NCBI GenBank assembly: GCA_027490055.1
Contig: JAIXYV010000091.1
Location: 1 to 35,788, forward strand
DNA from: Bacteroidota bacterium
Lineage (GTDB): Bacteria > Bacteroidota > Bacteroidia > NS11-12g > UBA955
Length of the DNA: 35,788 nt
Direction: 5' to 3'
Part shown: positions 1-35,788 of the stretch, piece by piece
Numbering within the stretch: the stretch's first letter is position 1
Layout of the letters: every line of letters begins with the position of its first letter
The notes under the pieces: model-generated
What the model saw: the letters and a program-made list of their open reading frames with translations, nothing else
Database searches by the model: none
What the model was told of the DNA's origin: nothing
Position numbers and translations under genes: made by a program

Positions 1-2921
1 CTTGCTTCGTTAGATTTTGGAGAACCATCACCGAAATCCCACTCGTAGTCGATACTACCGCTTGATACTGTAGAAGTACTTTCGAAGATCAAATCAGTTT
101 TTTCGCAAAGAGCAGCTGGCAATTTAGCATCCGGAACTGCTTTAGGAGCGATTAAAATTCTACGGGTGTGGATCGTATCACAACCAGTTACTAAATCTGT
201 GATTTTGACAGACACTACTAGAGTTGAATCTTCCCATGCTTTAGCAGCATCAACTGTCACTCTGAATGGAGCAGCGTTGTTGGTAGATACAGTAGCGTTA
301 GCCGGAGTACCGTAGATTGTTTTAGCGGTAACAGTACCTACCCATTTAGTAGAGTAGTCGCTGTTAGTGTAACCTACAGTAGCAGGAGCAGCTAAATCGT
401 ATACCATTTTCTCGGTTGGGAAAGTGATGTCAGGCTTACCAGTTGTCATGAACATAGCAGCTGGAGAAGACAATGAAGTATTATGAGCAATAACTGCACC
501 ACCTGGTGATTTCAATACATTGAAATTGAAAGTCATTGTATCATTAGCAGGAACATCATCAGCATTTAATAAGAAGAATTTTACTCTGTGAGGTCCAGCC
601 TGAGAGAATAAAATTGGAGGGAAAGTTACTGATGCAGTTCCACTTACTGGAATTGTGTTAGTAAACAATACTGTAGATTTTAATACACCATTGTCAGAAC
701 AAGCTACTCTGAAACCAGTTACAGGCTCAGCGAAGTTGTTTTGGAATGTTACTGTTGGAGTTGGAGCATATCCAGCACAAACAGGAGATGGAGGATTGAA
801 ATCGTTAGCAGTTTGAGCAATATCTAAAGTACCTTCAACAGCACCTCTGTCAGATAATGATGCATTTCTTAAAACACCATATACGTCTCTTAAGTTAGTA
901 GAAACTGTAGGAACGTTGTTTTGGTTTAGGAAACGATTTGATGCGAAGTTACCAGCGAAGTTATGGCCAGCATTGATAAATCTTTCGTTCGGACCGCAGA
1001 AACCATTGGCAGCCCAACCAGCGAAGGTTGTAGCAGTACCTGCAGGGCAGTACCAGTTTTGGTTAGAGAAGTTATTAATGAAATAAGAATTGTGATCCCA
1101 GGTAAATGCTGATGTACCATTAAGCGCAAAAGCATAAATCGGATAGAAACCACCCCAGTTCTGGAAATCAAAAATATTACCGATTACTCTGATGTTAGTG
1201 TGGTAATACTGGTATTGATAAATACCATAAAGGTATGGAAAACTATTGTTTGATAAAGTACCATTAGCTCTTACAGTATTTTGACGAACATCTGTAGTGA
1301 AAGTCCCACTGATGAAAGAATAGTTATAAATACAGTAAGTATAGTAATAAGCAGCGTTATCTACAATTAGGTTACTATTAATTCTTGTGTTGTAGTTATA
1401 GTAATTGTAGATAGAATAGTGGTAATAAGAAGTAGAGTTAGAAGTATTTCTGTTGTTTCTGATAATATTTCTTTCAATATTATAGTTACCATAGTAGTAT
1501 GCATAGATACTGTAGTGGTAGTAGTAGTTTGAAGTATTACCCTGAATAGTGTTATCAGAAATATTGATTGGGAATGAAGCAGAGTTGTAAGTCCACTCAG
1601 AATTAATTGAATAGTGGTAGAAATACGCACCAGCATTGTTCTGAATTGTATTGCCTCTGATTTCAGCTACAGTACAAGCACTGTTAGGGTATGAGTTTCT
1701 GATACCATTCCACCAGTATCCACCATCACAATTCTGAATGGTGTTGTTGTTGAATCTGTACTCATTATATGTATAACCATTGTACCAGCCATAGAACTGC
1801 TGTGCAGAAGAGGTACCAACAGTAACGTCATTATCATCAGCCAAATTACCAATCAAATCAAAGAAATAATTGTAGAAATTATATCCAAGATACATATTAT
1901 TAGTAGCTTTTAGTCTTCTGATAATGTTGTTATTTACAGCAAATTTGTTGGTAGAGTTACCGTAGTTAAAGTATGTGTAAAAAGCAAAGATAGTAGTTGG
2001 AGCACTAGAAACGGTTGCACCTACGAAAGGTAAATCGTGAATGTTGTTACCATCTAATCTGGAAGCTCTGTTACTTGCATAAGAATATTCAAAATCAATA
2101 CCATACAAAGTCGCTTGAGAATTGTATGAAGTTGCGTTTGCTCTTGAAATATCGTTATTCAAAATTTGAACACCATTTGTATAGTATGCTCTGATTGCTC
2201 TTGCATTAAAGTTTTGAATGGTGTTATTGCTGATAGTGTTATTCTGCGCAGTATTTGAATACGTTGATGTACTACCTTGAATAGCGATACCAAAAGTTGG
2301 ACCAGGACTGTTAACATTGGTTGTTCTCATTAAGTTGTTGTTAATAAGGTTAAATGAACCGTGGTTAGTTGAACTGGTTGTAGTTAAAGAAGTAGCAGAA
2401 GTGGCAAATGAAATGTAAGCACCACCGACAGTTGATCCGGTTGCTAATGCACTAAACTCGATTGTACTATTTTTAATAGTATTATTATCTGCACCATTCT
2501 GAAATCTGAACCCTTGTACGTTAACAGATGTGCTGGTGTTTCTGATAATTAAATTATCGAAAGTGAAAAAATCTGCACCGTCCATTAAGATAACAGCATC
2601 TGCCACAGAGGCAGCAAAGAATCTGGCATTACCATTAATAGTAATGGTGTTAGTAGAAGAAGCACCTGTGATTGCAGGGAAACTAACTTGAGAGCCGGTA
2701 ATGTCGGTGTTGACATTGACTGTCACAGCACCATTAACGCCGTTAGTAACAATGGCTGTTCGGAAATCAGCCCAGCTGGCAAAGTTAGTACCTCCGGTTG
2801 CCGCCGTGTTGTCTATCGTGTACGTACCCGACATCTGTGCCGAGACAGTTCCGATAAACCCAACGAAAAGTACGGCAAGTACTAATCGAAGTGAGGTTTT
2901 GAAATTGTAGTTTTTATCCAT
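1..2921 (-). CDS. Secreted Tyr/Asn-rich parallel beta-helix surface protein with PKD domain (partial, C-terminus outside window)
   Basis: Open reading frame of 973 visible codons with no stop, running off the left edge. The ATG at 2921-2919 starts a signal peptide (MDKNYNFKTS, then a Leu/Val/Phe core, cleavage after VSA). About twelve short coils follow, each marked by an Asn-Asn-x-Ile type step (NNTIQN, NNDISR, GNNIHD, GNTIQN, DNTIQG, RNIIRN, SNLIVD), as in right-handed parallel beta-helices. The middle coils are remarkably rich in Tyr, for example YYYHYSIYAYYYG and YYHYSIYNYYNYN (about 1390-1530). The helix seems to end at DRGAVEG (about 830-850). A CARDB-like stretch (LNADDVPAND) follows, and a PKD domain (YEWDFGDGSP) lies at the very edge. 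Proteins of this build in Bacteroidota are usually exported by the type IX system and anchored or released by a C-terminal tag, which cannot be seen here. Likely adhesin or cell-surface protein; ligand unknown. Confidence 0.85.
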   Translation of the reverse strand, partial: MDKNYNFKTSLRLVLAVLFVGFIGTVSAQMSGTYTIDNTAATGGTNFASWADFRTAIVTNGVNGAVTVNVNTDITGSQVSFPAITGASSTNTITINGNARFFAASVADAVILMDGADFFTFDNLIIRNTSTSVNVQGFRFQNGADNNTIKNSTIEFSALATGSTVGGAYISFATSATSLTTTSSTNHGSFNLINNNLMRTTNVNSPGPTFGIAIQGSTSTYSNTAQNNTISNNTIQNFNARAIRAYYTNGVQILNNDISRANATSYNSQATLYGIDFEYSYASNRASRLDGNNIHDLPFVGATVSSAPTTIFAFYTYFNYGNSTNKFAVNNNIIRRLKATNNMYLGYNFYNYFFDLIGNLADDNDVTVGTSSAQQFYGWYNGYTYNEYRFNNNTIQNCDGGYWWNGIRNSYPNSACTVAEIRGNTIQNNAGAYFYHYSINSEWTYNSASFPINISDNTIQGNTSNYYYHYSIYAYYYGNYNIERNIIRNNRNTSNSTSYYHYSIYNYYNYNTRINSNLIVDNAAYYYTYCIYNYSFISGTFTTDVRQNTVRANGTLSNNSFPYLYGIYQYQYYHTNIRVIGNIFDFQNWGGFYPIYAFALNGTSAFTWDHNSYFINNFSNQNWYCPAGTATTFAGWAANGFCGPNERFINAGHNFAGNFASNRFLNQNNVPTVSTNLRDVYGVLRNASLSDRGAVEGTLDIAQTANDFNPPSPVCAGYAPTPTVTFQNNFAEPVTGFRVACSDNGVLKSTVLFTNTIPVSGTASVTFPPILFSQAGPHRVKFFLLNADDVPANDTMTFNFNVLKSPGGAVIAHNTSLSSPAAMFMTTGKPDITFPTEKMVYDLAAPATVGYTNSDYSTKWVGTVTAKTIYGTPANATVSTNNAAPFRVTVDAAKAWEDSTLVVSVKITDLVTGCDTIHTRRILIAPKAVPDAKLPAALCEKTDLIFESTSTVSSGSIDYEWDFGDGSPKSNEA

Positions 2922-3288
2922 AATGCTATAAAATAATTTATGTAACGAAAATAGAGAGGCTGATATCACCAAAATAAAAATTTCGATAATTGACACCTCA
3001 GTTTCGGAAAATGGCTCAATTATTTAGACAAATGAAAATGACAGAAAAATGACAAAAGCCTTGAAAAATAAAGGCACTTTAACTAAAACCCACGCTATTT
3101 CTCGGTACAACAGAAATACTTCAAACAATATCAACATTTTTTCCAAAAAGTCCTTTTAATCATACTGTAAGGATTCAACAAATCTGTGATGGATTATACA
3201 CAATCCCCTAATAACCAATAATGATTCAAACATTTTTAATTGGTTTAATAAAAAATAAACTCCTACGCCTATATTTGAACTTAGAAAA
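2922..3288. other. Divergent intergenic region between surface protein and hybrid kinase
   Basis: 367 bases without a gene, AT-rich, separating two genes that point away from each other. It holds a perfect -7 box for the kinase side (3270-3277). It also holds an inverted repeat AACCAAT / ATTGGTT (3213-3219 and 3239-3245, 19-base spacer) that could be an operator, and a small hairpin GCCTT/AAGGC near 3058-3075. On the minus side no convincing TAnnTTTG was found; the nearest is a one-mismatch TATTTTCG about 30 bases before the surface-protein start. No RNA gene recognised. Confidence 0.5.
3270..3277 (+). promoter_or_regulatory. Bacteroidota -7 promoter box for hybrid kinase
   Basis: TATATTTG matches the TAnnTTTG consensus exactly. 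No clear -33 TTTG at the usual 17-23 base spacing. It lies 11 bases before the annotated ATG at 3289 and 68 bases before the alternative ATG at 3346. Either the leader is extremely short or translation starts at 3346. Confidence 0.5.
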
Positions 3289-6200
3289 ATGAGGGAATTG
3301 TATCCATATGTTAAAGTGCCTCTGAATGACGAGTTATTGCAAAACATGAATCACAACATCCCACTGCCAGAGAACGAAAGAGAGCGACTTGAAGCGCTGA
3401 TTAACTTCAATATTCTTGAAAAGATGCCTGAGCACGAGCTCATGCCACTTATAAAACTTGCTGCTTATCTTGCCCAAACTGGTGTTGCTATTCTATCGAT
3501 TGTTGAAGGTAAAAGACACTATATCAAAACTAAAATCGGTCTCAGTGTCTATGACATGCAGAACGACTTTGATTTCTGTCATACCGTAGTCCAGTCAAAA
3601 GACTACGTTGAAATTCCAGACGCCATGAAAGACCCTGAATTTAGTATGAGTCCCATGGTCGTTGGACACCCTAACTTCAGATTTTTCGCTGGTGTACCCA
3701 TTACCACCAAAGAGGGTTTTAACATAGGTTCCATTTGCATCCTTGACACAAGTCCTAAACACCTATACCCTGAACAGGTTGAAACCCTTAAAAAAATAGC
3801 GGCCCAGGTAACCGTATTGCTCGAACTTAGAAAGCAAAACAAGAATCTACAAACGGAACTGAATCAGTTAATTCACGATAGAATTAACCAGACTGAGATA
3901 GATCTGGCTTCTTATAAATTTGCACTCGATGAATCTGCGGAGGTTGCTATTACAGACAGAGACGGATTCATTAAATTTGCTAACGAAAAATTCTGTGCTG
4001 CTTCAAAATACATCAAAGAGGAATTACTCGGTCAGCCTTATAAAGTGTTAAACTCGGGTTACCATCCTCAAAGTTTTTTTTTTTTTTTTTTACAAACCAT
4101 TACCAAAGGTCATGTTTGGCACGGAGAAATAAAAAACCGCAACAAAGCCGGCAACCATTATTGGGTAGATTGCAGTATCATTCCATTCCTCGACAAAAAA
4201 GGTCAGCCCTACCAGTACATCGCCATTCAGCACGATATCACTGAAAAGAAAAACGCGCTTGAACGTTTAACTATTGAAACCCGGTTGATTTCAATTATTT
4301 CAGAAAATGAAGCGATAGAAAACTCCATTAAAAAAATCGCCCATCAAATCTGTTTACATCTGGAATGGGATGTGAGCGTATACTGGTCGCTGGACCCTAA
4401 AAAGAACAAACTCAGCAACCCAAAAATATACAACCACAACAACAAACCTATCTTTGATTTTGAGCAGCAAACGAGGCGCCTCGAATTCACCAAAGGTGAA
4501 GGCTTGCCGGGATATGTCTGGGTGAGTAAAAAACCAAAATGGCTGGTCGATTTAGAAGGACAATCTCTTCTGATAAACCGTAGCAGCATCGAAGAAACAA
4601 GCTTATCTTCTGCATTGGTCTTCCCTATCCTATTCAGAAACGAAGTCATAGGCGTTATGGAGTTTTTCAGTTTCAAAAGAAAGAAAGACGACTACAACAT
4701 CCTTCAGATGATTGAAAGTTTTGGTTTACAAATTGGTGCATTCATCGATAGAAAAGAAGCGGAAGAAGAACTTATAAAAGCCAAGAAGGAAGCTGAGGAA
4801 TCTGTAAAATCCAAGGACCAGTTTCTTACCAATATGAGTCACGAGATTCGTACACCTATGAATGCCATTATTGGCTTCACTCAGCTCATTTTACAAACGA
4901 ATCTGAATGACAAACAGAGTGAGTTTGCCAACTCTGTAAAAATGGCGGCTGAGAACTTACTTTCAATCATCAATGACATACTGGATTTTTCTAAAATCGA
5001 ATCTGGTGTTATCAAGATCGAAAGCACGCCAACCGACATTCGTCAGACCTTCAAAAACGTCTATGACCTGTTAAAAATAAGTGCTTCTCAAAAGCAACTT
5101 GAATTTAATATGGAAATTGATCAACGCATCCCGGAAGCCGTTTTGTGCGATGCACTTAGACTTAATCAAATCCTCATAAACCTTGTGGGCAATGCGATTA
5201 AATTCACAGAAAAAGGTCAGGTTAAATTCAGCGCCGAAGTGGTTAAAATTGAAAACTCCCTATACGAAATTGTCTTCAAGGTAAAAGACACCGGAATTGG
5301 GATTATCAAAGAAAAACAAAAGGATATTTTCGAGCGTTTCAATCAGGTAAACAACGAGATAAACAGAAAATACGAAGGAACAGGGCTAGGCCTAAGCATT
5401 TCAAAAAACCTCATAGAGCTCTTAGGTGGCAAGTTAAACATGCAATCAGAAATCGGCATAGGCTCCGAATTTTCATTCAATCTGCACGTCCTTAAATGCG
5501 AAAGTGACTCGATACTCAAAAACGATTTAATCCAGGAGAAACAACCAATCACCAGAAACAAGAGCATTCTGTTAATTGAAGACAATCCGTTAAATCAAAA
5601 GCTGGCAAAAAACGTTCTGAATAATTTTGGTTTTGATGTGATTATCGCTGACAATGGTCAGCTTGGACTCAAGGTGCTTGAACATCAAAAATTTGATTTA
5701 ATCCTCATGGATATTCAAATGCCTGAATTAGACGGTTATCAGACGACAACAATCATTCGACGCGAACTAAAATTGCATATTCCTATAATTGCCATGACTG
5801 CCCACTCTATTGTTGGAGAAAAAGAAAAGTGCATTAGTGTCGGCATGAATGATTTTATTTCAAAACCATTTAATCAGAAAGAATTATTCGACAAAATTTC
5901 TAACCTGATTTCTGTAGAAAGCAAACACCCCGAAACCATTGATACTATTATGAATTCAAACGAAACTCCAGACATTAATCTCAGCTATCTCTATGAACTT
6001 TCAAATGGCAATATTGAGTTCGAAAAAGAAATGATTTTGCTTTTTATACATCAGGTTCCAAAAGAAATCTTAAATTTGCAGCGAGCTTGTGAAGAATATG
6101 AGTATGTGAAAATTGCTGAGATTGCCCATAAATTGAAGTCTTCGATGGACATTTTCAACAGGCGCGACCTGTCTGAAAACCTCTCTAACATCATCGAAGA

Positions 6201-6318
6201 AGCCAAAAGCAACAGAATATCAGACACCCTGACAAACAAGCTAAAAGCTATTGATACCGCTTTGCATAGCTACTACCCGTTATTGATTAAATTATTAGAA
6301 ACAAAGTACAAAGACTAA
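3289..6318 (+). CDS. Hybrid sensor histidine kinase, GAF-PAS-GAF-HisKA-HATPase-REC-HPt
   Basis: 1009 residues with no transmembrane segment, so a cytoplasmic sensor. Domains in order: GAF (from the LPENERERLEAL lead, about 25-180); PAS plus PAC (about 205-325, with NSGYHP and WHGEIKNR); second GAF (about 330-480); coiled coil; HisKA with SHEIRTPMN and phosphoacceptor His518; HATPase with NLVGNAIKF, DTGIGI and GTGLGL; receiver with IEDN and phospho-Asp808 in LMDIQMPELDG; HPt with AHKLKSS and His947. All phosphorelay residues are present, so His518-Asp808-His947 relay to a separate regulator is expected. The LytTR regulator starting 20 bases downstream is the obvious partner. An alternative ATG at 3346 (residue 20), just before the GAF motif, would suit the promoter box better. 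An 18-T run in the PAS codons (4074-4091) is unusual. Signal sensed is unknown. Confidence 0.93.
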   Translation: MRELYPYVKVPLNDELLQNMNHNIPLPENERERLEALINFNILEKMPEHELMPLIKLAAYLAQTGVAILSIVEGKRHYIKTKIGLSVYDMQNDFDFCHTVVQSKDYVEIPDAMKDPEFSMSPMVVGHPNFRFFAGVPITTKEGFNIGSICILDTSPKHLYPEQVETLKKIAAQVTVLLELRKQNKNLQTELNQLIHDRINQTEIDLASYKFALDESAEVAITDRDGFIKFANEKFCAASKYIKEELLGQPYKVLNSGYHPQSFFFFFLQTITKGHVWHGEIKNRNKAGNHYWVDCSIIPFLDKKGQPYQYIAIQHDITEKKNALERLTIETRLISIISENEAIENSIKKIAHQICLHLEWDVSVYWSLDPKKNKLSNPKIYNHNNKPIFDFEQQTRRLEFTKGEGLPGYVWVSKKPKWLVDLEGQSLLINRSSIEETSLSSALVFPILFRNEVIGVMEFFSFKRKKDDYNILQMIESFGLQIGAFIDRKEAEEELIKAKKEAEESVKSKDQFLTNMSHEIRTPMNAIIGFTQLILQTNLNDKQSEFANSVKMAAENLLSIINDILDFSKIESGVIKIESTPTDIRQTFKNVYDLLKISASQKQLEFNMEIDQRIPEAVLCDALRLNQILINLVGNAIKFTEKGQVKFSAEVVKIENSLYEIVFKVKDTGIGIIKEKQKDIFERFNQVNNEINRKYEGTGLGLSISKNLIELLGGKLNMQSEIGIGSEFSFNLHVLKCESDSILKNDLIQEKQPITRNKSILLIEDNPLNQKLAKNVLNNFGFDVIIADNGQLGLKVLEHQKFDLILMDIQMPELDGYQTTTIIRRELKLHIPIIAMTAHSIVGEKEKCISVGMNDFISKPFNQKELFDKISNLISVESKHPETIDTIMNSNETPDINLSYLYELSNGNIEFEKEMILLFIHQVPKEILNLQRACEEYEYVKIAEIAHKLKSSMDIFNRRDLSENLSNIIEEAKSNRISDTLTNKLKAIDTALHSYYPLLIKLLETKYKD
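4074..4091 (+). repeat. 18-base poly-T tract inside the kinase PAS domain
   Basis: Eighteen consecutive T on the coding strand encode the last base of Ser262, five Phe codons and the first two bases of a Leu codon (SFFFFFLQTI). Related PAS domains usually read HPxEFFKDLWxTI here, and the present length aligns with that family without a gap. Loss of one T brings a TAA at 4131-4133, 14 codons on; gain of one T also leads to a stop further on. Confidence 0.95.
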
Positions 6319-6338
6319 TTGTTGATTTTTAAAAAGCT

Positions 6339-7031
6339 ATGATGAAATGCATTATCATTGATGACAACGAGATTGCTCTGCTAGCCACCAAACAATGCGC
6401 CAGCAAGGTTGACACATTAAATATTGTAGGGACATTTAACGATGCCATACAGGCATTATCCTATATCACCTCTAACCCGGTTGATTTAGTGTTCCTCGAC
6501 ATCGAAATGCCCGAGTTAAATGGCATGGAATTTATCAGAGCCCTCAGTCAACCTCGTCCAATGATTATTCTCACCACTTCTCATACCGAGTTTGCCCTGG
6601 AAGCTTACGAACAAAATGTACTCGACTACCTCGTAAAACCTATTACTTTACCGCGTTTTATCACGGCTGTTAACAAAGCTCAGTCTGCAGCAGAGAAACA
6701 TAAACTTGATCATAGTGATGATGAAACGCTTTTCATCAAAAAAGGCAATATTATCATTAGAGTTAACAAATCCGATATCCTTTGGATAGAAGGTCTGGGG
6801 GATTATGTAACCCTTAACACTGAAAAAGAAAAATTCGTGGTCCACTCCACCATGCACGCCATGGAACAGAAATTCTCATCAAAAGAATTCCTTCGAGTAC
6901 ACCGCTCTTTTATCATCCGTATCGATAAAATAAACAATATTGAAGACAACTGTATCTCTTACTTCGACAAATTCATTCCTATCGGAAAAACATACAGAGA
7001 CACGGTCTACAAACGCCTCAATCTGCTATAG
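6339..7031 (+). CDS. LytTR-family two-component response regulator
   Basis: 230 residues. N-terminal receiver (about 1-120) with IIDDNE acidic pocket, phospho-Asp54 in VFLDIEMPELNG, a Thr of the ILTTS motif and Lys in YLVKPI. C-terminal LytTR DNA-binding domain (about 135-230) with ILWIEGLGDYV, FLRVHRSFIIR and IPIGKTYRD. It is the usual AgrA/LytR-type transcription factor layout. It follows the hybrid kinase by 20 bases on the same strand, so the pair is probably one operon and one pathway: kinase HPt His947 to Asp54 here. Two tandem ATG codons (6339 and 6342) make the exact start uncertain by one residue. Targets cannot be read from the sequence. Confidence 0.93.
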   Translation: MMKCIIIDDNEIALLATKQCASKVDTLNIVGTFNDAIQALSYITSNPVDLVFLDIEMPELNGMEFIRALSQPRPMIILTTSHTEFALEAYEQNVLDYLVKPITLPRFITAVNKAQSAAEKHKLDHSDDETLFIKKGNIIIRVNKSDILWIEGLGDYVTLNTEKEKFVVHSTMHAMEQKFSSKEFLRVHRSFIIRIDKINNIEDNCISYFDKFIPIGKTYRDTVYKRLNLL

Positions 7032-7080
7032 CAGACCTATTTTCCGTTAATCTAAAAAAAGAGGGCATTTTCCGAAATTC

Positions 7081-7121
7081 TGTGAATCATCATCGAATTA
7101 ATCAGAAATGATAAATTCACA
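7081..7121 (+). promoter_or_regulatory. Imperfect inverted repeat just upstream of an orphan promoter
   Basis: Arms TGTGAAT (7081-7087) and ATTCACA (7115-7121) pair perfectly. Inner arms ATCAT (7089-7093) and ATGAT (7108-7112) extend the symmetry to 12 pairs around a 14-base centre. It abuts a perfect -7 box at 7126, so an operator for that promoter is plausible. It could also be a hairpin in the tail of the LytTR regulator transcript. Confidence 0.4.
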
Positions 7122-7125
7122 CCCC

Positions 7126-7133
7126 TACTTTTG
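7126..7133 (+). promoter_or_regulatory. Orphan -7 promoter box
   Basis: TACTTTTG matches TAnnTTTG exactly. No -33 TTTG is evident at the proper distance. No credible plus-strand gene follows; the next element is a terminator hairpin at 7165. Confidence 0.4.
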
Positions 7134-7138
7134 TATCA

Positions 7139-7198
7139 TTAAATAAAATTTATATTGTGAAAAGATTGGAAACTGTTATGCGGTTTCCAATTTTTTTT
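7139..7198 (+). ncRNA. Candidate short RNA bounded by promoter box and terminator
   Basis: If transcription starts about 6 bases after the -7 box at 7126-7133 and stops in the T-run at 7191-7198, the product is about 60 nt: a short AT-rich leader followed by a 9-bp hairpin and U-tail. No open frame with a stop lies inside it. This is inferred from layout only; the hairpin may simply be the terminator of the LytTR gene. Confidence 0.25.
7165..7198 (+). terminator. Rho-independent terminator
   Basis: Perfect 9-bp stem ATTGGAAAC (7165-7173) and GTTTCCAAT (7183-7191) with a 9-base loop, followed by eight T (7191-7198). Strong on the plus strand, ending the kinase/LytTR unit or the candidate short RNA. 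Read on the minus strand it has only CTTTTC after the stem, so it is weaker for the respiratory operon that ends at 7211. Confidence 0.85.
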
Positions 7199-7210
7199 GT
7201 CTCAAACTTT

Positions 7211-8272
7211 CTAGTTTTTCATAGAACGCAGCTTTTCAATATTGACTATTGTAATAGTGCTGCCTTTAATTTCTACGATGCCTTCATCTTTAAAGTCTGT
7301 CAGCGTCCTGATCAATGTCTCAGTTGCCGTGCCTGCGATATGCGCTAAATCCTCTCTGGAGATTGGAAAACTAAAAATTTCATTATCCGATTTACCATAA
7401 CGATCCTTCAGCATCAATAAACTTTCAGACACTTTCTTTCTTACGCTATCGTAGGCTATTTTAAGCAATCGTTCTTCCTTTTCTTTCACCTCTTTACTTA
7501 GCAATTTCATAAAAGTATTTGCCACATCTCTGTTCTGGTAGATCAACTTAAAGAAATCGTCTTTCGGAATTAATTTTAATACCGTTTCTTCCATTGCAAT
7601 GGCTTCGTCATCATAAGCATCGTTTTCAAACAAGGTGACATAGCCAAAAAACTCACCTTCATTATACAAGCCTGTTATCAGCTCTTTGTCCTGCTTATTA
7701 TTCTTTACTGTCTTTACCTTGCCTTTCTCGATGTAAAACAGATAAAGTGGTGTATTGCTTTCTGAATAGATGATATCCTTCTTTTTGTAGGTCTTAGTCT
7801 TATTATTGACATCAATTTTTGTAAACTCTTCTATTGTTTTAACCTGCTTGATGAAATTCTCAAAACCTTCAGGACTGTTACTAAAATTATGCGACTGCAT
7901 GAGACTTGATTTTTTAAGCCTGGTATCTACAGCACTTAAAAGCTCTACATCATCAAATGGTTTTGTCACATAATCATCTGCACCCAGCTCCATGCCTTTT
8001 CTCACATCTGCACGATCTGCCTTAGCGGTCAGAAAGATAAATGGAATATGGTTGGTGTTGGGATCGCGGTTCAACATATGTAAAACGCCGTAGCCATCCA
8101 GCTCAGGCATCATAATATCACAAATTATCAGCTCGGGTGTCTTTAGTTGTGCCTTAATTACACCTTCTTTACCATTACTCGCAGTTTCAACATGGTGACC
8201 GGCAAGTGAAAGTATTTCAGAGGTGTTTTCCCTCATGTCGTCGTTGTCTTCTATCAATAAAATATTAGCCAT
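7211..8272 (-). CDS. Response regulator with receiver fused to Crp/Fnr-type DNA-binding protein
   Basis: 353 residues. Receiver at 1-120: acidic residues Glu8, Asp9 and Asp11, phospho-Asp52 in ICDIMMPELDG, Thr82 and Lys104. A cyclic-nucleotide-binding fold follows at about 145-270 (YIEKGKVK, GLYNEGEFFGYV). A Crp-type winged helix-turn-helix lies at about 275-353 (ISREDLAHIAGT, with ETLIR in the recognition helix where Fnr has ETISR). The only Cys is Cys51 in the receiver, so it cannot hold an Fnr-style iron-sulfur cluster; the signal should come by phosphorylation. It starts 2 bases after the PAS kinase stop, and both close the cbb3 operon. Functionally it resembles FixJ and FixK joined. The two TGAC-N4-GTCA sites before ccoS are natural candidate targets. 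Architecture is certain; role in oxygen control is inferred. Confidence 0.92.
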   Translation of the reverse strand: MANILLIEDNDDMRENTSEILSLAGHHVETASNGKEGVIKAQLKTPELIICDIMMPELDGYGVLHMLNRDPNTNHIPFIFLTAKADRADVRKGMELGADDYVTKPFDDVELLSAVDTRLKKSSLMQSHNFSNSPEGFENFIKQVKTIEEFTKIDVNNKTKTYKKKDIIYSESNTPLYLFYIEKGKVKTVKNNKQDKELITGLYNEGEFFGYVTLFENDAYDDEAIAMEETVLKLIPKDDFFKLIYQNRDVANTFMKLLSKEVKEKEERLLKIAYDSVRKKVSESLLMLKDRYGKSDNEIFSFPISREDLAHIAGTATETLIRTLTDFKDEGIVEIKGSTITIVNIEKLRSMKN

Positions 8273-8274
8273 AA

Positions 8275-9510
8275 TTAAATTGGAAATTTGAGTGTAAATG
8301 TAGTACCTTTTTCGGGAATACTCTTAAAGTTTATTTCGCCTTTCAACATCTCAACATACTTTTTTACAATGTTTAAACCTAAACCTGTGCCCTGAATGTT
8401 GCCGATATTATTGGCTCTGTAAAAGCGCTCGAAAATATGCGCCTGATCTTTCAAAGGAATACCTATTCCCTGATCTTTGATTTCTATCGTTAGAAAATTA
8501 AAATCGCGTTTTGCCTTGATTTCAATTAAAGTATTTTCGTTAGAGTACTTAATGGCATTGCTTAACAAATTCAACAGAATATTCTTTAATACTCTCCTAT
8601 CAATAAAAATCTGATCGTTCGTTTGCAGTCCAGTATAGATAAATTTCTGACCAGCCTTAGCGATGCCTTTTATTTCATCCAGTATTTCGTTGATTGCGGC
8701 ATTCAAAAAGATATTTTCAGGATTCGCCATTACCACCCCTTCTTCGAGTTTATCTAAAGATAAAAAATCATTTAAGATATCCGTCAGATGATTCACCGAA
8801 CTCTTTACCCTGTCGATGTGTTTAAACATCTTTTCTTTATCCATGCTTTCAGCATATTTGCCTGATAGAGACACCGAAGACATAATGGTGGCAAGTGGTG
8901 TTCTGAACTCATGCGATGCAGTACTGATAAACCTGGACTTAAGATTATTCAATTCTTTTTCTTTCTCCAGCGCCAGATCAACTTCCTTTTTGGACTCTGT
9001 TAACTTCCTGATCATTTCTGCGAGTTCGAGCGTTCTTTCCTGAACTTTTTGCTCAAGTTCGAGATTGAGTTTAGACAGCTGGAAACTGGTTTTCTTCAAC
9101 AATTCATTTGCTTCTTTCAATTCATCATCTTTCTTTTTCCGTTCGGAAATATCAATAACAAAAGCGACAACGAGCATATCAGAATTCGAACGAACATAAC
9201 TCAGACTGATTTCAACCGGAAATTCGCTACCATCTTTTCTCGCAGCCGATAAATCGCGACCAGCTCCCATGTTTCGTGGCGATGGTGATTTATAATAATT
9301 ATCTCTGTATGCCGTATGCTGAGGGCGGTATCTCGAAGGAATCAGATCCTCTATCTTCAGTTCATACATCTCATCCTCTGTATAGCCAAACATCTGTAAG
9401 GCTTTAGGATTCGATAGAATAAGACGACCATCAGAGTTGCTCACGATTATCCCTTCGGTCGCATCAATGAACATGCCCTGCAATATTTCGTTATAATTGA
9501 TCTTATTCAT
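8275..9510 (-). CDS. PAS-domain sensor histidine kinase, FixL-like, in the cbb3 operon
   Basis: 411 residues, soluble. PAS domain at about 8-125, coiled coil about 125-195, HisKA with ASHEFRTPL and His200, then HATPase with LLNLLSNAIKYS, DQGIGI and GTGLGLNIV. No receiver of its own. In the PAS domain, His65 (YRPQHTAY) and Arg85 (MGAGRD) are 20 residues apart, the same spacing as the haem-ligand His200 and distal Arg220 of Bradyrhizobium FixL. However, this His...GAGR pattern is also common in PAS domains with no proven haem, so haem binding is only possible. It starts 1 base after the UreH/TauE-like gene and is followed 2 bases later by the REC/Crp regulator, its likely phosphorylation partner. 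Oxygen or redox sensing is inferred from context. Confidence 0.9.
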   Translation of the reverse strand: MNKINYNEILQGMFIDATEGIIVSNSDGRLILSNPKALQMFGYTEDEMYELKIEDLIPSRYRPQHTAYRDNYYKSPSPRNMGAGRDLSAARKDGSEFPVEISLSYVRSNSDMLVVAFVIDISERKKKDDELKEANELLKKTSFQLSKLNLELEQKVQERTLELAEMIRKLTESKKEVDLALEKEKELNNLKSRFISTASHEFRTPLATIMSSVSLSGKYAESMDKEKMFKHIDRVKSSVNHLTDILNDFLSLDKLEEGVVMANPENIFLNAAINEILDEIKGIAKAGQKFIYTGLQTNDQIFIDRRVLKNILLNLLSNAIKYSNENTLIEIKAKRDFNFLTIEIKDQGIGIPLKDQAHIFERFYRANNIGNIQGTGLGLNIVKKYVEMLKGEINFKSIPEKGTTFTLKFPI

Positions 9511-9511
9511 A

Positions 9512-10207
9512 TCAGTGTTTACAGCAGTTTTTAACTTCGGTTTTCTGGGTATCCTGACTGAGTTCAGGACTTAAATATGGGATACCTAAATCAACACCTC
9601 TTAAAATCATTAAGGCTCCCACCAACAATGGCAGCAATTTATAAACGACTCTGAAAGGTCTTAATTTTAAAGATAATTTATTGGAGACAAACAACCAGGC
9701 ACCTATAAATACGGGTAAAGTACCAATACCAAAGAGGGCCATATAAGCCATTGCATCAAATGCGTTAGTAAACGTCGCGCAATAAACTGCCGCAATATAA
9801 ATTGCACCACATGGCAATAAGCCATTGAGCCCTCCCAGAATAAAAGCAGAACTGGAACTGCCCTTACTCAGGTAGAAACCAAACCTGGAAACAATTTTTT
9901 TATAAGGTTTATCAACCAGTTGAGGCGTTGGCACTTTAAAGAGTGCAAACAAGGCAAATAAAACCATAAAACTGCCAAGTACAACCGACAGTCCCTGTTG
10001 CATTCTAAACAAAGAGAATGACATTCCGACAGCAAACACAATACTACCAACACCGATGTATACAGCAATTCGCCCTATCTGATAATTCAACGCAAAAAGA
10101 AAAGCATTATGCTTCACTTTTGAAGGAATCATCATCGCCAGGGGACCGCACATGCCGGCACAGTGGAGCGTCGAAATAAGTCCGAAAAGCAGACCGTTAA
10201 TCAGCAT
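9512..10207 (-). CDS. UreH/TauE-like (sulfite exporter TauE/SafE family) membrane protein of cbb3 cluster
   Basis: 231 residues with about six hydrophobic segments. It opens with LISTLHCAGMCGPLA: His15, Cys16 and Cys20 lie in the first membrane helix, a signature of the DsbD_2/UreH-type transporters often encoded beside cbb3 oxidase assembly genes. Glycine-rich GGLNGLLPCGAIY (a second conserved Cys) follows mid-protein. The tail ends KNCCKH, a plausible metal-binding cap. Copper or other metal handling for oxidase maturation is the usual suggestion for this family but is not proven. It sits 1 base after ccoH and 1 base before the PAS kinase, so it is co-translated with them. Confidence 0.85.
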   Translation of the reverse strand: MLINGLLFGLISTLHCAGMCGPLAMMIPSKVKHNAFLFALNYQIGRIAVYIGVGSIVFAVGMSFSLFRMQQGLSVVLGSFMVLFALFALFKVPTPQLVDKPYKKIVSRFGFYLSKGSSSSAFILGGLNGLLPCGAIYIAAVYCATFTNAFDAMAYMALFGIGTLPVFIGAWLFVSNKLSLKLRPFRVVYKLLPLLVGALMILRGVDLGIPYLSPELSQDTQKTEVKNCCKH

Positions 10208-10208
10208 C

Positions 10209-10634
10209 TTACAACTTGATTTTTTTCTCTATAAGCATTGGTTTCCCAGCCTGATAAACACGAATACTTAAATTGTAAATACCCTTAGTTTTAAAAAGCT
10301 GTTTATCGAGTGGCACAATGAAAGCATCTTTAAATCTGATCACAGTATCAGAAGCCTGATCATTCGGTTTATTAAATTTCAACACAATAGAATCTGCTTT
10401 CACAGAGGCAGGTTGTGAGATATAGATTTTAGCATCCTTTTCGCTTACTAAAAAAGAATCGGTGTAAGGATTGCCAGCTAACTTAGCATCAATTTGTTCC
10501 TGATACTTTAGTTCTTCGTTGTAATAATTTTTGGTTTCAAGCTCTACCTTCTGGTTACAGCTTTTAAGAACCATCATCACGATGAGTCCGACAAAGACCA
10601 GGTAGATACCAATAATAAAATATTTAAAATTCAT
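10209..10634 (-). CDS. ccoH: CcoH/FixH cbb3 oxidase assembly protein
   Basis: 141 residues. One N-terminal membrane helix (YFIIGIYLVFVGLIVMMVL) is followed by a periplasmic domain with YYNEELKYQEQID, the conserved start of the FixH domain, and a beta-rich remainder. FixH helps assemble the cbb3 complex, probably with the copper ATPase CcoI. It lies between ccoG (14 bases upstream) and the UreH/TauE-like gene (1 base downstream). Length and motif match the family; confidence is high despite the low sequence conservation of FixH. Confidence 0.9.
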   Translation of the reverse strand: MNFKYFIIGIYLVFVGLIVMMVLKSCNQKVELETKNYYNEELKYQEQIDAKLAGNPYTDSFLVSEKDAKIYISQPASVKADSIVLKFNKPNDQASDTVIRFKDAFIVPLDKQLFKTKGIYNLSIRVYQAGKPMLIEKKIKL

Positions 10635-10648
10635 CTTCTGAAGGGGGT

Positions 10649-12055
10649 TTATTTGTAAATGGGACCTAAGAAGTTAGTTTTGACACGCTCGATTTTTTTA
10701 CCATCGAGATAGACATCTACCACTACTTTGGTTTTATGACCAGTCATCTGACTGTCTGGAACGATCAGGAAAAACTGACCGTCGTATTTGGATTCAGGTT
10801 TAACATGGATATGATTCCCTACAATTTTAATCACTGCACCCTCCGGTTTCACAACTTGTAACTCGAGTTTAACATCGCCATAAGTTTTGTTAATAGTTTT
10901 AATGAGATACAAATTCTGGTAATGGGTGCTATCTAATTGCTGATATAAAATACTGGGAGCTCTGAGTATTGTTGTTTCGATGTTTTCGCGACTGGCCAAA
11001 AGGAAAGTCAACAACCCTAAAAGGATAATCAAAACAACTGTATAGGCTTTAGTTCTCCAGTTGAAGCCTTTTGTTTTACCTACAGATATAGCATTCTCGC
11101 TGGCATAACGAATCAGGCCTTTTGGCTTGTCCATTTTCACCATGATCTCGTCGCAGGCATCGATACAAGCTGTGCAGTTAACACATTCCAGCTGTGTGCC
11201 GTTTCTGATATCTATGGCAGTTGGGCAAACTCTGACGCACATTCCACAATCAACGCAATCGCCTTTAGTGGTATCTATAACCCCTTTTTTCTGGTGACCG
11301 CGAGGTTCGCCACGTTTATAATCATAAGAAATTACAATGGAGTTCTTATCCAGCATAACACCTTGCAAACGACCATAAGGACAAGCGATGATACACACCT
11401 GCTCTCTGAACCAGGCGAAAACAAAGTAAAAGGCACCACTGAAAATAAGTATCATTGAAAATCCTTTCACGTGTTGTGATACAGGTTCGGTAATAATTTT
11501 ATACAACTCGTCTACACCAATGATATACGACAAGAAGGTATTGGAAATAAGAAACGCAATCGCATAAAAAACTGAATGTTTAAGCGTTCTTTTAAAGATC
11601 TTTTCGCCAGTCCATGGACTAGCTTTTAATTTAATTTGTTGAGAGCTGTTTCCATCAATCCAGTATTCAATGCGTCTGAATACCATTTCGAGAAATACTG
11701 TTTGTGGGCAAACCCAGCCGCAAAAAATACGACCGAATGCCACTGTAAACAGAACGATAAAGAGCATAAAGGTAATCATGGCTACGCCAAAAATCACCAG
11801 ATCCTGAGGCCAGAAAATGGCACCAAAGAGAATAAACTTACGCTCCAGGATGTTGAACAGGAACATTGGGTGACCATTGACCTTAAGAAAAGGCAATCCA
11901 AATAATACTGTCAGATAAAAAATAGTAATAAATGTGCGGGCGTTATAAAAGTTGCCTTTGGGCTGCCATGGGAAAACCCATTTGCGTTTACCATCTTTAC
12001 CTATAGTACCTATGGAGTCTCTGTACGACTGATCAACATGTTCCTGTCCATTCAT
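10649..12055 (-). CDS. ccoG: CcoG/FixG/RdxA polyferredoxin, cbb3 oxidase maturation
   Basis: 468 residues. Membrane segments come first (FITIFYLTVLFGLPF and others), with FGRIFCGWVCPQTVF, the conserved FixG Cys-Pro motif. Then come two 4Fe-4S ferredoxin motifs (CVDCGMCVRVCP and CVNCTACIDACD), a further helix near LLGLLTFLLA, and a C-terminal Ig-like domain. CcoG is reported to reduce Cu(II) to Cu(I) for the oxidase CuB centre. It lies 19 bases after ccoP and 14 bases before ccoH. All cluster cysteines are present and the length is normal. The start ATG at 12055 is followed by the family-typical DQSYRDSIGT lead. Confidence 0.95.
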   Translation of the reverse strand: MNGQEHVDQSYRDSIGTIGKDGKRKWVFPWQPKGNFYNARTFITIFYLTVLFGLPFLKVNGHPMFLFNILERKFILFGAIFWPQDLVIFGVAMITFMLFIVLFTVAFGRIFCGWVCPQTVFLEMVFRRIEYWIDGNSSQQIKLKASPWTGEKIFKRTLKHSVFYAIAFLISNTFLSYIIGVDELYKIITEPVSQHVKGFSMILIFSGAFYFVFAWFREQVCIIACPYGRLQGVMLDKNSIVISYDYKRGEPRGHQKKGVIDTTKGDCVDCGMCVRVCPTAIDIRNGTQLECVNCTACIDACDEIMVKMDKPKGLIRYASENAISVGKTKGFNWRTKAYTVVLIILLGLLTFLLASRENIETTILRAPSILYQQLDSTHYQNLYLIKTINKTYGDVKLELQVVKPEGAVIKIVGNHIHVKPESKYDGQFFLIVPDSQMTGHKTKVVVDVYLDGKKIERVKTNFLGPIYK

Positions 12056-12074
12056 GGTATCCTGGATTATAATA

Positions 12075-13256
12075 TTATTTTACTTCGATATTTTTTGTAG
12101 AGTCAACAATTGCTGTTGCAGCGCTATCTATAGCTGCACCTGCAGTTTCTTCGAAAAGATTACCTTCCGGAGCTTTTTGATTCGGAGGATTAGTGCCTTT
12201 GAATGTATGAATATAACTGATGACGTTTTGAATGTCTACAGGACTTAATTCATCCTTCCAGGATTTCATCCCTTTAGTTGTACCATTTTTAACTGTTTTG
12301 AACAGATCACCTGGTTTACCACCGTAAATCCAGTAATTGTCGGCAAAGTTAGGACCGATGCCACCCTGACCCTTATCGCCGTGACAAACGACACAGTTTT
12401 TAACAAAAATTTCGCCACCCTTTGCTAACTTATCACTTTCGGTTGCGAACACCGCATTGGTCTCATCCACGTTCAAAGCCATTTTATTTCTATAGGCCGC
12501 AACACTGGCTTCGGCTTCGGCAATCTCAGTATTGTATTCTTCCTGACTGGATTTAAAAGATCCGGTAACATGGTAACCAATCAGATAAATAACACCTGAA
12601 ATAATTGTGAAATAGAAGCCGTATTTCCACCATGGTGGTAAGTCGTTATCCAACTCACGGATACCATCGTAATTGTGATCCAGCATTACATCTTTATCTG
12701 TTTCAACTGGTTTAACACCAAAGATTTTTCTTGAAATGAAAAGACTGAAACTAGATTGAGCTGGTTTCTCGTTATGCGCAACAGCAGAGGCTGCTTCGCG
12801 TTTTACAATAATTCTTAAGATCATCAGACACAACCAAAGAATTACGAATAACTCGAGCAACAGCACGATAAACAATGAATAGAAAGCTAATGGATGCATT
12901 CCACCAATGGCTGTATCGACGTACATACTTTCTTTAGTCTCAGCTGCTGCCTGAGCAAAAGAACTCTGAGCACCGAAGATAAAAAGAGCAGCTACAACAG
13001 CTTGGATATTTCTTGTACTTAATACCTCTCTTACTTTAGTTTTCACAGAGGTTCTGAGCACTGCCGATAAAATGACAATGACAAACAACAATACGCCTGT
13101 TAAAACACCCATAGAGATAAAAAGAGGGTTATTACTGGTTGCTTCAGGGGCTTTTTCTGCTGCAGTTGCAACGGCTGCTGCGGCATCCTGAGCGTATGCA
13201 TTGACTCCAGTCAAAAACAAGGAGCCTATTGATATTTTTTTTACTAAATTGATCAT
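12075..13256 (-). CDS. ccoP: CcoP, cbb3 oxidase cytochrome c subunit with a single haem
   Basis: 393 residues. The FixP N-domain motif (NYDGIRELDNDLPPWWKYGFY) with its membrane helix is clear from about residue 195. One c-type haem site follows, CVVCH with Cys288, Cys291 and His292; the distal Met is probably in GMKSWKDEL. Classical proteobacterial CcoP has two haem motifs; only one exists here, which is usual in Bacteroidota. Before the FixP part lie about 190 extra residues with a signal-like start, two or three further hydrophobic segments and a second Ala-Gln signal-like stretch (AALFIFGAQSSFAQ). This long Ala-rich lead is odd. The C-terminal tail is Ala/Asp-rich. Situated 7 bases after ccoQ and 19 before ccoG. 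Confidence 0.93.
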   Translation of the reverse strand: MINLVKKISIGSLFLTGVNAYAQDAAAAVATAAEKAPEATSNNPLFISMGVLTGVLLFVIVILSAVLRTSVKTKVREVLSTRNIQAVVAALFIFGAQSSFAQAAAETKESMYVDTAIGGMHPLAFYSLFIVLLLELFVILWLCLMILRIIVKREAASAVAHNEKPAQSSFSLFISRKIFGVKPVETDKDVMLDHNYDGIRELDNDLPPWWKYGFYFTIISGVIYLIGYHVTGSFKSSQEEYNTEIAEAEASVAAYRNKMALNVDETNAVFATESDKLAKGGEIFVKNCVVCHGDKGQGGIGPNFADNYWIYGGKPGDLFKTVKNGTTKGMKSWKDELSPVDIQNVISYIHTFKGTNPPNQKAPEGNLFEETAGAAIDSAATAIVDSTKNIEVK

Positions 13257-13263
13257 AATTGGT

Positions 13264-13434
13264 TTATTGGTTTTTGTTATCGAAAGGTAATTGTTCTATT
13301 TCTTTCAGGTAGTTTTTATCTGTTTTCAGCACAAACCAAAGCAGGCCGACGAAGAACAGAAAAAAGATAAACAAGGAGGTCAGCGGATAGATGCTAACGC
13401 CAGAGATATTTTCGAGATAATGTATAAATTTCAT
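13264..13434 (-). CDS. ccoQ: CcoQ-like small cbb3 oxidase subunit
   Basis: 56 residues read directly from the minus strand. It begins MKFIHYLENISGVSIYP, continues with one membrane helix (LTSLFIFFLFFVGLLWFVL), and ends in a charged tail KTDKNYLKEIEQLP. Size, single helix and the position between ccoNO and ccoP identify it as the CcoQ/FixQ equivalent, which stabilises the complex in other bacteria. The stop is 7 bases before the ccoP start. A hairpin-forming repeat precedes it (13450-13486). Sequence similarity of CcoQ proteins is low, so the call rests partly on position. Confidence 0.88.
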   Translation of the reverse strand: MKFIHYLENISGVSIYPLTSLFIFFLFFVGLLWFVLKTDKNYLKEIEQLPFDNKNQ

Positions 13435-13449
13435 GATTGTGATTTAAAG

Positions 13450-13486
13450 CTCCGTGGTCAATTCCATTGTGGTTTCAACCACGGAG
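13450..13486 (-). repeat. Inverted repeat between ccoNO and ccoQ
   Basis: Perfect 9-bp arms CTCCGTGGT (13450-13458) and ACCACGGAG (13478-13486) around a 19-base centre. An alternative inner hairpin GTGGTT/AACCAC (13469-13482) is also possible, so two structures compete. On the operon transcript (minus) there is no U-run after it, so it is not a strong terminator. It may be a processing or stability element separating the ccoNO message from the rest, or a dispersed palindrome. Confidence 0.7.
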
Positions 13487-13518
13487 TATTTTATATTTTC
13501 AATTTAACCTTTTCTTAA

Positions 13519-15657
13519 TTAATTCTGAGCAGCTTGAGGTTCGGCACTGATATCTTTACCCAGTCGTTGCAGATAGGCAATCACTGCGATAATTTCTTTA
13601 TTTGGCATGGCTTTGATTTTGTCTTTGTTAAGATCAGCAACAATTTCATTTGCCTGCTTCATCAGGTCATCGTTAGCCAGTTTTTCGTAGCCTTTTTCGT
13701 ATGGCACACCTAAAGTTTGCATGGCTTTAATTTTAGCCTCAGTGATGTCCAAATCGATATCGTTTTCGAATAACCATTGATATCTCGGCATGATAGAACC
13801 TGGAGAGGTTGCGCTTGGCTCATACATGTGGTTAAAGTGCCATGAGTTACTTCTGCCAATTTTTGCAGTACCCTCACGCGCTAAATCCGGACCAGTACGT
13901 TTACTGCCCCATTGGAATGGATGGTCGTACACGAATTCACCAGCCTTAGAATATTCGCCATATCTGGCTGTTTCACTTCTAAACGGACGAACCATTTGAG
14001 AGTGGCAGGTATAACAACCTTCTCGGACATAGATATCACGACCCTGAAGTTCGAGTGGTGTGTATGGTTTTACACTGGCGATTGTAGGCACATTGCTCTT
14101 AATTAAGAACGATGGTATAAACTCGACAGCGCCACCTATTAAAATAACAATTAAAGAGAAAACTAATAACTGAACTGGTTTACGTTCAACCCATCTGTGC
14201 CAGTGCTCAGTGTGGTGAGGCACATACTCAGCAGACAATGGTGCAGCTTCAGCTTCTTCGTTATCTACAGCGACCCCAGACTTGATGGTTTTAATCAGAT
14301 TGTAAACCATGATGATTGCACCAATAAAATACAGAGTACCTCCAATAGAACGCAATAAGTAGAATGGTTTCAGGTGAACAACAGTTTCAAGGAACTGGTA
14401 TTTTAAAGTACCATCATCTGTAAACTCTTTCCACATTAAACTTTGTGTCCAGCCTGCCCAGTACATTGGAACGGCATATAACAAAATACCAAGTGTACCT
14501 AACCAGAAGTGTGTATTAGCAAGTGATTTGCTGTATAGAGTAGTTTTGAATAATTTAGGAATCAGGAAGTACAGGATACCAAAGGTTAAGAAACCATTCC
14601 ATCCCAAAGCACCAACGTGAACGTGTGCTACGATCCAATCGGTAAAGTGAGCGATGGCGTTAACATTTTTGAAAGACAGCATCGGACCTTCGAAAGTGGC
14701 CATACCATAGGCAGTAACCGCTACCACCATGAATTTAAGCACCACATCTTCTCTTACTTTATCCCAAACACCTCTAAGTGTTAACAGACCATTGATCATA
14801 CCACCCCATGATGGCGCAATCAACATTACAGAGAAAACAACACCAAGTGACTGAGCCCAGTCTGGCAATGAGGTATAAAGTAAGTGGTGAGGACCAGCCC
14901 AAATGTACAAGAAAATCAAAGCCCAGAAGTGAATGATAGACAATCTGTAAGAATATACTGGTCTGTCTGCTGCTTTAGGTAAGAAGTAATACATTAAACC
15001 CAGGTAAGGCGTTGTCAGGAAGAATGCAACCGCATTGTGACCATACCACCACTGTACCAAAGCATCTTGCATACCAGCATACCAGCTGTAACTTTTAATC
15101 CAGCTATATGGCAATTCAAAAGAGTTTACCAGGTGCAATACTGCTACAGTAACAAAAGTAGCAATGTAGAACCAGATAGCCACGTAAAGGTGACGTTCTC
15201 TTCTTTTAAGAATAGTACCAAACATGTTCCAGCCAAATACGACCCATATAATAGTGATCAGAATATCAATTGGCCATTCCAGTTCGGCGTACTCTTTACC
15301 AGTTGTAAAACCAGCTAAAAGTGTAACAGCCGCCAGAACAATGATTAACTGCCAGCCCCAGAAGTGAATCTTACTAAGGGTGTCGTTAAACATTCTGGTC
15401 TTACACAATCTTTGGAGTGAATAATACACACCCATAAAAATACCATTACCCACAAAAGCGAAAATAATCGCATTGGTGTGTAAGGGTCTCGTGCGACCAA
15501 AGGTGGTTTGTGCCAAATCCAGATTTAGATCCGGGAAAACTAATTGAAAGGCTACCAGTAATCCTACCAGCATCCCTACTAAAGCCCATAACATGGTTGC
15601 GTAGGCAAACCATTTTACAATCTTGTTGTCATAATGAAAGGTTTCTTTATTATTCAT
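13519..15657 (-). CDS. ccoNO: Fused CcoN-CcoO, cbb3-type cytochrome c oxidase subunits I and II
   Basis: 712 residues. The first ~490 are the twelve-helix haem-copper subunit CcoN, with haem ligand regions RPLHTNAIIFAF, WYGHNAVAFFL, the GPHHLLYTSLP motif (CuB histidines) and DWIVAHVHVGALGWNG. The C-terminal ~200 are CcoO: one membrane anchor (LLVFSLIVILIGGAVEFIP), the LQGRDIYVREGCYTCHSQ haem c site (Cys548, Cys551, His552) and a C-terminal cytochrome fold. It is the catalytic core of a high-affinity terminal oxidase that reduces oxygen and pumps protons. In Proteobacteria the two are separate genes; fusion is the normal state in Bacteroidota. It starts 18 bases after ccoS. No residue of the active site appears missing. 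Confidence 0.97.
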   Translation of the reverse strand: MNNKETFHYDNKIVKWFAYATMLWALVGMLVGLLVAFQLVFPDLNLDLAQTTFGRTRPLHTNAIIFAFVGNGIFMGVYYSLQRLCKTRMFNDTLSKIHFWGWQLIIVLAAVTLLAGFTTGKEYAELEWPIDILITIIWVVFGWNMFGTILKRRERHLYVAIWFYIATFVTVAVLHLVNSFELPYSWIKSYSWYAGMQDALVQWWYGHNAVAFFLTTPYLGLMYYFLPKAADRPVYSYRLSIIHFWALIFLYIWAGPHHLLYTSLPDWAQSLGVVFSVMLIAPSWGGMINGLLTLRGVWDKVREDVVLKFMVVAVTAYGMATFEGPMLSFKNVNAIAHFTDWIVAHVHVGALGWNGFLTFGILYFLIPKLFKTTLYSKSLANTHFWLGTLGILLYAVPMYWAGWTQSLMWKEFTDDGTLKYQFLETVVHLKPFYLLRSIGGTLYFIGAIIMVYNLIKTIKSGVAVDNEEAEAAPLSAEYVPHHTEHWHRWVERKPVQLLVFSLIVILIGGAVEFIPSFLIKSNVPTIASVKPYTPLELQGRDIYVREGCYTCHSQMVRPFRSETARYGEYSKAGEFVYDHPFQWGSKRTGPDLAREGTAKIGRSNSWHFNHMYEPSATSPGSIMPRYQWLFENDIDLDITEAKIKAMQTLGVPYEKGYEKLANDDLMKQANEIVADLNKDKIKAMPNKEIIAVIAYLQRLGKDISAEPQAAQN

Positions 15658-15675
15658 ATTATTTTGGATAAGTTG

Positions 15676-15828
15676 TTAATTTTTGATGTCGTTATCTTCG
15701 AACAGAATTCTAACCGATGGCGTGTAGGTATCTTTGAACTGTCCTTTGCGGGAAGCCTTGATAAACATATACAGGAAAAACAGTGCTAACAGTAGACTTG
15801 CGCTGATTAAAATGATCATTATTTCCAT
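15676..15828 (-). CDS. ccoS: CcoS cbb3 oxidase maturation protein
   Basis: 50 residues read from the minus strand: MEIMIILISASLLLALFF is a single membrane helix. The CcoS hallmark follows, KGQFKDTYTPSVRILFED (family pattern GQFDD...TPxxRxLFDD). CcoS is needed for cofactor insertion into CcoN. The ATG at 15828 is chosen because a -7 promoter box lies just upstream (15833-15840); Met4 is an alternative. It is the first gene of the operon, 18 bases before ccoNO. Confidence 0.93.
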   Translation of the reverse strand: MEIMIILISASLLLALFFLYMFIKASRKGQFKDTYTPSVRILFEDNDIKN

Positions 15829-15832
15829 GCCT

Positions 15833-15840
15833 CAAAATTA
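15833..15840 (-). promoter_or_regulatory. -7 promoter box of the cco operon
   Basis: Minus strand TAATTTTG matches TAnnTTTG exactly and ends 4 bases before the ccoS ATG. No TTG/TTTG -33 element occurs 17-23 bases upstream (the minus strand there reads TCATAATGCC). This is the pattern expected of an activator-dependent promoter, and Crp/Fnr-like sites lie in the right place. Confidence 0.65.
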
Positions 15841-15863
15841 TTTTAAGTATGCTCGGGGCATTA

Positions 15864-15875
15864 TGACCGCAGTCA
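15864..15875. promoter_or_regulatory. Crp/Fnr-type operator, proximal site
   Basis: TGACCGCAGTCA, a palindrome TGAC-N4-GTCA, the geometry of Fnr/Dnr-family sites (TTGAy-N4-rTCAA) without the outer T/A. Its centre is about 42 bases upstream of the start predicted from the -7 box, the class II activator position. Probable binding site of the REC/Crp regulator encoded at the end of the same operon (inference). Confidence 0.55.
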
Positions 15876-15886
15876 GTAAAAAAAGG

Positions 15887-15898
15887 TGACAATGGTCA
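15887..15898. promoter_or_regulatory. Crp/Fnr-type operator, distal site
   Basis: TGACAATGGTCA, the same TGAC-N4-GTCA palindrome as the proximal site. The centres are 23 bases apart, close to two helical turns, so both could be bound on one DNA face. The N4 core differs (AATG against CGCA), which argues that the arms are the conserved part. Confidence 0.55.
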
Positions 15899-15900
15899 GT

Positions 15901-15919
15901 TTTGATAAATATTTGATAA
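15901..15919. repeat. Tandem TTTGATAA direct repeat upstream of the operators
   Basis: TTTGATAA occurs at 15901-15908 and again at 15912-15919, 11 bases apart, one helical turn. Each copy contains an Fnr-like half-site TTGAT. It may be an extra regulator contact, or chance in AT-rich DNA. Confidence 0.35.
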
Positions 15920-16100
15920 TGACCATAGATAAAGAGTCAATTAGGCATATTGCGCTCAAAAACATTAAGCGAAAACTGTGATTATTAAATTTAGATATGC
16001 AGATGGCAAATAACTATCTTACATCATTAAATGCCCACTATTGCAATCAAATTTCAGTAAAAATTCTGCCGGATTTACAGCGACTTTCAGATCTGATTTA

Positions 16101-18512
16101 TCAAGCCTTTAAAGCCCCTAATTGTCGGCGAGCAATCACCGCAGTTAGCACCCAGGTTAAAATCAACATAGTAAACGAACTACTAGGCATTAGAATAGCC
16201 GCTGTTAAAGGCGATAACTGAGCTGTTATTGCATAATACAAGCCGATGATATTATACACCAAAGAAAAGGCAAAACTTATAATAATCACCCAGCGTGAAG
16301 CTTTGATGAACTTTAGTAACTGAGGGAAACCAGATAATGCAGGAGCGGTTACCAAAACATCACAGGCAGGAAAAAAAGCATTTTCGTTATCCGCCACAGA
16401 AATGGCCACATCGGCTTCTTTAAGCGCCGGAGCATCGTTTAAGCCATCCCCTGTCATGCAGACAATTTTACCTTCCGACTTCAGGCGTTTTACCAAAGCC
16501 ACTTTATTTTCAGGCGTCTGATGAATCAGAGTACTTGTAAATGGTGCGGCATTAATCTCTTTATTGAGTTCGTTATCACCACTGGACAAATACAAATCAT
16601 ACCCATCGTGTTGTAATGCTTTGGTAATTGCATTGGTCTCAGGTCTGATTTTATGAATCAACACAAAATAGCCTCTGTACTCTCCCTCTACTTCGACATG
16701 TAAAACACCGTGTTTTAGGGTATCTGGCTGCTCTACATTTAAGAAAGCGGCAGAACCTACTTTAAATGTTTTTCCGCCTATCCTGCCCTGCAAACCTTTT
16801 CCCACCACATCTGTGTAGGCTGAAAGCTGTTTATCGGATAAGTGATAAAACAATTTGCTGATGGCAGCACTGTATGGGTGTACAGATTGATGGCACAAAA
16901 GACCAATACTCGATAACTCCTCAGAATTTAAATTGCTTAAATTTTCAATTTCAAAGTTTTTGTTATCAGTAAGTGTTCCCGTTTTATCAAATACAATGGT
17001 GTTACAGGTAGCCAGTGTGCTTAAAGTATTCTTGTTTTTAACAAACATGCCTCTGCTTTTAAGCGTGCGCAATAAATGGCCATTGGCAAAAGTAGTTGCC
17101 AGCAGAAGGATACAAGGGCAGGCAACAATCAATACACTGGTTAATGATTTGAAGGCTTCTGTTAATCCGCCAACATTATACTGATACACAAAAGCAAATG
17201 CGCCTACCAAAAGCAAGCCGAGGGTGAAGTAATAATTAATCTTTTCGGTGAGTGAATTATCAATTTCTTCTTTATCCTTTTCTACGGCCCATAACTTAAC
17301 TAAGCGACTATTATCCGTTGAAGCAATCAGCTCCATTCTAACGGCATTACCACTTATTTTCGCTCCGGCATAAATCTTCTCTCCGCGCTTTAGAGCAACA
17401 GGCTTAGATTCGCCAGTAATAAAACTATAATCGACCGTAGCATAGTCAGAGATCAGCAAAGAATCGGCTGGCAGAAGTTCTCCATTTCGAAGTTCAATCA
17501 CATCGTGTGCTCTGAGTTGGCGGATATTAACCACTTTTAAGACACCATCCAAAATTTGACGGGCAGAAAGCGGGAAATACGACTTGTAATCGCGATCAAA
17601 AGTGAGAGAATGATAGGTTAAATCCTGGAAGTATCTGCCGGTTAAAAGCAGAAAAACTATCCCTGTCATGCTATCAAAGTAACCCGACTGGTGATTAATG
17701 AACAGTTCGTATAAACTTCGCACAAAAGTAGCCACCACCGCAAGGGCGATTGGCAAATCTATATTCAGGGTTCTTTGTCTGATTGCTTTGTAGGAACTTT
17801 CGAAAAACTCGCTGCCACAGTAAAATAAAACAGGCAAAGACAAGCCTAAACTTATAAAGTCAAACCATCTTTTAAGGACCAGACTTCCGGCATCCAGAGA
17901 CAAACCCAGATACTCCGGAAAACTTAGCATCATGATATTACCGAAACAAAATCCAGCGATACCTATCTTAATAGCTCTGCTTGATATTTTATTTTTCTTA
18001 ACCCCTGCATCATTAGAAAGCGTTAAGTCGGGTTTATAACCCAGGTGGTATAGCAAAGCAATAATTTCAGACAATTTTACTGCCTGTTTTTTAACTGTTA
18101 CTAATAGTTCTTTATTGAAGAAATCGACTCTTGAAGATAGGATACCGCTGTTAAATCTCTCCAGTCTTTCGAGCAAAAAAATGCAGGAATTGCAGTGCAT
18201 GCCCGGAATGATAAATTTAAATTGTACGGCATCCCCCTGAGAAAACACGACGAACTTATCGACTGTGCCAGCTTCGTTGATATAGTCAAACTCGCCCTTG
18301 TCTGTTGGTTCAGGTGTTAAACCTTTCCCCTCATTGTAATAATCACACATGTTATTTTCGTTGAGCAACTGATAAACAGCAGCGCAACCAGAACAGCAGA
18401 AATTATTGCCATTTTCTGTAATTTTATGACTGTCGCAAGGCAATCCACAGTGCAGACATAAAACTTCAGAGTTCCTTTTAAGTTCGGGCGATTTAAGAGC
18501 AGGAATTTCCAT
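16101..18512 (-). CDS. ccoI: CcoI/FixI copper-exporting P1B-type ATPase for cbb3 oxidase assembly
   Basis: 803 residues. N-terminal zinc-finger-like lead (CLHCGLPC, FCCSGCAAVY), then an HMA domain with the copper motif GMHCNSC. The membrane core has the CPC translocation motif (IVACPCILLLATT). Catalytic parts follow: actuator TGES, phosphorylation motif FDKTGTLTDN, SVHP nucleotide-binding motif and MTGDGLNDAPAL hinge. About eight membrane helices. The N-terminal cysteine lead and HMA arrangement are typical of CcoI rather than general CopA. It pumps Cu(I) to the periplasmic side for the CuB site of CcoN. It starts 11 bases after the universal stress gene and ends 272 bases before ccoS, which has its own promoter. 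Confidence 0.95.
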   Translation of the reverse strand: MEIPALKSPELKRNSEVLCLHCGLPCDSHKITENGNNFCCSGCAAVYQLLNENNMCDYYNEGKGLTPEPTDKGEFDYINEAGTVDKFVVFSQGDAVQFKFIIPGMHCNSCIFLLERLERFNSGILSSRVDFFNKELLVTVKKQAVKLSEIIALLYHLGYKPDLTLSNDAGVKKNKISSRAIKIGIAGFCFGNIMMLSFPEYLGLSLDAGSLVLKRWFDFISLGLSLPVLFYCGSEFFESSYKAIRQRTLNIDLPIALAVVATFVRSLYELFINHQSGYFDSMTGIVFLLLTGRYFQDLTYHSLTFDRDYKSYFPLSARQILDGVLKVVNIRQLRAHDVIELRNGELLPADSLLISDYATVDYSFITGESKPVALKRGEKIYAGAKISGNAVRMELIASTDNSRLVKLWAVEKDKEEIDNSLTEKINYYFTLGLLLVGAFAFVYQYNVGGLTEAFKSLTSVLIVACPCILLLATTFANGHLLRTLKSRGMFVKNKNTLSTLATCNTIVFDKTGTLTDNKNFEIENLSNLNSEELSSIGLLCHQSVHPYSAAISKLFYHLSDKQLSAYTDVVGKGLQGRIGGKTFKVGSAAFLNVEQPDTLKHGVLHVEVEGEYRGYFVLIHKIRPETNAITKALQHDGYDLYLSSGDNELNKEINAAPFTSTLIHQTPENKVALVKRLKSEGKIVCMTGDGLNDAPALKEADVAISVADNENAFFPACDVLVTAPALSGFPQLLKFIKASRWVIIISFAFSLVYNIIGLYYAITAQLSPLTAAILMPSSSFTMLILTWVLTAVIARRQLGALKA

Positions 18513-18523
18513 AATCAGTAATT

Positions 18524-19348
18524 TTAGGCCACTACTAAAACAGGCGACTGACTGAATTTAAGGGCGTATCTGGAGAAACGTTTGTGAAAGATATTTTGCC
18601 ATACACTGTAATGATGAGCATAAACAACCAGCACATCAGGCTTCATTTTTTTAACGGCCTTTTCGAATTCTACTTCTTTATCCAATCCCATTACTTGTTT
18701 AAGATCCGTATGCTGATTAGGGAACATTTTTTTAAGTGCAAATCTGAAAGCAGCAGCATTTTTATCAACGGCATCATCATAATGCGAGACATTCAATGCG
18801 GTAAGATTGGTATCATCATCTCCCAACATATCTCTTAACACATTCAACTGATGCACCTCTGCAGATTTGCCATCCCATCCGTAAACCACTGAATTCAGTT
18901 TAAGCGCTTTGTAATTAAGTGGAATAACCAGCATCGGACTTTTAACTTTTCCTATTAGCGTTGTGCAGGTATCTCCAAAAATCACTTTATCCATGCCTGT
19001 GCGTTTTTTCACACCCAGAACTGTTAGCCATGGATTGAGTTCTTCAATTTTAGAAGACATCATCGGCACAAGGAAGCCATAGTCGACTTCGAAAGCCACC
19101 GGAACACCCGAAAATTTCTTTTTCAAATAGGTGATACCTCTTCGCATGAGAGCAGAGGCTTTTTTGATATCCAAATCCGGAGAGTAGGTATACACAGTTT
19201 CTGAATCTGCTAACACAGAACTTGAAACGACGTGGTAGATAAACAATTTCGATCCTGTTTTTTGCGCAATGGCTGCCGCAACTTCGAGAGAGTTTCTGGA
19301 AGATAGACTGAAATCGTGGGCTGCAAAAACTATCTTGTTAGGTTTCAT
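18524..19348 (-). CDS. Universal stress protein, tandem UspA domains
   Basis: 274 residues. Two UspA-type halves (about 1-145 and 150-274). The first begins KIVFAAHDFSLSSRNSLEVA and ends SPMLVIPL; the second ends SPVLVVA. The ATP-binding GxxGxxx(9)GS pattern is not clearly preserved in either half, so it may not bind ATP. It is the promoter-proximal gene of a two-gene unit with ccoI (11-base gap), suggesting expression when the high-affinity oxidase is built, for example under low oxygen. Usp genes beside cbb3 assembly genes are common in other bacteria. Specific function unknown. Confidence 0.85.
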   Translation of the reverse strand: MKPNKIVFAAHDFSLSSRNSLEVAAAIAQKTGSKLFIYHVVSSSVLADSETVYTYSPDLDIKKASALMRRGITYLKKKFSGVPVAFEVDYGFLVPMMSSKIEELNPWLTVLGVKKRTGMDKVIFGDTCTTLIGKVKSPMLVIPLNYKALKLNSVVYGWDGKSAEVHQLNVLRDMLGDDDTNLTALNVSHYDDAVDKNAAAFRFALKKMFPNQHTDLKQVMGLDKEVEFEKAVKKMKPDVLVVYAHHYSVWQNIFHKRFSRYALKFSQSPVLVVA

Positions 19349-19387
19349 CGTATTTTGTTGGTTTTAATTAATTAAATATCTTAATCA

Positions 19388-19418
19388 CAAAACTATAGGG
19401 ATGTCCTAAATTGGTCAA
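19388..19418 (-). promoter_or_regulatory. Promoter of the usp-ccoI unit
   Basis: On the minus strand a TTG (19418-19416) and TAGTTTTG (19395-19388) are 20 bases apart, an excellent match to the Bacteroidota -33/-7 pattern. The box ends 39 bases before the ATG at 19348. Unlike the cco operon promoter, it has its -33 element and no TGAC-N4-GTCA site. Confidence 0.7.
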
Positions 19419-19514
19419 TGACTAGCAACAAGGCAAAAACTGATCTCCATCATTTTTTATATCCCTCAAAACCACGAATAAATCTTTTCTATAATTTGAA
19501 AATCGGCAAAACTT

Positions 19515-19546
19515 CTTGTAAAATGCTTTGTTTATATGTAGATTTG
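19515..19546 (+). promoter_or_regulatory. Promoter of paaABC
   Basis: CTTG (19515-19518) and TAGATTTG (19539-19546) with a 20-base spacer match the -33/-7 pattern. The -7 box ends 28 bases before the paaA ATG at 19575. Confidence 0.7.
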
Positions 19547-19574
19547 TACGATTAATTTCAACCCCTTCAAACCC

Positions 19575-20525
19575 ATGGAAATCAATTTGGAAGAACAATT
19601 TCAGGAAAAAATCGATCAGGAAATAAAGATCGAACCTAGAGACTGGATGCCGGAAAAATACAGAAAGACCCTATTAAGGCAAATTTCTCAGCATGCACAC
19701 AGCGAAATCGTGGGTATGTTGCCAGAAGGCAATTGGATTACCAGAGCTCCAAACCTAAGAAGAAAAGTAGCTTTACTTGCCAAGGTGCAAGATGAAGCCG
19801 GTCACGGTCTCTACCTCTACTCTGCTGCAGAAACTCTGGGCATGAGTCGCGATGAGATGTTAGCTGAACTTCACAGTGGCAAAGCCAAATACAGCAGTAT
19901 CTTTAACTACCCTACCCTAACATGGGCTGATATGGGTGCTATAGGCTGGTTAGTAGACGGTGCTGCTATCATGAATCAGGTGCCTTTGTGCCGTACCAGT
20001 TACGGTCCATATGCCAGAGCCATGGTGAGAGTTTGTAAGGAAGAAAGTTTCCACCAAAGACAAGGTTATGAAATCATGCTGACCCTTTCTAAAGGAACAG
20101 CTGAACAGAAAGCCCTGGCTCAGGATGCTTTGAACCGCTGGTGGTGGCCGAGTATCATGATGTTCGGACCAAACGACGACAAGTCGCCGAACTCTGCTCA
20201 GAGCATGAAATGGAAAATTAAACGTTTCTCTAACGACGAGCTAAGACAGAAATTTGTTGATGTTACTGTTTCTCAAGCCGAAATATTGGGATTAACCATT
20301 CCGGATAAAGATTTAAAATGGAATGAGGCCAGAGGTCATTATGATTTCGGCACCATTAACTGGGATGAATTCAACGAAGTTGTTGCCGGTAACGGTCCTT
20401 GTAACAAACAGCGTTTAAAAGCGCGTGTTGACGCATGGGAAAAAGGCACATGGGTAAGAGAAGCTGCAATTGCCTTTGCAGAAAAAAGAGCTAAGAGAAA
20501 TAACAACAGTACAGAAGCTGCATAA
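19575..20525 (+). CDS. paaA: PaaA, phenylacetyl-CoA 1,2-epoxidase catalytic subunit
   Basis: 316 residues, ferritin-like four-helix protein. The di-iron ligand motifs are visible as [10 protein letters not shown] (about residue 75-85) and [12 protein letters not shown] (about 155-165). Family landmarks [33 protein letters not shown] and [12 protein letters not shown] are intact. It forms the active core with PaaC and inserts an oxygen atom into the ring of phenylacetyl-CoA, the first committed step of aerobic phenylacetate breakdown. It heads a three-gene run with paaB 2 bases on. No paaD, paaE or downstream ring-opening genes are in the window, so the electron supply must be encoded elsewhere or the role is different. 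Confidence 0.95.
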
Positions 20526-20527
20526 CT

Positions 20528-20815
20528 ATGAGTAACAAAGAATGGCCTCTATGGGAGGTTTTTATAAGAGCAAAACAAGGTTTAAATCATAAACACGTTG
20601 GTAGTTTACACGCCGCCGACCATCAGATGGCTATTGAAAATGCCAGAGATGTATACACCCGCCGTATGGAAGGTGTCAGCATCTGGGTGGTTGAAAGCAA
20701 GCACTTGCACGCCAACGAGCCAAGCGATCAGGATTCTCTGTTCGATCCAGCCAACGACAAAGTATACAGACATCCGACATTTTATGTGTTGCCGGAAGAA
20801 TTAAACCACATGTAA
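20528..20815 (+). CDS. paaB: PaaB, phenylacetyl-CoA epoxidase small subunit
   Basis: 95 residues, the normal PaaB size. Conserved stretches WPLWEVFIRAKQGLNHKHVG, LHAADHQMAIENARDVYTRR and SIWVVES, ending in DKVYRHPTFYVLPEE. PaaB bridges PaaAC dimers in the epoxidase complex and has no metal site. It sits 2 bases after paaA and its stop overlaps the paaC start by one base. Confidence 0.95.
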   Translation: MSNKEWPLWEVFIRAKQGLNHKHVGSLHAADHQMAIENARDVYTRRMEGVSIWVVESKHLHANEPSDQDSLFDPANDKVYRHPTFYVLPEELNHM

Positions 20816-21573
20816 TGACTGAGAGAGACGTATTATCAGATTACATCCTGCACCTTGCAGACAATAGCATGATTCTTGGTCAGCGCTGCGCCGAATGGTG
20901 CGGTCACGGTCCGGTACTAGAACAGGACATCGCTTTAACCAATATTGCCCTTGACTTAATAGGTGAAGCCCGCAGTTTATATCACTATGCAGCCGATATC
21001 AAAGGTGGCTCTGCAACCGAAGACAGTGAAGCATTTCTGCGCGATGTTCTTCAGTACCGCAACTGCCTGCTGACAGAGCAACCCAATACCGACTGGGCTT
21101 ACACCATTGTAAGACAGTTTTTTTACGACACTTTCCACTACCATTTGCATAAACAATTGTCTGAAAGTTCAGATGCCAGACTTAAGGAAATCGCTTTAAA
21201 GACCATCAAAGAAAGCACCTATCATTTGAAATGGAGCAGCGAATGGATGATCAGATTGGGGGATGGTACTGAAGTCAGCAAAAACAAAATGCAGACTGCT
21301 ATTAATGATTTATGGGAATACACCGGCGAGTTCTTTATCCCTTCAGAAACCGAAACAAAGGCTTTAGAGATGGGCATTGGCGCCGACTTAAGCAAAATTG
21401 CTCCGTTGTGGAGATCTAAGGTTGAAGAAGTGATGGAAGAAGCTACTTTGACTATCCCTGCATCTAATTACCATCAGAAAGGCGGCAAAAAAGGCTTACA
21501 CAGTGAGCATCTGGGTTATATTCTGGCTGAAATGCAATATTTGCAGAGAGCTTACCCTGGCGCTGAGTGGTAA
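20815..21573 (+). CDS. paaC: PaaC, phenylacetyl-CoA epoxidase structural subunit
   Basis: 252 residues, ferritin-like helical protein that pairs with PaaA. Characteristic parts are LADNSMILGQRCAEWCGHGPVLEQDIALTN without the complete metal site, GEARSLYHYAADI, FFYDTFHYHLHKQL and KESTYHLKWSSEWMIRLGDGT, closing with HSEHLGYILAEMQYLQRAYPGAEW. The ATG overlaps the paaB stop by one base. The run ends here: the next gene is yebC after a 171-base structured gap, not paaD. Confidence 0.94.
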   Translation: MTERDVLSDYILHLADNSMILGQRCAEWCGHGPVLEQDIALTNIALDLIGEARSLYHYAADIKGGSATEDSEAFLRDVLQYRNCLLTEQPNTDWAYTIVRQFFYDTFHYHLHKQLSESSDARLKEIALKTIKESTYHLKWSSEWMIRLGDGTEVSKNKMQTAINDLWEYTGEFFIPSETETKALEMGIGADLSKIAPLWRSKVEEVMEEATLTIPASNYHQKGGKKGLHSEHLGYILAEMQYLQRAYPGAEW

Positions 21574-21680
21574 AATCTTCGGATTGATATATATCATATT
21601 ATCTCTTAACCCTTGTAAAACAAGGCAAAGAGAATAATCTTCAGATTTAAGAACTAAAAACAACTGCATTCGAAAGCAGT
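21574..21680 (+). other. Hairpin-rich 3' region after paaC
   Basis: Four stem-loops in a row directly after the paaC stop. (1) AATC-TTCG-GATT at 21574-21585, a UUCG tetraloop. (2) A long hairpin 21598-21638 with stems ATTAT/ATAAT, CTCTT/AAGAG and CCTTGT/ACAAGG, one bulged A and a small internal loop, AAA loop. (3) AATCT/AGATT at 21636-21647, overlapping the base of (2), so the two compete. (4) ACTGC/GCAGT at 21663-21680. No strong U-run follows. Possible transcript-end protection, attenuation before yebC, or a small RNA. Confidence 0.55.
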
Positions 21681-21717
21681 CACTTTAATTTAATTTACAA
21701 ACTTTACAATAAATTTC

Positions 21718-21725
21718 TAAATTTG
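21718..21725 (+). promoter_or_regulatory. -7 promoter box of yebC
   Basis: TAAATTTG matches TAnnTTTG exactly, 19 bases before the yebC ATG. A poor -33 candidate TTTA lies 20 bases upstream (21694-21697). Confidence 0.55.
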
Positions 21726-21744
21726 CAACGACTTTTACAACCGT

Positions 21745-22452
21745 ATGGGAAGGATATTTGAAAAGAGAAAACATAAGATGTTTGCGCGTTTTGACAAGAT
21801 GTCAAAAACATTTACTAAGTATGGCAAAGAGATCGCGATTGCTGTAAAGGCAGGCGGACCAGATCCGGAGACCAATGCCAAACTAAGGGTTGTGATTACC
21901 AATGCCAAGAGTCAGAACATGCCTAAAGACCGTATTGATGCGGCCATTAAGCGTTCTGCAGGCAAGGACACCAGCAACTACGAAGAAATCGCTTATGAAG
22001 CTATGTGCATGAAAGGCGTAGGCTTAGTGATTGAAACGGCCACTGACAACCCAACCAGAACAGTTGCGAATGTCAGAATGCATCTCAACAGAGGTGGTGG
22101 CGAATTATCTAAATCAGGTAGTCTGGATTTTGCCTTCGAACGCAAAAGTGTCTTTGTTATCAAAACAGAAGGCGTTAATACCGAAGAATTAGAATTTGAA
22201 TTAATTGATGCTGGTTTAGAAGATATAGAAGTTGAAGAAGATGAAATGGTAATCACCGCATCTTTCGAAAACTTCGGCAACATGCAAAAAACCCTTGAAG
22301 CAAAAGGCATTCAACTGGTAAGTGCAGAACTTCAAAGAATTCCTACCAACTTAATTCAATTAACTGAAGAGGAAAAAGCTCAAGTAGAAGCATTGATAGA
22401 ACGTCTGGAAGACGATGAGGACGTACAGAACGTCTACTCAAACATGGCATAA
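21745..22452 (+). CDS. yebC: YebC/PmpR-family regulator or translation factor
   Basis: 235 residues, usual family length. It starts MGRIFEKRKHKMFARFDKMSK, a Bacteroidota variant of the MAGHSKWxNIKxRK lead. Conserved NAKLRVVITNAKSQNMPKDR, IDAAIKRSAG, YEEIAYEAMCMKGVGLVIE and TRTVANVRMHLNRGGGELSKSG follow, with an acidic C-terminus. Members were first described as DNA-binding regulators; more recent work links the family to relief of ribosome stalling. Has its own -7 box. The following universal stress gene is 42 bases away. Confidence 0.92.
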   Translation: MGRIFEKRKHKMFARFDKMSKTFTKYGKEIAIAVKAGGPDPETNAKLRVVITNAKSQNMPKDRIDAAIKRSAGKDTSNYEEIAYEAMCMKGVGLVIETATDNPTRTVANVRMHLNRGGGELSKSGSLDFAFERKSVFVIKTEGVNTEELEFELIDAGLEDIEVEEDEMVITASFENFGNMQKTLEAKGIQLVSAELQRIPTNLIQLTEEEKAQVEALIERLEDDEDVQNVYSNMA

Positions 22453-22494
22453 GCACTAAAAAAAACACAACAATAAACGCAACACGCAACCATT

Positions 22495-23385
22495 ATGAAC
22501 AGAACTAATAACAACAACATTCTAGTCCCTACCGACTTCTCTGAAGTAGCTAACAATGCCCTGGGACACGCTCTAAAAATCGCTGATGTTTACAAAAACG
22601 AAATCACCCTCATTAACATCCAGGATGAAGGCGGCCTTTTTGGTCTATTCGGCAGCAACGACGATAAACTAAGTCTTATCAAAGAAGCAGTTAATGCCAG
22701 AATGGATAAACTCATCGATGAATCTAAAGCTAAATTCCCGAATGTTAAAATCAATAAAAGAATTGAAATCGGTAAAATCTACAAAGTGATTACCGAAATA
22801 GCTGAGAAAGAAAACTTTGACAGTATTGTAATGGGCACCAATGGCGCCAGTGGTTTACAACAAATCGTTGGTAGCAATGCCAGCCGTGTTATTAACTACG
22901 CCAAAGTACCAGTAGTTGTTGTTAAAGAACAATCTATCAGCAACTCGGGCTACCAGAAAATTGTATTGCCTATCGATTTATCAAGAGAAAGCAGACAAAA
23001 AGTAACCTGGGCTATTCATTTAGCAAAAAAATTCAACAGCACCATCCACGTGATTTATGAAAACTCTACTAACGAGGAATTCAGAACCAGAATTTTTGGC
23101 GCTGTCAATCAAATTCAGGATATTTTAGATAAAGCAGGTGCTACTTACCTGGTGAGAGGCTTAGACGAAGAGAAATACCCGGATAGTTTCGCTGAAGATA
23201 CCTTAGCTTATGCTAACGAAATCGACGCGGATCTGATCATGATTATGAGTCAGCAAGAAAAAGGATTCAGCGAATTCCTTTTAGGTAGCTATGCTCAGCA
23301 AATCGTTAACCACAGTGGTAAAGTGCCTGTAATGTGTATCAACAGCAACGATACTGGTGTGATCATCGATGGTATGTTCAGCTAA
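22495..23385 (+). CDS. Universal stress protein, tandem UspA domains
   Basis: 296 residues, two UspA halves. The first starts NILVPTDFSEVANNALGHALKIA and keeps the nucleotide-binding pattern MGTNGASGLQQIVGSNASRVI before VPVVVVKE. The second starts KIVLPIDLSRESRQK and ends MSQQEKGFSEFLLGSYAQQIVNHSGKVPVMCIN. The first half therefore looks able to bind ATP, unlike the Usp gene at 18524-19348, to which it is only distantly similar. No separate promoter box seen in the 42 bases after yebC, so it may share its transcript. Cytoplasmic; precise role unknown. Confidence 0.9.
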   Translation: MNRTNNNNILVPTDFSEVANNALGHALKIADVYKNEITLINIQDEGGLFGLFGSNDDKLSLIKEAVNARMDKLIDESKAKFPNVKINKRIEIGKIYKVITEIAEKENFDSIVMGTNGASGLQQIVGSNASRVINYAKVPVVVVKEQSISNSGYQKIVLPIDLSRESRQKVTWAIHLAKKFNSTIHVIYENSTNEEFRTRIFGAVNQIQDILDKAGATYLVRGLDEEKYPDSFAEDTLAYANEIDADLIMIMSQQEKGFSEFLLGSYAQQIVNHSGKVPVMCINSNDTGVIIDGMFS

Positions 23386-23416
23386 TCTGCAATAGCAATC
23401 ATTAACGCTAAAAATC

Positions 23417-24271
23417 ATGATTCTAGTAGCAGATAGCGGAAGCACCAAGTGTGATTGGATGTTTTCAGGTATAACGCCTGTCCCGAGATTATTTGAAAGT
23501 GTCGGACTCAACCCTTACTTCCTGAAGAAGGAGCAAATTATCCGCGAGGTAAAAAAAACGTTCAAGGATATTACCGTCACCAAATTTACTAAAGTATATT
23601 TCTATGGTTCCGGTTGCAGTACCGATGCCTATAAAGAGCATATCAGAAGCTCGTTGGCAGAGGTATTTACCAATGCAGAAATCTTTGTATCCCATGATCT
23701 CGATGGTTCTGCCATTGCGACTTGCGGCAATAAAGAAGGTATTGCCTGTATTTTAGGTACCGGCAGTAACGCTTGTTACTGGGGTGGCAAAGCCATTTTA
23801 CCACAGATCCCAAAATACGGACTAGGGTTTATTCTCGGCGATGAAGGCAGTGGCATGCATTTAGGAAAACTACTTCTTAAGGCATACTTCTACAACGAAA
23901 TGCCAATCAATATCCGTTTGTACTTTGACAACACCTTTCCAGACAAGGAAGACATCATCAGAAGTATCTACAATAAGCCAAACCCTAATACTTACTTGGC
24001 ATCATACGCTAAATTCATTGGCGAGAATGTCAATTTCAAATACATTGAATCAATTGTATTAACGGCTTTCAGAGAATTCTTCAGTACCCATATTGTTAAA
24101 TACGGCAAACACAAAACGGTTCCCGTGCATTTTGTAGGTTCTATAGCTACAGTATTTGAACCTCAGTTAAGACAGGTTGCTAAAGAGTTTAAAGTTAATA
24201 TTGGCAATATCATTAAGCAGCCAATTCACAGCTTATTTGAGTTTCATCAGAAACAGGCATCAGCCCAATAG
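23417..24271 (+). CDS. BadF/BadG/BcrA/BcrD-type ATPase, probable N-acetylglucosamine kinase
   Basis: 284 residues with the ASKHA sugar-kinase fold: phosphate-1 loop LVADSGSTKCDW at the N-terminus, mid-protein SHDLDGSAIATC, phosphate-2 loop ILGTGSNACYW, and GFILGDEGSGMHLGK. This is the short single-domain form that in Bacteroidota is usually annotated as GlcNAc kinase, phosphorylating amino sugars recovered from cell-wall or chitin turnover. Substrate is not fixed by the sequence. It follows usp by 31 bases. Its last 12 bases overlap the 3' end of the convergent ZIP gene, with no terminator between them. Confidence 0.88.
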   Translation: MILVADSGSTKCDWMFSGITPVPRLFESVGLNPYFLKKEQIIREVKKTFKDITVTKFTKVYFYGSGCSTDAYKEHIRSSLAEVFTNAEIFVSHDLDGSAIATCGNKEGIACILGTGSNACYWGGKAILPQIPKYGLGFILGDEGSGMHLGKLLLKAYFYNEMPINIRLYFDNTFPDKEDIIRSIYNKPNPNTYLASYAKFIGENVNFKYIESIVLTAFREFFSTHIVKYGKHKTVPVHFVGSIATVFEPQLRQVAKEFKVNIGNIIKQPIHSLFEFHQKQASAQ

Positions 24272-24982
24272 GCAAGCGATATAAGACACTGTTAGGCCTG
24301 ACAAGATGACGATCCACTTGCTCAGGCCTTCTTTTTTTCTCAAAGAATTTTCGAAAACAATGGTGGTACTGATATGCAGAAATGTACCAGCGATAATGGC
24401 TGTTATAATTTGAGTAAGATTTTCTGAAATCAGATTTTCTGAATGCACGAATACACCAATGAAGTAACCGAGCGGTGTTGCACAGGCATACAGCAATAAA
24501 AACAACATTGCCGACACTTTCCCTTTGTATTTAGAATGCATAAGCACAGACAGCGAGAAAGCTGCCGGAATCTCGTGAATCGCAATGCCTCCCACCATGC
24601 CCGAGATAACGCCCGGACGCATATGGTTATTCAATCCGGCCGAATACCCCTCAAACAAAGCATGCAACATTAAACCACCGAATAACACGAAAACACTTTT
24701 GGGAATATCGTGACTGTGAATGTGACCATGACCGAGACCACCTGTGTAGCGTTCAAGGAATATCTGAAACAAAAAACCACAGACAATCCAAAGTCCCGCC
24801 GTACGAATATTATCAAACAGTTCAGGCATCAAACCAAATAAGGCAATACCGAGCAAAAACGAGCCGCTGAATAAGACAGTGCTGCCAATAAATTTATGCG
24901 ACCCGGCACTGAATCGTCTTTGAAGCAGAATGCCCAGCAAAGGACCAGAAAGCAATATCAATAAAGGCACTATGATTCCCAT
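24260..24982 (-). CDS. ZIP-family metal transporter
   Basis: 240 residues, about eight membrane helices. His-rich loop GHGHIHSHD between helices 3 and 4, then the ZIP metal-site helices LMLHALFEGYSAGL and GIAIHEIPAAFSLSV. ZIP proteins move zinc or other divalent metals into the cytoplasm. It overlaps the PAP2 gene by 13 bases and the convergent sugar kinase by 12, so it is the last gene of a tight three-gene minus-strand unit. Confidence 0.92.
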   Translation of the reverse strand: MGIIVPLLILLSGPLLGILLQRRFSAGSHKFIGSTVLFSGSFLLGIALFGLMPELFDNIRTAGLWIVCGFLFQIFLERYTGGLGHGHIHSHDIPKSVFVLFGGLMLHALFEGYSAGLNNHMRPGVISGMVGGIAIHEIPAAFSLSVLMHSKYKGKVSAMLFLLLYACATPLGYFIGVFVHSENLISENLTQIITAIIAGTFLHISTTIVFENSLRKKEGLSKWIVILSGLTVSYIACLLG

Positions 24983-25533
24983 TGAAGTAATTGTAAAATT
25001 TTTAAATACAGTTGATAAATGATATACGCTACAAGTGCGCCTACCCCGGCACCTACGATAACATCAGTAGGATAGTGAACACCGAGATACACCCTTGAAT
25101 ACGCGACTAAAACAGCCCAGGCAAGAAGTATTGCTCTGCCCCAGGCCTTTACTTGAAAGAGTAAAATCAGAAAGACAGATAAGGCAAAATGATTCGCCGC
25201 GTGAGAAGAGGCCATTGAGCCTGTATCGCTGCAGTGAACACCCTCGATGATACGCGGACTTAAACCAGCTTCATGACAGGGACGAACACGAGCAAAGGCA
25301 GGCTTCATTATTCCGCTGGTAATTCTATCTGAGGCCAATAGACATAGCAACATACAGACAACAGGTAACCAGGCTTTTTTTCGAAACACTTTGATTGTAT
25401 AGCCAATGATAAAGGCATAAACTGGTAACCAGAATAACTTTTCAGAGACATAAAACATCATTGTATCCAGGCCATCAGCCACTAATTTCTGATTGATTAA
25501 CTGATAGAGATATGTATCAAACCCGTTACTCAT
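24970..25533 (-). CDS. PAP2-family membrane phosphatase
   Basis: 187 residues with five or six membrane helices. All three acid-phosphatase motifs are visible: KPAFARVRPC (KxxxxxxRP variant), GSMASSHAAN (SGH-type motif with catalytic His) and SRVYLGVHYPTDVIVG. Likely acts on lipid phosphates such as undecaprenyl diphosphate or phosphatidate; the substrate is not determined. The start overlaps the methyltransferase stop by 4 bases (ATGA) and its end overlaps the ZIP gene by 13, so translation is coupled. Confidence 0.92.
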   Translation of the reverse strand: MSNGFDTYLYQLINQKLVADGLDTMMFYVSEKLFWLPVYAFIIGYTIKVFRKKAWLPVVCMLLCLLASDRITSGIMKPAFARVRPCHEAGLSPRIIEGVHCSDTGSMASSHAANHFALSVFLILLFQVKAWGRAILLAWAVLVAYSRVYLGVHYPTDVIVGAGVGALVAYIIYQLYLKILQLLQWES

Positions 25534-26255
25534 ATAGCTTTAGAAATGAGAATCAATCTGTCTGAGACTTCTCTTTGAAAAGGCTCCAGCTGATAATTGC
25601 CGTATACTGCAGTAATTTCAAATCCAGCCTCTTTGTACATTTGTTCGAAATCTGACAACTGAAACAAATTGACTTGCTCGCAGAACTGGTAATCCTGACC
25701 AGCATCTGAAAATTTAATGGATTTATATATCACACCCTTATCGATGTGTTTGTGAATTTCAAAATTGATACCTTCAATGGATTTAATCTCCATAGCTTTC
25801 ATGGCGGATTCCACTTTTACGGCATTGAAATAATCTTGCACAAACACGCCCCCATCCTTCAGTCCGGCGCGCACAGCCTTTAATGTCGACAGGTTGTCTT
25901 CTTGCAGATCAAAATACCCAAAGCTGGTAAACAGATTAAAAACAAAGTTAAAGTAATAAGGCAAATACACCACTCGCATATCCTGAACTTTAAAAACTAG
26001 ATGATCATTCGCCATAAGACTGGCCGCATTGATACTCTCTTCGCTCAGATCGACACCGTGAACTTCAAAACCATAACTGGCAATTTGCAAGGCATGCCGA
26101 CCCTTACCACAGGCTAAATCCAGAAATTTAGAACCTTCTTCTGGATTTAAAACACCCATTAAACTATTAATAAATGTTTCAGCCTCAGATTCATCCCTTT
26201 TGCCGTAAAGCAGGTGATAATAGCGACTGTTAAACCATTCTTTGAACCAAGGCAT
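25530..26255 (-). CDS. Class I SAM-dependent methyltransferase
   Basis: 241 residues from ATG at 26255 (MPWFKEWFNSRYYHLLYGKR), a lead shared by Bacteroidota homologues. A TTG five codons earlier (26270) is possible but would put the start inside the divergent promoter. SAM-binding motif FLDLACGKGRHALQIASYG (about residues 43-62), acidic strand HGVDLS, and VFNLFTSFGYF. Substrate unknown; a small-molecule methyltransferase of the Methyltransf_25 type. First gene of the minus-strand trio with PAP2 and ZIP, and divergent from the lipoprotein run starting at 26309. Confidence 0.85.
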   Translation of the reverse strand: MPWFKEWFNSRYYHLLYGKRDESEAETFINSLMGVLNPEEGSKFLDLACGKGRHALQIASYGFEVHGVDLSEESINAASLMANDHLVFKVQDMRVVYLPYYFNFVFNLFTSFGYFDLQEDNLSTLKAVRAGLKDGGVFVQDYFNAVKVESAMKAMEIKSIEGINFEIHKHIDKGVIYKSIKFSDAGQDYQFCEQVNLFQLSDFEQMYKEAGFEITAVYGNYQLEPFQREVSDRLILISKAI

Positions 26256-26264
26256 TTTTAAGAC

Positions 26265-26295
26265 TTGCAAAATAAAGCAAAAAACCTTATATTTG
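26265..26295 (+). promoter_or_regulatory. Promoter of the lipoprotein-ppa-GH16 run
   Basis: TTG (26265-26267) and TATATTTG (26288-26295) with a 20-base spacer, an excellent -33/-7 match. It ends 13 bases before the ATG at 26309 and is the only good promoter seen before 28778. Confidence 0.7.
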
Positions 26296-26308
26296 TTTTT
26301 TAATATTT

Positions 26309-26773
26309 ATGAAAAAGCAACACCTATTCTTGTTGGCAGCAGTATGTTCTGTTGCTGTTTTTTCCTGCAAAGACGAAGAACCAACTCCGCCAACAACTAC
26401 TACCCCAACGACTAAAACTGCGGCAGAACTAATGACCATGAAAAACTGGAAAATCAGTTCATTGACCAGTGGTGCCACAGATTTCTGGTTATTGGTTGAA
26501 GCTTGTAACAAAGATAATCAATACCGTTTCAGAAAAGATGACTCTTTAAGCATCTATGACATGACCAGTAAGTGTAATACCAGCGATCCTGATTCAACTT
26601 CCAGTTATTACAAACTGTACAACAACAACACCCAACTGATTCTTAATATGAAATTATCAAGCACTATTACTATTGATGATACAACTGACATAGTTACACT
26701 TGATGAGAATACGCTTAAAATCAACACTGAATACAGTGGCTTACCTGCTACTATCACTTTCAAACATCCGTAA
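26309..26773 (+). CDS. Lipoprotein, lipocalin-like, copy 1 of a tandem pair
   Basis: 154 residues. Lipoprotein signal MKKQHLFLLAAVCSVAVFSC with the lipid-carrying Cys20 (VFSC), then a Thr/Pro linker (PTPPTTTTPTT). The domain of about 110 residues begins MKNWKISSLTSGATDFW and runs through CNKDNQYRFRKDDSLSIYD, typical of the small lipocalin-like outer-membrane lipoproteins of Bacteroidota. The next gene is a paralogue: the same order WKI/WIV, T/GG-TD-W, C-K-D--Y-FR-D-SL, STI/DDT and NYNGxPxT motifs. The stop is 1 base before the next ATG. Function unknown. Confidence 0.85.
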   Translation: MKKQHLFLLAAVCSVAVFSCKDEEPTPPTTTTPTTKTAAELMTMKNWKISSLTSGATDFWLLVEACNKDNQYRFRKDDSLSIYDMTSKCNTSDPDSTSSYYKLYNNNTQLILNMKLSSTITIDDTTDIVTLDENTLKINTEYSGLPATITFKHP

Positions 26774-26774
26774 A

Positions 26775-27215
26775 ATGAAGTATTTATTTAGCGTCATTGT
26801 ATTAGTATTTCTGCTAAATGCCTGTAAAAAGGAAACCATTATTGAACAAGGCGCTCCTGCACCGGAAGATGTAGAAATGAACCGCATTACCGCTAATCCA
26901 TGGATCGTTTACAAGGTAACCTTAGGTGGAACAGACATTTGGAATCTTGGATTAATTCCGAGTTGCCAGAAGGATGATACCTACAAATTCCGTCGCGATA
27001 GCAGTCTGACTCAGTACGAAAACAAAGATATCTGCGCAGGTGGTACCGATTCTACAGAATCTTCATGGAGCTTCTATGAAGGCCGCAAAAAAATCATTGG
27101 CTCTGTTTTAGGCATCGACGATACCGCTACCATTTTAGATCTTCAAGCTACCACCATGAACTTGCTTGTAAACTACAATGGCAATCCGGTGACTGTATAT
27201 TTCAAAAAGAACTAA
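26775..27215 (+). CDS. Lipoprotein, lipocalin-like, copy 2 of a tandem pair
   Basis: 146 residues from ATG at 26775, chosen because it gives a proper signal, MKYLFSVIVLVFLLNAC, with Cys17 as lipid anchor; the frame is open upstream to 26700 but that part overlaps copy 1. The domain matches copy 1: NPWIVYKVTLGGTDIWNL, SCQKDDTYKFRRDSSLTQYE, GIDDTATILDL and NYNGNPVTVYFKKN. Two conserved Cys (after IPS and in KDIC) have counterparts in copy 1 (EAC, SKC) and may form a disulfide. It starts 1 base after copy 1 and the pyrophosphatase TTG starts 1 base after it. Function unknown. Confidence 0.85.
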   Translation: MKYLFSVIVLVFLLNACKKETIIEQGAPAPEDVEMNRITANPWIVYKVTLGGTDIWNLGLIPSCQKDDTYKFRRDSSLTQYENKDICAGGTDSTESSWSFYEGRKKIIGSVLGIDDTATILDLQATTMNLLVNYNGNPVTVYFKKN

Positions 27216-27216
27216 T

Positions 27217-27819
27217 TTGAATACTGCGCATCCCTGGCATGGCGTATCGGCTGGTTCAGCATTCCCTGAACTGATAACTGCCTACATCGAGATTACGCCG
27301 TTTGACACGGTCAAATACGAACTCGACAAGGCCAGTGGTTTACTTAAGATAGACCGTCCTCAGAAATACAGCAACCTCTGCCCTGCCCTTTATGGCTTTG
27401 TGCCTCAAACCTATTGCGGTGATAAAATCGGTCGGCTTTGCACCGAACACACCGGAACTCACGATATTAAAGGCGACGGCGACCCACTGGATATTTGTAT
27501 TTTAAGCGAGAAACCTATCAACTGTAACAATATTCTCATCGACTGCATTCCAGTTGGTGGTTTAAGAATGATTGATAAAAACGAGGCCGATGACAAAATC
27601 ATCGCCGTCATGAAAAACGATTTGGTCTATGGCAATATCACCGATATCTCAGAGATACCAGACGCAATATTGCAAAGACTTTTACATTATTTTAAAACCT
27701 ACAAACTTGAGCCATCATCTGAATCTAATGCAGTAGAAATTGCTGCAGTATACAACAGAGAAATGGCCAGGAAAGTCTTACTCTTCGCGGCAGAAGACTA
27801 CAAAGCACTGAAACAATAA
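27217..27819 (+). CDS. ppa: Inorganic pyrophosphatase (class A), TTG start
   Basis: 200 residues. Active-site parts ITAYIEITPFDTVKYELDK, ALYGFVPQTYC and the metal-binding GDGDPLDIC, then GGLRMIDKNEADDKIIAV. The insertion between PQTYC and GDGDPLD (GDKIGRLCTEHTG) marks the longer subfamily known in spirochaetes and Bacteroidota. It hydrolyses pyrophosphate and pulls biosynthetic reactions forward. No in-frame ATG or GTG exists near the expected N-terminus (NTAHPWHGVSAG), so the TTG at 27217, 1 base after the previous stop, is the start; translation is probably coupled. An essential household enzyme placed behind two lipoproteins is unusual. Confidence 0.92.
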   Translation: MNTAHPWHGVSAGSAFPELITAYIEITPFDTVKYELDKASGLLKIDRPQKYSNLCPALYGFVPQTYCGDKIGRLCTEHTGTHDIKGDGDPLDICILSEKPINCNNILIDCIPVGGLRMIDKNEADDKIIAVMKNDLVYGNITDISEIPDAILQRLLHYFKTYKLEPSSESNAVEIAAVYNREMARKVLLFAAEDYKALKQ

Positions 27820-27821
27820 AC

Positions 27822-28778
27822 ATGTACGGACTGGTACTATTAAGTTACATGATGCTACAGCCCTCTGCTGCAGACACTTTGAATCCCCACAAAAAGGTTA
27901 TTAGAACTTATTTCTTTAAGCAAACTTTGAGCTTCAAAAACGGCGGATTGAAACTTCGATATAGTCTGAACAAAAAAGCAAAGCACGAAACGCTTAGCAC
28001 AAAGGAAGGCTGGACACTTAGTTTCGAAGATAATTTCGATAGTTTAGACACTAAAAAATGGCGTCTGGGTCAGCCATGGGGCGAATACCACCCTGGCAAT
28101 CCGCATCAGTATTATTCCAAAGAAATGATAAGCACAGATAGCGGACTTCTGCACTTAAGAGGCTGTTATCAACCCAAATATTTTGCCTCCGGTGATTCTC
28201 AGATTCTTATTCCTTATGCGGTAGGATTGATGAATACGGATATTTCATTTCAACAGAAATATGGGTATTTCGAAATCAGAAGTAAAAATCCGAAGGGACC
28301 AGCTACCTGGCCCGCTTTCTGGTTAACCGGCGCACACAAATGGCCCCCAGAAATAGACATCTTCGAGATGTACGGTAAAAAAACCGGCAAAACCATCCAT
28401 AATCAGTATGCCACTATCCATTACGGTATAAGTGATACAAAGTCGCGTGGCTATATGAGCAAGAAAATCAATTTGCCAGACAATACCGATTCTGAATTCC
28501 ACACCTATGCCTGCGAGTGGACACCAGACTATATTAAATTTATCACAGATGGCAAAGTTGTGGCCTTTATTCGCATGAATCAGCGACTGAGAGCCTGGAT
28601 GGATGACGAAATGGTTGTGATTATCAACAACTCTTTTGACGCCGCCTATCTGCCGAATACTGCCGCAGAAGGCTCTGCTATTGCCAATGATTTTGTCGTC
28701 GACTGGGTAAGGGTATGGACCAAAAACGAGAACACTGGGGATGCCCAGACCATTGGCACTAAAGGCAAAGAGAAATAA
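27822..28778 (+). CDS. Glycoside hydrolase family 16 protein
   Basis: 318 residues. Short hydrophobic lead (MYGLVLLSYMMLQPSAA) that may be a signal peptide, then about 45 residues of linker. The GH16 jelly-roll starts at WTLSFEDNFDSLDTKKWR. The catalytic motif EIDIFE is intact (Glu177 nucleophile, Asp179, Glu182 acid/base), with upstream GYFEIRSKNPKGPATWPAFWL and downstream FHTYACEWTPDYIKFITDGK. ExDxxE is the laminarinase/beta-glucanase or agarase/porphyranase-type pattern; substrate is likely a beta-1,3- or marine galactan-type glycan but is not fixed. Starts 2 bases after ppa and ends the four-gene run. Confidence 0.9.
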   Translation: MYGLVLLSYMMLQPSAADTLNPHKKVIRTYFFKQTLSFKNGGLKLRYSLNKKAKHETLSTKEGWTLSFEDNFDSLDTKKWRLGQPWGEYHPGNPHQYYSKEMISTDSGLLHLRGCYQPKYFASGDSQILIPYAVGLMNTDISFQQKYGYFEIRSKNPKGPATWPAFWLTGAHKWPPEIDIFEMYGKKTGKTIHNQYATIHYGISDTKSRGYMSKKINLPDNTDSEFHTYACEWTPDYIKFITDGKVVAFIRMNQRLRAWMDDEMVVIINNSFDAAYLPNTAAEGSAIANDFVVDWVRVWTKNENTGDAQTIGTKGKEK

Positions 28779-28836
28779 GCAGCAGTTTGCTCACATTTCG
28801 TTTATAAACTTCATTTACAAGCCTGAGCTAATTTAG

Positions 28837-28844
28837 TATTTTCG
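28837..28844 (+). promoter_or_regulatory. Weak -7-like box before glcD-like gene
   Basis: TATTTTCG matches TAnnTTTG with one mismatch and ends 4 bases before the ATG at 28849. No clear -33 element. Confidence 0.3.
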
Positions 28845-28848
28845 CTGT

Positions 28849-30240
28849 ATGTCTTACACCAGACTCACATCCGAATTAGCTTTAGAATTACAGGGCATCT
28901 GTGCCAATAGTATAGCATCGGGCGAAGAACTTCTCCCTTATGGTCGCGATTACACCGAAGACCTCAGTTTTACGCCTGATATCGTTTTGTTTCCGGAAAA
29001 CACTCAGCAAGTTTCACAAATAGCAAAATTTTGCAACCAGCATTTATTGCCATTAACCTGCAGAGGTGCTGGTACTGGATTGAGTGGAGGCTGTCTTCCT
29101 GTAGAAGGTGGCGTTGTGATGAGTTTAGAAAAAATGAATCGGATTCTAAAAATGGATGCGGTGAATTATCAGGCCATTGTTGAGCCAGGTGTCATAAACG
29201 AAACCTTGCAGCAAGCCGTGCAGGAACTGGGCATGTTTTACCCACCAGATCCAGCCAGCAAAGGCAGTTGCACGCTGGGCGGCAATGTGGCACACAGCAG
29301 TGGCGGACCGCGATGCGTTAAATACGGCACTACCCGCGATTATATTCTCAATCTGGAAGTTGTTTTGGCAAATGGAGACGTGATCCATACCGGCGCCAAT
29401 GTCTTAAAGAATTCTACCGGTTATAATTTAACCCAGTTGATGATAGGCAGTGAAGGCACTTTAGGCATTGTAACCGCCATAACGGTTAAACTTCTGCCAT
29501 ACCCACCCTATCGATCTTTATTGCTGGCAACTTTTAAAAGCGCTTCTGAGGCTTGTGCCTGTGTATCTTCGATATTCCAGGCAGGTGTTCAGCCTTCAGC
29601 CATAGAGTTTATGGACAGAAAGGGTGTGGCTTTATCAGTCAGGCATCAGAACATTGCGTTTCAGCAAGGCGATGAAGCTGCTTATTTATTGATAGAGGTT
29701 GATGGATTTGAAGAAAGCGAACTGATGCCTCAGAGTGAAAAAGTATATGAGGCACTTGAAAAGCATGGCGTTATTGATGTCTTGTTAGCCGAAGACAGCG
29801 AGACACGCGAAAAATTCTGGAAGATCAGACGCTCTATTGGAGAAGTAGTCAAACAACACTCGATTTACAAAGAAGAAGATACCGTAGTAACACGCAGTTA
29901 CTTGCCAGATTTATATGAGGGCGTTTTAAAGCTCAGCGAACAGTATGGCTTTGAAGCAGTTTGCTACGGTCATGCCGGCGATGGCAATCTGCATGTCAAT
30001 ATTTTAAAGACTAACATGAGCGACGAGCAATGGCAGAATCAGTTACCAGAAGCCATTAGAGAAATCTTTAAAATGTGCAAACAATACGGGGGCACCATCA
30101 GCGGCGAACACGGCATAGGCCTGGTTCAGAAGTCGTACATGGACATTGTGATGACAGAGGCCCATTTCGAGATAATGCGCGGCATTAAAAGGAGTTTCGA
30201 CCCTAACATGATCCTTAATCCAGGCAAAATTTTCGCATAG
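28849..30240 (+). CDS. FAD-linked oxidase, glycolate oxidase GlcD / D-lactate dehydrogenase type
   Basis: 463 residues. PCMH-type FAD-binding domain (about 40-215) with LTCRGAGTGLSGGCLPVEGG, GMFYPPDPASKGSCTLGGN and GSEGTLGIVTAITVKLLP. The C-terminal catalytic domain has EDTVVTRSYLPD, YGHAGDGNLHVNIL (metal and substrate histidines) and GGTISGEHGIG, ending FDPNMILNPGKIFA. It oxidises a 2-hydroxyacid such as glycolate or D-lactate. No glcE/glcF or iron-sulfur partner is adjacent, so it probably works as a stand-alone D-lactate dehydrogenase-like enzyme. Length is normal. Confidence 0.9.
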   Translation: MSYTRLTSELALELQGICANSIASGEELLPYGRDYTEDLSFTPDIVLFPENTQQVSQIAKFCNQHLLPLTCRGAGTGLSGGCLPVEGGVVMSLEKMNRILKMDAVNYQAIVEPGVINETLQQAVQELGMFYPPDPASKGSCTLGGNVAHSSGGPRCVKYGTTRDYILNLEVVLANGDVIHTGANVLKNSTGYNLTQLMIGSEGTLGIVTAITVKLLPYPPYRSLLLATFKSASEACACVSSIFQAGVQPSAIEFMDRKGVALSVRHQNIAFQQGDEAAYLLIEVDGFEESELMPQSEKVYEALEKHGVIDVLLAEDSETREKFWKIRRSIGEVVKQHSIYKEEDTVVTRSYLPDLYEGVLKLSEQYGFEAVCYGHAGDGNLHVNILKTNMSDEQWQNQLPEAIREIFKMCKQYGGTISGEHGIGLVQKSYMDIVMTEAHFEIMRGIKRSFDPNMILNPGKIFA

Positions 30241-30306
30241 GCAGACGGGTGTGTTTTTTGTGAATAAAACGCCCAATTATGTGAATATAACCAAGCCTTG
30301 TCTGTC

Positions 30307-30314
30307 TACTTTCG
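30307..30314 (+). promoter_or_regulatory. Probable -7 box of dnaN
   Basis: TACTTTCG matches TAnnTTTG with one mismatch, 27 bases before the dnaN ATG. No good -33 element was found. Confidence 0.4.
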
Positions 30315-30341
30315 CACACTATATAACAGAATAACATTCGT

Positions 30342-31463
30342 ATGAAATTTATAGTAGCGGCACCTGAATTATTGGAACATCTGACCAGAGTAAGCGGAGC
30401 GATTGTATCTAAGCCTGTTTTGCCAATTTTGGATAACTTCCTATTTGACATCAAAGGTGGCAATTTAACCATCTCTACCACAGATTTAGAAACATCCATG
30501 TCAACCAGTTTGAAGGTTGAATCAAAAGATGATATTCTGGTAGCTATCCCATCAAAACTTTTAATCGAAACTGTAAAAATGCTGAACGATCAGCCTATTA
30601 CCTTTACAGTAAACGAAGAAACTTACGGTATTGAATTAAGCACTTCATACGGTCGTTACAAACTGGCTGGTCAGAGTGGTGCCGATTTCCCTAAAGTACC
30701 TGAAATCGATTCTGAAAGCTCATTTGCAATGCCATCTAATGTGTTATTGAGATGCATCAGCAAAACCATCTTCGCTACAGGTAACGACGATTTGAGATTA
30801 AACCTAACCGGTGTTTTCGTTGAATTGAGTCCAGAAAGCGTAAACTTCGTTGCAACCGATGCTAACAGACTGGTTAAATTAACCAGAACGGATATTAAGC
30901 CAGGCCTGGAGCACAACTTTATTTTACCAAAGAAAGCGCTTAACCTGTTAAAATCATCTTTAACCAACGACGTTACCCCGATTCAAATCGACTTCAACAA
31001 ATCGAATGTATTCTTCACTACAGACAGTTTAAAACTATCTTGTAGATTAATCGACGAAAAATACCCTGATTATAAAGCTGTAATTCCACAGGACAATAAC
31101 AATATCGTTGGCATCAACCGTATTGATTTCCTTGAAACAGTTAAACGTGTGGCTAACTTCTCTAACAAAACCACGCACCAGATCAGAATCAAAATCACTG
31201 GTCACGAGCTTGCAGCAAGTGCAGAGGATATCGAACTGGCTAACGAAGCTAACGAAAAAAGAACTTGCGAATACGATGGCGAGGATATCGAAATCGGTTT
31301 CAACTCTAAGTTCTTATTAGAATTGTTATCTAATGTCGACCACGATTCAGTCAAATTAAAATTATCTACTCCTAACAGAGCAGGTTTATTATTACCACAA
31401 GAGAATGAAGCAGACGAAGAAGTAGTGATGCTGGTAATGCCAATGATGCTCAATAACTATTAA
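30342..31463 (+). CDS. dnaN: DNA polymerase III sliding clamp (beta subunit)
   Basis: 373 residues, normal for the clamp. It begins MKFIVAAPELLEHLTRVSGAI, with the three repeated clamp domains: VSKPVLPILDNFLFD, TDLETSM, then LRLNLTGVFVEL, VATDANRLVKL, and DEKYPDYKAVIP in the last third. The C-terminus VVMLVMPMMLNNY fits the family end (MPMR/Lx). It rings the DNA and tethers the polymerase. Not beside dnaA here. Followed by a strong bidirectional terminator. Confidence 0.97.
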   Translation: MKFIVAAPELLEHLTRVSGAIVSKPVLPILDNFLFDIKGGNLTISTTDLETSMSTSLKVESKDDILVAIPSKLLIETVKMLNDQPITFTVNEETYGIELSTSYGRYKLAGQSGADFPKVPEIDSESSFAMPSNVLLRCISKTIFATGNDDLRLNLTGVFVELSPESVNFVATDANRLVKLTRTDIKPGLEHNFILPKKALNLLKSSLTNDVTPIQIDFNKSNVFFTTDSLKLSCRLIDEKYPDYKAVIPQDNNNIVGINRIDFLETVKRVANFSNKTTHQIRIKITGHELAASAEDIELANEANEKRTCEYDGEDIEIGFNSKFLLELLSNVDHDSVKLKLSTPNRAGLLLPQENEADEEVVMLVMPMMLNNY

Positions 31464-31489
31464 GCAAAACACTCACAAATAACCTTAAG

Positions 31490-31517
31490 AAAGGCGGCCT
31501 AAAAGCTGCCTTTTTTT
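31490..31517. terminator. Bidirectional rho-independent terminator
   Basis: 9-bp stem AAAGGCGGC (31490-31498) with GCTGCCTTT (31505-31513), one G-U pair, loop CTAAAA, then T7 (31511-31517) on the plus strand. It ends dnaN and, read on the minus strand with a shorter T-rich tail, the convergent gene ending at 31522. Confidence 0.85.
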
Positions 31518-31521
31518 ATTG

Positions 31522-32190
31522 TTAATTCTTTTTGTAATTGGTTTTTTTGCGTTTGTAATCACCGCGTTTCCAGGCTTCAAAAAACTGAGCCCAGGCAAAC
31601 GGATTCATCAGATTCATCGGAGGAATCTGACCACCGGCGTAGTACGACTTCTGAGCATAGTTTCTGGCCATATAACGATAGGCTTCAGAAGCATCTGCAC
31701 CAGACATCTGTCCGGCTTGTTCGCGCATCGCTTCGCGTTCGAGATTGTATTTAGCCCTCTGAACATCGTCATTAGGTATTTCTTTGGTGGCAAACAGGTG
31801 ATCAAAAGTGGCTCTTGGAGGCATAGCAAAGATGACCGCTCCTTCGAAATACACTGTATCTTTAGTCAGGAGTTTAACGACAGAGTATTTCTGATCTTTT
31901 AAAGTATCTGGAATCACCATTAATGACTTCTTAAACTCTACGTGATTAAATTGTATGGTATCGCCTGCACGGGCCACGAAAGAGAAATAACCCTCCAGAT
32001 TAGAATAAGTACCGTATGGTTTTCCTTTCGCATGAATAAAGGCAAAAGGCACCGGATATATGCTATCAGAAGAAAGCAGCAGACCTGAAAACTGAATGAG
32101 TGAGCTATCACCAGCATTCACAGGTTTTTTTTGTGCCATTAAACTGGCACTATAAATCAGAACACAAAAAAGAGTTAATTGCTTTAACAT
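31522..32190 (-). CDS. Secreted protein with carboxypeptidase-regulatory-like domain
   Basis: 222 residues. Signal peptide MLKQLTLFCVLIYSASLMA then QKKP. A beta-sandwich of the carboxypeptidase D regulatory-like type follows: FSGLLLSSDSIYPVPFAFIHAKGKPYGTYSNLEGYFSFVARAGDTIQF without a TonB-receptor barrel. The C-terminal third is helical and charged (DVQRAKYNLEREAMREQAG) and the tail is Lys/Tyr-rich. Many Bacteroidota have such small periplasmic or outer-membrane proteins; function unknown. It starts 7 bases after the chromate-transporter stop and is presumably co-transcribed. Confidence 0.8.
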   Translation of the reverse strand: MLKQLTLFCVLIYSASLMAQKKPVNAGDSSLIQFSGLLLSSDSIYPVPFAFIHAKGKPYGTYSNLEGYFSFVARAGDTIQFNHVEFKKSLMVIPDTLKDQKYSVVKLLTKDTVYFEGAVIFAMPPRATFDHLFATKEIPNDDVQRAKYNLEREAMREQAGQMSGADASEAYRYMARNYAQKSYYAGGQIPPMNLMNPFAWAQFFEAWKRGDYKRKKTNYKKN

Positions 32191-32197
32191 GGTATAG

Positions 32198-33430
32198 TCA
32201 TAACAGATATCCTGCCAGTATTGTTACAATCACTAATAGAAAAGCTGGCAGTTTCCTGTATTGCAAATATAACAGAGTCAAGCCAAATACTAACAAAGGT
32301 ATCCATGTATTTTGGTCGAAATCAGACGAATGTTTAAAATACGGCTTGAGCATAAAGAAGGCTGTCGACCATAAGAAGCCAATGGATACTGATATGATAC
32401 CATCCAGAGAACGGTAGATAATTGGGTAGGTTTTAACCTGTTTCCAAATAGGGTACACAAAAAAGATAAGCAATGTTCCAGGCAGGAAAATCGCTAAAGT
32501 ACCCACACCACAGCCGATTAACTGCCCATAGATATCGTAACCAAGTTTTTTCATTGCAATACCGTTAGCATAGGTAGCGATGGTGAAAGTCGGTCCGGGC
32601 ACAGCTTGCAGCAAGCCTAAACCAGTATTGAATTCGGTGAGCGTTAAGTATTGTTTAGGACGGTACTCTACAAACTCGGTAAGAACCATAGAATAAAGCA
32701 CATTACCCCCTCCGAAAACCATAGAGCCCATACGGTAAGTATTTTCAAACAGACGAACGGGCTGAGAGATATGCGGAAATTTGCTTTTCGTAAACACCCC
32801 GAGGACAGCAACGGTAACTAAAATGAGCAACATTAAAGAGAGGTTAGCCCAACGGATATTGAGTAAAGGTTTGGTGTTAGGTATATAGTCTTTGGGACCG
32901 AGTTTAGCGGTTACAAAAGCACCAAGAATCAGCAATATCGGGAAAGCATAAGGCGTGTGAAAGATAACGGAAGCAATAGCAGCTACTGCTGCCAGAGTAA
33001 TGTTTAGCGTTTTTCGCTTGAGCATTCTACTCATATTAATGGCTGCCATAACGATAAAGCCCAGCGCCATCGGACCAATAAATCGGAAGACAGAAGGATC
33101 TACATAACTGGTAGAAATGGCGAAAACAGTCATTAACAGAGTGGCTGGCATAATCCAGATCATCAATGCCAGAAAGGCCAGTCGCGGACCGCCAAGTTTG
33201 TAAGCTATAGCCGTCAACGTTTGTGTTGATGAGGGTCCGGGTAGAATCTGACAAAGACTATTCAGCTCCATCAGGTCGTTTTCATTGATATAGCGTTTCT
33301 CTTGCACCAGCTTCCGTAGAAACAGTGATATATGCATTTCAGGGCCTCCAAAAGCAGAGATGGCGATGAAAAACACATCTTTGAGAAATACAATTTCTCT
33401 GACTTTCTTTAAATCAGCCTTAGTTAACAA
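32198..33430 (-). CDS. Chromate transporter (CHR/ChrA) family protein
   Basis: 410 residues, about 10-12 membrane helices in two homologous halves. The first half carries AISAFGGPEMHISLF, and LPGPSSTQTLTAIAYKLGG; the second half carries SMVFGGGNVLYSMVL and LQAVPGPTFTIATYANG, so this is the two-domain (long-chain) form. ChrA pumps chromate out of the cell with sulfate-like specificity; many chromosomal members have unproven substrates. The start ATG is 50 bases from the divergent lipoprotein. Downstream partner is the secreted protein at 31522. Confidence 0.92.
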   Translation of the reverse strand: MLTKADLKKVREIVFLKDVFFIAISAFGGPEMHISLFLRKLVQEKRYINENDLMELNSLCQILPGPSSTQTLTAIAYKLGGPRLAFLALMIWIMPATLLMTVFAISTSYVDPSVFRFIGPMALGFIVMAAINMSRMLKRKTLNITLAAVAAIASVIFHTPYAFPILLILGAFVTAKLGPKDYIPNTKPLLNIRWANLSLMLLILVTVAVLGVFTKSKFPHISQPVRLFENTYRMGSMVFGGGNVLYSMVLTEFVEYRPKQYLTLTEFNTGLGLLQAVPGPTFTIATYANGIAMKKLGYDIYGQLIGCGVGTLAIFLPGTLLIFFVYPIWKQVKTYPIIYRSLDGIISVSIGFLWSTAFFMLKPYFKHSSDFDQNTWIPLLVFGLTLLYLQYRKLPAFLLVIVTILAGYLL

Positions 33431-33468
33431 TAAATTGTTTGAGCATTCAAAACTAAAATAAAATCAAT

Positions 33469-33476
33469 TAATTTTG
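33469..33476 (+). promoter_or_regulatory. -7 promoter box of lipoprotein gene
   Basis: TAATTTTG matches TAnnTTTG exactly and ends 4 bases before the ATG at 33481. This implies an almost leaderless transcript, since the lipoprotein signal fixes the start codon. Confidence 0.5.
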
Positions 33477-33480
33477 CAAT

Positions 33481-34068
33481 ATGTTCAAATATTTTATTCC
33501 ACTTTTGTTATTAGCAGCTTCCTGTAAAGAGGGCCACAAGGCCGACTATGAGGTACAGGCCGAGTTGCAGTTGATTGACACATTAAATTTCAGACTACAA
33601 ACCGTTAAAGGTTGGATTGACCAGATCAGACTGGAAGAACTTCAGGAACGCAAGGACATCATCAACCACAATCTGGAGTATATCGAGAGTCAGTATGTAG
33701 AGAGAGGCTTTAAACTGGATACCGGAACGGCTTTATTGGTAGACGAATACAAGAGCTACGGCAAGATGTACAAGCGCGCAGCTGACAGCTTTAAACCCAT
33801 TGTCATGGAACTCGAAGAACTCTTCATTCAGTTAAAAACCTTAAAGGAATCGGCTTACAGCAAAGATTACCAGAAAGAAACTTTTTTGAAATACTTCAAC
33901 AAAGAAAAAGCCGATGTCATCAAGTTATACGACTATGCTACCACTGTGCAGAAGCCAGTTATAGAAACCGATTTATCGTTTGAACGCGCCGAGGGCAAAA
34001 TTGAAGCGATAGCTGAAAAACTCAAGAATGGCGAAGAGCCGGTGAGTGAAAACAGAATGGTTAAGTAG
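33481..34068 (+). CDS. Putative helical lipoprotein
   Basis: 195 residues. Short lipoprotein signal MFKYFIPLLLLAASC with Cys15 in the lipobox LAASC. The mature part is almost entirely alpha-helical and charged, with coiled-coil-like stretches (LRLEELQERKDIINHNLEYIE region, about 45-75, and MELEELFIQLKTLKESA, about 115-135). No catalytic motif recognised and no family known to me. Divergent from the chromate-type transporter with only 50 bases between them. A perfect inverted repeat follows its stop by 5 bases. Function unknown. Confidence 0.75.
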   Translation: MFKYFIPLLLLAASCKEGHKADYEVQAELQLIDTLNFRLQTVKGWIDQIRLEELQERKDIINHNLEYIESQYVERGFKLDTGTALLVDEYKSYGKMYKRAADSFKPIVMELEELFIQLKTLKESAYSKDYQKETFLKYFNKEKADVIKLYDYATTVQKPVIETDLSFERAEGKIEAIAEKLKNGEEPVSENRMVK

Positions 34069-34073
34069 CCACC

Positions 34074-34100
34074 ACCTTCCAGGTGGCCAACCTGGAAGGT
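34074..34100 (+). repeat. Perfect 11-bp inverted repeat after lipoprotein gene
   Basis: ACCTTCCAGGT (34074-34084) and ACCTGGAAGGT (34090-34100) with a GGCCA loop. Each arm is itself nearly palindromic, so alternative hairpins exist. No U-run follows, so termination would be weak. It resembles the dispersed palindromes seen in many Bacteroidota intergenic gaps. Confidence 0.7.
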
Positions 34101-34116
34101 TCGCTTTAATATAAAT

Positions 34117-34146
34117 TTTGAATTCCAACTTTTTATGTTACTTTTG
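34117..34146 (+). promoter_or_regulatory. Promoter of queA
   Basis: TTTG (34117-34120) and TACTTTTG (34139-34146) with an 18-base spacer, matching both elements of the Bacteroidota promoter. It ends 28 bases before the queA ATG. Confidence 0.75.
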
Positions 34147-34174
34147 CACCCTTTTTTAGCCTAATTATACCCCA

Positions 34175-35221
34175 ATGAAATTATCAAAATTCAGCTTCGA
34201 CCTGCCAGCCAACCTTATTGCTCAGGATCCCGCAAAAAACAGGGACGAAAGTAAACTTATGGTTCTGCACAGAAGCACAGGGAAAATTGAACATAAAAAA
34301 TTTAAAGACCTTCTAAATATTTTCGACGAAGGCGATCTGTTCCTTATCAATAACACCAAAGTTTTTCCTGCCAGAATGTATGGCAACAAAGAAAAAACCG
34401 GTGCTAAAATTGAAGTCTTCTTATTGAGAGAACTTAACGAAGAAAACAAACTTTGGGATGTTCTTGTAGACCCTGCGCGTAAAATCCGTGTTGGCAATAA
34501 ACTGTATTTTGGTGATGACGATCTTGTTGCCGAAGTGGTAGACAACACCACCAGCAGAGGAAGAACTATTCGTTTTCTGTTCGATGGCACTAAAGAAGAA
34601 TTCAATAACATCGTTAGAAAACTTGGTGAAACGCCAATTCCTAAATACATAGACAGAGCGGTTAAAAAAGAAGATGAAGACCGCTATCAAACCATCTTCG
34701 CCAGCGTTGAAGGTGCTGTAGCGCCGCCTACTGCGGGCCTGCACTTCAGTCGCGAACTCATGATGCGTATGGATATCAAAGGCATCAACTTTGCTGAATT
34801 AACCCTACACCAAGGTTTAGGCACTTTCAGAAATGTTGAGGTTGAAGATCTGAGCAAACACAAAATGGACTCTGAAAACTACATCATTCCAGATAAAACC
34901 GCTGCTATGGTGAACGATACTAAAAACAGCAAACACAGAATCGTTGCCGTTGGTTCAGGTGTTATGAGAGCTATTGAGTCTTCTGTTTCTTCAGTTGGCA
35001 CGTTAAATCCAAGTGCGGGCTGGACCGATAAATTCATTGCGCCGCATTACGATTTCTCAATCGCTAATGCTTTCATCACCAATTTCCATGCACCAGAAAG
35101 TACACTATTGATGCTGGCTACAGCCTTTGGTGGTTACGATTTCGTTATGGAAGCCTATAAAGAAGCTGTTAAGAAAAAATACAACTTCCAATGCTATGGC
35201 GATGCCATGCTGATTTTGTAA
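34175..35221 (+). CDS. queA: S-adenosylmethionine:tRNA ribosyltransferase-isomerase
   Basis: 348 residues, normal length. It begins [19 protein letters not shown], then [52 protein letters not shown] and [21 protein letters not shown], with [15 protein letters not shown] near the end, all hallmark QueA segments. It transfers the ribosyl part of SAM to 7-aminomethyl-7-deazaguanine in tRNA, the step before queuosine. It has its own promoter. The methyltransferase that follows starts 6 bases after the stop in the same frame, so the two tRNA-modifying genes are probably coupled. Confidence 0.97.
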
Positions 35222-35227
35222 GTCGAC

Positions 35228-35788
35228 TTGCCAAATCCTTTCTTTCATTTTAAACAATTCAGTATCCTATCTCAGGACAAAGGCCTGAAAGTAACAACTG
35301 ATGCCTGTTTATTAGGTGCAATTGCTAAAGCTCCCCAATCTGAAAATTTATTAGATATTGGCACCGGCACTGGAGTTGTGGCTTTGTTTATGGCCCAAAA
35401 GTACCCCAACTTAAAAATTGATGCTATAGATATCGAACCAAGTGTCGCAGAACAAGCCCGTATCAATATCTCAAACAGTCCGTTTCACCTGCAAATCTCT
35501 GTTATCGAAGCCGACTTCTTAAAATGGCAGACTGAAACACAATACCAAACCATTGTTAGCAATCCGCCCTATTTTGAAAAGCACTTAAAAAAGCAGGCTT
35601 CTGAAAAGAATACTGCCATTCATGCCGACCTGATGAATCATCAGTTAATGATTGCCAGAGTGGCTAAATTGCTTACAAAAGACGGCAGATTCTACTGCAT
35701 ATTACCACCTTATGAAATGGGTAAACTTTTAGAGATGGCCGAAAATGAAGGCCTATACCCTATCGAAAAAACAAGCGTTTTTAATACA
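35228..35788 (+). CDS. TrmN6/YfiC-type tRNA1(Val) A37 N6-methyltransferase (partial, C-terminus outside window)
   Basis: 187 codons to the window edge without a stop. N-terminus PNPFFHFKQFSILSQDKGLK with VTTDACLLGA matches the YfiC lead (FxFKQFxIxQDxxxMKVxTDG). SAM motif LLDIGTGTGVVALFMAQ, acidic IDAIDIE, and the N6-adenine catalytic motif NPPYF. No ATG or GTG is available; TTG at 35228, the third codon after the queA stop, is the best start and gives the family-normal N-terminus. The family methylates A37 of tRNA-Val in gammaproteobacteria; the same target here is an inference. Related N5-glutamine methyltransferases share NPPY but have a different N-terminus. Confidence 0.88.
   Translation, partial: MPNPFFHFKQFSILSQDKGLKVTTDACLLGAIAKAPQSENLLDIGTGTGVVALFMAQKYPNLKIDAIDIEPSVAEQARINISNSPFHLQISVIEADFLKWQTETQYQTIVSNPPYFEKHLKKQASEKNTAIHADLMNHQLMIARVAKLLTKDGRFYCILPPYEMGKLLEMAENEGLYPIEKTSVFNT

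Follow-up and report, generated by a model that had tools for sequence, protein, structure and literature searches.

Among the targets of the rhizobial FixL-FixJ-FixK2 cascade is the cbb3 oxidase, and within this cascade FixJ consists of a receiver and a LuxR-type helix-turn-helix (HTH), whilst FixK is a Crp/Fnr protein without an N-terminal receiver. Crp proteins of the cAMP type carry an Arg-Ser in the phosphate cassette. The FixK box is TTGA-N6-TCAA, one of which lies at 40.5 bp from a start site (PMC5582078, partial text). In Rhizobium leguminosarum the hFixL-FxkR-FixK system feeds a FixL-type input to a non-FixJ regulator (PMC7888657, partial text). E. coli DOS (DosP) belongs to the PAS cluster of FixL, with the His on F-alpha (PMC10468136, partial text), and has M95 on the distal heme side and a phosphodiesterase output (PMC4263535, partial text).

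The locus described here resembles each of these systems in part. With FixL-FixJ-FixK2 it shares a predicted heme-PAS kinase and a Crp/Fnr end point on a TGA-N6-TCA-type box, but the receiver and Crp part are found in one protein, with no separate FixJ and FixK, and the box begins with A or C more often than T and occurs as two copies 22–23 bp apart. As in the hFixL-FxkR-FixK system, the regulator that receives the FixL-type input is not a FixJ, although in that system a separate FixK is still needed. With the 4Fe-4S type of Fnr it has in common the Crp/Fnr fold and HTH, as well as the operon slot and boxes that sister genera also possess, but the regulator is without the CxxC...C and the Cys before xIP and has a receiver domain in front. 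The kinase and its one-piece partner are likely to form a low-oxygen two-component switch in which, judging from the sequences, a FixL-like kinase would directly drive a phospho-activated Fnr-like activator in a positive loop on the cbb3 genes.

The window is a 35,788-nucleotide stretch of DNA from an uncultured Bacteroidota bacterium (contig JAIXYV010000091.1), and its relevant features are listed below. The kinase and regulator genes close a ccoNO-ccoP-ccoG-ccoH-DsbD2 run (ORF map and Pfam). The preliminary description had them following ccoH and a UreH-like gene with gaps of 1–2 bp, which ORFs and Pfam confirm: the gaps among the four reading frames from 7211 to 10634 are 2, 1 and 1 bp, all on the minus strand, and the 'UreH-like' gene is PF13386 DsbD_2. 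The terminal position that it gave the module within the cbb3 operon holds in the window's genus, but elsewhere the pair lies upstream, divergent or convergent, such that the 3'-end position is a genus-level trait. A terminator scan of 7000–7300 found a sole site, on the plus strand, and Rfam gave no match at gathering scores.

Table 1. Genes and promoter elements of the cbb3 locus in the window.
Feature	Position	Strand	Basis
Receiver + cNMP-fold + Crp/Fnr HTH response regulator (Asp52), 353 aa	7211..8272	-	ORF, Pfam, alignment
FixL-type PAS histidine kinase, 411 aa; His65, Arg85, His200	8275..9510	-	ORF, Pfam, structure/sequence matches
DsbD_2/UreH-like membrane protein, 231 aa, cco operon	9512..10207	-	ORF, Pfam PF13386
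ccoH (FixH), 141 aa	10209..10634	-	ORF, Pfam
ccoG (TIGR02745; FixG_C)	10649..12055	-	family match
ccoP (FixP_N, cytochrome CBB3)	12075..13256	-	Pfam
56-aa ORF, putative ccoQ position	13264..13434	-	place + hydrophobic stretch
ccoNO, single frame (COX1+FixO; PRK14485)	13519..15657	-	family match
50-aa ORF, ccoS position; start codon 4 nt past -7 element	15676..15828	-	place
-7 element TAATTTTG (Bacteroidota)	15833..15840	-	TAnnTTTG kept in 8 aligned genus genomes
Proximal box TGACTGCGGTCA, 23 bp upstream of -7 element	15864..15875	-	motif
Distal box TGACCATTGTCA, 23 bp upstream of proximal box	15887..15898	-	motif
ccoI-type copper P-type ATPase	16101..18512	-	by eye: ORF, DKTGTLTD motif, context
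Universal stress protein (Usp, PF00582), head of run	18524..19348	-	Pfam
Single TGA-N6-TCA box, between Usp gene and divergent gene at 19575	19441..19452	.	motif

The kinase contains PAS_9 (19–123), HisKA (191–258) and HATPase_c (304–410) domains according to Pfam, and its phospho-His, His200 in the motif SHEFRTPL, is invariant in the six aligned kinases of the genus. The PAS domain is nearest to FixL/DosP and has the F-alpha His. In a PDB sequence search its best match is FixL (1d06, E 4.6e-16), and the 14 matches at or below 1.3e-7 are all FixL, DOS/DosP/YddU heme domains or 10jx, which is titled a heme-binding PAS, with the next match at 1.3e-3. FixL also tops the Foldseek ranking of the predicted fold (pLDDT 95.5) and comes first in VIA-align (1dp6, Z 17.2, 1.8 A over 113), with LOV and other PAS folds near it in score (Z 14–16). 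His65 and Arg85 occupy the positions of the heme ligand and the O2 contact. Of the 94 kinases that could be aligned (a further 11 could not), 85 have His65, among them all 33 alignable rows flagged as near cco, where the flag of L139 is false; in the FixL/DosP PAS cluster at large, a survey reports the F-alpha His in 60% (PMC10468136, partial text). The His is also invariant in a 44-row PAS alignment in which the window's kinase stands with 43 of the 55 candidates, taken in order of identity. As the next-ranked L144 and L196, without the His, were omitted, this is no independent count, unlike the 85 of 94. A heme-type His PAS is missing within 5 kb at 25 of 116 fusion loci; four of them are cut by a contig end, and at the others either a neighbouring kinase is missing or the PAS kinase has no His. 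This count, as with the promoter work, dropped L119 (same contig as G010:C8, judging from length and genes) and L015. The PAS domain is of the FixL/DosP heme type, with heme binding predicted from sequence and modelled fold, a claim that goes beyond the preliminary description, which made none of this kind.

Residue 85 is Arg in 48 of the 94 kinases, Met in 19 and varied elsewhere, so that the heme ligand or affinity may vary. The same wiring could serve another signal, with the heme PAS reading NO, CO or redox state and with cbb3 as one of several targets, the stress genes Usp, Hsp20 and HemN included. The Met recalls M95 of E. coli DOS (PMC4263535, partial text), and stress genes are frequent neighbours, with Usp at 39 and Hsp20 at 12 of the 121 loci. 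Nevertheless this explanation appears unlikely, given that His65 and Arg85 are both invariant in the six kinases of the genus, as in O2-binding FixL, and that the module is strongly tied to a high-affinity oxidase.

In the regulator, Pfam recognises Response_reg at 4–115 (1.8e-27), cNMP_binding at 160–246 (5.7e-17) and HTH_Crp_2 at 280–350 (3.5e-16), and Asp52 and Lys104 are invariant across 30 aligned fusions. The cNMP-binding fold and Crp HTH place the protein in the Crp/Fnr superfamily. It differs from FixJ in having HTH_Crp_2, with no LuxR domain reported by Pfam, and from FixK in carrying the receiver. As its sole Cys is Cys51, it has no Fnr-type set (an N-terminal cysteine cluster and a central Cys), which together with the alignments bears out what had been suggested before, and in a by-eye comparison with the Arg-Ser motif the phosphate-cassette region reads ENDAYDDEAIA. 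The AlphaFold model has a pTM of 0.40 and two stretches with pLDDT <50, and so no claim is built upon it. In a quick tree, built from the 118 fusion genes less ten loci and a short row, the Crp parts of the fused proteins cluster together and apart from the Fnr proteins (SH-aLRT 99), with a single long-branch plain Crp falling inside this large group; domain fusion within the genus from a local Fnr is therefore not supported. To call the regulator a merged FixJ and FixK is apt only as a functional description: as the output of FixJ is LuxR-type and the fused Crp parts are a group of their own, apart from the Fnr of sister genera, they give no evidence of a fusion of a FixJ with a FixK. Searches of open-access literature yielded no recognisable study of a receiver-Crp regulator or the module, although most subscription journals lie outside this search and response-regulator censuses may mention it; the available part of a Crp/Fnr meta-regulon paper (PMC8510549) contains nothing on receivers.

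The promoter between ccoI and ccoS combines two boxes with a -7 element, a layout kept in eight genomes of the genus, two of them with one change in the proximal box. The box consensus is [AC]TGA[CT]-N4-[AG]TCA[GT], which matches the FixK/Fnr box in its TGA-N6-TCA core and in spacing, reckoned from a predicted start site, but does not favour the first T. Paired boxes are 22 bp apart in 46 cases and 23 bp in 10, with every other spacing below 80 bp seen five times or fewer. Tandem boxes are found in 11 of 29 ccoNO upstreams and 7 of 17 ccoI upstreams (shuffle mean 0.0), and also in 28 of 735 other upstreams at the same loci, upstreams shorter than 25 bp being left out of the searches. The distance from box to TAnnTTTG is 23 in 27 cases and 45–46 in 37, with the remaining distances below 60 totalling 19, and 26 of 33 promoters with box and TAnnTTTG carry a second box at 22–23 bp. 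With up to two mismatches allowed in each of box, -7 element and partner box, the full cco layout is seen in just two of nine genomes where the fusion is apart from cco; G002, with a linked fusion, falls below this cut-off, and G006, with an unlinked one, is uncounted, as its box and -7 element differ from the motif at one position each and a partner box is missing. Fusion genomes contain a mean of 2.5 composite promoters without ccoNO versus 6.3 with it. The window's genome has 10 versus one control, with mixed downstream genes, and some of these are probably due to chance. The boxes and -7 element lend support to the earlier idea that the loop is built into the operon that it probably controls.

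These boxes are no proof of binding by the fusion, because genomes that lack the fusion and encode a Cys-type Fnr carry them as well, and because of the tandem boxes in other upstreams. Sister genera have the same boxes, but a Cys-type Fnr in that slot of the cco operon. With the best few candidates per genome considered, 42 Fnr genomes have listed positions, and in 19 of these the Fnr lies within 10 kb of ccoNO; the 20 genomes whose fusion is that close to ccoNO yield no strong Fnr match, and none of the genomes with listed positions has both so placed. Mutual exclusion across the phylum is rejected, as at least seven genomes hold both, and among 59 relatives three do so (G014, G024 and G028); the exclusion is limited to the slot near ccoNO. 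The boxes might be read by a different Crp/Fnr protein, with the module regulating something else and lying beside cco for other reasons, and indeed the window's genome encodes four Crp-type HTH proteins over the cut-off. This is improbable, however, since the TETLIR-type recognition helix is found in the fusion only, the other three having REV(I/V)SR, and in G000 the fusion is the sole match to the Fnr profile at 1e-20. Moreover, GTATE(T/S)-IR is common to nine of ten aligned fused and Fnr proteins, and composite promoters average 4.9 per genome with the fusion only and 4.6 with Fnr only, against 1.7 with neither (either versus neither, p 6e-4).

Among the matches listed there are 41 full-length fusions, in 37 of 59 genomes including the window's own, and a kinase is directly upstream on the same strand for 103 of 118 fusion genes (121 loci, with one contig counted twice as L034 and L119), so the fusion is not a chance event. 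Culturable environmental carriers include Dyadobacter sediminis and species of Pontibacter, Chitinophaga and Spirosoma. In 395 evenly drawn Bacteroidota, ccoNO is present in 51 of 56 fusion genomes versus 176 of 339 others (Fisher 7.7e-9). Of 44 fusion genomes with listed positions, 19 have the fusion and ccoNO no more than 10 kb apart, where 0.25 would be expected for 3.5-Mb genomes and even placement; the count excludes the window itself and six fusion genomes without a listed ccoNO position. Genome searches, including those for Fnr, scored the best few candidates per genome, so the counts are at least those given. The phylum linkage, composite-promoter and slot counts draw upon lists called by the analyst's reading, with 33 of 59 relatives cco-positive (G019 split, G012 partial) and 13 Fnr-positive (G054 truncated; a remoter protein of G042 with similar cysteines excluded). 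On the regulator tree the linkage label is dispersed, with 17 forced changes, a rough figure since the fetched stretches are of unequal length and some are cut by contig ends. The association with cbb3 is real and supports the compact FixL to receiver-Crp module as first described, although the refuting condition named in the preliminary description, a fusion mostly away from cbb3 genes, is literally true (25 of 44 genomes have none within 10 kb of ccoNO). That the pair is a general module whose nearness to cco is hitch-hiking is barely credible, for although those 25 genomes and the five of 56 without ccoNO would suit it, 19 linked genomes against 0.25 expected, in many orders and orientations scattered over the tree, would not.

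For the low-oxygen switch, the likely sequence of events begins with a kinase that would hold heme in its FixL-type PAS. By FixL precedent, and with catalytic residues intact, loss of O2 from the heme would lead to autophosphorylation of His200 and transfer of the phosphate to Asp52. The phosphorylated receiver would then allow the Crp/Fnr part to bind the two boxes, whose centres would be near -41.5 and -64 for a start site 4–5 nt past the -7 element. Binding would turn on ccoS-NO-Q-P-G-H-DsbD2 and, given the gene order, read-through would also turn on the kinase and regulator genes to give the positive loop. One transcription factor would thereby do the work of the two steps of FixJ and FixK. 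In keeping with this reading, HemN, the oxygen-independent enzyme of heme synthesis, recurs near the module at 15 of 121 loci, with one member identified.

The same kinase-regulator pair recurs beside cbb3 genes across Bacteroidota, and by its sequence the one-piece partner looks able to switch these genes on. A wider reading, for which the case is evenly balanced, is that Bacteroidota use one type of microaerobic promoter (two TGA-N6-TCA boxes 22–23 bp apart with a -7 element) served by two interchangeable sensors that displace one another in the cbb3 slot. One would be the one-component iron-sulfur Fnr; the other would pair a heme kinase with a receiver-Fnr protein, whose phosphorylation stands in for the cluster. 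On this reading the paired boxes point to a phosphorylated form that acts as a dimer of dimers. If true, a microaerobic switch could be named for Bacteroidota, together with a cis-code readable from genomes, and phosphorylation of a receiver would be seen to control a Crp/Fnr DNA-binding part to which it is covalently joined. Relatives would also form natural pairs, one using an iron-sulfur sensor at its cbb3 promoter and the other a heme kinase and phosphorylated activator, making two modes of oxygen sensing comparable on the same operator.

On the minus strand, the window carries a cbb3 gene run that ends in a PAS histidine kinase and a fused regulator of 353 residues, which joins a receiver, a cNMP fold and a Crp helix-turn-helix. 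ccoNO is a single frame, the names of ccoI, ccoS and ccoQ come from inspection by eye and context, and ccoH, the DsbD_2-like gene, the kinase and the regulator are spaced by 1, 1 and 2 bp. The genome amounts to 3.0 Mb in 121 contigs, and the nearest GTDB record among the matches listed is a metagenome-assembled Bacteroidetes bacterium with a regulator that is 84% identical.

Features of the cbb3 locus in the window
Feature	Position	Strand	Remark
cbb3 gene run	19348 to 7211	-	Usp, ccoI, ccoS-like, ccoNO, ccoQ-like, ccoP, ccoG, ccoH, DsbD_2/UreH-like, PAS histidine kinase, receiver-cNMP-Crp regulator
Distal box	15887-15898		before ccoS
Proximal box	15864-15875		before ccoS
-7 element TAATTTTG	15833-15840		4 nt before ccoS
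Cys51 codon of the regulator	8120-8122		
LytTR regulator gene	6339-7031		convergent to the run

The kinase and one-piece receiver-Crp regulator of the preliminary description form a real module. The full-length fused regulator recurs in 37 of 59 genomes (the window's own and relatives; 41 genes), and 103 of 118 fusion genes drawn from 121 loci have a PAS kinase immediately upstream in the same orientation. An even draw of the phylum has it in 56 of 395 genomes (61 genes), and in a scan of GTDB contigs at least 589 of at least 592 stretches encode relatives, the best 80 of which were kept. Among 30 aligned fusions the predicted phospho-acceptor Asp52, Lys104 and the recognition-helix residues Glu318 and Arg322 are invariant. 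Directly before Asp52 stands Cys51, a possible redox handle, which is invariant in one alignment of 33 rows and nearly so among the 30 fusions.

The link to cbb3 that had been proposed for the pair holds in the statistics once co-occurrence is counted: ccoNO is present in 51 of 56 fusion genomes of the phylum sample versus 176 of 339 others (Fisher p 7.7e-9). Fusion and ccoNO lie within 10 kb in 19 of the 44 genomes with listed ccoNO positions, a count that leaves out the window, with 0.25 expected. ccoNO is present in 21 of the best 80 GTDB loci, where the pair is found upstream, downstream, divergent or convergent. A quickly built tree calls for a minimum of 17 changes of the linkage label on starred branches; since some of the contigs are cut, this number is approximate. 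One locus (L065, genome G027) has ccoP, ccoG and ccoI matches beside the pair, and this genome gave no ccoNO match beyond a distant oxidase.

Other neighbours that recur in the 121 loci are Usp (39), HemN (15; the member tested hits TIGR00538 with 432 bits), Hsp20 (12; one member tested) and a pair of unnamed families, one of 126 aa (26; e.g. L144:4551-5030) and one of 129 aa (13; e.g. L155:10149-10535); a single member was run from each of these two, with no Pfam or NCBIfam match. Oxygen limitation is reported to raise cbb3 and heme synthesis in a flavobacterium (PMC9723704), and no word starting with Crp or Fnr stands in the main text of that paper.

By its sequence, the kinase resembles a heme-based oxygen sensor. 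Among 177,635 PDB sequences the top match of its PAS domain is FixL (1d06, 4.6e-16); FixL fills the first 14 places together with DOS/DosP/YddU heme domains and 10jx, titled a heme-binding PAS, and the fifteenth match drops to 1.3e-3. FixL also tops both structure comparisons of the predicted domain (pLDDT 95.5), with LOV domains scoring close behind, so the PAS fold alone is not decisive for the heme type. The PDB alignments place His65 opposite the FixL heme ligand and Arg85 opposite the distal Arg, which we take to be His200 and Arg220 of B. japonicum FixL. A survey paper names this His as the main determinant of heme binding, invariant in about 60% of the FixL/DosP cluster (PMC10468136).

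Of 94 kinases that could be aligned, 85 have the heme-type His (11 further kinases were not alignable), as do all 33 alignable kinases of rows flagged as near cco; one of these flags (L139) is false, resting on a distant oxidase. Two flagged rows (L152 and L160) are not alignable, and there a neighbouring kinase has the His. Position 85 is occupied by Met in 19 of the 94 and by Leu in 6, which may reflect another heme ligand or gas. A natural control is provided by close copies of the pair in the window's genus, L033 (G009:C42) and L038 (G014:C3), at 84% and 80% identity and with no cco gene in the fetched stretch: their kinases lack the heme-type His, the first having Asn or a gap at its place and the second Glu. 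Counting against the heme-sensor reading, 25 of 116 fusion loci lack a heme-type His PAS inside 5 kb: contig ends cut four of them, and in others no kinase adjoins, or the PAS kinase there lacks the His.

A relay arrangement is seen at six loci (L121, L133, L136, L137, L152 and L160), Pontibacter and Adhaeribacter among them. Here a kinase of 513–529 aa with two heme-type His PAS domains is followed by a lone receiver of 148–150 aa, a second kinase with no alignable heme-type PAS and then the fused regulator.

Of 56 regions upstream of ccoI, ccoNO or HemN, 16 contain the palindrome CTGA-N6-TCAG, where the rate in the remaining upstreams of these loci predicts 1.1. Pairs of TGA-N6-TCA boxes are spaced by 22 bp (46 pairs) or 23 bp (10), and such tandem pairs stand in 11/29 ccoNO, 7/17 ccoI, 2/10 HemN and 11/41 Usp upstreams and in 7/19 of the 126-aa family, where 16/19 have a box; dinucleotide shuffles give a mean of 0.005 at most. 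Where an upstream region of ccoI or ccoNO is available (34 loci), 32 loci show at least one box and 15 a perfect pair.

From box to -7 element (TAnnTTTG), 27 cases measure 23 bp and 37, counted from the farther box, 45 or 46 bp; all remaining distances below 60 bp total 19. In 26 of 33 promoters of the 23-bp layout a partner box stands 22 or 23 bp away, every other spacing from 14 to 35 occurring once at most. The same layout is found 16 times before other genes of these loci and thus marks a regulon, not cco alone. The box consensus, [AC]TGA[CT]-N4-[AG]TCA[GT], may be compared with the published FixK consensus, TTGA-N6-TCAA, one site of which lies 40.5 bp from a start (PMC5582078). The window boxes would be centred near -41.5 and -64, and the block is kept in eight genomes of the genus, the nearer box having one change in two. 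Nine further composite promoters (box plus -7 element) occur in the window's genome, on C7 (two), C10, C13, C32, C95, C112, C118 and C119 (L302–L310); the first downstream ORFs include MBL-fold/rhodanese-like and acetyl-CoA hydrolase-like proteins, named by eye.

Seven relatives with ccoNO lack the fusion, and all seven encode a Crp/Fnr protein that has CxxC at the N-terminus and a Cys before xIP, the third spaced Cys being missing in G018. In four (G019, G031, G032 and G033) this Fnr follows the DsbD_2-like gene, the slot of the window's pair. One or other regulator is present in all 33 genomes with ccoNO, versus 14 of the 26 that gave no cbb3-type ccoNO match (p 9e-6, 59 genomes). Allowing at most two mismatches each in box, -7 element and partner, the tandem promoter precedes ccoI or ccoS-NO in 12 of 13 genomes with a fusion linked to cco, 5 of 7 Fnr genomes and no more than 2 of the 9 where the fusion is unlinked.

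Composite promoters number 257 in the 59 genomes versus 37 for the reversed pattern, with means per genome of 4.9 for fusion only (34 genomes), 4.6 for Fnr only (10), 8.3 for both (3) and 1.7 for neither (12; either versus neither, p 6e-4), and only 2.5 in fusion genomes without ccoNO. A strong Fnr match, assigned by the strength of the match, is present in 51 genomes of the phylum sample, and it lies within 10 kb of ccoNO in 19 of the 42 with listed positions, 4 of these 19 having an unlinked fusion. Such a match is absent from all 20 genomes whose fusion is linked (within 10 kb of ccoNO), window included, and present in 7 of the 31 ccoNO genomes for which linkage of the fusion is not established (p 0.034).

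Indirect evidence makes the fused regulator the putative reader of the boxes: the Fnr group has almost the same recognition helix as its GTATETLIR, the three further Crp-HTH proteins over the cut-off in this genome all have a REV(I/V)SR helix, and a search with the Fnr profile at 1e-20 found no match there besides the fusion. FixL, Crp/Fnr regulators and cbb3 control are each already known separately; no joined form came up in the literature searched. To the module of kinase and fused regulator are now added a predicted heme-type sensor and an explicit, sequence-derived candidate promoter code.
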